NCBI GenBank assembly: GCA_027315345.1
Contig: DAHUYE010000008.1
Location: forward strand, 1 to 55,264
DNA: 55,264 nt
Origin: Actinomycetota bacterium
GTDB taxonomy: Bacteria; Actinomycetota; Acidimicrobiia; Acidimicrobiales; JAJPHE01
Direction of reading: 5' to 3'
The notes beneath the pieces were generated by a model that ran no database searches, was not told the DNA's origin, and saw only the letters and a list, made by a program, of their open reading frames with translations. Shown here piece after piece: positions 1-55,264 of the stretch (position 1 is the stretch's first letter; each line of letters opens with the position of its first letter). The translations under genes and the position numbers were made by a program.

Positions 1-140
1 TCGCTGCCTACATCAGCTTCTACAACCACCAACGCCGGTGCACCAAGGCCGGCAACCTCAGCCCCATCCGCTACGAGCTAGCTTTGGCCAGCAGGCCACA
101 AGCGGCATAACCGTGTGTCCACAAAACCTGGGCAACCTCA
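1..140 (+). mobile_element. Right end of an IS3-family insertion sequence
   Basis: The window opens inside an IS3-family element. The transposase C-terminus ends at the TAA at 108-110 and is followed by a terminal inverted-repeat-like stretch at about 113-140. Read inward from the right end this starts TGAGGTTGCCCAGG and runs into GTGTGTCC-type sequence on the plus strand, as IS3 ends usually begin with TG. The left end lies outside the window, so the full element, its other repeat and any target duplication cannot be examined. The element sits inside the 3' part of a minus-strand methyltransferase gene. Confidence 0.7.
3..110 (+). CDS. IS3-family transposase (OrfB/integrase core), C-terminal fragment
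   Basis: Only the last 35 codons are in the window. They read AAYISFYNHQRRCTKAG and then NLSPIRYELA before the stop. The pattern YI-x-FYN-x-x-R and then LSP-x-x-YE is the characteristic C-terminal end of the DDE integrase-type transposase of IS3 elements. The catalytic D, D and E residues would lie upstream, off the window. Whether the complete element is intact and active cannot be judged here. Confidence 0.75.
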   Translation, partial: AAYISFYNHQRRCTKAGNLSPIRYELALASRPQAA

Positions 141-658
141 CTCCGGGGCCCAGCGTCCCCGGCCCTCCCGGCGTCCGGGGTGGGCTGGACCCCGTAGCCG
201 AAGCAGGGATGGATCACGGCGAAGACGAACCGGCCCCCGGGCCGGAGCAGCTCGGCCAGGGCTCGGTAGAGCGGCTCCAGGACGGGCATGTCCATGAGCA
301 CCATGTTGGCCACGGCGGCGTCGTAGCCCTCCGCGCCCAGGTCGGCCAGCTGGGCGGGATCGGTGGCGTCGACTACCCGGTAGTCGACCTGGGGGCCCTC
401 GGCGGCGCGGGCCGCTTCTATGAAGGCGTCCGCCTGGTCGGTGGCCACCACGTCGGCGCCGAGCCCGGCCAGTTGCCGGGCGAAGCCCCCGTTGCCACAG
501 CCGATCTCGAGGACCCGCTGTCCGGGCGTCGGGGCGAGCAGCTCAAGGACCGCCGGACGAACGACCTCCCGGTGGAACTCGTCGCCAACCTCTCCCATGT
601 GCTGGTCCCACCACGGCGCCAGGCGCTGCCAGATATCTCGGTTCTCAACAGAGACCAT
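71..658 (-). pseudogene. Class I SAM-dependent methyltransferase, 3' end disrupted by IS3
   Basis: Rossmann-fold methyltransferase. Motif I is VLEIGCGNGGFARQLAGLGA, preceded by the family-typical N-terminus ENRDIWQRLAPWWDQHMG, and followed by a YDAAVANMVLMDM motif and LLRPGGRFVFAVIHPCF. The start is the ATG at 656-658, just after a GGGGGG stretch. Family members continue well past the HPCF motif. Here the reading frame enters the IS3 end at about 141 and stops at 71, so the last 20 or so residues are IS-encoded and the native C-terminal part is lost. The fold core is intact, but a functional product is doubtful. The substrate is not recognisable. Confidence 0.75.
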
Positions 659-700
659 CGACCCCCCAGTCGAGCTCGTCCACCTCGCTACCTTGGACGT

Positions 701-845
701 GGAGGCGCAACATAATCCCGGATGACCGCGAGCATGAAGGCGGGGGAGCATTCGCAATGTCGAAGGAGCAGCTGGGACTCCAGAGCGCCCGTGAACGACG
801 GCTCGGGGAGCGGCTGTGGGGCCCCGGAGCCGACACATAATCCCG
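701..845 (+). repeat. Pair of 20-bp imperfect direct repeats
   Basis: Positions 701-720 and 826-845 match at 17 of 20 bases and share the 11-bp core ACATAATCCCG. They flank about 105 bp without a convincing gene, between the broken methyltransferase and the toxin-antitoxin pair. The reverse complement contains ATTATGT, a sequence common in tyrosine-recombinase sites, but nothing else supports a recombination role. The rest of 659-897 shows no gene I can support. Confidence 0.4.
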
Positions 846-897
846 TCCACGCCGCTCGCGGCATATCCGGGCCCGTTCGCCGCTTGCGCTCGCCGGA

Positions 898-919
898 CCG
901 ATAATGATACTATTATCGG
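898..919 (+). promoter_or_regulatory. Palindromic operator overlapping the -10 of the toxin-antitoxin operon
   Basis: CCGATAAT (898-905) and ATTATCGG (912-919) form a perfect 8-bp inverted repeat around GATACT. The repeat abuts the GTG start of the toxin at 920. A -10-like TACTAT lies at 908-913 inside it, six bases before the GTG, so the transcript is probably leaderless. An operator covering the -10 is what is expected for autorepression by the HTH antitoxin or the toxin-antitoxin complex. The AT-rich patch stands out against the GC-rich surroundings. Confidence 0.65.
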
Positions 920-1324
920 GTGGCTCGGGCCTTGTGCTCGGTGGAGTTCCACCCCGAGTGCGAGGAATGGGCCAACGCGCTTGAACAAGCCGACGCGGAA
1001 GCTCTTCTGGCGGCGATCAGGGTCCTCCGTCAGGTGGGTCCGTCATTGGGCAGGCCGCTCGTCGACACCGTCCAGGCCAGCCAGCATCGGAACATGAAGG
1101 AGCTGCGACCGGGCTCCACGGGCCGCACGGAGGTGAGGGTGCTATTCGCCTTCGACCGGCACCGGAAAGCCATCTTGCTCATGGGCGGAGACAAGAGCAC
1201 AGACTGGAGCGGCTGGTATACGACGAATATCCCGATAGCCGACCGGCGCTTCTCGGAGCATCAGGAAGCCACCGGAGCCACTAGAGCCGAAGAGGCCAAG
1301 GTTCGGAAAGGTAAGAAACGATGA
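920..1324 (+). CDS. higB: HigB-like toxin, RelE/ParE superfamily (Gp49/DUF891 type)
   Basis: Small basic protein of 134 aa, of the toxin family that usually acts as a ribosome-dependent mRNA interferase. The family pattern is visible: FHPECEEW near the N-terminus, then GPSLGRPLVDTV, MKELRPG, VRVLFAFDRHRKAILLMGGDK and a basic tail. The GTG start at 920 is chosen because it follows the operator palindrome directly, is preceded by a -10-like hexamer and begins the conserved SVEFHPE strand. It is co-transcribed with the antitoxin gene, whose ATG overlaps this stop by 4 nt. The toxin-first order is typical of HigBA. Family identity is fairly certain; activity is inferred. Confidence 0.85.
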   Translation: MARALCSVEFHPECEEWANALEQADAEALLAAIRVLRQVGPSLGRPLVDTVQASQHRNMKELRPGSTGRTEVRVLFAFDRHRKAILLMGGDKSTDWSGWYTTNIPIADRRFSEHQEATGATRAEEAKVRKGKKR

Positions 1325-1677
1325 GTCTCAAGAACTGGGAGAAGAAGGTCCTTGACACGCCGGGAGCTCCTGAGCGCGTCGCTGAGATCGAGGACGAGCT
1401 GCGTCTGGCTGCCGGACTCACAGCTCTTCGCGAGCAAGCAGGCCTCAGCCAACGAGAGCTGGCCAAGCGGATCGGCGTGTCCCAGCCACGCGTGGCTGCC
1501 ATCGAACAGTCTCGCAATGTGACTATCGACGTCCTCGAACACTACGTGGCGGCTGTCGGTGGGACTCTGGAGGTCTCGGTTGTGAAGGCGGGCCACAAAA
1601 TCCCACTTGTGACAGCCAAGAAGGCCGCCGCGAGACCTGGTCCCACAAAGAAGACTCCTAGGGCCAAGGCCGGTTAG
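1321..1677 (+). CDS. higA: HigA-like antitoxin, XRE-family HTH protein
   Basis: 118 aa. A helix-turn-helix occupies about residues 32-87, with the recognisable stretch LREQAGLSQRELAKRIGVSQ followed by PRVAAIE. The C-terminal tail is lysine/alanine/proline-rich and probably disordered. The ATG at 1321 overlaps the toxin stop (ATGA), giving translational coupling. Its expected roles are to neutralise the toxin and, with or without it, to bind the palindrome at 898-919. The pair lies in the accessory stretch between the IS3 remnant and the tRNA-derived attachment site, as is common for modules that stabilise integrated elements. Confidence 0.85.
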   Translation: MSLKNWEKKVLDTPGAPERVAEIEDELRLAAGLTALREQAGLSQRELAKRIGVSQPRVAAIEQSRNVTIDVLEHYVAAVGGTLEVSVVKAGHKIPLVTAKKAAARPGPTKKTPRAKAG

Positions 1678-2087
1678 TCGGGAGACGAGGGGACGACGAA
1701 CCACTCCAGTCGACGCGAGGCGCTGACCAAGGCCGTGGGGCCTCTGCGGGCGAATGTCAGCACATAACGTCGCTGCTGACGATCTATATATCCCTTTCCG
1801 CAGTGGGTCGGGGGAGGTGGCGGCGTGCCCGCACAGTGCGAAAGATCGACGGGTCGGGGGCGCCTCAGCAGGCTTTGAGATCGCCCCTATCGGCGCCGAG
1901 TCATGACCTCGTAGCTGCGCCGTACCGTGAGAACCGTGGTGAGAACCATGGCCCGGGGATAGCCGGATTTGGGCGGTCAACTGCGGCCTCGTACTGACAA
2001 TGGATCAAGCGCGCGCTCCCAGCTCAAGGCTTGTTTCGGGCTCCGCTGGACAGCTGCGAGAACCAGCGGCAACATGGGTTGCTGGAA
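1678..2087. other. Non-coding end of the putative integrated element, with arm-type-like repeats
   Basis: No convincing gene is seen in this 410-bp stretch. It holds a 12-bp tandem repeat, GTGAGAACCGTG (1927-1938) and GTGAGAACCATG (1939-1950), with a further GAGAACCA at about 2059-2066. Short GTGAGAAC-type direct repeats 20-200 bp from a tRNA core site resemble arm-type binding sites of tyrosine integrases; that reading is inference. No integrase gene is in the window. Confidence 0.4.
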
Positions 2088-2132
2088 CTGGGGGTCAAGA
2101 GGTCCCGAGTTCAAATCTCGGCAGCCCGACCA
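2088..2132 (+). other. Attachment-site-like 3' half of tRNA-Pro(GGG)
   Basis: From the anticodon loop (CTGGGGG, 2088-2094, anticodon GGG) the sequence matches a bacterial proline tRNA. It has the 3' anticodon strand TCAAG, the variable AGGTC, a perfect T-arm (CCGAG 2105-2109, loop TTCAAAT, CTCGG 2117-2121), the acceptor strand CAGCCCG, discriminator A and the encoded CCA at 2130-2132. The 5' half is absent: the expected CTTGA anticodon strand is TGGAA, and no D-arm lies at the right distance. Such a 3' fragment is what integration into a tRNA gene leaves at the far end. Its polarity puts the element to the left and chromosome to the right. Confidence 0.75.
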
Positions 2133-2141
2133 ATAGTGAAG

Positions 2142-3620
2142 ATGAACACAGGCAGACCAGGGCAGGGCTCGATCAACCTGGATATGGCCGGCGTGGGGTC
2201 TCTCGGCCGCTGGCTGGCTGAGGGCAGCCTGAACAGCCGGAGCCTGGTCACGGCCTGCTTGGAGCGGATCGACGTCCGCGACCTTCCCTTTGGCGCCATA
2301 CGGATGATCGTGGACGATGCCGTGGCCCAGGCCGAGGCGTCGGACGAGCATCGACGTCGCCACGGCCCCCGCAGCCCCCTGGAGGGCATACCGGTCATCC
2401 TCAAGGACAACATCGACGTGGCCGGACTGCCGACCACGGCCGGCTCCCTGGCCCTGGCCGGATCGGTTCCGGACCGTGACGCCCATCTCGTTACCCGCCT
2501 GCGGGAGTCCGGCGCGGTCATCGTGGCCAAGGCCAACCTGTCCGAGCTGGCCAACTTTCTGACCGAAGGCATGCCGTCGGGCTATTCGTCGCTGGGTGGC
2601 CAGGTCCTCAATCCCTACGATCTCGCTCTCACCCCGAGCGGTTCGAGCAGCGGGTCGGCCGCGGCGGTGGCTCTGGGTCTGGCTCCCCTGGCGGTGGGGA
2701 CCGAGACGGATGGATCCATCATCAGCCCGGCTGTCCACCAGAGCCTGGTGGGGGTCAAACCGACCCTGGGTCTGGTCAGTCGTCGGGGCATCTTTCCCAT
2801 CGCCCCCAGCCAGGACACGGCCGGGCCCATGGCCGGTGGCGTGGCCGACGCCGCCGCTCTCCTGGCCGTCATGGCCGGGACGGATGCGGACGATCCGGCC
2901 ACAGCCGGGGCCGAGGAGACGGCTACGCGCCTGGGTTCCCTCCGACTGGATCCTTCGGTACTGAGCCGGTCCGGCCTGGGTCTGGTGGCGGTACGGGGGA
3001 AGGAAGGAGATGCTCCCTCCCGACCCTTGATTGAAGATGAGGCCGCCGCCCTGGAACGGGCCGGGGGGCACCTCCGAGACGTGGAACTGCCGGCCCAGAA
3101 CTTCGAGGATGAGCTCTTCGTCCTGCGTTATGAGTTCGCTCCGGCGGTGACGGCCTATTTCGCCGGGTGGCCGGCTTCAGGGGGTCCGCGCTCGCTGGCC
3201 GAGGTGGCGGCCTGGAACCGCGCTCATCCCGATGTGGCCCTCAAGTTCGGCCAGACCCATGTGGACGCGGCCTTGGCTATCGATCACACCGCCCAGCGGG
3301 ATGACTATCTCGAAGCCCGCCGGCGGGATCAGGCCGCCGCCGCGGAGGCTCTCGAGTCAGCCATGGCCGGCCTCGACGTGCTGATATTCCGGGGCGATGA
3401 GGGGGCGGGCTGGGCGGCCCGGTCCGGGTGGCCGAGCGTCTGTGTCCCGACCGGGTACAGCGCCCGATCCCGCCGCCCCCGCGGCGTGACCCTGGTGGGC
3501 CGGGCTTGGACCGATGACCACCTGCTGTCGGTGGCGGCCGGCGTCGAGGCAGCCTGTGGCCGCCGCCGGCCACCCAGCCAGATCAACCCGGCGGTGTTTC
3601 ACCGACTGAAAGGCTCCTGA
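2142..3620 (+). CDS. Amidase signature family hydrolase
   Basis: About 492 aa of the amidase signature (AS) family, Ser-cisSer-Lys hydrolases acting on amide bonds. Visible motifs are PLEGIPVILKDNIDVAGLPT with the catalytic Lys, LTPSGSSSGSAAAVALGLAP in the glycine/serine-rich signature, GTETDGSIISPA with the cis-Ser/nucleophile Ser region, and GVKPTLGLVSRRGI. The start is ambiguous: ATG at 2142 is listed, GTG at 2136 and ATG at 2184 are in frame, and none has a good ribosome-binding site. The tRNA-Pro fragment ends 10 bp upstream, so an island insertion may have replaced the native promoter. The substrate cannot be told; the branch lacks GatA-specific context. Confidence 0.85.
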   Translation: MNTGRPGQGSINLDMAGVGSLGRWLAEGSLNSRSLVTACLERIDVRDLPFGAIRMIVDDAVAQAEASDEHRRRHGPRSPLEGIPVILKDNIDVAGLPTTAGSLALAGSVPDRDAHLVTRLRESGAVIVAKANLSELANFLTEGMPSGYSSLGGQVLNPYDLALTPSGSSSGSAAAVALGLAPLAVGTETDGSIISPAVHQSLVGVKPTLGLVSRRGIFPIAPSQDTAGPMAGGVADAAALLAVMAGTDADDPATAGAEETATRLGSLRLDPSVLSRSGLGLVAVRGKEGDAPSRPLIEDEAAALERAGGHLRDVELPAQNFEDELFVLRYEFAPAVTAYFAGWPASGGPRSLAEVAAWNRAHPDVALKFGQTHVDAALAIDHTAQRDDYLEARRRDQAAAAEALESAMAGLDVLIFRGDEGAGWAARSGWPSVCVPTGYSARSRRPRGVTLVGRAWTDDHLLSVAAGVEAACGRRRPPSQINPAVFHRLKGS

Positions 3621-3623
3621 CCG

Positions 3624-4790
3624 TCAGGGCAGGATGTGGCCCCCGAGGGTCCACCAGGAAACGAGTCCGAGCCCGAGCGTGGACGCGGCGACCACGGCCA
3701 GGAAGGCCCGGCCCCGGAGGAAGCGGGCCAGGACCACGCCGCTCGGAAAGGCCAGCAGCAACATGCGGGGATTGGGGGTCAGCCCGGACGAACCGAGACA
3801 GGCCAGGGTGACTCCGAAGCCCCACATCAGGGCCCAGGCCGGCGGGCGGGTGTCGGCTCGGAGGATCAGGTAGCGGGTCCCGATCACGAAGGGAACCCCG
3901 AGCAGCCCGATGAGGAGATTGAGGTTCCGGCCTCCGAACTGCAGGTACAGCTCGTAGTGGTGCAGGGTGGCCAGGGGCGAGACCCGATTGCCCCAGAACC
4001 TGCACTGCGTCTCCATGACCGCCCAGGGGGAGCCGACCCGGGCCCACATATAGGCTCCCACCCCCGCCAGGCCCAGAGGGCAGAACAGGGGGGCGGCCAG
4101 GCATCTCAGCTCGGAGCGGTTGTCCCAGGCCCGGCTGCGGACGAGGTGGACCAGGGCCGCCACCGTCACAGCCAGTACCAGGACCGTCCCGTCAGCCCCG
4201 GTGGCTCCCGCTCCGGCGCCGAGGACCCCGGCCGCCAACCACCGACGCCGCTCCAGGGCCAGCATGCAGGCCAGGACCAGGGCGAGAAAGAGCCCGTCCG
4301 AGTAGGCCATGGAGAAGGCCACGGCTCCGGGGAACAGGGCGTAGAGAACCGCCGCCCGCCGACCGGCCTGATCGCCCCACCAGCTGCTGGTGAGCTGTTG
4401 GACCAACAGGGTGGAGACCAGGCCGCCGGCCCGGGCCAGGAGGAGGGCGGCCGGCAGAGCCGGCAGGGAGAACAAGGCTTGGATGGCCCGGATCACGATG
4501 GGGTAGCCCGGCATGAATCCGAGGGTGCTGGCCGCGTTCGGGATGGACGACGGGTAGCCGTGGCGGGCCAGGTTCAGGTACCACTGACCATCCCAGCGGG
4601 TCAGTTCGCCCGCCAGGGAGGCGTGGGTGAGGGAAGCCTCGATGCCGGCCAGGGTCAGCACCAGCAGCTGAGCCCCGCTGTAGGCCAGCAGGGCCGGTCC
4701 GAACCGGCCCAGGAGGGCCCCGGTCTGGATGGTCGCCAGGCGGCCGGCGCCGCGTCGCTCCTCCCGCAGGAGGAGGGCGGCTACCGCCAT
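3624..4790 (-). CDS. Multi-pass mannosyltransferase-like protein (PIG-V-like family)
   Basis: 388 aa, mostly hydrophobic, with roughly nine or ten membrane segments starting near residue 25. The early extracytoplasmic loop contains TRWDGQWYLNLARHGYP, the WDxxWY...GY pattern typical of PIG-V-like and related GT-C glycosyltransferases that use polyprenyl-phosphate mannose. A second conserved patch is LGFMPGYPIVIRA. A role in lipoglycan or protein mannosylation at the membrane is inferred from family membership. The gene is convergent with the amidase (3 bp gap) and divergent from the UbiB-type kinase gene. Confidence 0.7.
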   Translation of the reverse strand: MAVAALLLREERRGAGRLATIQTGALLGRFGPALLAYSGAQLLVLTLAGIEASLTHASLAGELTRWDGQWYLNLARHGYPSSIPNAASTLGFMPGYPIVIRAIQALFSLPALPAALLLARAGGLVSTLLVQQLTSSWWGDQAGRRAAVLYALFPGAVAFSMAYSDGLFLALVLACMLALERRRWLAAGVLGAGAGATGADGTVLVLAVTVAALVHLVRSRAWDNRSELRCLAAPLFCPLGLAGVGAYMWARVGSPWAVMETQCRFWGNRVSPLATLHHYELYLQFGGRNLNLLIGLLGVPFVIGTRYLILRADTRPPAWALMWGFGVTLACLGSSGLTPNPRMLLLAFPSGVVLARFLRGRAFLAVVAASTLGLGLVSWWTLGGHILP

Positions 4791-4926
4791 CTCGGCACCG
4801 AGGGGCCCGGCATCCCTGTCTGTCGGCCGACCCCGGGCCCGACTTCACTTCCCATTTCCCACCCGCGGCCGAATCGGGCGTAAGGGCCGTAGGGGGAAGG
4901 AGACCGGCAGCTCTGATAATAACGGT

Positions 4927-4932
4927 TATCCT
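4927..4932 (+). promoter_or_regulatory. Candidate -10 element upstream of the UbiB-family gene
   Basis: TATCCT sits 31 bp before the GTG start, within GATAA-TAACGG-TTATC (5-bp inverted arms) at 4915-4930. It is the only AT-rich patch in the 173-bp divergent intergenic region. No clear -35 is seen. Confidence 0.35.
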
Positions 4933-4963
4933 GGAAAATCGGGTCGCAGGGAGGAACCGGGTC

Positions 4964-6409
4964 GTGACTGGGGAGAGCGGGCTGAGCCGGGGCTGGGGAG
5001 CCGATCCGGACGGACCCCGATTCCTGCTCCGCCCGGCCACCCGGGCGGACCTGGCCCGCCGGACGGCCGGGGTCCTCGGCATCCTGCCCGCCGCCGCCGT
5101 GCCCCTGCTGAAGGGCGGGGACCCCCGGAAACTGTCCCGGCGGGACGCCGGCCGGGCCCTGCGCCTGGTGGCTCAGAGGCTGGGCGGCAGCTGGGTCAAG
5201 GTCGCCCAGTTGCTGGCCTCGGCCCCCGGCCTGGTCGGGGAGGAGCTCTCCGATGAGCTCCGCCCCCTGCTCGACACCTCCCCGCCCGTGGCCCCGGACC
5301 GGGTGGAGGCGGCCGTCAGCCGGGCCTGGGGACTGCCGATGGGGGACCGGCTGGCCGAACTGGACCCGGTACCGGTCGGCACCGGTTCCCTGGCCGTGGT
5401 CCATCGCGGCGTCACCTGGGATGGGCGGGTGGTGGCGGTCAAGGTCTTGCGGCCCGGCATCGAGAGGGACTCGGCCGCCGACCTGGTGCTCATCGAGACG
5501 GTGCTGGACCGCCTGGCGGCCTGGCGGAGGATGGACCGCTCGGCCTTCCGGGCTCTGGTGGCGGGGCTGCGCGCCCAGCTGTCCGAGGAGTTGGACCTCC
5601 GGCGCGAGGCCACCCACATGGACCGCTTCCGCCAGTTGTTCGACCAAGCCGGCCTGGAGCGACTGGTCATCCCCGAGGTCTACGGGGAGATGTCGGGCCG
5701 GCGGATTCTCACCATGGAGTTCATCGAGGGAGTGGCCATCGATGACCTCTCCGCCATCGAGCGGATGGGCGGGGACCCGGGGCCGCTGGTGGCCGAGGCT
5801 CTCCAGGCCTGGTGGGCGACGGTCGGGGTGGCCGGGATGTTCCATGGGGACGTCCACGCCGGAAATCTGATCTACACCAAAGACGGCCGCCTCGGCATCA
5901 TCGACTGGGGCATCGTGGGCCGGCTCAGCGACAGGAACCGCGGTTTCATGCTGGCCATGCTCTCGGGGGCGGCCGGGGACGAGGATGCCTGGGGACGGGC
6001 CGCCGATCTGTTGATGGAGGGAATCCCGGCCCGGGTCCGGCGCCGGGATGACTTCGACCCGGAGCGGGCCCGGGTCATGATCACCCAGGGCCTTTCCTAT
6101 GCGCTGACCCGCCCTTACGGTGAGGTGAGCCTGGGAGCGCTGCTGAGCGGGGACGCCTTCGATGACCTTCCGGGTCAGGCCCGCCCGGGCCCATCCGACC
6201 GGGGCCGGGGGTCTCGACGGCGGACCGAACCCGTCGATTCCGCTGACTCCGCCGAGGCGGAGGGCCCGGATCGCGACATTCTCCTGCTGGGCAAGCAGCT
6301 GTTGTACTTCGAACGCTACGGAAAGCAGTACCTGAGCGACCGCTCGGTGCTCAGCGATGCCGCTTTTGTCCTGGATCTGGTCAAGAGCCATCCGGCCGGG
6401 TCGGAATGA
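4964..6409 (+). CDS. ABC1/UbiB (AarF) family atypical protein kinase
   Basis: 481 aa. UbiB-family proteins are atypical kinase-like ATPases associated with membrane lipid or quinone metabolism. The family-defining N-terminal motif reads WVKVAQLLASAPGL (K79-V-A-Q82 in place of KxGQ). A nucleotide-binding loop PVGTGSLAVVHRG is followed by VAVKVLRPG, the catalytic loop FHGDVHAGNLIY (about residues 293-304) and the metal-binding IIDWG. Residues 405-430 form a low-complexity linker. The GTG start gives a natural N-terminus. It is followed 51 bp later by a receiver-domain gene. The substrate is unknown. Confidence 0.85.
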   Translation: MTGESGLSRGWGADPDGPRFLLRPATRADLARRTAGVLGILPAAAVPLLKGGDPRKLSRRDAGRALRLVAQRLGGSWVKVAQLLASAPGLVGEELSDELRPLLDTSPPVAPDRVEAAVSRAWGLPMGDRLAELDPVPVGTGSLAVVHRGVTWDGRVVAVKVLRPGIERDSAADLVLIETVLDRLAAWRRMDRSAFRALVAGLRAQLSEELDLRREATHMDRFRQLFDQAGLERLVIPEVYGEMSGRRILTMEFIEGVAIDDLSAIERMGGDPGPLVAEALQAWWATVGVAGMFHGDVHAGNLIYTKDGRLGIIDWGIVGRLSDRNRGFMLAMLSGAAGDEDAWGRAADLLMEGIPARVRRRDDFDPERARVMITQGLSYALTRPYGEVSLGALLSGDAFDDLPGQARPGPSDRGRGSRRRTEPVDSADSAEAEGPDRDILLLGKQLLYFERYGKQYLSDRSVLSDAAFVLDLVKSHPAGSE

Positions 6410-6460
6410 GCTTGTCGGGCGGGACGGGCGGACGGATACTTCGGGCCGGAAAGGATGAGC

Positions 6461-6835
6461 ATGAAGCTGCTGGCATGTGACGACGACCCTTCGGTGGGCC
6501 ATATGCTCCGGGCCACCCTGGAGTCCGAGGGTTGGGAGGTCTCCTTCACCACCCTCGGCAGCGAGTGCATCGCCCTCATGGACTCGGTGAGCCCGGACGT
6601 GGTCGTCCTCGACCGGGTCATGCCTGGCCTGGGGGGCATGGAGGTGGCCCAGCGCATCCGCTCGGATGGCTACCGAGGCCCGATCCTGCTCTTCTCCGCC
6701 TTCACCGGCCCCGACCTGGAGAATGACGCCCGGACCTTGAATGTCGTGCCGGTGCCCAAGGTCGACGTCGAGGAACTGCTCCGCATCCTGGAGGACCTGC
6801 GCGGCGCCGGGTCCGCACCCTTGGCCCGGGGCTGA
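6461..6835 (+). CDS. Single-domain response regulator (receiver only)
   Basis: About 124 aa consisting of a CheY-like receiver domain without an output domain. The acidic pocket CDDDPS lies near residues 6-11, the phospho-acceptor Asp is in VVVLDRVMPGLGGMEVA, the conserved Ser is in ILLFSAF and the Lys in VPVPKVD. The ATG at 6461 is preferred to the one at 6455 because GGAAAGG lies six bases upstream of it but directly abuts the earlier ATG. No histidine kinase is adjacent, so the partner is unknown. It is probably downstream in the UbiB-family transcription unit. Confidence 0.85.
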   Translation: MKLLACDDDPSVGHMLRATLESEGWEVSFTTLGSECIALMDSVSPDVVVLDRVMPGLGGMEVAQRIRSDGYRGPILLFSAFTGPDLENDARTLNVVPVPKVDVEELLRILEDLRGAGSAPLARG

Positions 6836-6868
6836 CCCGCCGGCCCGGCTGCGGTCAGCGCCGGCCGC

Positions 6869-8131
6869 TCACAGCACCACCCCCGAGCTGCGTAGGGCAA
6901 CTATCTCCGCTTCGGAGTAGCCGAGCTCTTTGAGCAGTTCATCCACGTGCTCGCCCAGGAGGGGTGAGGGCCGCGATGGGATCGTCTCGTGGCCGAGCGG
7001 TCGTAGCACCGGTCCGAGCATCCGCACCCGGCCGGCGGCCGGATGCACCTGTTCCAGCACCATGTCGTTGGCCTCGATCTGTGGGTCATCCACCAACTCC
7101 ACGGCGGTGTTGAACGGGCCGGCTGGGACCCCGGCGGCATCGAAGGCTTCCAACCATTCGGCCGTGGTGCGCTCCTTGAGACGGATCTCGGCGAGGGCGA
7201 CTAGGACCACACCGATCTCGGTGGCCTCCGGGCCCTCGGCCAGACCGCGGTCCTCCAGCCGGGCGTCCTCCAGGCCCACCACCTCCAGGAACTTCTTGCG
7301 CAGCGGATTGTTGAGGGCGGCGATGGCTATCACCGAATCGGCCGTCTCATAGCAGCGGTAATACACGTTGACGGCGGCCAAACGGCTCAGGGTCTCCGAT
7401 CGCTGTCGGTCCCGCTCGGCCCGGGAGCGGCCGTCCCGCCAGGCCTGGCGGAGGACCTCGGTGGCATCCGGCTTGGGGAGCCCTGGCATCTCCATGAACG
7501 TGTAGCCCAACATGCCCAGAGCGACGCCGAGCAGGCTCACCTCGATCTTGAGGCCCTGTCCGCTCCGCTCCCGGGCGAACAGTCCGGACGCCGCCGCCCA
7601 GGCGATGGCGTAGCCGGTGCCGTAATCGGCCACCGGCGGGCTGGTCGGGGCCGGAACCCCGGCTTCGGATGTCTTACCGTCGGCGGCCAGCAGTCCGGTC
7701 ACGGCCTGGACGATGAGGTCGTACCCGGGTCGATGGGCGCTCGGCCCGCGCCGGCCGAAGGCGGTGGCCTCCACGTAGACGAGGCGGGGATTGAGGCCGG
7801 AGAGTGTCTCGTAGTCGATGCCGAGGGCGGCCGGGGTGTCGGGCCGGTAGTTGACGACCACCACGTCGGACTCGGCCACCAGGCGATGGATGACCGACCG
7901 GCCCTCCTCGGTTCGGAGGTTGACGGCCAGGTCGCGCTTGCCCCGGTTGAGGGATATGAACCAGCGACTCTCCGACCCGGAGAAGGGGGTGGCGAAGCGC
8001 CACGGCTCGCCCTCGACCGGCTCGACCTTGACCACCTCGGCCCCGAGGTCGGCCAGCATCATCCCGCCCCAGGGCCCGGCGATCACCTCCGAGAACTCCA
8101 CCACCTTGATGCCGTCGAGCAGTCCCGCCAT
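6869..8131 (-). CDS. Family III CoA-transferase (CaiB/BaiF type)
   Basis: 420 aa. Family III enzymes move CoA between carboxylic acids through an aspartyl-CoA intermediate. Hallmarks are the N-terminus LLDGIKVVEFSEVIAGPWGG, then MLADLGAEVVKVEP, SLNRGKRDLAVNL, the catalytic-Asp region PPVADYGTGYAIAWA and the C-terminal LLGEHVDELLKELGYSE. The length is usual for the family. It is divergent from the tesB-like gene and, with the thiolase, suggests fatty-acid or dicarboxylic acid catabolism. The exact acyl substrates are not inferable. Confidence 0.9.
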   Translation of the reverse strand: MAGLLDGIKVVEFSEVIAGPWGGMMLADLGAEVVKVEPVEGEPWRFATPFSGSESRWFISLNRGKRDLAVNLRTEEGRSVIHRLVAESDVVVVNYRPDTPAALGIDYETLSGLNPRLVYVEATAFGRRGPSAHRPGYDLIVQAVTGLLAADGKTSEAGVPAPTSPPVADYGTGYAIAWAAASGLFARERSGQGLKIEVSLLGVALGMLGYTFMEMPGLPKPDATEVLRQAWRDGRSRAERDRQRSETLSRLAAVNVYYRCYETADSVIAIAALNNPLRKKFLEVVGLEDARLEDRGLAEGPEATEIGVVLVALAEIRLKERTTAEWLEAFDAAGVPAGPFNTAVELVDDPQIEANDMVLEQVHPAAGRVRMLGPVLRPLGHETIPSRPSPLLGEHVDELLKELGYSEAEIVALRSSGVVL

Positions 8132-8229
8132 TCGTTCCCCCTCCGCGCCGGGCCCGTCCGGCCGGTCCGAAGATAACGACTCCAGCCAAGGGCGGGCGGT
8201 CCGGGGGGCCGGCCGAGCCAGAATGGGTC

Positions 8230-9165
8230 ATGAGCGAGAGCCCCAGGTCCCTCTTGAGCCTTCTGACCCTGAGCCCCCTGGGCGAGGATCGCTGGTCGGC
8301 GCCGACGCCGGCCGAAGGCCCGCCCCGACTGTTCGGGGGCCAGGTGGCGGCCCAATCCCTGCGGGCCGCCTGCCTGAGCGTCGAGCCCGGCCCCCGTCCC
8401 CACTCCCTGCACGGGTACTTCATCCGGCCGGGCCGGCCCGACACTCCTCTCGAGCTGGTGGTGGAGCGGATGCGCGACGGCCGTTCCTTCACCACCAGAC
8501 ATGTCACGGCCGTTCAGGAGGGTCAGGCCATCTTCGAGCTGACCGCCTCCTTCCACACCGACGAAGACGGCTCCGACTGGCAGGAGGCCGCCCCCACGGA
8601 TATCCCCGCGCCCGAGCCGGGAGCCGACACCGAGCGGGACGAGTCACCCTTCGGCGGGTTCCACGCCACCAACCCGTTCGTGATCCGCCCCGTCCGCACG
8701 GCCGGCTCCGGTTTCGCCATGCACCCCTGCTGGGTGCGGATCCGGGAGCCCCTGGACGCCGATCCCCGCCTGCACGCCTGCGCCCTGGCCTATGTGTCCG
8801 ACCTGGCCGTCGTCCAGGCGGCCCGGGCCCCGGGCAGCACCGGGATGCCCTTCGGGGCCAGCCTGGACCATGCCGTCTGGTTCCACCGGCCCGTCGACGT
8901 CGGCCAGTGGCTCCTGTTCCGGGCTGGTCCCGTCTCGAACTTCGGGGCCAGGGGGCTGGCCCGGGGCACTTTCCACACTGCGGATGGGGTCCTGGTGGCC
9001 TCTCTGGCCCAGGAGGCGCTGCTGCGCACCTCCGGCCGGTTTCCGATGCCGCCCGGAATGGCCGACATCAAGGAGGAGGATCTGGCCACCATGAAGCCCG
9101 AGGACATGGCCGCCCTCTGGCAGCGCAGCCGTCGAACCGGGGCCGCGGATGGGACGGGAGACTGA
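8230..9165 (+). CDS. tesB: Acyl-CoA thioesterase II (TesB-like)
   Basis: 311 aa with the double-hotdog fold of TesB. The N-terminal hotdog holds LFGGQVAAQSLRAA and HSLHGYFIRPG; the C-terminal one holds LAYVSDLAVV (the Asp equivalent to the catalytic Asp204 of the E. coli enzyme), GASLDHAVWFHRP and SLAQEALLR with the conserved Gln. It hydrolyses acyl-CoA to free acid and CoA. The ATG at 8230 is preceded by a weak Shine-Dalgarno. A thiolase gene follows 50 bp downstream on the same strand, consistent with a beta-oxidation-related unit. Acidic linker residues 110-140 are typical for the family. Confidence 0.9.
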   Translation: MSESPRSLLSLLTLSPLGEDRWSAPTPAEGPPRLFGGQVAAQSLRAACLSVEPGPRPHSLHGYFIRPGRPDTPLELVVERMRDGRSFTTRHVTAVQEGQAIFELTASFHTDEDGSDWQEAAPTDIPAPEPGADTERDESPFGGFHATNPFVIRPVRTAGSGFAMHPCWVRIREPLDADPRLHACALAYVSDLAVVQAARAPGSTGMPFGASLDHAVWFHRPVDVGQWLLFRAGPVSNFGARGLARGTFHTADGVLVASLAQEALLRTSGRFPMPPGMADIKEEDLATMKPEDMAALWQRSRRTGAADGTGD

Positions 9166-9215
9166 CCCAGCCCTTATCCTGGCCCCCTCAAGCAACCGGA
9201 GGGGAAAATCTGACC

Positions 9216-10418
9216 ATGCCCGATCGCAACGAAGCCGTCATAGTCGGGACCGCCCGCAGCCCTATCGGGCGGGCCAACAAGGGGTCCCTGGTCGACGTGC
9301 GGGCCGATGAGCTGATGGCCACCATCCTCAACGCCCTCATGGAGAAGGTTCCCGAGGTCAGCAAGGATCAGGTGGTCGACATCATCTGCGGAAACGTCGC
9401 CCAGTCGGGCGAGACCGGCTTCAGCATCGCCCGCACGGCCGGGCTGCTGGCCAAGTTCCCCAACACCGTTCCGGGCCTGACCCTGAACCGTTTCTGCGCT
9501 TCCAGCCTCCAGTCGGTCCGCTCGGCGGCCCACGCCATCGCCGCGGGGGAGGGCGATATCTACATCGCCGCCGGAGTGGAGAAGAGCTCGGTTCCTCCCG
9601 TCCCCGAAGGCGAGGGCGGTGGGGCCCGCCGGGGCGGTGGGATCGGCCCGGGCGGCCTCAACCCGAAGCTCCTCGGGCGGGACGGCTTTCCCTTCGTCTA
9701 CATCCCGATGGGAATGACGGCGGAAAACGTGGCCGAGCGCTTCAACGTCAGCCGGGAGGATCAGGACGCCTTCGCCAAGCTGAGCCAAGACCGGGCCGTA
9801 GCCGCCCAGGCGGCCGGCTTCTTCGAGCGGGAGATCACCCCCATCACCAAGGAGGACGGCACGGTGGTGAGCCAGGACGACTGCCCCCGTCCTGGAACGA
9901 CCCTGGAGGCACTGGCCAACCTGAAGCCCGCCTTCAAGCCCGAGGGCGGAACGGTCACGGCCGGAAACTCCTGCCCGCTCAACGACGGCGCCGCCGCCAT
10001 CATGGTCATGAGCCGGCAGAAGGCCGATGAGCTCGGGATCAAGCCCCTGGCCCGCATCGTGGCCTCGGCCGTGAGTGGTAACGAGCCGGAGATCATGGGC
10101 GTGGCTCCCATCGACGCCATCCCCAAGGCCCTGGCCCAGGCCGGCATGAAGATCAACGACGTGGACGTGGTGGAGCTCAACGAGGCCTTTGCCGCCCAGG
10201 TCCTTCCGGTCTGCCGGGAGACCGGTGTCGATATCCAGACCCAGCTCAATCCCCACGGTGGGGCCATCGCCCTCGGACACCCCTTCGGCATGACCGGGGC
10301 CCGCATCATGACGACCCTTATCAACGATCTTCAGACCCTGGACAAGAGCATCGGCCTGGAGACCATGTGCGCGGCCGGCGGCATGGGCATGGCCATGATC
10401 ATCGAGCGCCTGGCCTGA
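9216..10418 (+). CDS. Acetyl-CoA acyltransferase (thiolase)
   Basis: 400 aa, the normal thiolase length. It cleaves or condenses beta-ketoacyl-CoA. The active-site Cys is in LTLNRFCASSLQSV, the NEAFA motif is in VVELNEAFAAQVL, the catalytic His is in NPHGGAIALGHPFG and the second Cys is in ETMCAAGGMGMA. The ATG at 9216 is preceded by CCGGAGGGG at a good distance, and a TATCCT -10-like hexamer lies near 9175. Two hairpins after the stop separate it from the convergent gene. Acting on fatty-acyl or degradation intermediates is inferred from the neighbouring thioesterase and CoA-transferase. Confidence 0.92.
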   Translation: MPDRNEAVIVGTARSPIGRANKGSLVDVRADELMATILNALMEKVPEVSKDQVVDIICGNVAQSGETGFSIARTAGLLAKFPNTVPGLTLNRFCASSLQSVRSAAHAIAAGEGDIYIAAGVEKSSVPPVPEGEGGGARRGGGIGPGGLNPKLLGRDGFPFVYIPMGMTAENVAERFNVSREDQDAFAKLSQDRAVAAQAAGFFEREITPITKEDGTVVSQDDCPRPGTTLEALANLKPAFKPEGGTVTAGNSCPLNDGAAAIMVMSRQKADELGIKPLARIVASAVSGNEPEIMGVAPIDAIPKALAQAGMKINDVDVVELNEAFAAQVLPVCRETGVDIQTQLNPHGGAIALGHPFGMTGARIMTTLINDLQTLDKSIGLETMCAAGGMGMAMIIERLA

Positions 10419-10424
10419 TCATCC

Positions 10425-10488
10425 GGCCCGCTCCGGCGGGCCTTGCGAACGCAGCCTGGTTCCGGCCCACCCCTTCCGGGTGGGCCGG
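10425..10488. terminator. Two GC hairpins between convergent genes
   Basis: Hairpin 1 pairs GGCCCGC (10425-10431) with GCGGGCC (10436-10442) around TCCG. Hairpin 2 pairs CCGGCCCACCC (10462-10472) with GGGTGGGCCGG (10478-10488) around CTTCC; both stems are perfect. Neither has a T-tract. They lie between the thiolase stop and the convergent glycosidase stop and could terminate transcription from both sides. Confidence 0.6.
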
Positions 10489-10503
10489 TCAGCGTCGGCC
10501 CTC

Positions 10504-12111
10504 CTAGGGGGGCGGGTGCGACGTGGCCCTGGGCCGGCGCATCAGACCCAGGACGGCCAGGGCCAGGATGACCACCAGCAGGGCGACGCTGGCCAGGATG
10601 GCGGTGGTCCGGCCCCGGCCGCTCAGGACGCTCTTTCCGGTTGCGAGGGCCCCGGCGGCGGTGGGCCCCGAGCCGCCCGCCCCGGAGTGATAGCCGTTGA
10701 CCGAGGCGGCCCCCCCGACGCTCTGGGCCTTGGCGCCCCCGCCGGTTCCACCTCCGGTCGGCCCGGAGCCGGCGCCGGTGGCTGAACCACCCGGGCTCGG
10801 TTTCGGATCCCCGCCTCCGGACGGACCGGCGGCGGTGGGGGAGGGACGGGGGACTTCAGCATCATCCGGGCTGTACTGCGGCAGGGAGTAGACGAGCGGC
10901 GTGCCCGGGTCAGGCGGCCTCTCGCCCAGGGCGTACCAGTGCCTGAGCATGTCCTCGGCCGTCTTGCCCCGGGGCGAACGGTCGTTGTCGGAGGTGGTGT
11001 CGCTGGTGAGGTACCACTCCCACCACACCACCCCGGCCCACCACGACTTGTCGGAAAAGGTCTCCAGCACCGCCTGGTACAGATCGGACTGCAGTTGCCA
11101 GTTGGTGGTGTCCAGGTAGTTGAGGAAGGGTTGGCGAGCGGCGTGGTCCCCGGACATGTAGCCGCACTCACCGAACAGGATCGGCTTACCCGTCGACTGG
11201 GCCAGCTTGGTGACCTGGCTGACCCAGTTCTGGCCGGCCGTGGCCGAGGCGTGGCTGTCGGTCCAGTCGGCCAGGAGGTCGGACAAGGCGGGTGAGGCGG
11301 CGTCGTCGAGGGGGAAGTAGGCGGAGATACCCACCACGTCCACGTCGGAGAGGAACTTGGCCTGGCCCAGGACGTCCCAGTTCTCCTCGTAGCCGATCTG
11401 GCCGCTGAAGTGCGTCCTGGTGACGCTGATGACCTGCTCCCACTGGGAGGTGTACTGCTCCATGGAGGTCATCTCGGAACCGACGAACAAGGTTCCGGCG
11501 CCGTGCTGCTGGGCGATGTCGGCGTAGTGGTTGATGAAGCTCTGGTAGGACTGCCACCACAGGCTGGGGTCAGACGGTGCGATCGTTCCCCGCCAGCCCC
11601 CTTGACAACTCAAGCAATAGAAGATCGGCACCAGGATGACGTGCATGCCGTCCTGGACGCTGGCCGCCATCTGCAGCTCGAGATTGGCGTCGGTCTCGGT
11701 CAGGCCGTCCTGGTAGTCGGGCTGGATGGAGTTGGAGTTCTGCTTCTGCATGACCCACCACACGAACAGGGCGATGGTGTTGAGGCCATCGGACTTGAGT
11801 CGGGTTACCTCGTCCGGGCTCTGTTGCTGGCTGACGTTGGGGATGGCCATGCCGGCCACCTTTCCGTCGGTGCCGTCGGCCACCCGGCGGCCGATATTGG
11901 GGGTCCCGGGCAGGGAGGTGGAACTGGTGGGCGGCTCGGTGGTGGGCGGGGTCTGGGGAGCGGTGGTGGTGGCGGCGGCCACGGGATGGTCGGCCAGGAG
12001 TGGTCCGGCCAGACCCAGGCCGAGCGCGGCCAGTCCGATGCCGGCGCCCAGGAGCCGGGCCCGGCCTCGGCCGGCTCGGTGCCCAGGGGGCGTGGACGAG
12101 CGTGGCGTCAT
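10504..12111 (-). CDS. Secreted, membrane-anchored putative glycoside hydrolase (GH113-like TIM barrel)
   Basis: About 535 aa. An N-terminal signal/anchor of GIGLAALGLGLAGPLLAD type is followed by a Thr/Pro-rich linker, a TIM-barrel-like domain (about 75-400), a Gly/Pro/Ser-rich stretch and a C-terminal membrane helix ending in arginines, so the enzyme is held at the cell surface. Candidate catalytic glutamates are E213 in TLFVGSEMTS and E315 in PILFGECGYMSG, matching the acid/base and nucleophile positions of GH113-type clan A enzymes. The start at 12111 is chosen for the AGGAAGGGG upstream; 12126 and 12162 are possible. The substrate is not known; mannan-like glucans are a guess. Confidence 0.7.
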   Translation of the reverse strand: MTPRSSTPPGHRAGRGRARLLGAGIGLAALGLGLAGPLLADHPVAAATTTAPQTPPTTEPPTSSTSLPGTPNIGRRVADGTDGKVAGMAIPNVSQQQSPDEVTRLKSDGLNTIALFVWWVMQKQNSNSIQPDYQDGLTETDANLELQMAASVQDGMHVILVPIFYCLSCQGGWRGTIAPSDPSLWWQSYQSFINHYADIAQQHGAGTLFVGSEMTSMEQYTSQWEQVISVTRTHFSGQIGYEENWDVLGQAKFLSDVDVVGISAYFPLDDAASPALSDLLADWTDSHASATAGQNWVSQVTKLAQSTGKPILFGECGYMSGDHAARQPFLNYLDTTNWQLQSDLYQAVLETFSDKSWWAGVVWWEWYLTSDTTSDNDRSPRGKTAEDMLRHWYALGERPPDPGTPLVYSLPQYSPDDAEVPRPSPTAAGPSGGGDPKPSPGGSATGAGSGPTGGGTGGGAKAQSVGGAASVNGYHSGAGGSGPTAAGALATGKSVLSGRGRTTAILASVALLVVILALAVLGLMRRPRATSHPPP

Positions 12112-12247
12112 TCCCCCCTTCCTCATCCGGACACTTGTAGCCCACAATCCGCTCCGATACACGTCACCCCCGGCCGCTCGGGCCCGGGCGGTCCCAACTG
12201 GGCGGGTGATTCGGCCAGGGTCAAACGGAGCAGGTGAGGATGCAGGA

Positions 12248-12277
12248 CCAGGGCCCCGGGGTGACCCGGGGCCCTGG
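12248..12277 (-). terminator. Perfect 13-bp hairpin after the CWB2 surface-protein gene
   Basis: CCAGGGCCCCGGG (12248-12260) pairs perfectly with CCCGGGGCCCTGG (12265-12277) around a GTGA loop. It starts 32 nt beyond the stop of the upstream minus-strand gene. No T-tract follows, as with other hairpins in this window. Confidence 0.65.
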
Positions 12278-12308
12278 CTGTACGGCTAGAAGGTGCTAGC
12301 GGTCAGTG

Positions 12309-14876
12309 CTACGGACCGACCGTGGCGGAGATCGGGGTGGCGCTGCCGCTTGAACTCTGGGGATCCGGAACCACCTCGGCGCCGCCGGTCAAATGATCGA
12401 CGATGCCGTAGTTGGACACATAGGTTCCGGCCTTCGAGCCTGCCGCCAGGGGGTTATACAGAACCGTGACGGTTGCACCGACTACCAGCGGGGTGACCTG
12501 GAGGGTGACGGTCGCACTGCTGGCACCGGATGTGCAGGTGGCGCTGGATACGTTGGGAGCCGCCGACGGGCTGCCGGGACCGGATTCGGAAACGGCGTAC
12601 TGCGCCCCGGTGGTGTCGACGGTCGCACAGTCGATGGGCTCGCTATAGCTGAGGGTGACCGTCCCCGAACTTGCCGAAGCGCTGGCGGCGGTGATCATCT
12701 CGCGGGGGCTGGCGCCGGCTGTACCTGTGCCGCTGCCGAACGAGTTCGGAGCGGCGCACAGCGTGGTGCTGCCCGTGGCACAGACAGTATTCCCGTCCGA
12801 ACCGACTTTTTGCGTTACGACAAAGGAACCAGAGATGGTTCCGAAGTCGATATCGAGGATGACAGTGTTCCCTGATCCGCCGGATGGAACAAAGGCTGAC
12901 CATGTCTGCGGCGCACCTGTCGGCGAATAGGTGATGGTCCCGCTGATCGAGTAATCAGAGCCATCCTTGGCCACCGTGGCGGAGTTGACGGGCTCGTTGT
13001 AGGTAATGCTGATGCTGTGCCCCAACCCCGAGACGGATGTGATCGACGGGGCGGTAGCCGTTCCGGGGGCGACCGGGCTGGGATCCGCACTCGACCCCGG
13101 AGTGCTGCTCGGGCTGGCCGGCTGGGCCGTTCCCGTCTGAGTCGTCCCGGCGCCGTTGGCGGAGATGGCCGAAACGGCATAGCAGTACTCGTTGGCGCTA
13201 CTGCCGCTGCCGGGACTGGCCGTCGTGTCGGTATATCCGAACGTCCCGTTGCTTCCGCCGGCGCTGTCGGGCACCACGGTCAACGGGCTGTAGCTGGAGG
13301 AGGCCGGAGGCGTCTGTGGCGAGGTGCCGGGCGAGACGGTGTAGGCGGCCGCACAGGTCGGTGAGCCACTGATCGGCTGGGAGCCGGCCGCAGCCCGCCA
13401 GATCTGGTAACCCGTGACACCGTCGCCGATGGCCGTACTCGGTGCCGACCATGAGACCGTGATCCCCCCGGCGGTGGTGTTGGGCGAAGCGGTCACGGTG
13501 GAGGGCGGGTTGGGAGCTTGGTCGTTCAGGCAGAAGGTGCTGGTGCTGCCCGGGGCATAGGTGCCGGTGACGATGTCGCCCTGGGTCAACGCAGCTTGGA
13601 AGACGGCGTAGGAAACCGAGGTGCAGGACGCCTGCGGGTTGGGTGCGGTGGTGGTGTCTTCCTGATAGGTATCACCTGAGCCGTAGGTGTACGAGAGCCC
13701 TCCCTGCGTGAAGGAGGTGCCGGACACGGAATTGACCTCCTGGCCGGAGGTCGGAGCGATGGGCCCGGCCGTGGCCGGCTTGGCCGCGCCTCCGGCGGCC
13801 GCCACATCGCTCACCTGCGCATCCGGGACGGCGTCGGTGCCTCCGAAGACGTAGGAGGTGCCGGTCAGGGTCGATGCATGCTCAGTGGCGAAGGAAGGAG
13901 CGGAACCGACGGAGGTGGTCGAATCGGTGATGACCGTCGGGAAGCCGTTGACCCCGCCGAAGGCAGAGCCGGCCAAGGCGTCGGAGCCGTCATCGCCTCG
14001 GGCCAGGTCCATGTTGGTGTTCTTGAGCCAGGTCTGGCTGATGGCGTAGTCGGCCAGGGCCAGGCTGGTGGCGGAGCGATCGGTTCCGTATTCGTTCTCG
14101 GTCTGGGTGACTCCAGATGGCTTGGGGTTGTACTGGGAGGTGGGGATCGAAGCCGGGCCTCCCACCACGATCAGATCTTTGATCCCAAGGGTGGTGATGA
14201 CCTGCTGGGCCTCGGGCTCAAGGCTGGACGAGGTCGAATTGGTGAGGATGATCGGGAAATGCTTGGCGTAGGCCAGGGCGCCGGCCGAAAGTGCGTCCAC
14301 ATAGTGGGCTGGGTCGCCACTGGCCAGGATGGCGGTGGGCAGGCCGTTGGCGTCCTTGCCCACCGAGGCCGGCGGGATGGAGTCATCGATCATCTGCATG
14401 GTCTGGTACCGGGTCGAGCCCTGGAAGGGCGTGACGACGGTGAACCCGTCGGCCTTCAACTGGTTGATCTGGGCCTGGCTGACCGATGCCGTACCACCCA
14501 CCACGCCGATGTCGGTGACCTTGTTGTTCTTGAGGGCGGTCAGGGTGCTGCTGGGCACGGTATTGGTGTCATCGGTGAGGAGAACACCGATGCCATTGAC
14601 ACCCTCCAGGCCGCTGGCGGCCAAGGCGTCGGGGGCGTGGGCGGGCAGGCCGTCGGCCAGGTAGACGCTGGCGCCCTTGGCGCCGTTGGGGTAGGCCGAC
14701 TGGTCGATGACCCCGGCGGTGGCGAAGCGGTCGGTGCCGGACAGCCGGCTGAAGCTGAAGCTGGCGTCGGCGTGGGCCGGAATGGTCAGCGCCGCCAGTC
14801 CAGCTGCCGCCGTGGTGCCGACGACGCCGGCCACCAACAGGGCGCGAAGGCGCGTATTAATAGGTCGCTTTTGCAT
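12309..14876 (-). CDS. Large secreted surface protein: CWB2 repeats, FN3 and Ig-like domains
   Basis: 855 aa. Signal peptide about 1-37 (ALLVAGVVGTTAAAG... then AHADA). Three cell-wall-binding repeat 2 (CWB2) modules follow: FSRLSGTDRFATAGVI from 43, a degenerate one around GSTRYQTMQMIDD from about 153, and YGTDRSATSLALADYA from about 265, with GVVGGTASVS and IVVGGPASIP loops. A fibronectin III domain spans about 452-560 (PPSTVTASPN, VSWSAPS, GYQIWRA) and two SwmB/SLH-associated Ig-like domains span about 607-700 and 735-830 (ITYNEPVNSATV, LSYSEPIDCATV). CWB2 modules bind anionic cell-wall polymers, so an S-layer or adhesin role is likely. A TAAAAT -10-like box sits 10 nt before the ATG. Confidence 0.8.
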   Translation of the reverse strand: MQKRPINTRLRALLVAGVVGTTAAAGLAALTIPAHADASFSFSRLSGTDRFATAGVIDQSAYPNGAKGASVYLADGLPAHAPDALAASGLEGVNGIGVLLTDDTNTVPSSTLTALKNNKVTDIGVVGGTASVSQAQINQLKADGFTVVTPFQGSTRYQTMQMIDDSIPPASVGKDANGLPTAILASGDPAHYVDALSAGALAYAKHFPIILTNSTSSSLEPEAQQVITTLGIKDLIVVGGPASIPTSQYNPKPSGVTQTENEYGTDRSATSLALADYAISQTWLKNTNMDLARGDDGSDALAGSAFGGVNGFPTVITDSTTSVGSAPSFATEHASTLTGTSYVFGGTDAVPDAQVSDVAAAGGAAKPATAGPIAPTSGQEVNSVSGTSFTQGGLSYTYGSGDTYQEDTTTAPNPQASCTSVSYAVFQAALTQGDIVTGTYAPGSTSTFCLNDQAPNPPSTVTASPNTTAGGITVSWSAPSTAIGDGVTGYQIWRAAAGSQPISGSPTCAAAYTVSPGTSPQTPPASSSYSPLTVVPDSAGGSNGTFGYTDTTASPGSGSSANEYCYAVSAISANGAGTTQTGTAQPASPSSTPGSSADPSPVAPGTATAPSITSVSGLGHSISITYNEPVNSATVAKDGSDYSISGTITYSPTGAPQTWSAFVPSGGSGNTVILDIDFGTISGSFVVTQKVGSDGNTVCATGSTTLCAAPNSFGSGTGTAGASPREMITAASASASSGTVTLSYSEPIDCATVDTTGAQYAVSESGPGSPSAAPNVSSATCTSGASSATVTLQVTPLVVGATVTVLYNPLAAGSKAGTYVSNYGIVDHLTGGAEVVPDPQSSSGSATPISATVGP

Positions 14877-14939
14877 AAGGCGACCGATTTTAGGGGCCTA
14901 GACCGCTTTGGTCACTTCAGGGGGCGATGAAATCTCTTG

Positions 14940-15332
14940 TCAAGGCTGGTGGCGCAGGGTGAGATCCACGGCCAGGTCCAGCAGCGGCCGGAAGCTTGAA
15001 GCCTTCTCCAGGTAGGCATCGGCGCCGGCGGCCATGGCCCGCTCCCGGAGCTGGGCATCCCCCAGGGCCGACATCATGATCACCTTGGCCGCCGGAGCGG
15101 CCTGACGGATCAGGGGCACGGCCCGCACGCCATCCATGCCGGGCATCATCTGGTCCAGGACGACCACGTCAGGCTGGTGCTCGGCGGCCAGGGCGACGCC
15201 CTCGTCCCCGGTGGAGGCGTCGGCCACCACCTGACAACGGCCGTCGGCCTCCACCGCCATCCAGAGCAGGATCCGCAGGTCAGGCTCATCGTCGACCACC
15301 AAAACCCTCACGGGTTCGGACGCATCCGGCAC
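14940..15332 (-). CDS. Single-domain response regulator (receiver only)
   Basis: 130 aa receiver domain. The acidic pair is in VLVVDDEPD, the phospho-acceptor Asp in VVVLDQMMPGMDGV, the Ser in VIMMSALGD and the Lys in AYLEKASS. There is no output domain and no adjacent histidine kinase. It lies 63 bp upstream of the large CWB2 surface-protein gene on the same strand and might be co-transcribed with it, though that gene has its own -10-like box. It is distinct from the receiver at 6461-6835. Confidence 0.88.
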   Translation of the reverse strand: MPDASEPVRVLVVDDEPDLRILLWMAVEADGRCQVVADASTGDEGVALAAEHQPDVVVLDQMMPGMDGVRAVPLIRQAAPAAKVIMMSALGDAQLRERAMAAGADAYLEKASSFRPLLDLAVDLTLRHQP

Positions 15333-15415
15333 ACTCGACTGATCGGCCCGGAGCTCCGGTACCTGAGAGCCGTCGAGGCGGTTTGTCCAACTTTCGGACC
15401 GGTTAGGAATCCCGA

Positions 15416-15604
15416 GTGATCGAGGCTCTGGCGATAGTCGGGACTCTCGTGGTCCTGAGTGTTCTCCTCGGGGTGACCGAGTTGGCCGAACAGCGCATCA
15501 TCAACGAGCCGCTCCTGCTGGTGAAGGTGGCGTCGTCCGATACCCTCAGCCCCGAGTACGTGGAGGCCTACGTGAGCCGGCGGGCGGCCAAGCTGCTCAC
15601 CTGA
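15416..15604 (+). CDS. Small single-span membrane protein of unknown function
   Basis: 62 aa. The N-terminal 20 residues form one membrane helix (ALAIVGTLVVLSVLLGV), followed by a soluble tail with TELAEQRIINEPLLLVKVAS and ending AAKLLT. The GTG at 15416 has AGGAAT-type sequence upstream (TTAGGAATCCCGA), which could be a ribosome-binding site or a leaderless -10. The region is flanked by convergent and divergent neighbours with no better alternative frame. I do not recognise the family; the evidence is the coherent helix plus tail and the fit in the gap. Confidence 0.5.
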   Translation: MIEALAIVGTLVVLSVLLGVTELAEQRIINEPLLLVKVASSDTLSPEYVEAYVSRRAAKLLT

Positions 15605-15623
15605 CCGGTCGGTTAGTGACCGC

Positions 15624-16238
15624 TTACTTCTTGGCGCTCTCGAAGTAGGGGTTGGCGCCGGCGGCGTGGTCGGTGACATCCACCACGTCAGTGATCTCGG
15701 GTACGCCTTCGAGGATGGCCACCTTGATGCCCTGACCCAGGGTCACCGCCGCCATACCACAGCCCTGGCAGCCGCCCCCGAGTCGTAGATAGGCGATCCC
15801 CTCATCCACCGCCACCAGCTGGGCCACGCCGCCGTGGGAGGCGATGGCGGGGTTGATCTCCTCCTCCAGGATGCGCATGACGGCCTGGGCCGCCGGGGAG
15901 CTGATGTCGCCCTCCGGTACCGCCGTGGCGCCCGGGCGGGCCGGAGGCTGGTTGGGGTTGACCAGCACCAGGCCTCCGTCCCGGACATCGAGGGTGGAGC
16001 CGCCCAGGCGAGCAAGGCTGTCCTCCGGTACGACCACGGTCAGGCGGCCCCGCTCCAGGGTGACGTCCTTGGGGGTGGCGTCGCTGGCCGGGGCGAAGTA
16101 CAGGTCGTAGCTGTATTCGGTGCCGCTGATCCCGCTTATCTCCAGCCAGAGGGCGAGGCCCTCGGCGTCGTCCTCCTCGGCTCGGATCTCGAGGACGGTC
16201 TCAAGAGCCTCGTCGGTGATGGTCAGCATTTGGTCCAC
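15624..16238 (-). CDS. NfuA-like iron-sulfur cluster carrier protein
   Basis: About 204 aa. An N-terminal A-type (HesB-like, degenerate) domain spans about 1-100 (LTITDEALETVLEIRAEE, LWLEISG, DLYFAP), followed by a Nfu domain with ILEEEINPAIASHGG and the cluster-binding CxxC in RLGGGCQGCGMAAVT. This is the two-domain NfuA arrangement, known to carry and deliver [4Fe-4S] clusters to apo-enzymes. The GTG at 16238 has GGGAG 5 nt upstream; ATG at 16229 is the alternative. It is divergent from the ATP-grasp/radical SAM array, whose radical SAM enzyme needs such a cluster; a functional link is only suggestive. Confidence 0.88.
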   Translation of the reverse strand: MDQMLTITDEALETVLEIRAEEDDAEGLALWLEISGISGTEYSYDLYFAPASDATPKDVTLERGRLTVVVPEDSLARLGGSTLDVRDGGLVLVNPNQPPARPGATAVPEGDISSPAAQAVMRILEEEINPAIASHGGVAQLVAVDEGIAYLRLGGGCQGCGMAAVTLGQGIKVAILEGVPEITDVVDVTDHAAGANPYFESAKK

Positions 16239-16276
16239 ATTCTCTCCCGACGGCGGTGGGTTGCCATGATACGTGA

Positions 16277-17530
16277 GTGCCCCACCCCCAACGGAGGGTC
16301 GCCCTGGTGATGCCATCGGCCACCTACAGGGCGTCGGACTTCGCCGCCGCCGCCGACTCCCTCGGGGTGGAGCTGGTGGTGGCCACCGAGCACCGCCAGG
16401 CCATGGGCGAGTCGATGGGCTGGCGGGCCCTGGTGGTGGACCTCTGCGACCGCGAGGGTTCGGCCGCCGCCATAGCCGCCGTGGCCGGGGACCACCCCCT
16501 CGACGCCGTGGTGGCCGTGGATGACCAGGGAGTGGAGGTGGCCGCCCGGGCCGCCCAGCTTCTGGGCCTGCGCCACAGCCCCCCGGCGTCGGTGCACCTG
16601 ACCCGGGACAAGGTCGGGATGCGCCGCCGCCTGGAGGAGGCGGGAGTACGCCAACCCGCCTTCCGGGTCAGCGGCGGTCCGGGCCAGGTGGCCGGCCTGG
16701 GCGCCGAACTGGGCTGGCCGGTGGTGGTCAAGCCCCTCGGCCTGGCCGGCAGCCGGGGGGTCATTCGAGCCGATGACGCCCCGGCGGCGCAGGCGGCGGA
16801 AGCCCGGATCCGGGCGATCCTGGCCGAAGAGGGGCGCCCCGAGGACGAGGAGCTTTTGATCGAGCGGTTCGTGCCCGGCGCCGAGGTGGCCGTGGAAGGG
16901 GTCGTGGTCGGCGCCCGGCTCCGGGTCCTGGCCGTGTTCGATAAGCCTGATCCCCTGGACGGGCCCTATTTCGAGGAGACCATCTACGTAACCCCCTCCA
17001 GGCTGCCCGCCGGCGCCCAGGAGGAGCTGGCGGCGGTGGTGTCCCAGGCCGTGGCGGCCCTGGGGCTGTCCGAGGGCCCCGTTCACGCCGAGGTCCGCCT
17101 GGGCGAAGACGGGCCCACCGTCTTGGAGGTGGCCGCCCGGACCATCGGCGGGCTGTGCGGCCGCGCCCTGCGCTTCGGGGCCGGCATCAGTCTGGAGCAG
17201 GTCATCCTCAGCCACGCCCTGGGTCTGGACCCTGGTGACCTGGCTCCGGCCTCGAGGGCCAGCGGCGTCATGATGATCCCGATCCCGGCCGCCGGGCGAT
17301 TGCGTTCCGTGACCGGCATCGAGGTCGCCCTCCGGACGCCGCTGGTCGAGGGGGTGGAGGTCACCGTGCCGCCCGGGGCCCGGTTGCGTCCCCTGCCCGA
17401 GGGGGACCGCTACCTTGGGTTCATCTTCGCCTCCGGCCCCTCCCCCCAGGCCGTCGAGTCCGCCCTGCGTCAGGCCCATCTGAGCCTGGTCATCGACATC
17501 GATGCCCCCGACCCGGCACCGGCCCGATGA
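16277..17530 (+). CDS. ATP-grasp enzyme paired with a CCAEP-tail radical SAM protein
   Basis: 417 aa. ATP-grasp ligases join a carboxylate to an amine or thiol through an acyl-phosphate. Visible: a pre-ATP-grasp domain (about 1-105), HLTRDKVGMRRRLEEAGV, the nucleotide-binding lysine strand GWPVVVKPLGLAGSRGV, ELLIERFVPGAEVAVEGVV, HAEVRLGEDGPTVLEVAAR with metal ligands and a C-terminal domain. The GTG at 16277 follows a GATACGT patch. The stop overlaps the ATG of the radical SAM gene by 4 nt, so the two are translationally coupled. The product is unknown; the pairing suggests a peptide- or amino acid-derived small molecule. Confidence 0.8.
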   Translation: MPHPQRRVALVMPSATYRASDFAAAADSLGVELVVATEHRQAMGESMGWRALVVDLCDREGSAAAIAAVAGDHPLDAVVAVDDQGVEVAARAAQLLGLRHSPPASVHLTRDKVGMRRRLEEAGVRQPAFRVSGGPGQVAGLGAELGWPVVVKPLGLAGSRGVIRADDAPAAQAAEARIRAILAEEGRPEDEELLIERFVPGAEVAVEGVVVGARLRVLAVFDKPDPLDGPYFEETIYVTPSRLPAGAQEELAAVVSQAVAALGLSEGPVHAEVRLGEDGPTVLEVAARTIGGLCGRALRFGAGISLEQVILSHALGLDPGDLAPASRASGVMMIPIPAAGRLRSVTGIEVALRTPLVEGVEVTVPPGARLRPLPEGDRYLGFIFASGPSPQAVESALRQAHLSLVIDIDAPDPAPAR

Positions 17531-19008
17531 GGATCCTCCTCCTCTCCACTTATGAGCTGGGCCACCAGCCTCTGGGCCTGGCCTCGGCCGCCGCCGCCCT
17601 GATGGGGTCGGGGCACGATGTGGCGCCGGTCGATCTCTCTCTGGACGTACTCACCGATGACCAGATCGACTGGGCTGAGGCGGCCGCCGTCTCCGTGCCC
17701 ATGCACACCGCCACCCGGTTGGCCGTGGCGGCCGTGTCAGGGGTGAAGGGCCGGCGGTCCGATCTGCCGGTGTGCGCCTACGGCCTCTACGCCGCTGCCG
17801 CCGCCCAGGAGGGACAGGGCTGTTTCGACCTGGCCATCGGCGGTGAGTATGAGGCCCTTCTGACGGAGTGGGCCGACCGGCTGGAAGGACCGGCGGGAGC
17901 CGATGGGCCGGCGCGGGCGGGAGAGGGGGCGGCGCCGGCCGAGGGGGCGGGGCGGGACGGGGCCGTGCCGGTGCGCCTGGACCTGGGCCGGCACCGGGCG
18001 CCGGTGCCCGAGCGCCGGGACCTGCCGGGCTTGGATCGCTACGCCCGGCTGGTGCACAACGGTCAGGAGCGCCTGGTCGGTTACGTGGAGGCCAGCCGGG
18101 GCTGCGCCCACCGCTGCCGGCACTGTCCCGTTCCGGTCGTCTACGACGGGCGCCTCCGGACGGTGGCGGTGGAGACGGTGGTGACCGACATCGATCGGCT
18201 GGTGGCCGCCGGCGCCACCCACATCACCTTCGGGGACCCGGACTTCCTCAACGGCCCCCATCACTCCCTCCGGGTGGTGCGGGAGATGCACGCCCGCCAC
18301 CCTGACCTGACCTTCGATGCCACCGTCAAGGTCGAACACATCCTCCGGCACCATGACATCTGGCCGGAGCTGGCCCTGGCCGGGCTGCTGTTCGTTGTGT
18401 CGGCCTTCGAGACCGTCAACGACTCCATCCTGGCCCGGCTGGCCAAGGATCACACCGCCGCCCAGGCCGCCGAGGCGGTCGGGCTCCTGCGCCGGCACGG
18501 GGTGGAGATCCGGCCATCGTTCCTTCCCTTCACGCCCTGGACCGAGCCCGGGGACATGACGGATCTGGTGGACTTCGTCAGCACCAACGGCCTGGAGTCG
18601 AATGTGGATCCGGTCCAGTACTCCATCCGGCTGTTGGTGCCGCCCGGTTCTCTCCTGCTGGAAGAAGAAGGTGCCGATGTCTTCGGTCCCTACGACCCGT
18701 TCGCCCTCGGGCATCCGTGGCGGGCCGGCCACCCCGGCCTGGACGAGCTGCAGGGCCAGCTGAGCGCTCTGGCCGAGAAGGCTCCGGCCGAAGACCCGGC
18801 CGGAGCCTTCTTGGAGGTCCACCGCCTGGTGTCCGACGCCGCCCACCGCTTCGGGGTGGCCGGGCCCCGGGCCCTCACCGGTGCTCCAGCCCGCTCGGTC
18901 CCGAGGCTCACCGAATCCTGGTTCTGCTGTGCCGAGCCGACCTGCTCGCAGCTGGAGCGGGCCGGCCCGGGGGGAGCATCGGGATGGCGGGGTGGACCGG
19001 ATTCCTAG
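17527..19008 (+). CDS. B12-binding-domain radical SAM protein with CCAEP tail
   Basis: 493 aa. The N-terminal half resembles a degenerate cobalamin-binding domain (LLLSTYELGHQPLGLASAAA; AVSVPMHTATRLA). The radical SAM cluster motif is C193-A-H-R-C197-R-H-C200, followed by a barrel with ITFGDPDFLNG and FVVSAFETVND. The C-terminus has WFCCAEPTC, placing CCAEP at 467-471. This is the signature of the CUAEP/CCAEP-tail radical SAM group, in which some relatives carry selenocysteine at the second Cys. Here both are ordinary Cys codons (TGC TGT). The reaction is not known for the group. Residues about 119-146 are a low-complexity insert. Confidence 0.85.
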   Translation: MRILLLSTYELGHQPLGLASAAAALMGSGHDVAPVDLSLDVLTDDQIDWAEAAAVSVPMHTATRLAVAAVSGVKGRRSDLPVCAYGLYAAAAAQEGQGCFDLAIGGEYEALLTEWADRLEGPAGADGPARAGEGAAPAEGAGRDGAVPVRLDLGRHRAPVPERRDLPGLDRYARLVHNGQERLVGYVEASRGCAHRCRHCPVPVVYDGRLRTVAVETVVTDIDRLVAAGATHITFGDPDFLNGPHHSLRVVREMHARHPDLTFDATVKVEHILRHHDIWPELALAGLLFVVSAFETVNDSILARLAKDHTAAQAAEAVGLLRRHGVEIRPSFLPFTPWTEPGDMTDLVDFVSTNGLESNVDPVQYSIRLLVPPGSLLLEEEGADVFGPYDPFALGHPWRAGHPGLDELQGQLSALAEKAPAEDPAGAFLEVHRLVSDAAHRFGVAGPRALTGAPARSVPRLTESWFCCAEPTCSQLERAGPGGASGWRGGPDS

Positions 19009-19018
19009 ACTGCCCGGC

Positions 19019-19648
19019 GTGGCCGAAGAGACGCTGCCGGATCCCGGCCCGGAGGTCGAAGCGGCCGAGCCTGGCGCCGACCGCATCCTGACCATCCCCA
19101 ACCTGGTGTCGGTGGCGCGGCTGCTGTGTGTCCCGGTCTTCGGCTGGCTGCTGCTCGGAGCTCACCGCCCATACGCCGCCGCCGTCCTGCTGGCGGTCCT
19201 GGGCGCCACCGACTGGGTCGACGGCTACGTGGCTCGGCGCTTTCACCAGGTCTCCACCTTGGGCAAGGTCCTGGACCCCACCGCCGACCGCGTGCTGGTG
19301 GCCACCGCCGTGGTCTGTTCGGCCGTGGCCGGGGCCGTGCCGGTCTGGCTGAGTGTGGTGGTGGGAACCCGGGAGTTGCTCATCTCCGCCGCCGTGCTCG
19401 CCCTCGGGGCTCTGGGGGCCCCTCGCATCGATGTCCTCTGGGTGGGCAAGGCCGGGACCCTGGCCCTCATGGTCGCCTTTCCGCTCTTTCTGGTGGCCCA
19501 CTCGGGTGCATCCTGGCGAGGAGGGGCCCACGTGGCGGAGTGGGTCTTCGCCCTCCCCGCCATCGGCCTGTCCTGGGCCGCCCTGGTCTCCTATGTCGGC
19601 CCGGCCCGGCGTGGTCTGGCGGCGGTGCGGGTACCTTCGGTCCCATGA
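19019..19648 (+). CDS. CDP-alcohol phosphatidyltransferase family membrane enzyme
   Basis: About 209 aa. It carries the metal-binding CDP-OH-P motif DWVDGYVARRFHQVSTLGK followed by VLDPTADR, i.e. DGxxAR...G...D...D, with four to six membrane helices. Enzymes of this fold transfer a phosphatidyl or similar group from a CDP-linked donor to an alcohol, giving for example phosphatidylglycerophosphate or phosphatidylinositol phosphate. The GTG at 19019 is selected because it lies 10 bp after the radical SAM stop and just before the helical core; upstream codons read as low-complexity. Its stop overlaps the next ATG by 4 nt. PgsA is the common relative, but the specific acceptor cannot be assigned. 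Confidence 0.8.
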   Translation: MAEETLPDPGPEVEAAEPGADRILTIPNLVSVARLLCVPVFGWLLLGAHRPYAAAVLLAVLGATDWVDGYVARRFHQVSTLGKVLDPTADRVLVATAVVCSAVAGAVPVWLSVVVGTRELLISAAVLALGALGAPRIDVLWVGKAGTLALMVAFPLFLVAHSGASWRGGAHVAEWVFALPAIGLSWAALVSYVGPARRGLAAVRVPSVP

Positions 19649-22131
19649 AGGCCGTGATCATGGCGGGGGGCGAGGGCACCCGCCTGCGCCCGCTGACGTC
19701 GAACCAGCCCAAGCCCATGATCCCCCTGGCCAACAAGCCGATGATGGAGCACATCGTCAAGCTGCTCCGGGATCACGGTTTCACCGACATCGTGGTGACG
19801 GTGGCCTTCCTGGCCAACACCATCCGGACCTACTTCGGGGACGGCTCGGAGTTCGGTGTCCGGATGGTCTACGCCACCGAGGAGACGCCCCTGGGAACGG
19901 CCGGCTCCGTCCGCAATGCTATGGACGAATTGGACGAGCGCTTCCTCGTCATATCCGGCGACGTTCTCACCGATATCGACCTGTCCGAGGTGGTCCGCTT
20001 CCATGAGGAGCGCGGCGCCATGGCCACCATCGGCCTCAAGTCGATGGAGAACCCTCTCGAGTTCGGGATCGTCATCACCCGAGAGGACGGCAGTATCGAG
20101 CGGTTCCTGGAGAAGCCCACCTGGGGCCAGGTCTTCAGCGACACCATCAATACCGGCATCTACGTCCTGGAGCAGGAGGTGTTCGACTACATCCCCCCCG
20201 ACCGCCCGGTGGACTTCTCGGGAGAGGTTTTCCCCGCCATGCTCGAGGCGGGCTGTCCCATGTACGGCTACGTGGCGGAGGGTTACTGGGAGGACGTCGG
20301 CAACCTCGAGGCCTATCTCAAATCCCACCGGGACGTCCTGGATGGAAAGGTCGAACTCGAGGTTGACGGGTTCCGGATGAGCGAAGGCGTCTGGCTGGGG
20401 GAGGGGGCCGAAGTGGACCCCGGGGCCCGCATCGACGGGCCGGCCATCATCGGGGACAACTGCCGGGTGTCCGCCGGGGCCCACCTGGCTGCCTACAGCG
20501 TCATCGGAGCCAACGTTCGGGTCGGCCGTGAGGCCTATCTCGAGCGTTGCGTGGTCCACGACCACGTCTATCTGGGCGACGCCGTCCGCCTGCGCGGCTG
20601 CATCCTGGGGCGCTCCAGCGATCTGCGGCGCGGCTCCCGCTGTGAGGAGGGGGTCGTCCTCGGGGACGAGTGCTTCGTCGGGGAGCATGCCGTGGTCAAT
20701 CCTGGTGTGAAGATCTACCCCTTCAAGACGGTGGAGACCGGAGCCGTCATCAACAGTTCCATCGTCTGGGAATCCAGGGGCGCCCGGTCGCTGTTCGGCC
20801 GTCTGGGCGTGGCCGGCCTGGCCAACGTCGATGTGACCCCCGAGCTGGCCGCCCGGGTGGCGATGGCCTACGCCTCGACCCTCAAGAAGGGAAGCACGAT
20901 CACGACCTCCCGGGATGCCAGCCGGGCGGCCCGGGCCGTCAAGCGGGCGGTGATGGTGGGGCTCAACGCCGCCGGGGTCAATGTGGACGACCTGGAGCTC
21001 GCCACCGTCCCGGTCAACCGGTTCCAGGTCCGTACCGCCCGCAGCCAGGGCGGAGTGACCGTCCGGCTCGTCCCCAACGACCCCCAGTCGGTGGTCATCC
21101 GCTTCCTCGACGCCAACGGCCTCGACATCGATGAGGCCAGCCAGCGCAAGATCGAGCGCCTCTACTACCGGGAGGACTACCGCCGGGTCCTGGCCTCGGA
21201 GATGGGCGACATCGGCTTTCCGCCCCGCGCCCTGGAGTATTACACCGCCGCCCTGGTGGAAAGCGTGGACCTGGAGGCCATCCGGGGGGCCCGCTTCAAG
21301 GTCGTTCTCGACTACTCCTATGGGGCCACCAGTTTCGTCATGCCCAATGTCCTGTCCAAGCTGGGCGCCGACGTCCTGGCCGTCAACCCTTACGCCTCCA
21401 CCGCCGGCGCCCTGAGCTTCGATCTCAAGCGCCACTCCGAGGCCGTGGCCGACCTGGTGCGGGCGTCGGGTGCGCACGTGGGGGCGGTGCTGGACCCGGA
21501 TGGCGAGCGCCTGGTCCTCATCGATGACGCCGGGAGGGTCCTGTCCGACGATGAGTCCCTCTACATCATGCTCGGCCTGGTCCTGGCCACCCAGGCCGAA
21601 CCGTCGGTGGCCCTCCCGGCCGCGGTACCCCGCTGTTTCGAGTCCCTGGTGCGCGACGCCGGGGCCGAGCTGACCTGGACCAAGTTGTCCGGCTCCCACG
21701 TGGCCGAGGTGGCTCAGTCGGGGACGGTCACCTTCGCCGGGAGCCAGGACGGGGGCTTCGTTTTCCCCCGCTTCATGCCCGCCTTCGACGCCGTGATGGC
21801 CCTGGCCAACCTGCTGGCCATGCTGGCCACGACCGGCCTGCGCCTGTCCAAGCTGGCCGCCGGGGTTCCCCGCTTCCATGTGGCCCACGAGACGGTGGTC
21901 ACGCCCTGGGAGCAGAAGGGGATGGTGATGCGCACCCTGGTGGAGGATCACAAGGACAGCGATCTGTTGCTGGTGGACGGGGTGAAGATCGTGACCGACG
22001 ACGGCTGGGCCCTGGTCCTACCTGATCCCGAGGACCCGGTGACGCACGTCTGGGCCGAGGCCGACAGCGCCCGGGAGGCCTCGACCCGGGCCCAGGAGAT
22101 GTCCCGTCGCATCCGCCAGATGCTGCGCTGA
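19645..22131 (+). CDS. Mannose-1-phosphate guanylyltransferase fused to a phosphomannomutase-like domain
   Basis: 828 aa. Residues 1-235 are a nucleotidyltransferase with the signature AVIMAGGEGTRLRPLTSNQP, FLVISGDVLTDID and EKPTWG. About 250-360 is a left-handed beta-helix of hexapeptide repeats. About 380-825 is a phosphohexomutase-like region. In the last part the usual phosphoserine loop reads TTSRDASR (T420-R426) rather than TxSHNP, and the metal loop reads DPDGER (617-622) rather than DxDGDR. This domain arrangement is known in actinobacteria and cyanobacteria. GDP-mannose supply is inferred. A leaderless -10 (TACCTT, 19632-19637) lies 7 nt before the ATG, so this gene may also be transcribed alone. 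Confidence 0.85.
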   Translation: MKAVIMAGGEGTRLRPLTSNQPKPMIPLANKPMMEHIVKLLRDHGFTDIVVTVAFLANTIRTYFGDGSEFGVRMVYATEETPLGTAGSVRNAMDELDERFLVISGDVLTDIDLSEVVRFHEERGAMATIGLKSMENPLEFGIVITREDGSIERFLEKPTWGQVFSDTINTGIYVLEQEVFDYIPPDRPVDFSGEVFPAMLEAGCPMYGYVAEGYWEDVGNLEAYLKSHRDVLDGKVELEVDGFRMSEGVWLGEGAEVDPGARIDGPAIIGDNCRVSAGAHLAAYSVIGANVRVGREAYLERCVVHDHVYLGDAVRLRGCILGRSSDLRRGSRCEEGVVLGDECFVGEHAVVNPGVKIYPFKTVETGAVINSSIVWESRGARSLFGRLGVAGLANVDVTPELAARVAMAYASTLKKGSTITTSRDASRAARAVKRAVMVGLNAAGVNVDDLELATVPVNRFQVRTARSQGGVTVRLVPNDPQSVVIRFLDANGLDIDEASQRKIERLYYREDYRRVLASEMGDIGFPPRALEYYTAALVESVDLEAIRGARFKVVLDYSYGATSFVMPNVLSKLGADVLAVNPYASTAGALSFDLKRHSEAVADLVRASGAHVGAVLDPDGERLVLIDDAGRVLSDDESLYIMLGLVLATQAEPSVALPAAVPRCFESLVRDAGAELTWTKLSGSHVAEVAQSGTVTFAGSQDGGFVFPRFMPAFDAVMALANLLAMLATTGLRLSKLAAGVPRFHVAHETVVTPWEQKGMVMRTLVEDHKDSDLLLVDGVKIVTDDGWALVLPDPEDPVTHVWAEADSAREASTRAQEMSRRIRQMLR

Positions 22132-22172
22132 ACCGCCTCGGGCCGGGCTCCGGGAGTATTAGGGTCCCGGCC

Positions 22173-22553
22173 ATGAACGTGCCCGAGGGCCGGCGCTATA
22201 CCCAGGATCACGAGTGGGCTCTGCTCGATGACGGCCGGGTGCGCATCGGCATCACCGACTACGCCCAGGACGCTCTGGGGGACGTTGTCTTCGTCCAGCT
22301 GCCCGAGCCGGGCACCGAGGTGCAGGCCGGCTCCGCCATCGGGGAGGTCGAGTCGACCAAGTCGGTCTCGGATGTCTACGCCCCCGTCTCGGGGCGGGTG
22401 GTGGAGGTCAACACCGAGTTGTCCGACACCCCGCAGAGGCTCAACGAGGACCCCTACGGGGAGGGCTGGATATGTGTCATCGAGCCCACCGAGCCGGGTG
22501 CGGTGGAAGGGCTCATGGAGGCGTCGGCCTACTCGGAGTTGATCTCGGGCTGA
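22173..22553 (+). CDS. gcvH: Glycine cleavage system H protein
   Basis: 126 aa, the standard H-protein length. The lipoylation site is K63 in GEVESTKSVSDVYAPVSG, and the N-terminus RRYTQDHEWALL is conserved. The lipoyl arm shuttles the aminomethyl group from the P protein to the T protein. A leaderless promoter is visible: TAGGGT at 22160-22165, 7 nt before the ATG. It heads a block, gcvH-fha-merR-DUF151-merR-gcvT-gcvPA-gcvPB, matching the gene order known from mycobacteria except that the P protein is split here. Confidence 0.95.
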   Translation: MNVPEGRRYTQDHEWALLDDGRVRIGITDYAQDALGDVVFVQLPEPGTEVQAGSAIGEVESTKSVSDVYAPVSGRVVEVNTELSDTPQRLNEDPYGEGWICVIEPTEPGAVEGLMEASAYSELISG

Positions 22554-22638
22554 GGGAACCATCCGCCCCGGGACCGGCCCAGCCCGGGCCTTGGCCTCCT
22601 CCTGCGGACGATGGGCCGGGAGCGGGTAGCTTGAAAGG

Positions 22639-23118
22639 GTGTTCTGCAACCAGTGCGGGCACCGCAATCCGGCGGGCGCCAACTTCTGCTCATCCTGCGG
22701 TGCCGTTCTCGAACCGGCCTCTAGCGAAGACAGGACCCTGGTCTTCGCCCCTGTGTCGAGTGCGGGGGAGCCGGTCGAGGAGGAGGTCAGCGTCCAGATC
22801 CCCGCTCTGGTGGAGGGAATGGGCATGTTGGTGGTCAAGCGCGGCCCCAACGCCGGTTCGCGTTTCGTCCTCGACCAGGAGACCACCCACGTCGGCCGCC
22901 ACCCCGAGAGTGACATCTTCCTGGACGACATCACCGTGTCCCGCCGCCACGCCGAGATCGTCCGGCAGAGCGACGGCTACGCCGTGCGTGACGTGGGCTC
23001 GCTCAACGGGACCTACCTGAACCGGGAGCGCATCGAAGATGCCCGTCTCGACAACGGGGACGAGGTGCAGATCGGAAAGTTCAAGCTGGTCTTCCTGGCC
23101 GGCCCGCCCGAGGACTGA
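22639..23118 (+). CDS. garA: FHA-domain regulator with zinc ribbon (GarA-like)
   Basis: 159 aa. An N-terminal zinc ribbon has C3-C6 and C17-C20 (FCNQCG, FCSSCG). A segment EDRTLVF (T33) occupies the position of the phosphothreonine motif of GarA. The FHA domain covers about 62-155 (THVGRHPESDIFLDDITVSR, SLNGTYLN, VQIGKFKLVF). In mycobacteria GarA binds and regulates 2-oxoglutarate dehydrogenase and glutamate dehydrogenase under PknB/PknG control. The zinc ribbon is an addition relative to mycobacterial GarA. The GTG start follows TAGCTT (22627-22632) by 6 nt, indicating a leaderless mRNA. Confidence 0.85.
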   Translation: MFCNQCGHRNPAGANFCSSCGAVLEPASSEDRTLVFAPVSSAGEPVEEEVSVQIPALVEGMGMLVVKRGPNAGSRFVLDQETTHVGRHPESDIFLDDITVSRRHAEIVRQSDGYAVRDVGSLNGTYLNRERIEDARLDNGDEVQIGKFKLVFLAGPPED

Positions 23119-23133
23119 CCGGCCACGGCGCCG

Positions 23134-23979
23134 ATGACCGAGCGGTCCTACCTGTCCATAGGGGACGTGCTCAACCTCCTCAAGGACGAGTTCCCCGACG
23201 TCACCATCTCGAAGATCCGCTTCCTCGAGAGCCAGGGCCTGCTCGATCCGGAACGTACCCCTTCCGGATACCGGAAGTTCTACCCCCCGGATGTGGACCG
23301 GCTGCGGTGGATTCTCCTACAGCAGAAGGAGCACTTCCTCCCACTAAAGGTGATCAAGGACCGCCTGGTGCCGGCCTCGGAGGAGGCGGCCGAGGCCGGG
23401 GCTGCCGGGCCCGACCAGGCGACCACCCCGGAGCCGGCGCCAGCTCCGGCGCCGGTCGCTCCCGAGCCCGCCACCACCCCGGCCACTCCGGCCGCCCTTG
23501 CACCCCCGGCCCGGCCCTCGCGATCCCCATCCCTGCCCCCCGCCGCCGCCCGGCTGCCCGTTCCCGCTCCCGACCGTCCCGATGACCCGGCCGAGGAGGC
23601 CGTCAGCCTGACCCTGGAGGAGCTCCTGGCCCGCACCGGTCTGGCGGCAGCCGAGGCGCGAGAACTCGAGCGGTTCGGCCTGATTTCCGGGCGGTCGGTG
23701 GCGGGCACGGTGTACTACGACTCGGATGCCACCGCCGTGGCCCATCTGGCCGCCGAGCTGTCCCAATTCGGGGTCGAGGCCCGCCACCTGCGCATGTACA
23801 AGACGGCGGCCGAGCGGGAGGCCGGGTTCTTCGAGCAGATCGTGACGCCCCTGCTCAAACAGCGCAATCCCCGCTCCCGCCAGGAGGCGGTGGAGACCGT
23901 CCACAACCTCTCCGCCCTGGGCGAGCGGCTGCGCCGGTCCCTGCTGCGGATGGCTCTGCGCGATCTCACCGGAGGCTGA
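23134..23979 (+). CDS. ftsR: MerR-family regulator, FtsR-like
   Basis: 281 aa. An N-terminal winged HTH (YLSIGDVLNLLKDEFPDVTI, then IRFLESQGLLDPERTPSGYR) is followed by a Pro/Ala-rich linker at about 88-150 and a C-terminal domain with LTLEELLARTGL and RHLRMYKTAAEREAGF. The arrangement and the position next to garA match mycobacterial Rv1828/FtsR, a MerR-type activator linked in Corynebacterium to ftsZ expression. It follows garA by 15 bp and is likely co-transcribed. Confidence 0.88.
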   Translation: MTERSYLSIGDVLNLLKDEFPDVTISKIRFLESQGLLDPERTPSGYRKFYPPDVDRLRWILLQQKEHFLPLKVIKDRLVPASEEAAEAGAAGPDQATTPEPAPAPAPVAPEPATTPATPAALAPPARPSRSPSLPPAAARLPVPAPDRPDDPAEEAVSLTLEELLARTGLAAAEARELERFGLISGRSVAGTVYYDSDATAVAHLAAELSQFGVEARHLRMYKTAAEREAGFFEQIVTPLLKQRNPRSRQEAVETVHNLSALGERLRRSLLRMALRDLTGG

Positions 23980-24045
23980 TGGATGACCGGGCCGGACCGG
24001 GTCGACGACCTACGAGCGCCGGGTCGCGAGCGGTAGGCTCAAGTT

Positions 24046-24549
24046 ATGGTCGAGGTTCAGCTGAGCGCCGTCCAAGTTGACCTGCAGACCAAGAATCCGG
24101 TTGTCCTCCTCCAGGAGAAAGAGGGGTTGAGGACCCTGCCGATCTTCATCGGCCCGGCCGAGGCCCGGGCCATCGCCCTGGTGCTGGAGGGCCACGTGCC
24201 CGAGAGGCCACTGACCCACGACCTGATCCGGGATCTGCTGGGCAGCCTGTCGGCCCGGTTGGAGCGCCTGGTCATCACCGAGTTGAGGGACAAGACCTAC
24301 CTGGCCGAGATGCACCTGGATGTCAAGGGCGACGCCGTGACCGTGTCCTGCCGGCCCTCGGACGGGATAGCGGTGGCCCTGCGGACCCACACCCCGATGT
24401 ACATAGACGATGACCTCCTGGAGGCAGAGGGGATCGTTCTGCAGACCGACTCCGAGGATGAGGACGACCTGGAGGCGGAAGAGCCCGAGGAGCTGGTCGA
24501 GCACTTCCGCGAATTCATCCAGGCCGTCCGGCCCGAGGACTTCGCCTGA
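24046..24549 (+). CDS. Bifunctional nuclease family (DUF151) protein
   Basis: 167 aa. The DUF151 pattern is present: VVLLQEKEGLRTLPIFIGPA, ARAIALVLEG, RPLTHDLIRDLL and LRTHTPMYIDDDLLE. An acidic tail EDEDDLEAEEPEELVEHF follows. Some family members show DNase/RNase activity, and the mycobacterial orthologue lies at the same place between the two MerR genes (Rv1829). A leaderless promoter is visible as TAGGCT at 24034-24039, 6 nt before the ATG. Its role in the cell remains poorly defined. Confidence 0.88.
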   Translation: MVEVQLSAVQVDLQTKNPVVLLQEKEGLRTLPIFIGPAEARAIALVLEGHVPERPLTHDLIRDLLGSLSARLERLVITELRDKTYLAEMHLDVKGDAVTVSCRPSDGIAVALRTHTPMYIDDDLLEAEGIVLQTDSEDEDDLEAEEPEELVEHFREFIQAVRPEDFA

Positions 24550-24592
24550 ACCGGTGGTGCCGTCGCCCCTGGCCGGCCCGGTCGGTAGGCGC

Positions 24593-24630
24593 TAATCTGT
24601 CTCACATCAGCGTAACTACGCCGATGTGAG
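24593..24630 (+). promoter_or_regulatory. Promoter with a 30-bp near-perfect palindrome before the second merR gene
   Basis: TAATCT at 24593-24598 is a good -10. Directly after it, CTCACATCAGCGTA (24601-24614), AC and TACGCCGATGTGAG (24617-24630) form a 14-bp inverted repeat with one mismatch. It covers the probable transcription start and ends next to the GAGGGG ribosome-binding site of the MerR gene. It may be an operator for autorepression or a hairpin in the leader. Confidence 0.6.
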
Positions 24631-24639
24631 GAGGGGCTC

Positions 24640-25191
24640 ATGACCCAGCAGAGCCTGATGGGCGAGGACGGGACCGGCCGGGATTCCAGTCAACGATCGG
24701 CGGCGGCGGCTGGTCCGGATGACGGATTCCGGGGTCCGCAGGTCTGTTCCATCGTGGGAATCTCCTACCGCCAGCTGGACTACTGGGCCCGCACCGATCT
24801 GCTGCGCCCGTCCATCAGTGAGGCCAAGGGCAGTGGCAGCCAGCGGCGTTACTCCTACCAGGACCTGGTCGAGCTCAAGGTCATCAAGCGCCTGCTCGAT
24901 GCCGGCCTGTCCCTCCAGTCCGCCCGCCGGGCCCTGCTGTGCCTGCGGGACGGGATGGGCGAGGACGTGGCCAGCGCCAACCTGGTGCTGGGGGAGGGCA
25001 GCTCGGTGCTGGTCCGCTCGGGCGAGGAGATCATCGACCTGCTCAAGGGGGGCCAGGGTGTCCTCAACGTCCTGGCTCTCGACGGGGTGGTGTCCGAACT
25101 GGACGCCGCCATCACCAGCCTGCCGGCGGCCCGGCCCGGACCCCGGGGCGCGACGGCCGAGCCCGCCCGGCGCACCGGCACCGACCGCTAG
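24640..25191 (+). CDS. MerR-family transcriptional regulator (Rv1830-like)
   Basis: 183 aa. The N-terminal about 40 residues are polar and disordered; the MerR HTH follows with VCSIVGISYRQLDYWARTDL, LRPSISEAKGSGSQRRYSYQ and DLVELKVIKRLLDAGLSLQS. The effector-side region includes VLVRSGEEIIDLLKGGQGVL. It belongs to the short MerR group of mycobacterial Rv1830. The ATG is preceded by GAGGGG at a proper distance. The 30-bp palindrome 9 bp upstream is a probable autoregulatory site. The neighbours suggest control of glycine cleavage or growth-related genes, which is inference. Confidence 0.88.
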   Translation: MTQQSLMGEDGTGRDSSQRSAAAAGPDDGFRGPQVCSIVGISYRQLDYWARTDLLRPSISEAKGSGSQRRYSYQDLVELKVIKRLLDAGLSLQSARRALLCLRDGMGEDVASANLVLGEGSSVLVRSGEEIIDLLKGGQGVLNVLALDGVVSELDAAITSLPAARPGPRGATAEPARRTGTDR

Positions 25192-25300
25192 CGGCCCCCC
25201 GACCGCCCTCGCCGGGCACATCTCGGCGCAGGACGAAAAAGCCGGAGTCCTCCGGTCCGGGTGGACCTGATGGCATCCCGGGGCCATTAGCCTGACCGCA

Positions 25301-26368
25301 GTGGACGGAGCCCGCAGGTCGCCCCTCGACGCGGCGCACCGGCGGGCCGGAGCCAAGCTGGTCGACTTCGGCGGTTGGGAGATGCCCCTCTCCTATCCGG
25401 CCGGAACGCTGGCCGAGCACCAGGCCTGCCGCAGCGCGGTGGCCGTCTTCGACGTCAGCCATCTGGGCACGGTGCGCATCCAGGGGCCGGAGGCCTTCGC
25501 CTCCCTGCAGTCGGCGCTGACCAACGACCTGGGCCGGATCGGTCCGGGCCAGGCCCAGTACACCCACCTGCTCGACGAGGCCGACGCCTCGGTGCTGGAC
25601 GACATCATCGTGTGGTGGGTCGAAGCCGATCGATTCGACGTGATGCCCAACGCCTCCAACACCGAGCGGGTGGTGGCGGCCATCGGCGGAGCCGACGTCA
25701 CCGCTGAGCGGGCGGTGCTGGCCGTCCAGGGACCGGCCGCCCGCCGTCTGATGGAGGCGGTGGCCCCGGAGGCGGCCGGCACTCCCCGGTTCCGGGTGGG
25801 CCGGTTCCAGTGGCGGGGGGTCGAGATCACCACGGCCGGCACCGGCTACACGGGTGAGGACGGCGTGGAGTGCGCCGTCCCGGCCGAAGCGGCCGAGGCG
25901 TTCTGGGACGCCCTGGTGGACGCCGGCGCCACCCCGGCCGGGTTGGGGGCACGGGACACCTTGCGCCTGGAGGCGGGCCTGCCCCTTCACGGCCACGAGC
26001 TCGGCCCCGGGATCACTCCGCTCCAGGCCGGGCTGGGCTGGGTGGTGGGCTGGGACAAGGGTGACTTCCGAGGCCGCACTCCCCTGGAGGCCGAGCGCCG
26101 GCGGGGTCCTAACCGGCGTCTCCGGGGCCTGGTGGTCGAAGGCCGCCAGCCGCCTCGGGCCGGCTACGGGGTGCGGGCGCCGGGTGAGTCGGGCCAGTTG
26201 GAGGGTGAGGTGACCAGTGGCAACTTCTCCCCGGTGCTCGGCACCGGCATCGCCATGGCCTTCCTGCCTCCCGAGGTCGGACCGGGAGCCGAGGTCGAGG
26301 TCGATATGCGGGGCCGTCCGGCGCCCGCCCGGGTTGTGAAGATGCCCTTCGTGGGCGGGAGGGGCTGA
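25301..26368 (+). CDS. gcvT: Glycine cleavage system T protein (aminomethyltransferase)
   Basis: 355 aa. It transfers the lipoyl-bound aminomethyl carbon to tetrahydrofolate and releases ammonia. Family motifs: KLVDFGGWEMPLSYPAGT, AVFDVSHLGTVRI, ALTNDLGRI, DDIIVWWV (with the catalytic-Asp region), GYTGEDGVECAVP, GLGARDTLRLEAGLPLHGHE, and the C-terminal TSGNFSPVLGTGIAMAFLP. A leaderless -10, TAGCCT at 25288-25293, is 7 nt before the GTG. The gene is followed by the two P-protein subunit genes. No glycine riboswitch is visible in the 109-bp upstream gap. Confidence 0.95.
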   Translation: MDGARRSPLDAAHRRAGAKLVDFGGWEMPLSYPAGTLAEHQACRSAVAVFDVSHLGTVRIQGPEAFASLQSALTNDLGRIGPGQAQYTHLLDEADASVLDDIIVWWVEADRFDVMPNASNTERVVAAIGGADVTAERAVLAVQGPAARRLMEAVAPEAAGTPRFRVGRFQWRGVEITTAGTGYTGEDGVECAVPAEAAEAFWDALVDAGATPAGLGARDTLRLEAGLPLHGHELGPGITPLQAGLGWVVGWDKGDFRGRTPLEAERRRGPNRRLRGLVVEGRQPPRAGYGVRAPGESGQLEGEVTSGNFSPVLGTGIAMAFLPPEVGPGAEVEVDMRGRPAPARVVKMPFVGGRG

Positions 26369-26373
26369 AGTCC

Positions 26374-27717
26374 GTGGCCGGGTACGTACCCCACACCCCC
26401 GAGGAGATCGAGTCCATGCTGGGTTTCCTCGGCCTCGGTGACGTCGACCAGTTGTATTCGGCCGTGCCGGCCGCCCTCCGCCTGGCCGGCGGGCTCGACC
26501 TCGCCCCCGGGCTGGCCGAGGCCGATGTCCTGGACACCCTGGCCGGCTTGGCCGGGGCCAACCGGGCCGCCGAGTTGGTGTGTTTCGCCGGCGGGGGCGC
26601 CTACGACCATGACATCCCGGCTGCCACCAGGGCTCTGGCCGGGCGTTCCGAGTTCGTGACCGCGTACACCCCCTACCAGCCCGAGGTGGCCCAGGGCGTC
26701 CTCCAGGCCCTGTTCGAGTTCCAGACCATGCTCTGCCGCCTGACCGGTCTGGAGGTCAGCAACGCCTCCCTTTACGACGGAGCCAGTGCCTGCGTGGAGG
26801 CGGTCAATGTGGCCGTGGCCCAGGCCGGCCGTCAGACGGTGTGGGTCTCCCAGGGCCTGCATCCCCACTGGCGCCAGGCCATCGCCACCTTTGCGGTGGG
26901 GACCGGCCACCGCGTCATCGAGGCACCGCTGGCGGGAGGGGTGACATCCTGGCCGGATACCGCCGGTGACGAGGCCCCGGCCGCCCTGCTGGTCCAGACC
27001 CCCAACTTCCTGGGTTGCCTGGAGGAACTGGACGCGGCCCGGGCCGTGGCCGACGCCCACGGGGCCCTCCTGCTGGTGGCCTCCGATCCGGTCAGCGCCG
27101 GGCTGCTGCGGACCCCGGGCGAGCTGGGGGCGGATGTGGTGGTGGGGGAGGGCCAGGCCCTGGGGATGTCGCTGGGCTTCGGTGGCCCGTACCTGGGGCT
27201 GTTCACCTGCCGGCCGTCCCTGGTCCGCCGGCTGCCCGGCCGCCTGGTGGGTGAGACGGTGGACACCGAGGGCCGGCGGGCCTACGTGACCACCCTGCGG
27301 GCCCGGGAGCAGGACATCCGCCGGGAGAAGGCGTCCTCCAACGTCTGCACCAACCAGACCCTGATGGCGGTCACGGCCGCCATCCAGCTGGCCTGGCTCG
27401 GCACCAGCGGCCTGCGGGAGCTGGCCCTGCGCTGTGCCCGGGGCACCCGCTACTGCCGGGAGGCCCTGATCGGCATCGAAGGGGTCGAGCCGGCCGCCCC
27501 GGCGCCGGTACTGCGGGAGTTCACCGTGCGCACCCCGGTGCCGGCCCCGGTCCTGATCGAGAGGATGGCCGAAGAGGGCTTTCTGGCCGGCCTGGCCGCC
27601 GGTGAAGGCTTCGAGGACAGCCCCTACGAGGGCTGCCTGGTGGTGGCGGTGACCGAGCGGCGGACCCGGGCTCAGATCGATGCCTTTACCGCCGCCCTCG
27701 AAAAGGCGGTCCGATGA
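26374..27717 (+). CDS. gcvPA: Glycine decarboxylase P protein, subunit 1 (alpha)
   Basis: 447 aa. It is the N-terminal half equivalent of the P protein in organisms with a split enzyme; the two subunits form the pyridoxal-phosphate decarboxylase. Family markers are YVPHTPEEIESMLGFLG, AYTPYQPEVAQGVLQALFEF, QTMLCRLTGLEVSNASLYDG, RTLRAREQDIRREKA-type sequence here as LRAREQDIRREKASSNVCTN, and a C-terminal glycine-rich region. The GTG at 26374 lies 5 bp after the gcvT stop. The stop overlaps the gcvPB ATG by 4 nt. Confidence 0.95.
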   Translation: MAGYVPHTPEEIESMLGFLGLGDVDQLYSAVPAALRLAGGLDLAPGLAEADVLDTLAGLAGANRAAELVCFAGGGAYDHDIPAATRALAGRSEFVTAYTPYQPEVAQGVLQALFEFQTMLCRLTGLEVSNASLYDGASACVEAVNVAVAQAGRQTVWVSQGLHPHWRQAIATFAVGTGHRVIEAPLAGGVTSWPDTAGDEAPAALLVQTPNFLGCLEELDAARAVADAHGALLLVASDPVSAGLLRTPGELGADVVVGEGQALGMSLGFGGPYLGLFTCRPSLVRRLPGRLVGETVDTEGRRAYVTTLRAREQDIRREKASSNVCTNQTLMAVTAAIQLAWLGTSGLRELALRCARGTRYCREALIGIEGVEPAAPAPVLREFTVRTPVPAPVLIERMAEEGFLAGLAAGEGFEDSPYEGCLVVAVTERRTRAQIDAFTAALEKAVR

Positions 27718-29300
27718 GCGCCCGTCCAGCCGGCCGCGGCGACGACTCCGGGGCGACCACCCCCGGGGCGACCACCCCCGGGGCGGGCCGCTCGGCGAGC
27801 GCCCCGCTGATCGGGCGGGAGCACGAGCCGACCATCTTCGAGTTCTCCCACCCGGGCCGGCGCTCCTGGTCGTTCCGGGACACCGGTGTGCCGGAGTGGG
27901 GAGCGGAGGAGCTGGTTCCGGACGCCTTCCGCCGGGAGGAGCCGGTGCCGCTGGCCGAGGTGTCCGAGCGCGACCTGGTGGCCCACTACACCCGGCTCTC
28001 CCATCGGCAGTACTCCGTCGACCTGGGCGCCTATCCCCTCGGGTCCTGCACCATGAAGTACAACCCCAAGGTCTGCGATGAGGTGGCCGGCCTGCCCGGG
28101 CTGACCCGGGTCCACCCCGGCGCCCCGGCCTCGCTGACCCAGGGCTGGCTGGAACTGCTGGTGCGGCTGGAGGAGGCGCTCTGCGCCATCACCGGCATGG
28201 CCGCCGCCACCCTGCAGCCGGCGGCGGGGGCGGCGGGGGAGCTGACCGGCCTGTTGCTGATGCGGGCTTGGCACGAACAGGGCGGGCGGCAGCGCCGCCG
28301 GGTGATCATCCCTGACTCGGCCCACGGCACCAACCCGGCGTCGGTGACCCTGGGTGGCTACGAGGTGACGACCGTTCCCTCCGACGCCCGGGGCTGTGTC
28401 GATCTGGCCGCCCTGCGGGCCGTCCTCGACGAAGAAGTCGCCGGCATCATGCTCACCAATCCCAACACCCTGGGCCTGTTCGAGGAGGACATCGTGGAGA
28501 TGGCCGCCGCCGTGCACGAGGTCGGCGGCCTGCTCTACTACGACGGGGCCAACCTCAACGCCATCCTCGGGGTCACCCGTCCGGGGGACATGGGCTTCGA
28601 CATCGTCCACATGAACCTGCACAAGACCTTCGCCACCCCCCACGGCGGGGGCGGTCCCGGGGCCGGCCCGGTGGCGGTGTCACCCCGACTGGTTCCGTTC
28701 CTGCCCGGACCCCGGCCCGTCCGCCGGGCCCCCGAGGACGCCGATGCCACCGGGGACGCCTACGGCTGGGCCATGCCGCCCCGGTCCATCGGCCGGGTCC
28801 ACGGCTGGCACGGAAATGCCCTGGTTCTGGCCCGGGCCTATGCCTACATCCTGGCCAACGGGGGAGACGGGCTGCGCCAGGTGGCCGACGCCGCCGTGCT
28901 CAACGCCAACTGGCTGCGCCAGCGGTTGTCGCGGACCTACGACATCCCCTTCGACCGGCCGTCCATGCACGAGTTCGTGGCATCCACGTCGTCACTCAAG
29001 AAACGGACCGGCCTGCGGGCCCTCGACGTGGCCAAGCGGTTGCTGGAGGAGGGCTTCCATGCACCGACGGTCTATTTTCCGTTGATCGTGGACGAGGCTC
29101 TCATGATCGAGCCGACCGAAACGGAAAGCCCCCAGACCCTGGAGGAGTTGGCGGCGGCGCTGGAGCGAATTGCTGAAGCGGCGGGCACCGAGGGCGGGTT
29201 GGACGACGCCCACGCCGCCCCCCGCACCACGCCGGTGGGCCGGGTGGACGAGGCCCGGGCTGCGCGCCAGCTGATTCCCACCTACGACGCCCGGCCCTGA
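27714..29300 (+). CDS. gcvPB: Glycine decarboxylase P protein, subunit 2 (beta)
   Basis: 528 aa, holding the pyridoxal-phosphate site: the Schiff-base Lys is in HMNLHKTFATPHGGGGPGAG. Other motifs: YPLGSCTMKYNPKVCDEVA, LQPAAGAAGELTGLLLMRAW, IPDSAHGTNPASV and LTNPNTLGLFEEDI. The first 25 or so residues are a low-complexity extension encoded partly by a 15-bp tandem duplication near 27756-27785 (GATTPGATTPGAG), so a downstream start is not excluded. It is translationally coupled to gcvPA. The three together with gcvH supply one-carbon units from glycine; the L protein (lipoamide dehydrogenase) is not in the window. Confidence 0.95.
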   Translation: MSARPAGRGDDSGATTPGATTPGAGRSASAPLIGREHEPTIFEFSHPGRRSWSFRDTGVPEWGAEELVPDAFRREEPVPLAEVSERDLVAHYTRLSHRQYSVDLGAYPLGSCTMKYNPKVCDEVAGLPGLTRVHPGAPASLTQGWLELLVRLEEALCAITGMAAATLQPAAGAAGELTGLLLMRAWHEQGGRQRRRVIIPDSAHGTNPASVTLGGYEVTTVPSDARGCVDLAALRAVLDEEVAGIMLTNPNTLGLFEEDIVEMAAAVHEVGGLLYYDGANLNAILGVTRPGDMGFDIVHMNLHKTFATPHGGGGPGAGPVAVSPRLVPFLPGPRPVRRAPEDADATGDAYGWAMPPRSIGRVHGWHGNALVLARAYAYILANGGDGLRQVADAAVLNANWLRQRLSRTYDIPFDRPSMHEFVASTSSLKKRTGLRALDVAKRLLEEGFHAPTVYFPLIVDEALMIEPTETESPQTLEELAAALERIAEAAGTEGGLDDAHAAPRTTPVGRVDEARAARQLIPTYDARP

Positions 29301-29319
29301 CCGGCCCCCGCCGGGCGGC

Positions 29320-30510
29320 TCAGGTGCTGGGGGCCCCCTGCTTGGCCTCCTTCTCGGCCTTCTCGGTGTGGTGGGACTGGATGGCCCCGATGACGGCGGT
29401 GGTGGCGGCGCCGATGAAGGCGGGGCGGTTCTCGGCCGCCCAGTTGCGGGACTCGACGGCCCTCTGGGCCGAGCCCTGGAACCGGGGCATGACCTCCTTG
29501 GCGAAGAGCTCATAGGAGGCCTTGGTGGCGGCCGGATCGGCCCAGTCGTGGGCCATGAACAGGTAGGTGCCGAAGCCACCCGACTGCGTCTGGAGGCGCT
29601 CGATCTGGGCCACGGCCATCTCCGGGGTTCCGATCACGGCCAGGCCCGAGCCGTTGATGGCCTCGACCAGCTGGTCGGGGTCATCCGACTCCGGAGCCAG
29701 GGGCAGGGCGGCCACGTTGCGGAAGTAGTCGATCCAATCGGCCAGGCCATAGGCGACCTCGGCCCGGGCCTGGATCTCGGTGGGGGCGATGTGCATGGGT
29801 CCGACCAGACGCCAGTTGGCCCGGTCCACCGTCTGGCCGAACTCGGCGGCCCGTTCCTCCAGGGTCTGCCAGTGGGATCCCAGTACGTCGAAGCCACCGC
29901 GGTTGGTCGCCCCCAGGGACAGCAGGCTGCAGCCGAAGCGGCCGGCGGCCCGGGGCCCGGCCGGGGAGACCTGGGCGGCCACGGCCACCTCGAAGCGGGG
30001 GTGGGTGTAGGGGCGCAGTTGGAGCCGGGCGTCGCGCAGGCTGAACCAGGAGGTCTCCCGGTTGACGGGCTCGGATCCGTCCAGGAGGGCCAGGATGGCC
30101 TCCAGGGACTCCTCCATCATCTCCCGCTGGCGCTGGGTGTCGATACCCATCATGAAAGCGTCGGAGGGCAGGGCCCCCGGGCCGACGCCGAAGAGCACCC
30201 GGCCCCGGGTCAGGTGATCGAGCAGCACCATCCGGTCGGCCAGGATGAGGGGGTGGTGGTAGGGGAGGGAGCTGACTCCGGTCCCCAGCTTGATGTGCTT
30301 GGTGCGCTGTGAGGCCACGGCTATGAAGACCTCGGGGGAGGCGATGATCTCGTAGCCGGCCGAGTGGTGCTCTCCGAACCAGGCTTCGTCGTAGCCGAGC
30401 TCGTCCAGGCGGGTGATCAGCTCCAGGTCCCGCTCCAGGGCCAGGGTGGGATTCTGGCCCGAGGGGTGGAAGGGGGCGAGGAATATGCCGAAGCGCAGGG
30501 GCCGGTCCAT
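29320..30510 (-). CDS. LLM-class flavin-dependent oxidoreductase
   Basis: About 396 aa of the bacterial luciferase-like monooxygenase superfamily. Motifs: FGIFLAPFHPSGQNP, LDELGYDEAWFGEHHSAGYE, LGTGVSSLPYHHPLILADR, LDHLTRGRVLFGVGPGALPS and the C-terminal ALPLAPESDDP. It resembles FMN-dependent alkane- or limonene-type monooxygenases; F420 use is also possible in this phylum. ATG at 30510 is used; a GTG at 30528 is in frame. No Shine-Dalgarno is seen for either. It is convergent with gcvPB. Confidence 0.88.
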   Translation of the reverse strand: MDRPLRFGIFLAPFHPSGQNPTLALERDLELITRLDELGYDEAWFGEHHSAGYEIIASPEVFIAVASQRTKHIKLGTGVSSLPYHHPLILADRMVLLDHLTRGRVLFGVGPGALPSDAFMMGIDTQRQREMMEESLEAILALLDGSEPVNRETSWFSLRDARLQLRPYTHPRFEVAVAAQVSPAGPRAAGRFGCSLLSLGATNRGGFDVLGSHWQTLEERAAEFGQTVDRANWRLVGPMHIAPTEIQARAEVAYGLADWIDYFRNVAALPLAPESDDPDQLVEAINGSGLAVIGTPEMAVAQIERLQTQSGGFGTYLFMAHDWADPAATKASYELFAKEVMPRFQGSAQRAVESRNWAAENRPAFIGAATTAVIGAIQSHHTEKAEKEAKQGAPST

Positions 30511-30588
30511 GCCGGGATGCTTGTGCACGGGACGGACCGGGGTCAATCGCCCGCCGCGGCCACCCCCCCGAGGCGACATGATGCGACC

Positions 30589-31395
30589 ATGCCCGTGCCG
30601 AGTCTCGTCCGAGAGCTGTGCGGACAGTGGATGGCCGAGCTGGACGCCGGGGCCCCCGGCCTCGTCACCGGGCTGTACCTGGTCGGCTCGCTGGCGCTGG
30701 ACGGCTACCGGGAGGGCATCAGCAACGTCGACTTCATCGCCCTGGCCTCCCGGCCGCCGGTGGGAGAGGACCTGGCCGTCCTGCGCCGGGTTCACGCCGG
30801 CCTGTCCGGCGGGCGGGGCCGGCCCGACCTCCGCGGCGTCTATCTCCCGGAGGGGGATCTGCATCCGGGCCCGGTGCCGGTCAGCGACCAGGTACGGGTC
30901 CTGGTCAACCAAGGGGAGATCCGCACCGAGTACGACCACGAGCCCAGCCCCGCCGACCTCTTCATATTGAGACGCCGCGGCCTGGCCTTCCGCGGTCCTG
31001 ATCCCCAGGAACTGGGTGTGACCGTCGACGGCGGGGACCTGACCCGCTGGGCCGCCACCAACCTGGTGACCTACTGGACCCCTTGGGTCGATTCCTACGC
31101 TCGCTCGGTCTGGCCCGGGGCCCTGTCGGGCCGTCGGGTCCGATGGGGCGTGCTGGGCGTGGCCCGGCTGCACTACAGCCTCGCAACCGGTGACGTGACC
31201 ACCAAGGAGGAGGCCGCCCGCCACGCCGCCCGCCGTTTCGGCCCGGCCTGGCACGACATCCTGGATGAGGCCCTCCGACTCCGGAGGCGGGGCCGGGGAA
31301 CCTCCTATCGGACCCCGATCGCCCGCCGGCGTGATGCCGTCGACTTCATACGGACGGCGATAGCCGATGGGCTTCGACTGGCTCCGACCCGTTGA
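30589..31395 (+). CDS. Nucleotidyltransferase-domain protein (AadA/DUF4111-like)
   Basis: 268 aa. The N-terminal strand-turn VTGLYLVGSLALDGYREGIS followed by NVDFIAL is the G-S-x(10)-D-x-D-like signature of antibiotic-type nucleotidyltransferases, here with N-V-D in place of the usual S-D-I-D. The C-terminal helical region has WGVLGVARLHYSLATGDVTT followed by KEEAARHAARRFGP, which matches the DUF4111 helical domain of streptomycin/spectinomycin adenylyltransferases. Whether it modifies a drug or another substrate cannot be determined. The first acidic pocket residue appears replaced, so activity is uncertain. The last 50 bp overlap the convergent GGDEF/EAL gene. Confidence 0.7.
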   Translation: MPVPSLVRELCGQWMAELDAGAPGLVTGLYLVGSLALDGYREGISNVDFIALASRPPVGEDLAVLRRVHAGLSGGRGRPDLRGVYLPEGDLHPGPVPVSDQVRVLVNQGEIRTEYDHEPSPADLFILRRRGLAFRGPDPQELGVTVDGGDLTRWAATNLVTYWTPWVDSYARSVWPGALSGRRVRWGVLGVARLHYSLATGDVTTKEEAARHAARRFGPAWHDILDEALRLRRRGRGTSYRTPIARRRDAVDFIRTAIADGLRLAPTR

Positions 31396-33661
31396 GCTGG
31401 TGAGGGGCGACGAACCAGTGCCGGGTCAGGTCTTCGGCCGGCATGGGGCGGCCGAAGAAGAAGCCCTGGGCCATCTCGCAACCCAGTTCGGCCAGCATCT
31501 GAGCCTGCACGGCCGTTTCGACGCCCTCGGCCACCACGATCAGGCCCAGGGCCGAGGCCAGCCCCACGATGCCCGCCACCACGGAAGCGTCACCTTCCGA
31601 GGTGCCCAGGCCGTCGACGAAGGATTTGTCCACCTTCAGACTGTCGATGGGGAACTTGTGCAGGTAGCTGAGCGAGGAATACCCGGTTCCGAAGTCATCC
31701 AGGGCGATGCGGACCCCCAGCCGGCGTAAAGCGTCGAGAACGGACTGAACCGTGACGGTGTCGGACATCAGCAGCGATTCGGTCAGCTCCAGGGTCAGGC
31801 GGGTCGGGTCGGCGCCGCTGGCGGCCAGGGCGGCTGCCACCCCGTCGATGAATCCGGGTGAGGTCAGCTGACGGGCCGAGAGGTTGACCGACATCCGGGC
31901 CGGCCCGCCCGAGACCTGCCAGGCGGCCAGCTGGGAACAGGCCGTGTCGAGCACCCACTGGCCGATCTCCACCACTTGACCCGTCTCTTCGGCCACGGTG
32001 ATGAACTCGGCCGGAGCCAGTAGGCCGCGGGTCGGGTGATTCCAACGGATGAGGGCCTCGACTCCCTCGAGGCGCCAGTGGGGGAGGCCCACCAGGGCCT
32101 GATAGTGCAGCACGAACTGGTTCTGGGCCAGGGCGCTGCGCAACTCGGCGTCAAGCTCGAGGCGGGCCAGGGCGGCGGCGTGCATATGGGCCTCGAAGAT
32201 GGCCAGACCGCCCTTACCGGCCGCCTTGGCCCGGTACATGGCCACATCGGCGTTGCGGAGAAGCTCCTCGGCCGAGGTGGCGTGGTCCGGATCGGGCACC
32301 GCCAACCCGAAGCTGGCCTTCACCACCACCTCGCGCCCCGGCAGCGACAGCGGTGATCCCAGGGCCGTGATGAGCCGGTCGGCCAGGACCCGGCCCCGGC
32401 TGAAGGCATCGCCGCCCTCCACCAGCACGGCGAATTCATCCCCGCCCAGACGGGCCGCCGTGTCCCCGGAGCGGAGGTTGGCCGACAGCCGCTCGGAGAC
32501 CTTCTGCAGAAGGAGGTCCCCGACGGAGTGGCCCAGACTGTCATTGACCGTCTTGAAGCCGTCCAGGTCGAAGAGGATGACGGCCACCTCGTCCCGGCTG
32601 CGTTCCGAGCGGGCCAGGGCGTGACCGATGCGGTCGGCCAGCAGGACCCGGTTGGCCAGGTTGGTGAGCGGGTCATGGAAGGCCTGGTGGCGGAGCTGGA
32701 CCTCGAGTTGGACCCGCTCGGTTATGTCGGTGAAGTTGGCCACCACCGCTTCGATGGAGGGATCGGCCAGGAGGTTGCGGAGCACCAGGGCACACCACCG
32801 CCAGCTGCCGTCGGCGGCCACCACTCTCACGTCGGCCCGGGCGATGGTGTCCGGAGACCGGATGATGTCCCCCCAGCGGCGGCCCAGCAGGTCGCGGTCG
32901 GCGGGATTGAGGTATTCGGCCGGGGACTGACCGATCCAGTCCTGGGGGGCGTAGCCCAGGACCGACCTGAGCGAGGCGCTGACGTAGGTGACCAGGGCCT
33001 GGGGGTCGAAGACCACCACCACGTCGGCCGACTCCTCGACCAGGGAGCGGAAGCGCTCCTCACTCGACCGCAGGGCGGACTCGGCCCGGCGCAGCCGGCT
33101 GGAGACCCAGCTCACCGTTTCCCCGGTCAGGACACAGGCGGGCAGGGCGTAGCCGGCCGATCCGAAGGCGATGGCGGGGTGATGGCCGCCGAAGGCCATC
33201 GGCAACAGGTAGGCCACCGCCAGCATGGGGGTGCAGTACAGGGACCATCCCTGGGGGTGGCCCAGCCCGATCCACACGAAGATGACCATGAAGAACAGGC
33301 CGTAGAGGTAGCCGTCATAGCCGGTGAAGTAGTTGTGCCAGCCGACCAGGGTCATGGCCACCGGGACCAAGGCGATGGTGGCCGGGCGGCCCCAGCGGTT
33401 CCAGGGCAGGAACCAGATGACCGCCCCGGCCACGACGGCGGCCACGCCCACGCCCAGTAGACCCCAGCGGGAGGCCCCGACCTGGAACGGCAGCAGTGGA
33501 GCCATGACGCCTACCAGGGCCCCGCACAGCACGAACAGAGCGGAGGAGATGCGCCCGAGGACCCGAGCGGAGAGGACGTCCGAGCTACCGGGCTCCGATG
33601 CCCAGCCGGGCAGGCGCAGAAGGGGGTGGGCGATCTGGAGCGCCCCGGGCCGATTCGCCAT
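31346..33661 (-). CDS. Membrane PAS-GGDEF-EAL cyclic-di-GMP enzyme
   Basis: About 771 aa. The N-terminal 210 residues contain roughly six membrane helices (MASE-like sensor). A PAS domain at about 225-345 (SSEERFRSLVEESADVVVVF; ANFTDITERVQLE) is followed by GGDEF and EAL domains. The GGDEF catalytic motif is intact (ARLGGDEFAVL) and so is the EAL motif (VEALIRWNHPTRGLL), with the DDFGTGYSSLSYLHKFPIDS loop and AEGVET. Both synthesis and hydrolysis of c-di-GMP are therefore possible. The ATG at 33661 starts the membrane region; upstream codons on this strand are antisense to the aldolase. Confidence 0.9.
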   Translation of the reverse strand: MANRPGALQIAHPLLRLPGWASEPGSSDVLSARVLGRISSALFVLCGALVGVMAPLLPFQVGASRWGLLGVGVAAVVAGAVIWFLPWNRWGRPATIALVPVAMTLVGWHNYFTGYDGYLYGLFFMVIFVWIGLGHPQGWSLYCTPMLAVAYLLPMAFGGHHPAIAFGSAGYALPACVLTGETVSWVSSRLRRAESALRSSEERFRSLVEESADVVVVFDPQALVTYVSASLRSVLGYAPQDWIGQSPAEYLNPADRDLLGRRWGDIIRSPDTIARADVRVVAADGSWRWCALVLRNLLADPSIEAVVANFTDITERVQLEVQLRHQAFHDPLTNLANRVLLADRIGHALARSERSRDEVAVILFDLDGFKTVNDSLGHSVGDLLLQKVSERLSANLRSGDTAARLGGDEFAVLVEGGDAFSRGRVLADRLITALGSPLSLPGREVVVKASFGLAVPDPDHATSAEELLRNADVAMYRAKAAGKGGLAIFEAHMHAAALARLELDAELRSALAQNQFVLHYQALVGLPHWRLEGVEALIRWNHPTRGLLAPAEFITVAEETGQVVEIGQWVLDTACSQLAAWQVSGGPARMSVNLSARQLTSPGFIDGVAAALAASGADPTRLTLELTESLLMSDTVTVQSVLDALRRLGVRIALDDFGTGYSSLSYLHKFPIDSLKVDKSFVDGLGTSEGDASVVAGIVGLASALGLIVVAEGVETAVQAQMLAELGCEMAQGFFFGRPMPAEDLTRHWFVAPHQLNGSEPVEAHRLSPSV

Positions 33662-33785
33662 GCCCGGAATACATCGGCCGGCTATAGGGCCCACTAAAGG
33701 ACATGACGTCACTAATCGGGCCGACTGTCCAATCCCGCCCCGGCCTGGGATGCCGGCCGGCGGCCGACCTGGCGCCCCGGAGGGT

Positions 33786-34553
33786 TCAGTCCAACAGGTC
33801 GGGCTGTTCGGCCACGATCCGGTCGTAGAGGGGCTGGAAGCTGAACCACCCGGCGAAGTGCCCGCCCACCTGGCCAGCCGTCGTCTCGGCTTGGTCGGCG
33901 TCGATGAAGACGGGCTGGCCCGCCGCCTCGGCCAGGAGCTGGACCTGGCAGGAGCGCTCCATGGTGATGAACCACCAGGCCGCCTCATCCACGGAGTGGC
34001 CGACGGTCAGGAGTCCGTGGTTGCGCAGGATGGCGGCCTTGTTCTCGCCCAGGGCATGAGCGATCCGCTTGCCCTCCTCCACGTCGAGGACCACCCCGGT
34101 GTAGTCATCGAAGACGGCGTGGTCGTTGTAGAAGGCGCAGACGTCCTGGGTGATGGGGTCGAGCAGGCGGCCCAGGGTCGACCAGGCCCGCCCGTAGGTG
34201 GAATGGGAGTGGGCGGCGGCCACCACGTCGGGCCGGGCGGCGTGGACCTGGGAGTGGATGGCGAAGGCGGCCTGGTTGACCGGACCGTCCCCCTCCACCA
34301 CCGTGCCGGTGTGATCCACGCAGATGAGGTCGGAGACCTTGATCTGACCGAAGTGCTGGCCGAAGCGGTTGAGCCAGAAACGGTCGGGGAACTCGGGATC
34401 GCGAGCGGTGATGTGGCCGGCCACGCCCTCATCGAAGCCGCACTTGGAGAACATGCGGTAGGCGGCGGCCAGGTGCTGCTTCCGGTAGAGACGCTCTTCC
34501 TCGACGGTCTCGAACTGCGGGAACGGAGCCACGGCGGCCTCCTCTTGGGTCAT
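33786..34553 (-). CDS. Class II aldolase/adducin family protein
   Basis: 255 aa. The zinc-binding motif is AAAHSHSTYGRAWS (HxH) and the third His lies in LRNHGLLTVGHSVDEAAWWF. The N-terminal GVAGHITARDPEFPDRFWLN is typical for this family (class II aldolase, adducin head, L-fuculose-phosphate-aldolase-like). The tail is similar to the class II aldolase group found near short-chain metabolism genes in actinobacteria. The substrate is unknown. It lies upstream of the GGDEF/EAL gene on the same strand with a 124-bp gap that contains TGACGTCA (about 33704-33711). Confidence 0.85.
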   Translation of the reverse strand: MTQEEAAVAPFPQFETVEEERLYRKQHLAAAYRMFSKCGFDEGVAGHITARDPEFPDRFWLNRFGQHFGQIKVSDLICVDHTGTVVEGDGPVNQAAFAIHSQVHAARPDVVAAAHSHSTYGRAWSTLGRLLDPITQDVCAFYNDHAVFDDYTGVVLDVEEGKRIAHALGENKAAILRNHGLLTVGHSVDEAAWWFITMERSCQVQLLAEAAGQPVFIDADQAETTAGQVGGHFAGWFSFQPLYDRIVAEQPDLLD

Positions 34554-34603
34554 GGTCGACCTGACCAGTCTACGAGAGGGCCGGCCCGGTAGCTTCCCCG
34601 GCC

Positions 34604-34801
34604 GTGAGCGGGAAGAGGTGGCCGACCCGACGCCTCCTCGTCGGCGTGGTGGCGGTGGTCGGGCTGGGGGGCTGGCCTATGGGTTCCCCAGGCTTCCTCC
34701 GATCCCGCCTCGGTCCAGGCCGGCTGAGCCGGACCACCCCTCGATTTGAACTACCGCTCGAGGAGTGGTCCGGCTACTCGTACCGGTGGCCACCCGTCCG
34801 G
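34604..34801 (+). other. Possible leaderless gene start without a complete gene
   Basis: TAGCTT at 34590-34595 lies 8 nt before the GTG at 34604, the same spacing as at convincing leaderless genes here. The first about 25 codons read MSGKRWPTRRLLVGVVAVVG, resembling a signal or membrane helix. The frame then becomes low-complexity and runs on antisense to glnK, with no recognisable domain. This could be the remnant of a gene broken by the inverted repeat at 34727-34775 or a chance match. I do not claim a functional protein. Confidence 0.25.
34727..34775. terminator. Long hairpin after glnK (18-bp stem)
   Basis: AGCCGGACCACCCCTCGA at 34727-34744 pairs with TCGAGGAGTGGTCCGGCT at 34758-34775 with one mismatch, around a 13-nt loop. 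It lies 27 bp downstream of the glnK stop (minus strand) and is the strongest secondary structure in the region. No T-tract flanks it. A terminator for amtB-glnK is the simplest reading; a structured RNA or repeat element is the alternative. Confidence 0.5.
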
Positions 34802-35176
<375 letters not shown>

Positions 35177-36754
35177 TCAGTCTGTGCTCTCGGGGGGTGG
35201 TGGCGGCGGGGCGGTATCTCGTCTGGCTCCCAGACCGGCCAGGGCGAAGGCGCCGGCCCCGGGGCCACCGCCGCCGACCCGGTGGGCCAGGGGCTCATCC
35301 GGAAAGGCCTCCTCATCGTGGATGGCCAGGTCACCGATCTCGAGGATCTCGTCCTTGTAGCGGGCGCCCCGCAGGACCAGGCCGATCAGCTTCATGAGTA
35401 AGAAGGTAACCACGGCCGACCAGATGACGACCCACACAGCCGCCCGGAACTGTTCCCAGAGCTGATGGGCCGAGCCGGTGTACATGAGTCCGGCCACGCC
35501 GAAGGGGGTGCAGTGGGCACTGGAGGCCAGGTAGGCCGACTGGGAGGTGTTCACCACCTGCCCGGCGGCGTCGAGCTTGCCGCAGCCGTACTCGATCATG
35601 TTGGGGTCCCCGAAGATGCCGAGGAGCATTCCACCGAAGAAACCGGCGATGCCGTGGGTGTAGATGACCCCCAGAGCGTCGTCGACCCGGCTGAACGGGC
35701 GCACCTTGGAAAGGAAGTTCCAGGCGAACCACACGATCACCGTGCAGATGACGCCGACGTAAATCGCACCCCGGCCGTTGACCCAACCGGCGCACGGCGT
35801 TATGCCCACCAGTCCGCAGATCATGCCGTTGACGCCGCCCAGGAAGGTGGGCTTCTTGGACTTGGAGAACCATGCGTCCATGCCCATCCAGACCAGCACC
35901 CCGGCAGCCGTGGCCACGTTGGTGTTGACCACGGCGGCGGCGGCATCGGCGCCGGCGTAGTAGGGGTCACCACCGTTGAAGCCGTTCCAGCCCAGCCATA
36001 GGATGCCGGCTCCCACCGCCGCCATGACCAGGTTGTTGGGTATGGCGCTCTGTCTGTCCCGGGCCAGCCGGGGCCCTAGGACCCAGGCGGCCACGAACCC
36101 TGAAACGCCGGCGGACATGTGGATCACGTATCCGCCGGAGAAGTCGAGGGCCCCCTCCTGAGCGAAGTAGCCGCCGCCCCACAGCAGGAAGGCGTCGACG
36201 CAGTACACGCAGGTGGACCACAGCGGCACCAGCAGGCACCAGGCGCTGAACTTGATCCGGCCCAGCACGCTGCCCATGAACAGCAGGGGAGTGATAGCGG
36301 CGAAGACGAACTGGAAGTAGGCCAGGGTGGTGGTGGGGAAGTGGAACGGAATGGCGGTGTTGGCCGCCGACACCGCCTGGCCCTGTTCACCGACGCTGCT
36401 GGTGATCCCGCCCGGCTTACCGATCATGTTGTCGAAGAAGTGCTTGACCCAGCCGACACCGGTCAGCTGGTTCTGCACTCCGTTGGTTACTCCGCTCCCG
36501 ACCGAGTTGGCGCCGAAGCCCATCTTGTAGGAGAAGAGCACCCACGCGATCAGCACGAGGGAGAAGCCGGCGAACATCATGGCCAGCACATTGACGGCCC
36601 ACTTCTTCTGGACGATCGACGCATAGAGAACGGCCAGAGCGGGCAGGCTCATGAGGCCGACGAAGGTGGCCGCCACCAGCTGCCAGGTGTTATCGCCTGT
36701 GTTCAGCCAACTGGGATAGGGCACCGAAACGGCGGCGCCTAGTAGTTCGTGCAC
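35177..36754 (-). CDS. amtB: Ammonium transporter (Amt family)
   Basis: 525 aa with about 11 membrane helices. Motifs: LMSLPALAVLYASIVQKKW, SGGYVIHMSAGVSGFVAAWV and WNGFNGGDPYYAGADAAAA; a long cytoplasmic C-tail ends in a Pro/Glu-rich stretch. The GTG at 36754 is selected because GAGAGGAG lies 10 nt upstream and it precedes the first helix; earlier codons are low-complexity. A GlnR-type box lies 117-143 bp upstream. The partner PII gene follows. Confidence 0.92.
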   Translation of the reverse strand: MHELLGAAVSVPYPSWLNTGDNTWQLVAATFVGLMSLPALAVLYASIVQKKWAVNVLAMMFAGFSLVLIAWVLFSYKMGFGANSVGSGVTNGVQNQLTGVGWVKHFFDNMIGKPGGITSSVGEQGQAVSAANTAIPFHFPTTTLAYFQFVFAAITPLLFMGSVLGRIKFSAWCLLVPLWSTCVYCVDAFLLWGGGYFAQEGALDFSGGYVIHMSAGVSGFVAAWVLGPRLARDRQSAIPNNLVMAAVGAGILWLGWNGFNGGDPYYAGADAAAAVVNTNVATAAGVLVWMGMDAWFSKSKKPTFLGGVNGMICGLVGITPCAGWVNGRGAIYVGVICTVIVWFAWNFLSKVRPFSRVDDALGVIYTHGIAGFFGGMLLGIFGDPNMIEYGCGKLDAAGQVVNTSQSAYLASSAHCTPFGVAGLMYTGSAHQLWEQFRAAVWVVIWSAVVTFLLMKLIGLVLRGARYKDEILEIGDLAIHDEEAFPDEPLAHRVGGGGPGAGAFALAGLGARRDTAPPPPPPESTD

Positions 36755-36870
36755 GGCTGAGTAGCTCCTCTCGACGGATGGGCTCCCGGTGGCACCGCCT
36801 CGCTGGCTCGGTTCGCCCGGGTAACGGCAGGGGGTTGAGTCCCGCCGTGGCCACAGGATGCTCAGCAAGG

Positions 36871-36897
36871 GTTTCTGCAAAGTCACACTTGTGTTAC
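36871..36897 (-). promoter_or_regulatory. GlnR-type nitrogen box upstream of amtB
   Basis: On the minus strand GTAAC, ACAAGT, GTGAC, TTTGCA and GAAAC follow each other, so pentamers recur every 11 bp. GTGAC-n6-GAAAC matches the actinobacterial GlnR consensus gTnAC-n6-GaAAc exactly, and another GTTCAC half-site lies 11 bp further upstream (36904-36909). Nitrogen-limitation control of amtB-glnK by GlnR is the expected meaning. The rest of 36755-37000 shows no gene. Confidence 0.6.
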
Positions 36898-37000
36898 CAA
36901 CGCGTGAACAGCAGATCGGACCAACCTGAGCCTCTACCATCGGCCCATCGGACCGACGCCGGCGGGGGGTGAGCCCACATCCACCCTCCGGGGGGCCGGG

Positions 37001-37474
37001 GTGGCCGTCAACACCGCCGCCTTACGCCGGGTCCTGTTCTGGGTCGTGCTGGCCGGCCTGCTGGGGGCAGGGGTGGGGCTGGTCGTATCCGGGATTCTCT
37101 CCAACGCCCGCGTCGACCGGTTGCGCCACGACGGCCGGCGGGTGATGGCCACGGTGTCCGGCTGCGAGGGCCTCCTGGGCGGCAGCGGCAGCAACGGGGT
37201 CGGTTATACGTGCCGGGCCACCTTCCGTCTCGGGGGCCGGACCTGGTCCGAGGTGCTCCCGGGCACCCAGCTGCGGGCTCCGGGGTCCCGGCTCGCCCTG
37301 GTGGTGGTCCCGTCCGATCCGAGGGACCTGGCCACGCCGGCCGGACTGGCTGTCGAGCGGACTTCCGACCTGGCCTTCGTGTGGGCCGGGCTTTTGGGGC
37401 TATCGGCGCTGAGCTGGGGCGGGGGAGCGGTGCTGGCCGTCCGGCGCCGGAGCCACGCCCAGGGGAGCAGCTGA
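37001..37474 (+). CDS. Membrane protein of unknown function (DUF3592-like)
   Basis: 157 aa. Two membrane helices: RVLFWVVLAGLLGAGVGLVV near the N-terminus and AFVWAGLLGLSALSWGGGAV near the C-terminus. Between them is a soluble beta-rich domain (VMATVSGCEG, YTCRATFRLGGRTWSEVLPG, VVVPSDPRDLATP), a layout seen in DUF3592-like proteins. The GTG at 37001 follows GGGGGGCCGGGG. It has no obvious partner nearby and its function is not known. Confidence 0.65.
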   Translation: MAVNTAALRRVLFWVVLAGLLGAGVGLVVSGILSNARVDRLRHDGRRVMATVSGCEGLLGGSGSNGVGYTCRATFRLGGRTWSEVLPGTQLRAPGSRLALVVVPSDPRDLATPAGLAVERTSDLAFVWAGLLGLSALSWGGGAVLAVRRRSHAQGSS

Positions 37475-37485
37475 AGGCGGCCGGG

Positions 37486-38097
37486 CTACTCCTGCGGGCC
37501 GGATGGCCGCCGGGGCCGGCCGGTGGGCGGGGTGTAGCGCTTGCTGGGCCGGGGTCCGCCTCGGCCGCCACCGCGACCTGAGCCCCTCGGGCCCTCGGTG
37601 GCCTCCCGGTACTCCCGCTGAGCCCGGTAGGCCCGGACCAGGAGCCAGGCCCCACCCAGGATGAAGGGAATGCCGAAGCCCCAGTAGTGGAGATTGAACA
37701 CGGCCAGCCCGTAGAGGGCGAGGGCGATCCCGAGATACATCCGCTTGCGCAGCAGGACGGTGATGAGCATGACCACCGACAGGGCCACCAGGACCCCGAG
37801 CAGGCTGTAGTAGGTCGAGACCTGGCTGTGGACGGCCCGGGATATCTCGTTCCCACCCACCAGGATCCCGATCAGGGCGGCCAGGGGGGCGGCCACCACG
37901 CCGAGCAGGCGCTCCTGGTCGTCCATCGACCCGACCCGGGCCTCCAACTCGTCCTCGGTCGGTGGCCGGGCCGGTGCTCGGGCTGCACCCGACTCAGGCT
38001 CCGGGGCCGGCTTCAGGAACATCCGCCGCAGCCGGTCGCCCAACGGCTCCGGGCCTACGGGCCCCAGGCCGTCGTCGCTGCCGCGCCGTCCGGCCAT
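37486..38097 (-). CDS. Hypothetical actinobacterial membrane protein
   Basis: 203 aa. A charged, disordered N-terminus (about 1-60) is followed by four hydrophobic segments (LLGVVAAPLAALIGILVGG, YYSLLGVLVALSVVMLITVL, MYLGIALALYGLAVFNL, FGIPFILGGAWLLVRAY) and a basic Gly/Arg-rich tail. I do not recognise a functional family. It lies convergent to the DUF3592-like gene and is the first chromosomal gene beside the putative Xer-flanked insert; its start is about 60 bp from the left repeat. Confidence 0.65.
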   Translation of the reverse strand: MAGRRGSDDGLGPVGPEPLGDRLRRMFLKPAPEPESGAARAPARPPTEDELEARVGSMDDQERLLGVVAAPLAALIGILVGGNEISRAVHSQVSTYYSLLGVLVALSVVMLITVLLRKRMYLGIALALYGLAVFNLHYWGFGIPFILGGAWLLVRAYRAQREYREATEGPRGSGRGGGRGGPRPSKRYTPPTGRPRRPSGPQE

Positions 38098-38333
38098 GAC
38101 GGGAGGGTAGCCGTCCCGGGGAGTGGTCCCTCCTGGGGCCCAGGCCTGAACCGATGGGTAACTTTACATAACGAGGATGGCCGGGACCCCTCGGTCTGTC
38201 GCTTCCTGCGACGGTAGGCAGCCTGCCGACAAGCAGGGGAGCAAAACCGAGCCCTGACGTTGACCACAGGCGCCGAGCCGCATTCTTCGCAGAGTCGGCG
38301 GCCGGACGTTCGCCAGTACCGGGCCTGACTCAT
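38055..38333 (-). CDS. Small zinc-finger protein, C-terminus across insert border
   Basis: The frame runs 92 codons from the ATG at 38333. The first 45 residues hold the only recognisable part: RLCEECGSAP, then RFCSPACRQAAYRRRKR, i.e. a CxxC plus CxxxC zinc-binding pattern with a basic tail, common in small DNA-binding proteins of mobile elements. The left copy of the 18-bp repeat (38161-38178) falls at about codons 52-58, so the remaining C-terminal codons derive from chromosomal DNA and overlap the next gene by 43 bp. The product is probably the element's protein with an altered tail. The 12-bp iterons lie directly upstream of its start. Confidence 0.4.
   Translation of the reverse strand: MSQARYWRTSGRRLCEECGSAPVVNVRARFCSPACRQAAYRRRKRQTEGSRPSSLCKVTHRFRPGPQEGPLPGTATLPSWPDGAAATTAWGP
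38161..38178 (+). repeat. Left copy of the 18-bp Xer-site repeat (attL-like)
   Basis: ACTTTACATAACGAGGAT occurs here and exactly again at 40060-40077. Read on the minus strand it contains a XerD-type arm TTATGTAAAGT and the 6-bp centre TCCTCG. The following 11 bases (the XerC side) here are TGGCCGGGACC-like on the plus strand and do not resemble a XerC arm, unlike the right copy. That asymmetry is expected of the border formed when a circular element with its own site recombines at dif. Confidence 0.6.
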
Positions 38334-38334
38334 G

Positions 38335-38382
38335 GCGTGACACCTGGCGTGACGTGTGACGTGACACCTGACGTGACGGACA
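38335..38382. repeat. Four tandem 12-bp iteron-like repeats
   Basis: Units GCGTGACACCTG, GCGTGACGTGTG, ACGTGACACCTG and ACGTGACGGACA start at 38335, 38347, 38359 and 38371. All share CGTGAC. They begin 2 bp from the start codon of the zinc-finger gene (38333, minus strand), so they lie exactly where an operator or a plasmid-type iteron origin would be. The spacing of about one helical turn favours binding by one protein on one face. Confidence 0.55.
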
Positions 38383-38474
38383 GGAACGGCGCAGAGAACC
38401 GGGCGGGGGAGTGGTCGGCTGCGTGGGGCGGCACCGACCGTAGAGCCCGCGCAGGTTCCGGTTGCCGGTGGCGG

Positions 38475-38792
38475 TCATCGTTCCGCCCGCCGGGCCGCCC
38501 GGCTGGCAGATGACCAGTGGTGGCTCTCAGAAAGCGGAAACCGCCGGTAGAGCGTCGATCGATGAATGCCCAGAGCGTCGGCCACGGAAGTCCTATCCGA
38601 GCCCTCTCGATGACACCGAGACACCGCATCAGCGACCATGCCCTCCACGACGGTCAGCACCGCCACCGTCGCCCGCAGCTGTTGCAACGGGTCGGCTGAA
38701 CCGGCGCTGAGCAGCTTGGCGGGTGACTCCCAAGGCGAGTCCGATGTCGGCCCACGTCGCACCTTCGTTACGGGCGGCCTCGACAGCATCAC
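38475..38792 (-). CDS. HTH domain, second copy, in a shifted frame
   Basis: The meaningful part begins near SADPLQQLRATVAV and continues VVEGMVADAVSRCHREGSDR, then DALGIHRSTLYRRF, a helix-turn-helix of 51 residues that aligns without gaps to the copy in the upstream frame (38629-39126). The last residues SESHHWSSASRAARRAER are basic. The overlap with the upstream frame and the shared domain suggest one tandem-HTH protein broken by a frameshift between about 38690 and 38725, or produced by frameshifting. No good start codon or ribosome-binding site is visible for separate translation. Confidence 0.4.
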   Translation of the reverse strand: MMLSRPPVTKVRRGPTSDSPWESPAKLLSAGSADPLQQLRATVAVLTVVEGMVADAVSRCHREGSDRTSVADALGIHRSTLYRRFPLSESHHWSSASRAARRAER

Positions 38793-39126
38793 CGACCAGC
38801 CCTTCGCCCTGGCGTAGGTACACGGTCAGTCGTCTGATCTGGTGCAGCGCCCTGGTACGGCCCAGGTGCCCCGCCGGCCACGTGGGCGGCTCCCGGAACA
38901 GCCCCGCCTCCCTCGCCCAGGTGGTGACGACCGGAGGATCTACCGTCCGTCGCAGAGGCTGAGGGTGCCCGGGAGAGTCGATCGGTTGCAGCACAGGAGA
39001 CCGGCCCTGTCCTCGACCGGTACCGCCCGACCCGGCTCTCCCGGGGACTGATGGCGTCGGACGCTTGCGCCGATTGGAGTCGGTCCCCTTCGGCGTGGTC
39101 CTGCCGCCCTTGCGCCCATTGCCCAC
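38629..39126 (-). CDS. HTH protein of the putative mobile element, first HTH copy
   Basis: 165 aa. A long basic, Pro/Gly-rich N-terminus (about 1-90) precedes LHQIRRLTVYLRQGEGLVGD and AVEAARNEGATWADIGLALG with VTRQAAQRRFS, a helix-turn-helix of the kind in small regulators of actinobacterial phages and integrative elements. The frame then runs into low-complexity sequence and stops, where the alternative frame begins a homologous HTH. The ATG at 39126 lies 2 nt after the expected start of a TTGACA(17)TTACAT promoter, so translation is probably leaderless. Confidence 0.5.
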   Translation of the reverse strand: MGNGRKGGRTTPKGTDSNRRKRPTPSVPGRAGSGGTGRGQGRSPVLQPIDSPGHPQPLRRTVDPPVVTTWAREAGLFREPPTWPAGHLGRTRALHQIRRLTVYLRQGEGLVGDAVEAARNEGATWADIGLALGVTRQAAQRRFSRPVATAAGDGGGADRRGGHGR

Positions 39127-39134
39127 GTCCGACG

Positions 39135-39163
39135 ATGTAACACGACTTCAGAGGCCGTGTCAA
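39135..39163 (-). promoter_or_regulatory. Strong sigma70-type promoter for the HTH gene
   Basis: On the minus strand TTGACA (39163-39158), a 17-bp spacer and TTACAT (39140-39135). The expected start at about 39128 is 2 nt before the ATG. This is the only near-consensus -35/-10 pair noticed in the window. Confidence 0.65.
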
Positions 39164-39261
39164 CACCTTGCACCAAGAAAGGTCCCCCGACCTGGGATTG
39201 GGAAGTTTTGTTGCATCATCAAGTCGAGAGACAGCCTGACGGCTGCCCGAGGCCCGTTCAC

Positions 39262-39465
39262 TCATCGCACGCCTCCGCACAGCCTAGGAAGGTGACCCCG
39301 CCGGCCACACGCTGGGCAGACCCGCCGGATGCAGGCGGCCGAGCGATGGACCCCGCCGCAGTACCGGCAGACGGGCTCTACGGCCTCAGCGACCGATCCG
39401 CCCCCGGCCCCGGCACCCGCCCCCAGGCGGGACCCGCCAGGGCCTGAGAAGTCGGCCAGGCCCAC
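39262..39465 (-). CDS. Small zinc-knuckle-type protein
   Basis: About 67 aa from the GTG at 39465. The C-terminal 35 residues have VCRYCGGVHRSAACIRRVCP followed by ACGRRGHLPRLCGG. This gives CxxCxxxHxxxxC and CxxCxxxxHxxxxC, i.e. two CCHC-like knuckles. The N-terminal part is Gly/Ala-rich. The start is uncertain since longer frames exist, and no ribosome-binding site is clear. Small zinc-binding proteins of this type are common in small actinobacterial plasmids and phages. The Cys/His pattern is the main reason to think it is real. Confidence 0.4.
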   Translation of the reverse strand: MGLADFSGPGGSRLGAGAGAGGGSVAEAVEPVCRYCGGVHRSAACIRRVCPACGRRGHLPRLCGGVR

Positions 39466-39548
39466 CAAAACGGCCCCTACGTTGCCCCAGGAGCCCCGCA
39501 AACTGGGCGGGTGGTACCTCCGTAGCCGAGCGTTGCGCCCCGGCCGGC

Positions 39549-39812
39549 TCACCTGGGACCCCCAGGACCGATCTCGCCAGCCCACCGAAACTCCGCATGG
39601 CCCTCGAGCTCGGCTCGGTTCCACCGGGGGAGCGGCACCACCTCGGCGTCCCGGATCCCGTATTTCTGGGCGACCCGCTTAGCGACGGCTGCCGCACCGA
39701 TCGCCGTTCCCCGCCGTCGAGCATGCTCGCCCAACTCCCACACCAGCTCCCGGTAGAAGCCGCCCACCAACTCCCGGTAGTGCTCCGCAGCGTCGAACGC
39801 TGTATCGGCCAT
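39549..39812 (-). CDS. Small protein of the putative mobile element
   Basis: 87 aa from the ATG at 39812, with GGGAG 6 nt upstream. The sequence has MADTAFDAAEHYRELVGGFY and RELVWELGEHARRRGTAIGA helices, AAVAKRVAQKYGIRDAEVVP and then a short tail. It looks like a compact helical protein without a known family. It is the first gene of the putative element in the transcription direction. Nothing indicates a recombinase. Confidence 0.5.
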   Translation of the reverse strand: MADTAFDAAEHYRELVGGFYRELVWELGEHARRRGTAIGAAAVAKRVAQKYGIRDAEVVPLPRWNRAELEGHAEFRWAGEIGPGGPR

Positions 39813-40059
39813 CTCTGCTCCCGTAGACGTGCTTGACGAGGCCGGGAAAGCGTCCGGCCGTGCGCCCCTACGGGAAGCCGGCTCGCTCGCAGGGAGCCCG
39901 GAGGCCGGGTGCACGTCGCCTGCAGGGACTCGGGTCCGACCCCGAACTGCGCCCCTCGGGAACTGCTCAGGCCCCAATCTATTCGCAGGGTGCGACAACC
40001 CTTCTTCCGGCGGGGCAGAGCGCCCATCCATGTCGCACGCTGGGATTACATAACTACCG
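39813..40059. other. Non-coding right end of the putative element
   Basis: No gene can be supported. Just before the right repeat there is a second XerD-arm-like half-site, ATTACATAACTACC at 40045-40058, so the TTACATAAC motif occurs twice 15-16 bp apart. This could be an accessory recombinase-binding site or the remnant of the element's own attachment site. Confidence 0.35.
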
Positions 40060-40087
40060 ACTTTACATAACGAGGATTATCGGCTAT
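40060..40087 (-). other. dif-like site (XerCD recombination site)
   Basis: Read on the minus strand: XerC-side arm ATAGCCGATAA, centre TCCTCG and XerD-side arm TTATGTAAAGT, together 28 bp. From memory, actinobacterial dif has the core CCGATAAT, a variable centre and TTATGTCAAGT; the match is 8 of 8 in the first core and 10 of 11 in the XerD arm. The right half adjoins chromosomal sequence. Genes are mostly plus to the left and minus to the right, as expected near the terminus. Competing reading: a dif-like site of an element only. Confidence 0.6.
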
Positions 40088-40222
40088 CGAACGACGGCGG
40101 GCGGTGCGCGGGCAGTATGACGACAGAGACGGTTCCACAAAGCGTCGACAAGTCGTCATTGGGTGCATCGGGGGTCGGGCCTGGGGTGTGGCTGTGGCCA
40201 ACCGATAGCGTGTCCCTCCGTC

Positions 40223-41791
40223 ATGTCGCGCCGCATAGAGATCGAGTTGACCAGTTCCAGGGACGATGGGACCTGGACCTGGCGGGCCGCAGGCGCCCGC
40301 CAGCCCAAGGGAGTCCTGAACGGTGGAGTCCTGTACACCGGGGCCAAGGCGGGCGACGTCCTCAAGGCCGAGGCGGATTTCGACGTCGATGGCATAACCA
40401 TCCTCTCGGTCATCCCGCCCAAGCAGAAGGCCGCCGAACCCGACCGGCTGGAGGTAATCGGATCGGGCCAGGACCCCGGCCCGGGGGTTATCACCACTCT
40501 GGTGACCCGTGGGGGCGGCCGACGGGACCGGGACGATCGGCCCCGGCGTGAGGGCGGCCGGGACGAGCGGCGCGGACCCCGGACCGACGGCCGGCTCGAC
40601 CGGCCCACCGGGCGCAGCGCCGGTCGCCCGGACGGAGCGGGTCAGCGCGGACCCAGACCGGAAGGAGACGCCGGCCGGCCCGAGCGACGGCCCGACACCG
40701 GACGCGGCCCTGGTCGCGAAGGGGACGCGTCGCGTTCCCGCCGGCCTGATGCCCGCACTCCCGGCCGGCCCCCGGGCGATGGCGGTCGACCGCCTCGGGA
40801 AGGCGGACGCCCGGCCCGGACTGGGGCCGGTTCTGGCCCCCCGTCCCGCCCGGCTCCGAAGCGACTGACGCCGGGTTCAACCCATCGCGACGCCATCCTG
40901 CAGACGGTGGAGCCCGAGCATCTCCCCATCGCCCAGCAGGTGCTGCGCGGCGGGCTGCCGGCCGTGCGCCAGGCTCTGGCCGCCGAGACCGAGAAGGCCA
41001 AGGCCGAAGGCCGGCCCCCGGTGAGCACCGGCCCCATCCTGGCCATTGCCGAGGACCTGCTGCCCCGGCTCAAGACGGCCGAGTGGAGGGACCGGGCCGA
41101 AGCCGCGGCCGCCATGGGCGATGAGATCAGCATCCGGGATCTGCGCTCAGTGGTGGCCGGTTCCGAAGCGGCCGCTCGCGATGACGAAACCCGCCTCCTG
41201 GCCAGCACTCTCAGAGAGGCGCTGCACCGCCGGGTGGAGGCGCAGCGCACCTCGTGGGTGACCGACATCACCGCGGCCATGGACGAGTCCAAGTTCGTGC
41301 GGGCCCTGCGCCTGACCGGCCGGCCGCCCGACCCGGGCGTCCGTCTGCCGGCCGACCTGGCTGTGAAGCTGGCCGAGGCGGCCGGAGCGGCCATGACGGC
41401 CGAGCTGGCGCCGGAGCGGTGGGCGGACCTGCTCGAAGCCGTGGTGGGCTCCCCGGTACGCCGCAGCGTCAAGCCGGCGGCCCTGCCCAATCAAGCGCCC
41501 CCGGAGTTACTGACCGCCGCCCGGCAGGCGGCCGGCCAGGTTCCGGCTCTGGCCCCGCTGCTGGGGCTGGCCCGGCCGCCGGCACCTACCGCCCTGCCGC
41601 CCCGGTCCCTGACGGCCCGCCCCGCCCGCCCCCCGCGTCCCCAGCGGGGTTCACGTCCGGTGCCGCCCCCACCGCCGTCATCGGCGGCCCCGGCCGACGC
41701 CGCGGAAACTGTGACTGAGGCGCCGCCGACCACTGCCGAGCCGGAGGGTGAGTCGGCCGCCAACGGGACCGCAGCCGACCCGGCTGAGTAA
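40223..41791 (+). CDS. Conserved actinobacterial protein with RGD/P-rich disordered region
   Basis: 522 aa. A beta-rich N-terminal domain (about 1-75: IEIELTSSRDDGTWTWRAAG, GVLYTGAKAGDVLKAEADFD, VDGITILSVI) is followed by a long Arg/Gly/Asp/Pro-rich disordered region (about 95-230) with many RGG- and RRD-type motifs, a helical domain (about 230-450: REALHRRVEAQRTSWVTDI) and an Ala/Pro-rich tail. This arrangement resembles RNA- or nucleic-acid-associated proteins, but the family is not recognised. ATG at 40223 is used; it is the first chromosomal gene to the right of the dif-like site. Confidence 0.75.
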   Translation: MSRRIEIELTSSRDDGTWTWRAAGARQPKGVLNGGVLYTGAKAGDVLKAEADFDVDGITILSVIPPKQKAAEPDRLEVIGSGQDPGPGVITTLVTRGGGRRDRDDRPRREGGRDERRGPRTDGRLDRPTGRSAGRPDGAGQRGPRPEGDAGRPERRPDTGRGPGREGDASRSRRPDARTPGRPPGDGGRPPREGGRPARTGAGSGPPSRPAPKRLTPGSTHRDAILQTVEPEHLPIAQQVLRGGLPAVRQALAAETEKAKAEGRPPVSTGPILAIAEDLLPRLKTAEWRDRAEAAAAMGDEISIRDLRSVVAGSEAAARDDETRLLASTLREALHRRVEAQRTSWVTDITAAMDESKFVRALRLTGRPPDPGVRLPADLAVKLAEAAGAAMTAELAPERWADLLEAVVGSPVRRSVKPAALPNQAPPELLTAARQAAGQVPALAPLLGLARPPAPTALPPRSLTARPARPPRPQRGSRPVPPPPPSSAAPADAAETVTEAPPTTAEPEGESAANGTAADPAE

Positions 41792-41800
41792 GTTCCGAGA

Positions 41801-42562
41801 ATGATCGATTACGAGAAGCGCGGTCAGACCGCGATCATCACCATTCGCCGCCCCGAGGCCCGCAACGCCGTCAACGCCGAGGTGGCGGCCGGCATCGAGG
41901 CCGCCCTGGACCGCCTGGAGGCGGAGGACGACGCCTGGGTGGGCATCATCACCGGGGAAGGGTCGGTCTTCTGCGCCGGCGCCGATCTCAAGGCCATCGC
42001 CTCCGGCCAGGCCGGATCGATCTCGACCCAACGGGGCGGATTCGGTGGCGTGGTGACCCGGGAGCGGACCAAGCCCCTGATCGCGGCGGTGGACGGCCCG
42101 GCCTTCGCCGGAGGCTGCGAGATCGTCCTGGCCTGTGATCTGGTGGTGGCCTCGACCAAGGCCGCCTTCGGCCTGCCCGAGGTGAAGCGCTCCCTGGTGG
42201 CGGCGGCCGGCGGGTTGTTCCGACTCCCCCGGGCGATCCCCCGCAACGTGGCCATGGAGTTGGCTCTCACTGGCGATCCCATCCCGGCCGAGCGGGCCTA
42301 TGCCCTCGGGCTGATCAACGAGCTGGTCGAGCCGGGTGAGGCGCTGGAGGCCGCTATCGGCCTGGCCGGACGCATCTGCGCCAATGCTCCCCTGGCTGTT
42401 CGGGAGAGCCGGAACATCGTTCTGGCGGCCCAGTCGAGCGACGATGCGACGCTGTGGAAGCAGACCAACGAGGCCTTCATGCGGGTTGCCCAGACCGAGG
42501 ACTTCGGGGAGGGTCCGCGGGCCTTCATCGAGAAGCGCGCTCCGCAATGGAAGGGCCGCTGA
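41801..42562 (+). CDS. Enoyl-CoA hydratase/isomerase (crotonase family)
   Basis: 253 aa. Crotonase signatures: IIRRPEARNAVN-type sequence here as ITIRRPEARNAVNAEV, the oxyanion loop GSVFCAGADLKAIA, AAVDGPAFAGGCEIVLACDL with the glutamate region, AFGLPEVKRSLVAAAGG and ALTGDPIPAERAYALGLINE. One of the usual glutamates of hydratases is at GGCEIV; the second position reads P-E-V-K, as in many family members. The ATG lies 9 bp after the preceding stop. It likely hydrates enoyl-CoA; substrate length is not determinable. Its right neighbour on the minus strand is convergent. Confidence 0.92.
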   Translation: MIDYEKRGQTAIITIRRPEARNAVNAEVAAGIEAALDRLEAEDDAWVGIITGEGSVFCAGADLKAIASGQAGSISTQRGGFGGVVTRERTKPLIAAVDGPAFAGGCEIVLACDLVVASTKAAFGLPEVKRSLVAAAGGLFRLPRAIPRNVAMELALTGDPIPAERAYALGLINELVEPGEALEAAIGLAGRICANAPLAVRESRNIVLAAQSSDDATLWKQTNEAFMRVAQTEDFGEGPRAFIEKRAPQWKGR

Positions 42563-42581
42563 GGCCCGATCGACGGCGGGG

Positions 42582-42989
42582 TCAGGCGAAGAGTTGAAGC
42601 ACCCCGTGGTCACTGAGGAACTCGGCCAGCCCCTCCACCAGGGCCAGATCACTCACCTGGTGTAGGGGCACCCAGGCGGCTTCGGCCGCATCATCGCCTG
42701 CGGTCGGCTCATCGGCGCCGCCGAGCAAGCTGGCCCGGAAGTCGAGGATCACAAAGTGATCCTCGTCACTGATGCGCTCGACCCAGCCCAACAGGTCATC
42801 ACAGACGACCTCGAGGCCGGTCTCCTCCATGACCTCGCGCACCACTGCCTCGGCCAGGGTCTCCCCGACCTCCACCCGCCCGCCCGGCACGGACCACTCC
42901 CCCGCCGCCGGACCGTGGCCGCGCCGGATCATGAGAAGCCGCTCGTCGTCCACCACCACGGCCCCCACACAGATCTCGGGCCTCATCAC
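42582..42989 (-). CDS. NUDIX hydrolase
   Basis: 135 aa. The Nudix box reads [20 protein letters not shown] followed by ETGLEV, matching G-x5-E-x7-RE-U-x-EE-x-G-U. The N-terminus [20 protein letters not shown] and WSVPGG fit the ADP-ribose/NTP pyrophosphatase-like branch. The substrate is unknown. Its ATG overlaps the stop of the upstream GNAT gene by 4 nt, so the two are translationally coupled. Confidence 0.92.
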
Positions 42990-43444
42990 AGGGACCGGTG
43001 CATGACGAGAAGGCGGGCCACCATGGAGGCTCCTTCGAAGAACTGCTTGGTGTCCCTGTCCCCCGGCAGTACCGGGACATCCAGGCCGGTGCAGCCCCTC
43101 TCCCGGAGCCAGCCGGCTACGTCCTCGAGCATGGCCTCCCCCACTCCCACCCCACGCGCCCCCGGCTCCACGAAAAAGAGATGCAGCTTGCCAGATTGAC
43201 CCTCCCGGCCGCTGGCCACCGACAGGCCCATGACCTGGTCGTCGACGGTACCGGCCCAGACGCCCCGGGCCGGATCGGTCAGGCAGGACACAAGGGCCTC
43301 TTCCAGGAGGCTCTCGCCCGCCACCGACCAGGCCCCCACCAGCTCGGCCCCGCCCCGGCGGGCGGCGGCTTCCTCGATGGCGGACCGGACCAGCTCGGTC
43401 AGGCGGGGCAGGTCAGCCCGGAGCGCGACCCGGGCCGCCTCCAT
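42986..43444 (-). CDS. GNAT-family N-acetyltransferase
   Basis: 152 aa. Motif A is [20 protein letters not shown], with the R/QxxGxG acetyl-CoA pyrophosphate loop. The N-terminus [20 protein letters not shown] and the C-terminal [11 protein letters not shown] complete the GNAT fold. The substrate is unknown. It overlaps its neighbours on both sides (TGATG with the upstream gene, ATGA with the NUDIX gene). Confidence 0.85.
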
Positions 43445-44040
43445 CAGCTCGCTTCGGTCAGGAGCTGGTCGGCCCGGTGGATGATCGTCTTACGGTGGCG
43501 GTGGGCCTCCTCATAGCTGCGCACCGCCTCGAGCTCGGGCCGGCTCAGGCCGGTCAGGCGGGAGACGACCTGCATGGCCGAGAGGCTGTCGTAGCCCGGG
43601 ATGGCCAGGCCGGCCGGGCTGGCCGAAGCCCCGGGGGCCGCAGGACTTACCGGAGCCGACGCAGACGTCGGCGCCACGGGAGGGACCGGAGCCGCCGAGG
43701 CCGACGCCCTGGCTGGTGAGGTCGGTGAGGTCGGAGGGGCCGACTTGGCGGGGACCACGGGGACGTCGACCGACGGGGTCACCGGCCGGGAGGCGGCCGG
43801 CGGCGGCCCGGGGGCGGGGACGCGGTCCAGGAGTCCCTTGACCAGCTTGGTGGCCTCGGTCTGGAGCTGCGGGGCGGCCAACTCCCCCATGATCCTGGCC
43901 ATGCCGAGCTGGGACTCGATCCGGCCCCGGCCCTTCTCCACCAGCTTGGGGAGATCCTCGGTCAGAGTGAGAAGGATCCCGACCGGGGCGAATACGAACA
44001 GGTCCAGGGCCACCTCAAGGGGGCTGCGCTCCTCGGTCAC
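43444..44040 (-). CDS. Conserved hypothetical protein with alanine/proline linker
   Basis: 198 aa. The N-terminal about 70 residues (ALDLFVFAPVGILLTLTEDL, PKLVEKGRGRIESQLGMARI) look like a membrane-associated amphipathic region. A Pro/Ala/Ser-rich linker at about 75-148 leads to a C-terminal helical domain (LAIPGYDSLSAMQVVSRLTG, LSRPELEAVRSYEEAHRHRK). Both ends recur in actinobacterial hypothetical proteins. Function is unknown. It is translationally linked to the GNAT gene by 1 nt overlap. Confidence 0.7.
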   Translation of the reverse strand: MTEERSPLEVALDLFVFAPVGILLTLTEDLPKLVEKGRGRIESQLGMARIMGELAAPQLQTEATKLVKGLLDRVPAPGPPPAASRPVTPSVDVPVVPAKSAPPTSPTSPARASASAAPVPPVAPTSASAPVSPAAPGASASPAGLAIPGYDSLSAMQVVSRLTGLSRPELEAVRSYEEAHRHRKTIIHRADQLLTEAS

Positions 44041-44104
44041 GGGCCGAGAAGCTAGTCCCCTGCCGCCGTCTCCCTCGACTCCGCAGCCGGATCCGGGGCT
44101 CGGA

Positions 44105-44542
44105 TCAGTCGGTGCGGACTATAAGCAGATCCCGCTGCACGTGGTGGGACAACTCGTTGGGGACGCTGCCGGTGATGAAGCGGAGCGAAGATGTCATGCC
44201 CTTGGAACCCACCACGATGAGATCGGCGGAGATGTCCTCGGCCACCTGAACCAGTCCATCGGCGGGGTCGGCGTTGACCGTACGGGTCCGCACCTGGGTG
44301 GCTCCGCTGGAACGGGCCGAGTCGGCCCCCTGGTGGGCGATGTCCTCGGCCTCGGCGGCGGCGGTGGCCGTCCAGGCCAGCTCGGCGGGAGCGGCCTCGG
44401 CCTTTTCCTTGGGCGCCGACCCGTAGGCGGTGACGATGGTCAACTCGGCGGCCACGGCCGCCGCCAACTGGGCAGCGTGGATCACGGCCCGGCCGGCCCG
44501 TTCCGTGCCATCGGTACCGACCAGGATCTTCGACCAGGTCAC
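44105..44542 (-). CDS. Universal stress protein (UspA family)
   Basis: 145 aa. N-terminal KILVGTDGTERAGRAVIHAA and the ATP-binding C-terminal motif LIVVGSKGMTSSLRFITGSV (G-x2-G-x9-G-S) are present. The family binds ATP and responds to starvation and stress; the precise role is unknown. The GTG at 44542 begins the conserved strand. The upstream DUF4193 gene lies 12 bp away on the same strand and the two are probably co-transcribed. Confidence 0.92.
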   Translation of the reverse strand: MTWSKILVGTDGTERAGRAVIHAAQLAAAVAAELTIVTAYGSAPKEKAEAAPAELAWTATAAAEAEDIAHQGADSARSSGATQVRTRTVNADPADGLVQVAEDISADLIVVGSKGMTSSLRFITGSVPNELSHHVQRDLLIVRTD

Positions 44543-44554
44543 CTCAGCCGGCGC

Positions 44555-45034
44555 TCAGACGCAGTCCCGGCAGTACATCTTGGCCGGGTCGGCCAGCTGG
44601 CTGGGGTGCTTGACCAGGAAGCAGGACTGGCAGACGAACTCATCCGGCTGTTTGGGCAGGACCTTGCCGGAGGCCTCCGAGCGGTCATCGGCGTCGGGAG
44701 CCTCGTCGTCTTCGTCCTCTTCCTCCTCCTGGACGACCAGGCGCTCCTTGAGGATCACGTCCAGGCTGGCCTCGACATCCTCATCGAGGAGTTCCTCGTC
44801 CTCGTCCTCTTCGTCCTCCTCCGCCTCGGGGCGGGCCACTGGGACCTCTACGACATCCTCGGCCAGCTCGTCATCCAGGTCGGCGTCATCGACCAGTTCG
44901 GTGGCGTCATCATCGAGGCCGACCAGGTCATCGTCGTCGTCCTCGAGGTCAACCAGCTCGTCATCGAGATCTTCGGGCTCTTCCGGGTCCTCGTCCTCCA
45001 CCTCTTCGGCGTCGTCGTCGAGGTCGTCGGCCAT
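44555..45034 (-). CDS. Acidic DUF4193-family protein with C-terminal zinc site
   Basis: 159 aa. About 120 residues are extremely acidic (runs of Asp and Glu), followed by the conserved C-terminal block DEFVCQSCFLVKHPSQLADP then AKMYCRDCV, a CxxC...CxxC zinc site characteristic of DUF4193. Mycobacterial relatives are conserved and of unknown function. A TATGCT -10-like sequence and GGAGGG ribosome-binding site lie upstream of the ATG. The acidic part is longer than in most relatives, as far as I can recall. Confidence 0.85.
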   Translation of the reverse strand: MADDLDDDAEEVEDEDPEEPEDLDDELVDLEDDDDDLVGLDDDATELVDDADLDDELAEDVVEVPVARPEAEEDEEDEDEELLDEDVEASLDVILKERLVVQEEEEDEDDEAPDADDRSEASGKVLPKQPDEFVCQSCFLVKHPSQLADPAKMYCRDCV

Positions 45035-45175
45035 GCGGTGTACGTCCCTCCGGGTCGTGGTGCGGGCGGAGCATATACGTAGCCGCGCGGCCCTTTTACC
45101 GGTATCGGGGCGGAATGGCGGATGTCACCCTCCAGGCCCGGGTCGGGCCCGGTCCGGGCCTGAGTCAGAGCCCGG

Positions 45176-46792
45176 TCAGACCTTGTCCAGCTGGCGGCGG
45201 GCCTCGGCCCGGCGTTCGGACTCGAGGCGCTCCAGGGCCACCTCGGAGTGATCCACGTATCCCATGGCCCCGGCCAGGGCCCGGTGCCCGGCCTCATCGG
45301 CGATGAGGCGGTGCATTTCCTGGACCACGGCGCGGTAACCGGGGTGGCCCTGGGGCCCGGAGCGGAGCTCGAGGACGTGCATGGCCTCCCGGGCATTCAT
45401 CTGCATGGCGTATCGGACCCGGTAACCCAGGGCGATGGCGTAGGAGGCCTGCTCGGGGAAGTCATCGGCCAGATCGGCGTAGAGCTCGGCTGAGCGTTCC
45501 ATGGACTGGCGGTAGGACTCCTCGGCCTCCTCCCCGGCGTCGGAGACCTCGGCCGGCACGGCGTAGCCGTGGTCGGGTCCGAGGGACTGCCAGTCGATGG
45601 TGAGGAGGCGGTGGCGCTGCAGGTCCCGGAAGGCCCCGTAGTCGGACAGGACATCGAAGCGGTAGTCGGTGCGCTCCAGGGCCCGGCCGGGCCGGTGGCG
45701 GCGGTTGCCCCGCTCCCCCACATAGGTCTGCACCAGGCGGGCCCGGTCCTCGGGGCCGAGGCGGGCGACCCGCTCGGCCAGCTTGTCCTCGGGCAGGTCG
45801 GAGAAGGCGTAGAGCATGGCGGAGAGGACCTTCTCCTCTCCCCGGGGGTCGAAGTCGACCAGGCTGACCAGAGGCCGCTCGGCCTGGTTCTCGGTGAGCA
45901 GGAGCTCATCGGCCAGGGCCTGCATGGCCCCCCGGTTCTCCTCCATGTAGCGGCTCCAGGCCACCCCCCGGTCATCCACGTCGACCCGGCGCACGAAGGA
46001 CGGGATGACCTTGCGCAACTCCTCCAGCATCATGCCGGCGTAGTCCCGTGCCTCTGGCAAGGGGTGTGCCCGCATGCGGATGAGCAGCTGCTCGTAGCCC
46101 TGTCCGGTCCCGTAGATGCCGAGATTCGACAGAGAGGCGGCCGGCAGGAGCCCGCGCACCGCGTCCAGGGCCTTGGCCCGGATGGCCTGGCGGTGCACGA
46201 AGTCGGAGTCCCCGGCCTGGCGGGGAAAGGCCTCGGAAAAGTGGGCGTGCATGACGGGCAGCAGCTCGGCGTAGGAGTCGAACATCCGGTCCATCTCGCC
46301 CACGTACCGGGCCCCCAGGGGTGAGTCGAGGATGGCCGGGTCCCGGAAGTAGCGGTAGCGGCCGTTATCCAGCCGGGTGTCGTAGCCCACGTAACGGGTG
46401 GACTTCTCCATGTAGGACATGAGCCGGCCCCGCTCCAGGATCTTGGTGAGCAGGTTGGAGGCCTCCTCACAGGCCAGGTGGACCCCACCCAGCTGGGCCA
46501 CCGAGTCGTCCCCGTACTCGTAGAACACGCGGGCGTAGAGCTGCTCGGCCCGGGCCAGGCCCACGGTGGCGTCCACGGAATGGTCCCCGCTGATGTCCAG
46601 GTCCCCGACGAATTCATCCAGGAAGAGCCGGCGCAGGCTCTTGGCCGAGCGGGAGTAGCGGGCGAAGAGGGCACCCTTCACCACCTCGGGCAGATTGACC
46701 AGGGCGAAGACGGGGCGGTCGAGATTGGTGAAGTACCTCCGGAGTACGTCGGCCTCGTCCGGCGAGAAGTTCTCGACCACATAGGGATGCAT
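45176..46792 (-). CDS. Double-domain ThyX-like protein (FAD-dependent thymidylate synthase family)
   Basis: 538 aa, more than twice a single ThyX (about 220-250 aa). The N-terminal half has RGR-x7-S at 121-131 within ERGRLMSYMEKSTRYVGYD, i.e. the ThyX motif with His replaced by Gly. The C-terminal half has RHR-x7-S at 393-403 (RHRLLTIDWQS), with the His retained. The two halves look like a tandem duplication. ThyX makes dTMP from dUMP with FAD and methylene-tetrahydrofolate. Whether this protein does so is uncertain. A TACTGT hexamer lies 9 nt before the ATG. Confidence 0.75.
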   Translation of the reverse strand: MHPYVVENFSPDEADVLRRYFTNLDRPVFALVNLPEVVKGALFARYSRSAKSLRRLFLDEFVGDLDISGDHSVDATVGLARAEQLYARVFYEYGDDSVAQLGGVHLACEEASNLLTKILERGRLMSYMEKSTRYVGYDTRLDNGRYRYFRDPAILDSPLGARYVGEMDRMFDSYAELLPVMHAHFSEAFPRQAGDSDFVHRQAIRAKALDAVRGLLPAASLSNLGIYGTGQGYEQLLIRMRAHPLPEARDYAGMMLEELRKVIPSFVRRVDVDDRGVAWSRYMEENRGAMQALADELLLTENQAERPLVSLVDFDPRGEEKVLSAMLYAFSDLPEDKLAERVARLGPEDRARLVQTYVGERGNRRHRPGRALERTDYRFDVLSDYGAFRDLQRHRLLTIDWQSLGPDHGYAVPAEVSDAGEEAEESYRQSMERSAELYADLADDFPEQASYAIALGYRVRYAMQMNAREAMHVLELRSGPQGHPGYRAVVQEMHRLIADEAGHRALAGAMGYVDHSEVALERLESERRAEARRQLDKV

Positions 46793-46837
46793 GCCGGGCT
46801 CACAGTACGCCCGGGGGACCCGAGGTCAGTGGACCGT

Positions 46838-47827
46838 TTACACCTCGTGGCGCAGGACGATCTTGCCCAGCTGGGCGCCGACCTCGAGCCGTTCCAGGGC
46901 CCTCGGCAGCGAGCCGAGCCCGTCGATGACCTCGTCCACGGCTACGGGCAGGCCGGCCCTGATCAGGCCCGTGACCTGGTCGAACTCGGCGTAAGAGCCC
47001 ATGGTCGAGCCGATGATCTCATGTTGTTTGAAGAACAGCCTGGGCAGGGACAGCTCCACTTTCGACCCGGCCGTGCCACCACAGGTAACCAGCCGGCCGC
47101 CGGGAGCGAGGGCCCGCAGGGAGCGGTCCCAGGTGGCGGCGCCGACGTTCTCGAACACCACGTCGGCTTTGACCGGAAAATCGGCCTCGGAGTCGAAGGC
47201 CCCCTCCGCCCCCAGGGCCAGGGCCCGGGCCCGCTTGGCCTGGTCCCGGGAGGTGGCGAAGACCCGGGCGCCCATGGCCACCCCCAGGGCCAGGCCGGCG
47301 GAGGAGACGCCTCCGCCGATGCCGACCACGATCATGGTCTCCCCGGCCCGGAGCCGGGCCCGGCGCAGCATCCGCCAGGCCGTCAGGGTGCACAGCGGGT
47401 AGGCGGCCAGGTCCTCCCAGCTCCGCCCGGGCGGCCGGGGCACCACGTTGGCCGCCGGCAGGACGACGGTTTCGGCATGCGTGCCCCAGCGGTGCTCGCC
47501 CAGGATGGCGAAGCGGGGACAGAGCGGGGACTCCCCCGACAGGCAGACCGGGCAGGTCCGGCAGGACACGGCCGGGTTGATGACCACCTCATCCCCGACC
47601 GCTACGCCCTGGACCCGCTCCCCCACCGCCTCGATCACCCCGGCCCCGTCGGCACCGGGAACATGGGGCAGGGGCGGCCGGGGCAGGCCCCGGGTGACCC
47701 AGAGGTCCATGTGGTTGAGGGCGCTGACCACCAGCCGGACCCTGACCTCGTCCCCGCTTGGATCCGGGGTGGGGACGTCGGCCTCCCGATAGGTTCCGGG
47801 TGATTCCTCCAGCAGCCAGGCCCGCAT
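46838..47827 (-). CDS. Zinc-containing alcohol dehydrogenase/quinone oxidoreductase family
   Basis: About 329 aa. MDR fold: structural-zinc lobe CRTCPVCLSGESPLC (four Cys), N-terminal VVSALNHMDLWVTRGLPRPP, GADGAGVIEAVG, and nucleotide-binding GIGGGVSSAGLALGVAMGAR. The catalytic-zinc residues are partly those of the NADPH:quinone reductase branch (N-H-M-D). The substrate is not inferable. The ATG at 47827 begins the conserved MRAWLLEE. It lies 11 bp from the helY stop. Confidence 0.88.
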   Translation of the reverse strand: MRAWLLEESPGTYREADVPTPDPSGDEVRVRLVVSALNHMDLWVTRGLPRPPLPHVPGADGAGVIEAVGERVQGVAVGDEVVINPAVSCRTCPVCLSGESPLCPRFAILGEHRWGTHAETVVLPAANVVPRPPGRSWEDLAAYPLCTLTAWRMLRRARLRAGETMIVVGIGGGVSSAGLALGVAMGARVFATSRDQAKRARALALGAEGAFDSEADFPVKADVVFENVGAATWDRSLRALAPGGRLVTCGGTAGSKVELSLPRLFFKQHEIIGSTMGSYAEFDQVTGLIRAGLPVAVDEVIDGLGSLPRALERLEVGAQLGKIVLRHEV

Positions 47828-47838
47828 GGCCCCGCAGG

Positions 47839-50508
47839 CTATGGGCTGGCGGCCGGCCCGGATTCGACCGAGACAAGAGATGAGGCGGCCACCACCCCCC
47901 GGAACAGGGCCTCGGCCCCGGCCCGGGCGGCGGCGGCGGTAGCCGGGTCGACGGCCACCTGGGCCAGCTGGCGGACCAGGTCGATGAGTGACTTCGTGTT
48001 CCTCACGAAGTCCCCCCCGGAGAGCGTGTCCTCCCCCACCACCTCCCGGAGGGGCCGGCCCGAGGCCCAGGCGTGGGCCACGGCGCCAAAACCGAAGTCG
48101 GGAGACCGGGTGGGTATGAGGCCGGCCGCCTCCTCGTCCCGGTTGAGATCGGCAGCCAGAGCCTCGACCCGGGCGCAGCGCTCCCGTAGATGGCGAGGGG
48201 GCGGCAGGCCGTCGGAACCGGCCGGCCCCCGGGATTCGAAGGTGAACCCGGAGGCCACCGCCACCAGGGAGGGGGCATCCAGCCCGGCGAATATCCCCTC
48301 TCCCAGGCACTCGGCTATCAACAGATCGGACTCGTGGTAGATGCGGCAAAGCTGATTCCCGGCCTCGGTCAGGCTCCAGTCCTCCACGTAGCCCCACCGC
48401 TTCATGATCCCGAGGACGCGGTCGAACTGGCGGGCCACCGATTCGACCCGGCTGCGGATGCGGCGCTCCAGCCGCTCGGCGTCGCTGCGGAGGCGGTCGG
48501 CCCGTTCGGCGGCCCGGACGTGCACGGCCCGGTCCCGGCAGGCGCCGACGGGGTGGGCGACGGCCGCCTGCGGCTCCCGGCGGTGGCGGGGGCGGCGCTC
48601 GGACTCAGCGATGCGGGGCAGGCTCAGACGGGAGAGGTTGGCGGCCGCCTCCCGGAGGAAGCGGTTGGCGGTCGGGTCGTAAGGGGTGGGCAGAGCCATG
48701 CGGGCCACGGGGCGCAAGGGGGCGCCGAGTTCCTTGGCGGTGAGGACGAGGCGGCGGCCGTCGGCGTTCACCCCGGTCACCTTCATCTCCCCGCCCTTGC
48801 GCCTGGCGGTGGAGATGACGGCCACCCGGCCGCCGGCCGCCACCCCGGGGACGAGGAGGATGTCCCCGGGCCGGATTCGCTCCATGGCCAGGCGGATCTC
48901 CTCCCGGGGGCTGGTGCGGGTTTCGGGACGGTCCCGGCCGCCCGGGCGCAGGAGAAGCCGGTATTCCCCCACGTCCCCCAGATGGCAGGTGGCCAGCCGC
49001 TCGGCCTCGGCCAGGGCGGCCTGGGTCCGCTCCAGCTGGGTCTCCAGCCTGACCACCTCAGCGTCGGTCCGGTACTGGGCGAAGGAGAGATTGAGCAGGT
49101 GGCGGGCGTGGTCGGGGGCGTAGCGGCGAACCAGGTTGGCCGCCATGTTGAAGGTGGGCCGGAAGGATGAGGTGAGGGCGTTGGCCCGCCGGGAGGCCAG
49201 GGCGGCCACCTGCTCGAAGGCCACGAAGGGCGACCACAGGACGACAGCGTGGCCAAGGGAGTCGATGCCCCTCCGGCCGGCCCGCCCGGTCAGCTGGGTG
49301 TACTCCCCCGAGGTCAAGAACTCGTGGTGGTCACCGGTGAACTTGGAGAGCTTCTCGATGACCACGGTGCGGGCCGGCATGTTGACCCCCAGGGCCAGGG
49401 TCTCGGTGGCGAAGACCACCTTGACCAACCCGGCCGAGAAGCAGGCCTCCACCGCCTCCTTGAACGGGGGGACCATGCCGGCGTGATGGGCGGCCAGGCC
49501 CGCCTCCAGGGCGCTGATCCAGGTGTCGTAGCCGAGCACTCGCAGGTCGTCATCGGAGAGGGCGGATACGTGGGTCTCGGCCAGGCCCCGGATCTGGCGC
49601 CGCTCCTCGACCGCAGTCAGCCTCAACCCCTCGTTGAGGCAGTTGCGCACGGCGTCGTCACAGGCGGCCCGGCTGAAGATGAAGTAGATGGCCGGGAGGA
49701 TGTCGGCCTCGGCCAGCGCCTCGACCACTTCCGTCCGCCGGGGTGTGTAGAGCCGGGTCTGACGCCGACCCCGTCCCGAGGCGGGCAGGGACCGGTTGGC
49801 ATCCAGGGACGCCGCTTCGGGGTTGGGCCGGCCGTCCACGAAGGTGGGCAGGAGGTGAGCGGACTCCGAACCGCGGTCTCCGACCATGTAGAGGTTGCGT
49901 AGCTCCACCGGCCGGCGCTCCTCGATCACCGCCGAGGTTGCCCCCCGGACCGTCTCGATCCACCCGGCAAACTCCTCGGCGTTGCTGACCGTGGCCGACA
50001 GGCAGACCAGGCGCACCTCGGGGGCGAGGTGGATGATGACCTCTTCCCAGACGGCGCCGCGATACGGGTTCTGGAGGTAGTGCACCTCGTCCAGCACCAC
50101 GTACCGCAGTCCTTCCAGGGCGCCGCTGCGGGCGTAGATCATGTTGCGAAGCACCTCGGTGGTCATCACCACCACCGGGGCCGACGGGTTGATGGAGTTG
50201 TCCCCGGTCAGCAGGCCCACGCCGTCCCGGCCGTAACGGCGGACCAGATCCCCGTACTTCTGGTTGGACAGGGCCTTGAGGGGGCTGGTGTAGAAGGCCT
50301 TGCCCCCTTCGGCCCGAGCCAGGGCGATGGCGTACTCGGCCACCAGGGTCTTACCGGCGCCGGTCGGGGCGGCTACCAGGACCGAGCGGCCGTCATCCAG
50401 GGCATCCATGGACCGGGCCTGGAAGGGATCGGGTTCGAAGCCCAGGGCGGCCAGGAAGGCCGATCGCACCGAGGTTGCTCCGGCCGGGACCGCCTCGGCC
50501 GAGCTCAT
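47839..50508 (-). CDS. helY: DEVH-box RNA helicase HelY (Ski2-like)
   Basis: 889 aa. Walker A APTGAGKT at 47-54, DEVH at 140-143, motif III LSATVSN, and the second RecA domain with TETLALGVNMPARTVVIEKL and QLTGRAGRRGID. A long C-terminal domain follows, as in Mtr4/Ski2-type helicases. In actinobacteria helY lies next to the Tat genes; a role in RNA turnover is assumed from the family. The ATG overlaps the tatC stop by 4 nt. Confidence 0.93.
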   Translation of the reverse strand: MSSAEAVPAGATSVRSAFLAALGFEPDPFQARSMDALDDGRSVLVAAPTGAGKTLVAEYAIALARAEGGKAFYTSPLKALSNQKYGDLVRRYGRDGVGLLTGDNSINPSAPVVVMTTEVLRNMIYARSGALEGLRYVVLDEVHYLQNPYRGAVWEEVIIHLAPEVRLVCLSATVSNAEEFAGWIETVRGATSAVIEERRPVELRNLYMVGDRGSESAHLLPTFVDGRPNPEAASLDANRSLPASGRGRRQTRLYTPRRTEVVEALAEADILPAIYFIFSRAACDDAVRNCLNEGLRLTAVEERRQIRGLAETHVSALSDDDLRVLGYDTWISALEAGLAAHHAGMVPPFKEAVEACFSAGLVKVVFATETLALGVNMPARTVVIEKLSKFTGDHHEFLTSGEYTQLTGRAGRRGIDSLGHAVVLWSPFVAFEQVAALASRRANALTSSFRPTFNMAANLVRRYAPDHARHLLNLSFAQYRTDAEVVRLETQLERTQAALAEAERLATCHLGDVGEYRLLLRPGGRDRPETRTSPREEIRLAMERIRPGDILLVPGVAAGGRVAVISTARRKGGEMKVTGVNADGRRLVLTAKELGAPLRPVARMALPTPYDPTANRFLREAAANLSRLSLPRIAESERRPRHRREPQAAVAHPVGACRDRAVHVRAAERADRLRSDAERLERRIRSRVESVARQFDRVLGIMKRWGYVEDWSLTEAGNQLCRIYHESDLLIAECLGEGIFAGLDAPSLVAVASGFTFESRGPAGSDGLPPPRHLRERCARVEALAADLNRDEEAAGLIPTRSPDFGFGAVAHAWASGRPLREVVGEDTLSGGDFVRNTKSLIDLVRQLAQVAVDPATAAAARAGAEALFRGVVAASSLVSVESGPAASP

Positions 50509-51278
50509 CGTTTAAACAGCCGCCCGACCAGGATGGACAGTTCGTAGAACAGGTACATCGGGACCATCATCCCCAACATGGAGAAGGGGTCCGAACTGGG
50601 GGTGGCCACGGCGGAAAAGGCGGTTATGGCCACGATGGCCCAGCGCCGCCAGCTGGACAGCTTGGCCGGGGTCAGCACCCGGGCCAGCTCCAGGGACACC
50701 AGCACCACCGGGAACTCGAAGGCGATGCCGAACACGAGCATCAGGATGAGGATGAGGCTCAGGTAGTTGGAGGGGCTGTAGAGCGGCTGGAGGCTGTGGC
50801 CGCCGATGCCGGTCAACCAGGCCAGGGCGTGGGGGAAGGTCAGCCAGGCCATCAGGGCGCCGAAGGCGAAGAAGGCCATGGAAGCGGCGATGAAGGGGAC
50901 GACGTAACGCCTCTCCTTGGGGCTGAGCCCGGGGGTGATGAATCGCCACAGCTGGTAGAGGATGACCGGCAGGGCCAGGGCCAGGCCGCCGTAGACGGAG
51001 ACCTTGAAGCGGATGGCCAGCGGGTCCAGGGGGCTGAAGATGTAGAGGTGGCACCCGCCCGGACCGCCCCGGGCCCGCAAGGCCCGGCACAGCGGGTGCT
51101 CCAGGAAGCTGAGGATCGACTCGTAGAGGATCCAGCAGATCAGCCCGCCCGCCCCCACCGCCAGGACCGAGACCACCAGGCGCCGCCGCAGCTCGGCCAG
51201 GTGCTCGACCAGGGTCATCGAGCCGTCCGCGTTCCTGGGCGGCCCGGGCCGGCGCCGGAGCGGATTGCGCACGGCCAT
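50505..51278 (-). CDS. tatC: Twin-arginine translocase subunit TatC
   Basis: 257 aa with six predicted membrane helices. The N-terminal cytoplasmic region has MTLVEHLAELRRRLVVSVLA, a conserved TatC feature (the charged HLxELR motif). PFGA-type sequence here as ITPGLSPKERRYVVPF, and FxEFPVV-type sequence as AFEFPVVLVSLE, are present. TatC receives twin-arginine signal peptides for export of folded proteins. It is coupled to helY (4-nt overlap) and preceded by the TatA/B gene. Confidence 0.93.
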   Translation of the reverse strand: MAVRNPLRRRPGPPRNADGSMTLVEHLAELRRRLVVSVLAVGAGGLICWILYESILSFLEHPLCRALRARGGPGGCHLYIFSPLDPLAIRFKVSVYGGLALALPVILYQLWRFITPGLSPKERRYVVPFIAASMAFFAFGALMAWLTFPHALAWLTGIGGHSLQPLYSPSNYLSLILILMLVFGIAFEFPVVLVSLELARVLTPAKLSSWRRWAIVAITAFSAVATPSSDPFSMLGMMVPMYLFYELSILVGRLFKR

Positions 51279-51333
51279 CAGGGCCGGGCCTCGGAATGCC
51301 GTCGGAGATGCTGTCCCCGGGGCGGAGGCGGGC

Positions 51334-51768
51334 TCAGTTCAGGCTCGGGTGGCCGGGAGGCAGAGGCAGGTCCCCGGACCCAACCCAGGCTGGGGTCCGA
51401 GTCGGGCCCGTGACCAGCGGCGTCGGTCGCATCGTCCCGGGCGTTGCTCCCGGAGGGTCGGCCGCAGCCGACGGGCCCGGTGAAAGGGGCGGGCCGGGCG
51501 CCATGGTGGCGGCGAAGGGGGCGGTCACCAGGCCGGCGGCGGTGCTGCGCAGCTCCTCCCGGACCGCCTTCAACTCCTGGACGGGACCGGCCAGGTCGGA
51601 AGCGGCGAAGGCGTCGCGGACCTCCTCCTGGAGCCCTCCGGTCACCCGGCGGAACTCGTTCAACAGCCGCCCGGCGGTACGGGCGGCGCCGGGAAGGCGC
51701 TCCGGGCCCAGGACGATCAGGGCGACGAAGAGGAGGAAGAGGAGTTTGCCGGAGAGGAGTCCCCCCAT
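51334..51768 (-). CDS. Tat translocase subunit TatA/TatB-like
   Basis: 144 aa. One N-terminal helix (LLSGKLLFLLFVALIVLGPE) followed by the amphipathic RLPGAARTAGRLLNEFRRV. The LGPERLP motif favours TatB. A long Pro/Gly-rich C-tail is present. In this phylum one protein can act as TatA and TatB. TAGCAT lies 8 nt before the ATG, so the transcript may be leaderless. It precedes tatC. Confidence 0.85.
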   Translation of the reverse strand: MGGLLSGKLLFLLFVALIVLGPERLPGAARTAGRLLNEFRRVTGGLQEEVRDAFAASDLAGPVQELKAVREELRSTAAGLVTAPFAATMAPGPPLSPGPSAAADPPGATPGTMRPTPLVTGPTRTPAWVGSGDLPLPPGHPSLN

Positions 51769-51779
51769 GGGGGCGAATG

Positions 51780-52118
51780 CTACCGGCGGGTCTGGTGCAG
51801 CTCGAGGAGGGCCAGCTCGCTGCCGCGCTCCCCGTAGAGATGGGTGTGGAACTCCAACACGTCGTCCCAGGTGACGGCGCCGCCCCGATGCTCCTCGGAC
51901 AGCTCCTCGGGGACGTGCCAGGGCCGGATGCCCACCCCGGAGGAGATGAGGATGCGGACCACCCGGTCATCGGCGGCCTTGGTGGCGGTGACGTGGCACC
52001 CCGGGCAGCGGAAGGAGTAGGAGGACCGCTGGTCCTCGAGGTTGATAAGCACCTGGACCTGGCCCGGGGTCAGTTCGACATCCCCACAGGCAGGGCAGGT
52101 GGCCTTGATGGTCGCCAC
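51780..52118 (-). CDS. Small zinc-ribbon protein of unknown function
   Basis: About 112 aa from GTG 52118 (GTG at 52136 also in frame). Two CxxC pairs form a zinc ribbon: IKATCPACGDVELTPGQVQV and YSFRCPGCHV, 30 or so residues apart. The rest includes GIRPWHVPEELSEEHRGGAV and a C-terminal helix FHTHLYGERGSELALLELHQ. The family is not recognised. It lies 11 bp before tatA/B and might be co-transcribed. Confidence 0.65.
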   Translation of the reverse strand: MATIKATCPACGDVELTPGQVQVLINLEDQRSSYSFRCPGCHVTATKAADDRVVRILISSGVGIRPWHVPEELSEEHRGGAVTWDDVLEFHTHLYGERGSELALLELHQTRR

Positions 52119-52268
52119 AGCCCGGCTCTTGCGCACACCGGATGGATCGGCCGATTGGGGTGCCAGCTGAGGAATTCGGGGCGCGAGACTGGGAGGGTGA
52201 GCGCAGAGCCGATCATCGGCTTCGCCCACCGGGGCATGAGGGGCCGGGCCGGCGCGGCGGCAGAACGC

Positions 52269-52865
52269 CTAGATGAAGCCGAAGCGGGACAGGGGCCACA
52301 CCCGGAGGAAGGCCCGCCCGACGATCTGGCTGCCGCTCACCGGGCCGAAGTACCGGCTGTCCTTGGACTCGCCCCGGTTGTCCCCCATGAGGAAGTACTC
52401 ATTGGGTGGAATCTTCTGCTTGTAGAGGGGCACAGCCCCGGCGGTGGGCACCACCCCGGGGGAGAGGTAGGGCTCGTTGAGTGGCTTTCCATTGATGTAG
52501 ATGCGATTCCCGATGCCCTGGATCGTCTCCCCGGGCAAGCCGATCACCCGCTTGATCAGGTCATCGATGCCCGGGCCGATAATGCGGCGCTGCGCGGGCG
52601 TGGGGGTGAACACGACGATGTCACCCCGGTGGATGGGGTGGAAGTCATAGGCGAGCTTGTTGACGAAGACCCGATCGTTGATGTCCAGGGTGTGTTCCAT
52701 GGAGGCGGACGGGATGTAGAAGGTCTGCAGGACGAAGGTCTTGACCAGCACCGCCGCCACCAGGGCGATCACCACCACCGCCACCCACTCCAGGCCCGAG
52801 CGCAGGGCGCGTCTTCGCGGTGGGGTCGGGGCTTCGGCGTCTTCGGGGGCGAGGAGAGTCGTCAC
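52269..52865 (-). CDS. lepB: Signal peptidase I
   Basis: 198 aa. One N-terminal membrane helix (about 24-45), then FYIPSASMEHTLDINDRVFV with catalytic S55 and LIKRVIGLPG with the general-base K105. NEYFLMGDNRGESKDSRYFG is the conserved box E. It cleaves signal peptides of exported proteins on the outer face of the membrane. TAGCCT lies 10 nt before the GTG start. It occupies the place where pafB/pafC occur between pafA and tat genes in mycobacteria. Confidence 0.95.
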   Translation of the reverse strand: MTTLLAPEDAEAPTPPRRRALRSGLEWVAVVVIALVAAVLVKTFVLQTFYIPSASMEHTLDINDRVFVNKLAYDFHPIHRGDIVVFTPTPAQRRIIGPGIDDLIKRVIGLPGETIQGIGNRIYINGKPLNEPYLSPGVVPTAGAVPLYKQKIPPNEYFLMGDNRGESKDSRYFGPVSGSQIVGRAFLRVWPLSRFGFI

Positions 52866-52920
52866 GGAGACACCGAGGCTAGTGGGTGGGTCAGGCCGTC
52901 CCGACGTCAGGCGGGCCGGA

Positions 52921-54279
52921 TCAGAGGCTGGCGATCAGCTTTTCCACCCGCTCGTCATGGGATTTGAAGGGGTCCTTGCACAGGACGGTGCGCTGGGCCT
53001 GGTCGTTGAGCTTCAGGTGGACCCAGTCCACGGTGAAGTCCCGGCGCCGCTCCTTGGCCTTTTTGATGAACTCGCCCCGGAGCCGGGCCCGGGTGGTCTG
53101 GGGAGGGTTGTCCACGGCCGACTGGATGGCGGCGTCGGAGCTGGTCCGCTCCACCATCCCCCTGGCCTGGAGGCGGTAAAACAGGCCCCGCTCGCGGCTG
53201 ACGTCGTGATACTGGAGGTCCATCAGGGCCACCTTGGGATGGGTCAGGGGCAGGTCGTGGCGCTGGCGGTAGCCCTCGATCAGGCGGTGCTTGATGACCC
53301 AGTCGCACTCACGGTCCAGGCTGAAGGGATCCTTCTCCAGGCCATTGAGGCAGTGCTCCCACATCCCGAGGGCCTTCTCCTCCATCGGCCCCAGGCCCCG
53401 CTGCTCGTGGTAGCGGGTGGCCCGGGCCAGGTATTCGAACTGGATGTCGAGGGCGCTGGCCTCCCGGCCGTTGGCCAGGCGAACCTTGCGCTGGCAGAGC
53501 GGATCGTGACTGATCTCCCGGATGGCCCGGATGGGATTCTCCAGGGTCATGTCCCGCAGCACCACGCTGGGGTCCTCCAACATGCGCAGCAGGATGCTGG
53601 TGGCGCCGATCTTCAAGAAGGTGGCGTACTCACTCATGTTGGAGTCACCCACGATCACATGCAGGCGCCGGAAACGTTCGGCGTCGGCGTGGGGCTCGTC
53701 CCGGGTGTTGATGATGGGCCGGCTACGGGTGGTGGCCGAGGAGACCCCCTCCCAGATGTGCTCGGCCCGCTGGCTGATGCAGTAGACCGCCCCCCGAGCC
53801 GTCTGGAGGACCTTGCCGGCGCCGGCGTAGATCTGGCGGCTGACGAAGAAGGGGATCAGGATCTCGGCGTAGTGGCCGAAGTCGTCCCGGCGGCTGGTCA
53901 GGTAGTTCTCGTGGCAGCCGTAGGAGTTACCGGCCGAGTCGGTGTTGTTCTTGAACAGGTGAATGACACCCCGGATGCCCTCCTCCCTCAGCCTCTGCTC
54001 AGCCGACAGGAGGAGGTTTTCGAGGATTCGCTCTCCGGCCTTGTCATGGGCCACCAGGTCATCGATGGAGTCGCATTCCGGGGTGGCGTACTCGGGGTGG
54101 CTGCCCACATCCAGGTAGAGGCGGGCGCCGTTTTCGAGGAAAACGTTGCTGGACCGGCCCCAGCTGACCACCCGCCGGAAGAGGTAGCGGGCGACCTCGT
54201 CCGGGCTGAGCCGGCGCTGGCCCCGGAGCGTGCACGTGACGCCGTACTCGTTCTCGAGTCCGAATATGCGCCGGTCCAC
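52921..54279 (-). CDS. pafA: Pup-protein ligase PafA
   Basis: About 452 aa. It attaches prokaryotic ubiquitin-like Pup to lysines with ATP. The N-terminus (M/V)[15 protein letters not shown] is diagnostic, followed by [38 protein letters not shown] (metal and ATP-binding glutamates) and TEYEPATP-type sequence here as [20 protein letters not shown]. The GTG at 54279 is chosen because TACCGT lies 7 nt upstream (54292-54287), giving a leaderless mRNA; GTG 54288 and ATG 54327 are in frame. ATG 54327 would overlap the divergent gene. Confidence 0.93.
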
Positions 54280-54286
54280 TGCTGCC

Positions 54287-54296
54287 ACGGTACCGT
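54287..54296. promoter_or_regulatory. Palindromic bidirectional -10 between pafA and the DUF2007 gene
   Basis: ACGGTACCGT is self-complementary and gives the hexamer TACCGT on both strands. On the minus strand it is 7 nt from the pafA GTG at 54279. On the plus strand it is 17 bp from the ATG at 54313. Confidence 0.4.
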
Positions 54297-54312
54297 TCGC
54301 AGGGTGCCGGGG

Positions 54313-54579
54313 ATGCGTATGGTCCATGTGGCCACCGCCTCAGGGACATTTCACGCCCACGTGATCCGGGCCCGGCTGGGGGCGGCCGGCATCCTTTCCG
54401 AGACGCAGGGGGGTAGCGAGGGCCCCTATCCGTTTGCCGGTTGCGTGGAGGTGTACGTGCCCGAGGACGAGGCGGAGGCGGCGGTGGCCATCCTGCAGGC
54501 CGACGCCGAGGCTGATGACGACGACGCCGGGGCCCAAGCCGCAGAGGCCGCCGGAGACGGGACGGTCTGGCCCAGTTAG
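54313..54579 (+). CDS. DUF2007-like small protein between pafA and prcA
   Basis: 88 aa. [35 protein letters not shown], then a beta strand [20 protein letters not shown] and an acidic tail. The pattern ...A.ll.aagI....... V.V...d...A...L fits the DUF2007 (putative signal-transducing) fold. The function is unknown. It is divergent from pafA and its last 4 bp overlap the prcA stop on the opposite strand, so all three are tightly packed. Confidence 0.65.
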
Positions 54580-55256
54580 GTCCCGAGCAGGGTGCCGACC
54601 TCATCGGGGCCGATGCGCCGGAAGGCCCGCCGGCCGTTGCCCCGGGCCAGGACGGCCACCTCCAGGTCGGCCCGCTCGATGGTCCGGTCCGGTCCGCTCA
54701 GGGCAGCCAGGGCCTTGCCCAGGGCGGTGGGCAGGTCATCGGTGGCATCGACCGACTCCCGCATCCGCTCCGAGACGGCTTCGGCCTCGGCCCCCAGGGC
54801 CACGAACTGTTCGGCGTCGACCATGACCCCGTCGAAGGAGATGTGGTACAGCGAGTCCTGACCCGGCTCGTGGCCCAACTCGGCCACCACTATCTCCACC
54901 TCCATCGGCTTCATCTCATGGGTGAAGACCTGACCCAGGTAGGCCCCGTAGACATTGGCCAGGGAGCGGGCGTCGACGTCCTCCCGGCTGTAGGTGTAGC
55001 CCTTGGTGTCGGCATGGCGGACGCCGGCCACCCTCAGTTGATCGAGCTCGTTGAACTTGCCCACCCCGGCGAAGGCGATGCGGTCGTAGATCTCGCTGAT
55101 CTTGCGCAGCCGGCGGTTGATGTTCTCGGCGGCCATGAGGATGCCGTCGGCGTAGATGCACGCCACCAGGGGTCGGCCCCGGGCCACGTTCTTGCGGGCG
55201 TAGTCGGCCCGGTCCCGCATGACCTGCTCGGGAGCCACGTAGAAGGGCATGCTCAT
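54576..55256 (-). CDS. prcA: 20S proteasome alpha subunit PrcA
   Basis: 226 aa. MPFYVAPEQVMRDRADYARK is the gate-forming N-terminal alpha-subunit region, followed by VARGRPLVACIYADGILMAA, NRRLRKISEIYDRIAFAGVG and FNELDQLR. It forms the outer ring of the bacterial proteasome. The ATG at 55256 is adjacent to the window edge; the second Met (55250) is a possible start. The upstream gene, presumably prcB, would be just beyond the right edge and its stop may overlap this start. Confidence 0.95.
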   Translation of the reverse strand: MSMPFYVAPEQVMRDRADYARKNVARGRPLVACIYADGILMAAENINRRLRKISEIYDRIAFAGVGKFNELDQLRVAGVRHADTKGYTYSREDVDARSLANVYGAYLGQVFTHEMKPMEVEIVVAELGHEPGQDSLYHISFDGVMVDAEQFVALGAEAEAVSERMRESVDATDDLPTALGKALAALSGPDRTIERADLEVAVLARGNGRRAFRRIGPDEVGTLLGT

Positions 55257-55264
55257 GGCCGGTC

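Follow-up and report, generated by a model that had tools for sequence, protein, structure and literature searches.

A fused double ThyX with complementary catalytic losses as the probable thymidylate synthase of an actinobacterium

The window, a stretch of 55,264 nucleotides from an Actinomycetota bacterium, carries on its minus strand an intact open reading frame of 538 amino acids (45176..46792; all features given below are on this strand) with two Thy1 domains. We think it probable that the protein is the organism's flavin-dependent thymidylate synthase, converting dUMP with CH2-tetrahydrofolate and NADPH into dTMP. Two thyX copies would have been joined, the halves then losing complementary catalytic residues, and the enzyme would operate as a dimer of pseudo-222 symmetry with two sites.

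The preliminary description, made from the DNA alone, saw two ThyX-like halves in tandem fusion, and this holds. The Pfam family Thy1 (PF02511) matches the protein twice, with an E-value of 3.9e-37 for the whole, and each half separately scores above the family's cut-off. The N-terminal half spans residues 1-290 (45923..46792), the C-terminal half residues 305-518 (45239..45880). AF2, run on the whole protein with 38 relatives, gives a pLDDT of 89.6 and a pTM of 0.88; the N-half modelled alone has a pLDDT of 87. Alignment with ThyX structures, which had been proposed as a check, gave matches for both halves. The C-half aligns structurally with T. maritima ThyX (Z ~16.4, rmsd 2.3-2.5 Å, ~190 residues), and the best structural match of the N-half is M. 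tuberculosis ThyX (Z 13.2, rmsd 4.9 Å, 202 residues); in both searches the next unrelated rows have a Z below 5. Each half, as modelled, is thus a ThyX fold. Both are strongly divergent, since the protein reaches only 56.9 bits against the NCBIfam thyX equivalog TIGR02170, below its cut-off of 87.9. A sequence search of the PDB with the single protein gave no match, and a family profile was required. An assembly artefact is ruled out as the origin of the fusion, because the same two-half architecture recurs in ~150 distinct sequences. A stand-alone degenerate paralogue was also considered and is ruled out, the protein being the genome's only Thy1 protein. As the profiles of the N-half and the C-half find no significant match in each other, a duplication cannot be distinguished from the fusion of two diverged ThyX copies.

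The halves can be read against the known ThyX site, which is made of contacts from three subunits, A, B and C (PMC6514825, M. tuberculosis numbering, here Mtb). Subunit A supplies Arg95-His96-Arg97 and Arg199, subunit B Ser71 and Arg190, and subunit C Arg87, Gln103, Ser105, Arg107 and Tyr108 (PMC6514825); these residue letters were confirmed at the same numbers in the 3gwc sequence. We placed the Mtb positions on the two halves by means of a profile alignment and of the strand and helix pattern of the model. Conservation was counted over 149 distinct relatives, window protein included, which are 39-78% identical to the latter.

Residues of role A are found in the C-half. It alone has the RHR flavin motif (R393-H394-R395, 45608..45616), present in 149/149. 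Further on, N466-x-R468 ... R477 (45362..45397) corresponds to Mtb N188, R190 and R199, and both R468 and R477 are fixed in all 149. The equivalent triplet of the N-half, R121-G122-R123 (46424..46432), is degenerate and reads W-G-R in most relatives: the Arg95 position holds Trp (90 sequences), Arg (57) or His (2), and the His96 position Gly in 144 of 149, Arg97 being retained in both halves. None of the N-halves compared has an RHR. Their residue at the Arg199 position is Met or Leu, in an alignment that could move by one here, Met240 being flanked by Arg239 and Arg241.

Most residues of role C, by contrast, are found in the N-half. Its active-site loop E129-K-S131-T-R133-Y134 (46391..46408) covers Mtb Gln103, Ser105, Arg107 and Tyr108, with Glu and Ser in 149/149 and Arg and Tyr in 148/149; in the C-half the last three positions drift among Pro, Arg, Ser and Ala, among Thr, Ser and Gly, and among Pro, Val and Thr, respectively. 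Similarly, R213 (46154..46156; Mtb Arg172, Arg147 in T. maritima, here Tm) is invariant in the N-half and replaced by Gln, Ser or Pro in the C-half. At Arg87 the N-half has Asn and the C-half Tyr. The source of role B is ambiguous in this bacterial family. Ser71 is matched by the invariant Ser (149/149) of YGDDSVAQ (residues 93-100, 46493..46516), which presents D, S and Q at Mtb H69, S71 and E74, the C-half having Arg at the Ser71 position; Arg190, however, is Gln in every N-half and Arg in every C-half. Neither half of this bacterial family retains the His that contacts folate (Mtb H69, Tm H53): it is D95 in the N-half and P368 in the C-half, where H366 lies close to the Tm H53 position, yet unaligned. 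With Asp in place of His53 and Asn in place of Mtb Arg87 in the N-half, the binding of folate and phosphate must differ in detail. T. maritima H53D structures (4kar and 4kas), comparable to the N-half Asp, came up in the structural search.

Over the 149 relatives, then, role-A residues sit in the C-half and most role-C residues in the N-half, never the reverse. Read from this alignment, the losses of the two halves are complementary and neither half is simply degraded, which contradicts the earlier idea of a fusion with one degraded half. The motifs on which that idea was built do exist, RGR-x7-S as R121-G122-R123-x7-S131 and RHR-x7-S as R393-H394-R395-x7-S403. S403, however, is not conserved (Pro in 75/149, Ser in 13/149), S131 and H394 being invariant. 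As to the persistence of FAD, dUMP and folate residues, the two halves together supply most of the FAD and dUMP residues but not the His that contacts folate.

Because the RHR motif with Arg199 and the loop come from different subunits in known ThyX, we infer that two 538-residue chains pair into a pseudo-222 tetramer. In each working site a C-half would contribute the RHR flavin motif together with the dUMP-activating Arg, and an N-half the E-x-S-x-R-Y loop for dUMP and flavin. The flavin contact made by a third subunit (Ser, with Arg or Gln) would most likely be provided by the N-half of the other chain. Since roles B and C belong to different subunits, and both would be held by N-halves, a site would need two N-halves, that is, two chains, plus one C-half. 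The two reciprocal sites would pair an N-half that lacks RHR with C-halves that lack the loop and would be dead, so that a dimer would have two active sites, not four. Should Arg468 of the C-half take role B in the bacterial family, there would still be two sites. The probable working form of the protein is a dimer with two active sites, and the intramolecular pseudo-tetramer imagined in the preliminary description gains support from this splitting of residue roles.

One might argue that the N-half is a pseudo-enzyme with a structural or regulatory role, the C-halves alone catalysing as an ordinary ThyX dimer or tetramer; R95 and H96 of the RHR motif as well as R199 are indeed lost there. Against this, the Ser105, Arg107 and Tyr108 positions are variable in the C-half and fixed in the N-half, and the one loss of the N-half loop coincides with the presence of ThyA and DHFR. 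We hold this explanation to be very unlikely. The coincidence comes from the genome G044, the only one among 59 of the order to have ThyA and DHFR, with thyA and folA adjacent on one contig. The reading frame of its double ThyX (L146) is open, but 26 of 127 near-invariant positions are changed, T132G, R133G and Y134S among them, and no other copy has lost Arg133 and Tyr134. A copy with 29 deviations (L145), in the genome G034 where ThyA has no match, keeps the RHR motif, R477, the E-x-S-x-R-Y loop and R213. That thyA entered the G044 assembly through contamination is unlikely and not supported by base composition: the two contigs have equal GC (63.7%) and a tetranucleotide correlation of 0.97. 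Decay of the loop in a genome endowed with ThyA supports a thymidylate synthase function in a suggestive way only, this being a single case rather than a statistical test.

The metabolic context points in the same direction. dTMP is essential. The window's genome, 97.7% complete, has no second Thy1/ThyX match, no ThyA, no DHFR and no thymidine kinase, which makes the 538-residue protein very probably the cell's thymidylate synthase. A normal thyX or thyA, together with loss of the dUMP-binding residues from both halves, had been named as what would speak against this function; there is no thyA and no second thyX, and substrate-binding residues persist. In the order, the fusion is present in 58 of 59 sampled genomes, a few copies being partial at contig ends. 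ThyA and DHFR are each absent from 47/47 high-quality genomes of the order, and thymidine kinase from 36/47. One genome (G032, 92% complete) yielded no ThyX, ThyA, DHFR or thymidine kinase, possibly owing to an assembly gap. Many organisms that use ThyX are known to lack both DHFR and ThyA; tetrahydrofolate is not oxidised by ThyX. A work entitled 'Life without dihydrofolate reductase FolA' is among those cited in PMC5954106.

The fusion is no oddity of one genome: it is present in nearly all of the order, it occurs in about 95 of 296 genomes sampled in the phylum, and remote versions exist in jumbo phages and Bacillus-type plasmids. In the phylum sample 103 genomes matched, of which eight gave weak matches to ordinary ThyX. 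ThyA matches above 200 bits were found in 43/296, and a single one of these genomes (G242) also has the fusion; near-complete ThyA thus occurs in 1 of ~95 fusion genomes versus 42 of ~201 without it. In G242 ThyA lies in two pieces 1 kb apart (C39:1968-2603 and 3602-3886), possibly because of an intron or insertion or because the gene is broken, and an intact double ThyX lies elsewhere in the genome. Nine genomes that lack the fusion gave no match in a profile search run without a positive control.

Two other unusual ThyX forms also turned up. In five genomes (G107, G096, G067, G129, G209) of families that otherwise carry the fusion, a ThyX-like protein of about 300 residues (L206-L210) replaces it. 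Its motifs run from THR and the active-site loop through L-E-P and T-x-x-D...QRC..AQPEIR to a C-terminal AARCARVSY and HWSPLEH, the latter two being N-terminal in ThyX (four of the five sequences were read). The order looks circularly permuted, and we found no paper on such a form. In yet another genome (G325) a ThyX gene (L205) is split right after RHRVGW by some 300 residues that start with CIAGDTEI and end with VVHN and look like an intein placed at the active site.

Further afield, tblastn aligns 82-95% of the query with sequences of phage Tunturi_5 (25% identity), of plasmids from Bacillus and Paenibacillus (21-22%) and of Parabacteroides, Euzebya and Miltoncostaea records (45-49%); Vibrio jumbo phages match at 23% identity over 62% of it. 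One of these records, from Parabacteroides distasonis (NZ_OY725790.1, L198, 45% identity), carries a double ThyX and may indicate that the family extends to Bacteroidota. An IMG/VR contig classed as viral (L195) also carries a double ThyX, with 51% identity. Among the remote relatives the N-half profile is significant only against N-halves and the C-half profile only against C-halves, so that the two halves must have been distinct already in the common ancestor. Phage and plasmid relatives of 21-25% identity show the same split: their N-half has E-x-S-x-R-Y, their C-half L-R together with R-H-R or R-H-N. In the Bacillus/Paenibacillus N-half, 'GHSSVAEH' still has its His, Ser and Glu, and N-G-R stands at Asn188/Arg190, the C-half having Trp at the Arg190 position; Tunturi_5 has Arg there in the N-half and Ala in the C-half. 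Such residues point to a B role for the N-half.

How does this protein compare with what is known? With ThyX, or FDTS (T. maritima TM0449, M. tuberculosis ThyX; PF02511), it shares the fold, present in both halves, the majority of flavin-site and dUMP-site residues once the halves are pooled, and a genome without ThyA and DHFR. The RHR motif and the dUMP-activating Arg174 of Tm (R477) are found in the C-half only, the Tm Ser88/Arg90/Tyr91 loop in the N-half only. It differs in that a single subunit of about 230 residues with all motifs is replaced by 538 residues in two fused, differentiated halves, each lacking part of the site, in that His53/69 becomes Asp, the folate-contact His being missing from both halves, and in that two active sites are predicted rather than four. 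With its motifs divided between two halves it ranks as a variant of ThyX, not as an ordinary ThyX. RefSeq proteins of 516-572 residues labelled 'FAD-dependent thymidylate synthase' (Parabacteroides distasonis, Euzebya, Miltoncostaea, Bacillus, Paenibacillus) have the same two halves and, where read, the identical motif split, although the annotation is silent on the double architecture; unlike the window protein, the Bacillus/Paenibacillus group retains His and N-x-R in the N-half. The phage profile PHROG 36506 'thymidylate synthase' (491 positions) matches the N-halves of three kinds of protein, that of the window and those of Tunturi_5 and the Vibrio phages; the kinship is remote, the phage proteins being 23-25% identical to ours. 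PolB, a UMP/dUMP methylase (4p5a/4p5b), has the ThyX fold in common with it but is a single-domain enzyme of an antibiotic pathway.

PolB brings to mind a protein that would (hydroxy)methylate another pyrimidine nucleotide, as PolB does UMP, and would not be a thymidylate synthase. The very divergent sequence, under the NCBIfam thyX equivalog cut-off, and the replaced His53 equivalent would fit. We nevertheless give this little chance: high-quality genomes of the order have no other thymidylate synthase and most have no thymidine kinase, whereas dTMP is needed, and phage and plasmid relatives lie near genes for making dUMP (in Tunturi_5 the double ThyX adjoins a dCMP deaminase and is near a dUTPase; on the Euzebya plasmid it is near dcd). 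For the same absence of another synthase, and with most FAD and dUMP residues present in the pooled halves, the different flavin chemistry suggested earlier finds no support.

The C-half also contains a family-conserved cluster, NRRHRPGRALE (residues 363-373, 45674..45706), with R370 at Mtb S71 and E373 at E74; R361, R364, R365 and R370 are invariant and have no ThyX counterparts. That all four sites work, the reciprocal ones relying on new residues such as these arginines (361-370), is most improbable, as no substitute is evident in the C-half for the Ser and Tyr of the loop, nor in the N-half for R95 and H96. It is less far-fetched, if still unlikely, that the dead sites of the two-site dimer have been repurposed, R361-x2-R364-R365-x2-P-G-R370-x2-E373 forming a pocket for another ligand, such as an allosteric site for dNTP or folate. 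If true, these bacteria would possess a self-regulating, asymmetric thymidylate synthase.

We found no paper in the open-access literature that describes a double or tandem ThyX or a divided site. The RefSeq label implies that automated annotation had already guessed the function. ThyX has been studied as a homotetramer and as an antibiotic target, each site common to three identical subunits. Here the subunit roles are split between fused halves, so that roles assigned from crystal structures may be tested singly, leaving the other copy unaffected. A thymidylate synthase can probably now be named for a large bacterial group, comprising the window's order and related classes, as well as for phages and plasmids, with an enzyme that, where tested (the window protein), falls under the cut-off of the curated thyX model.
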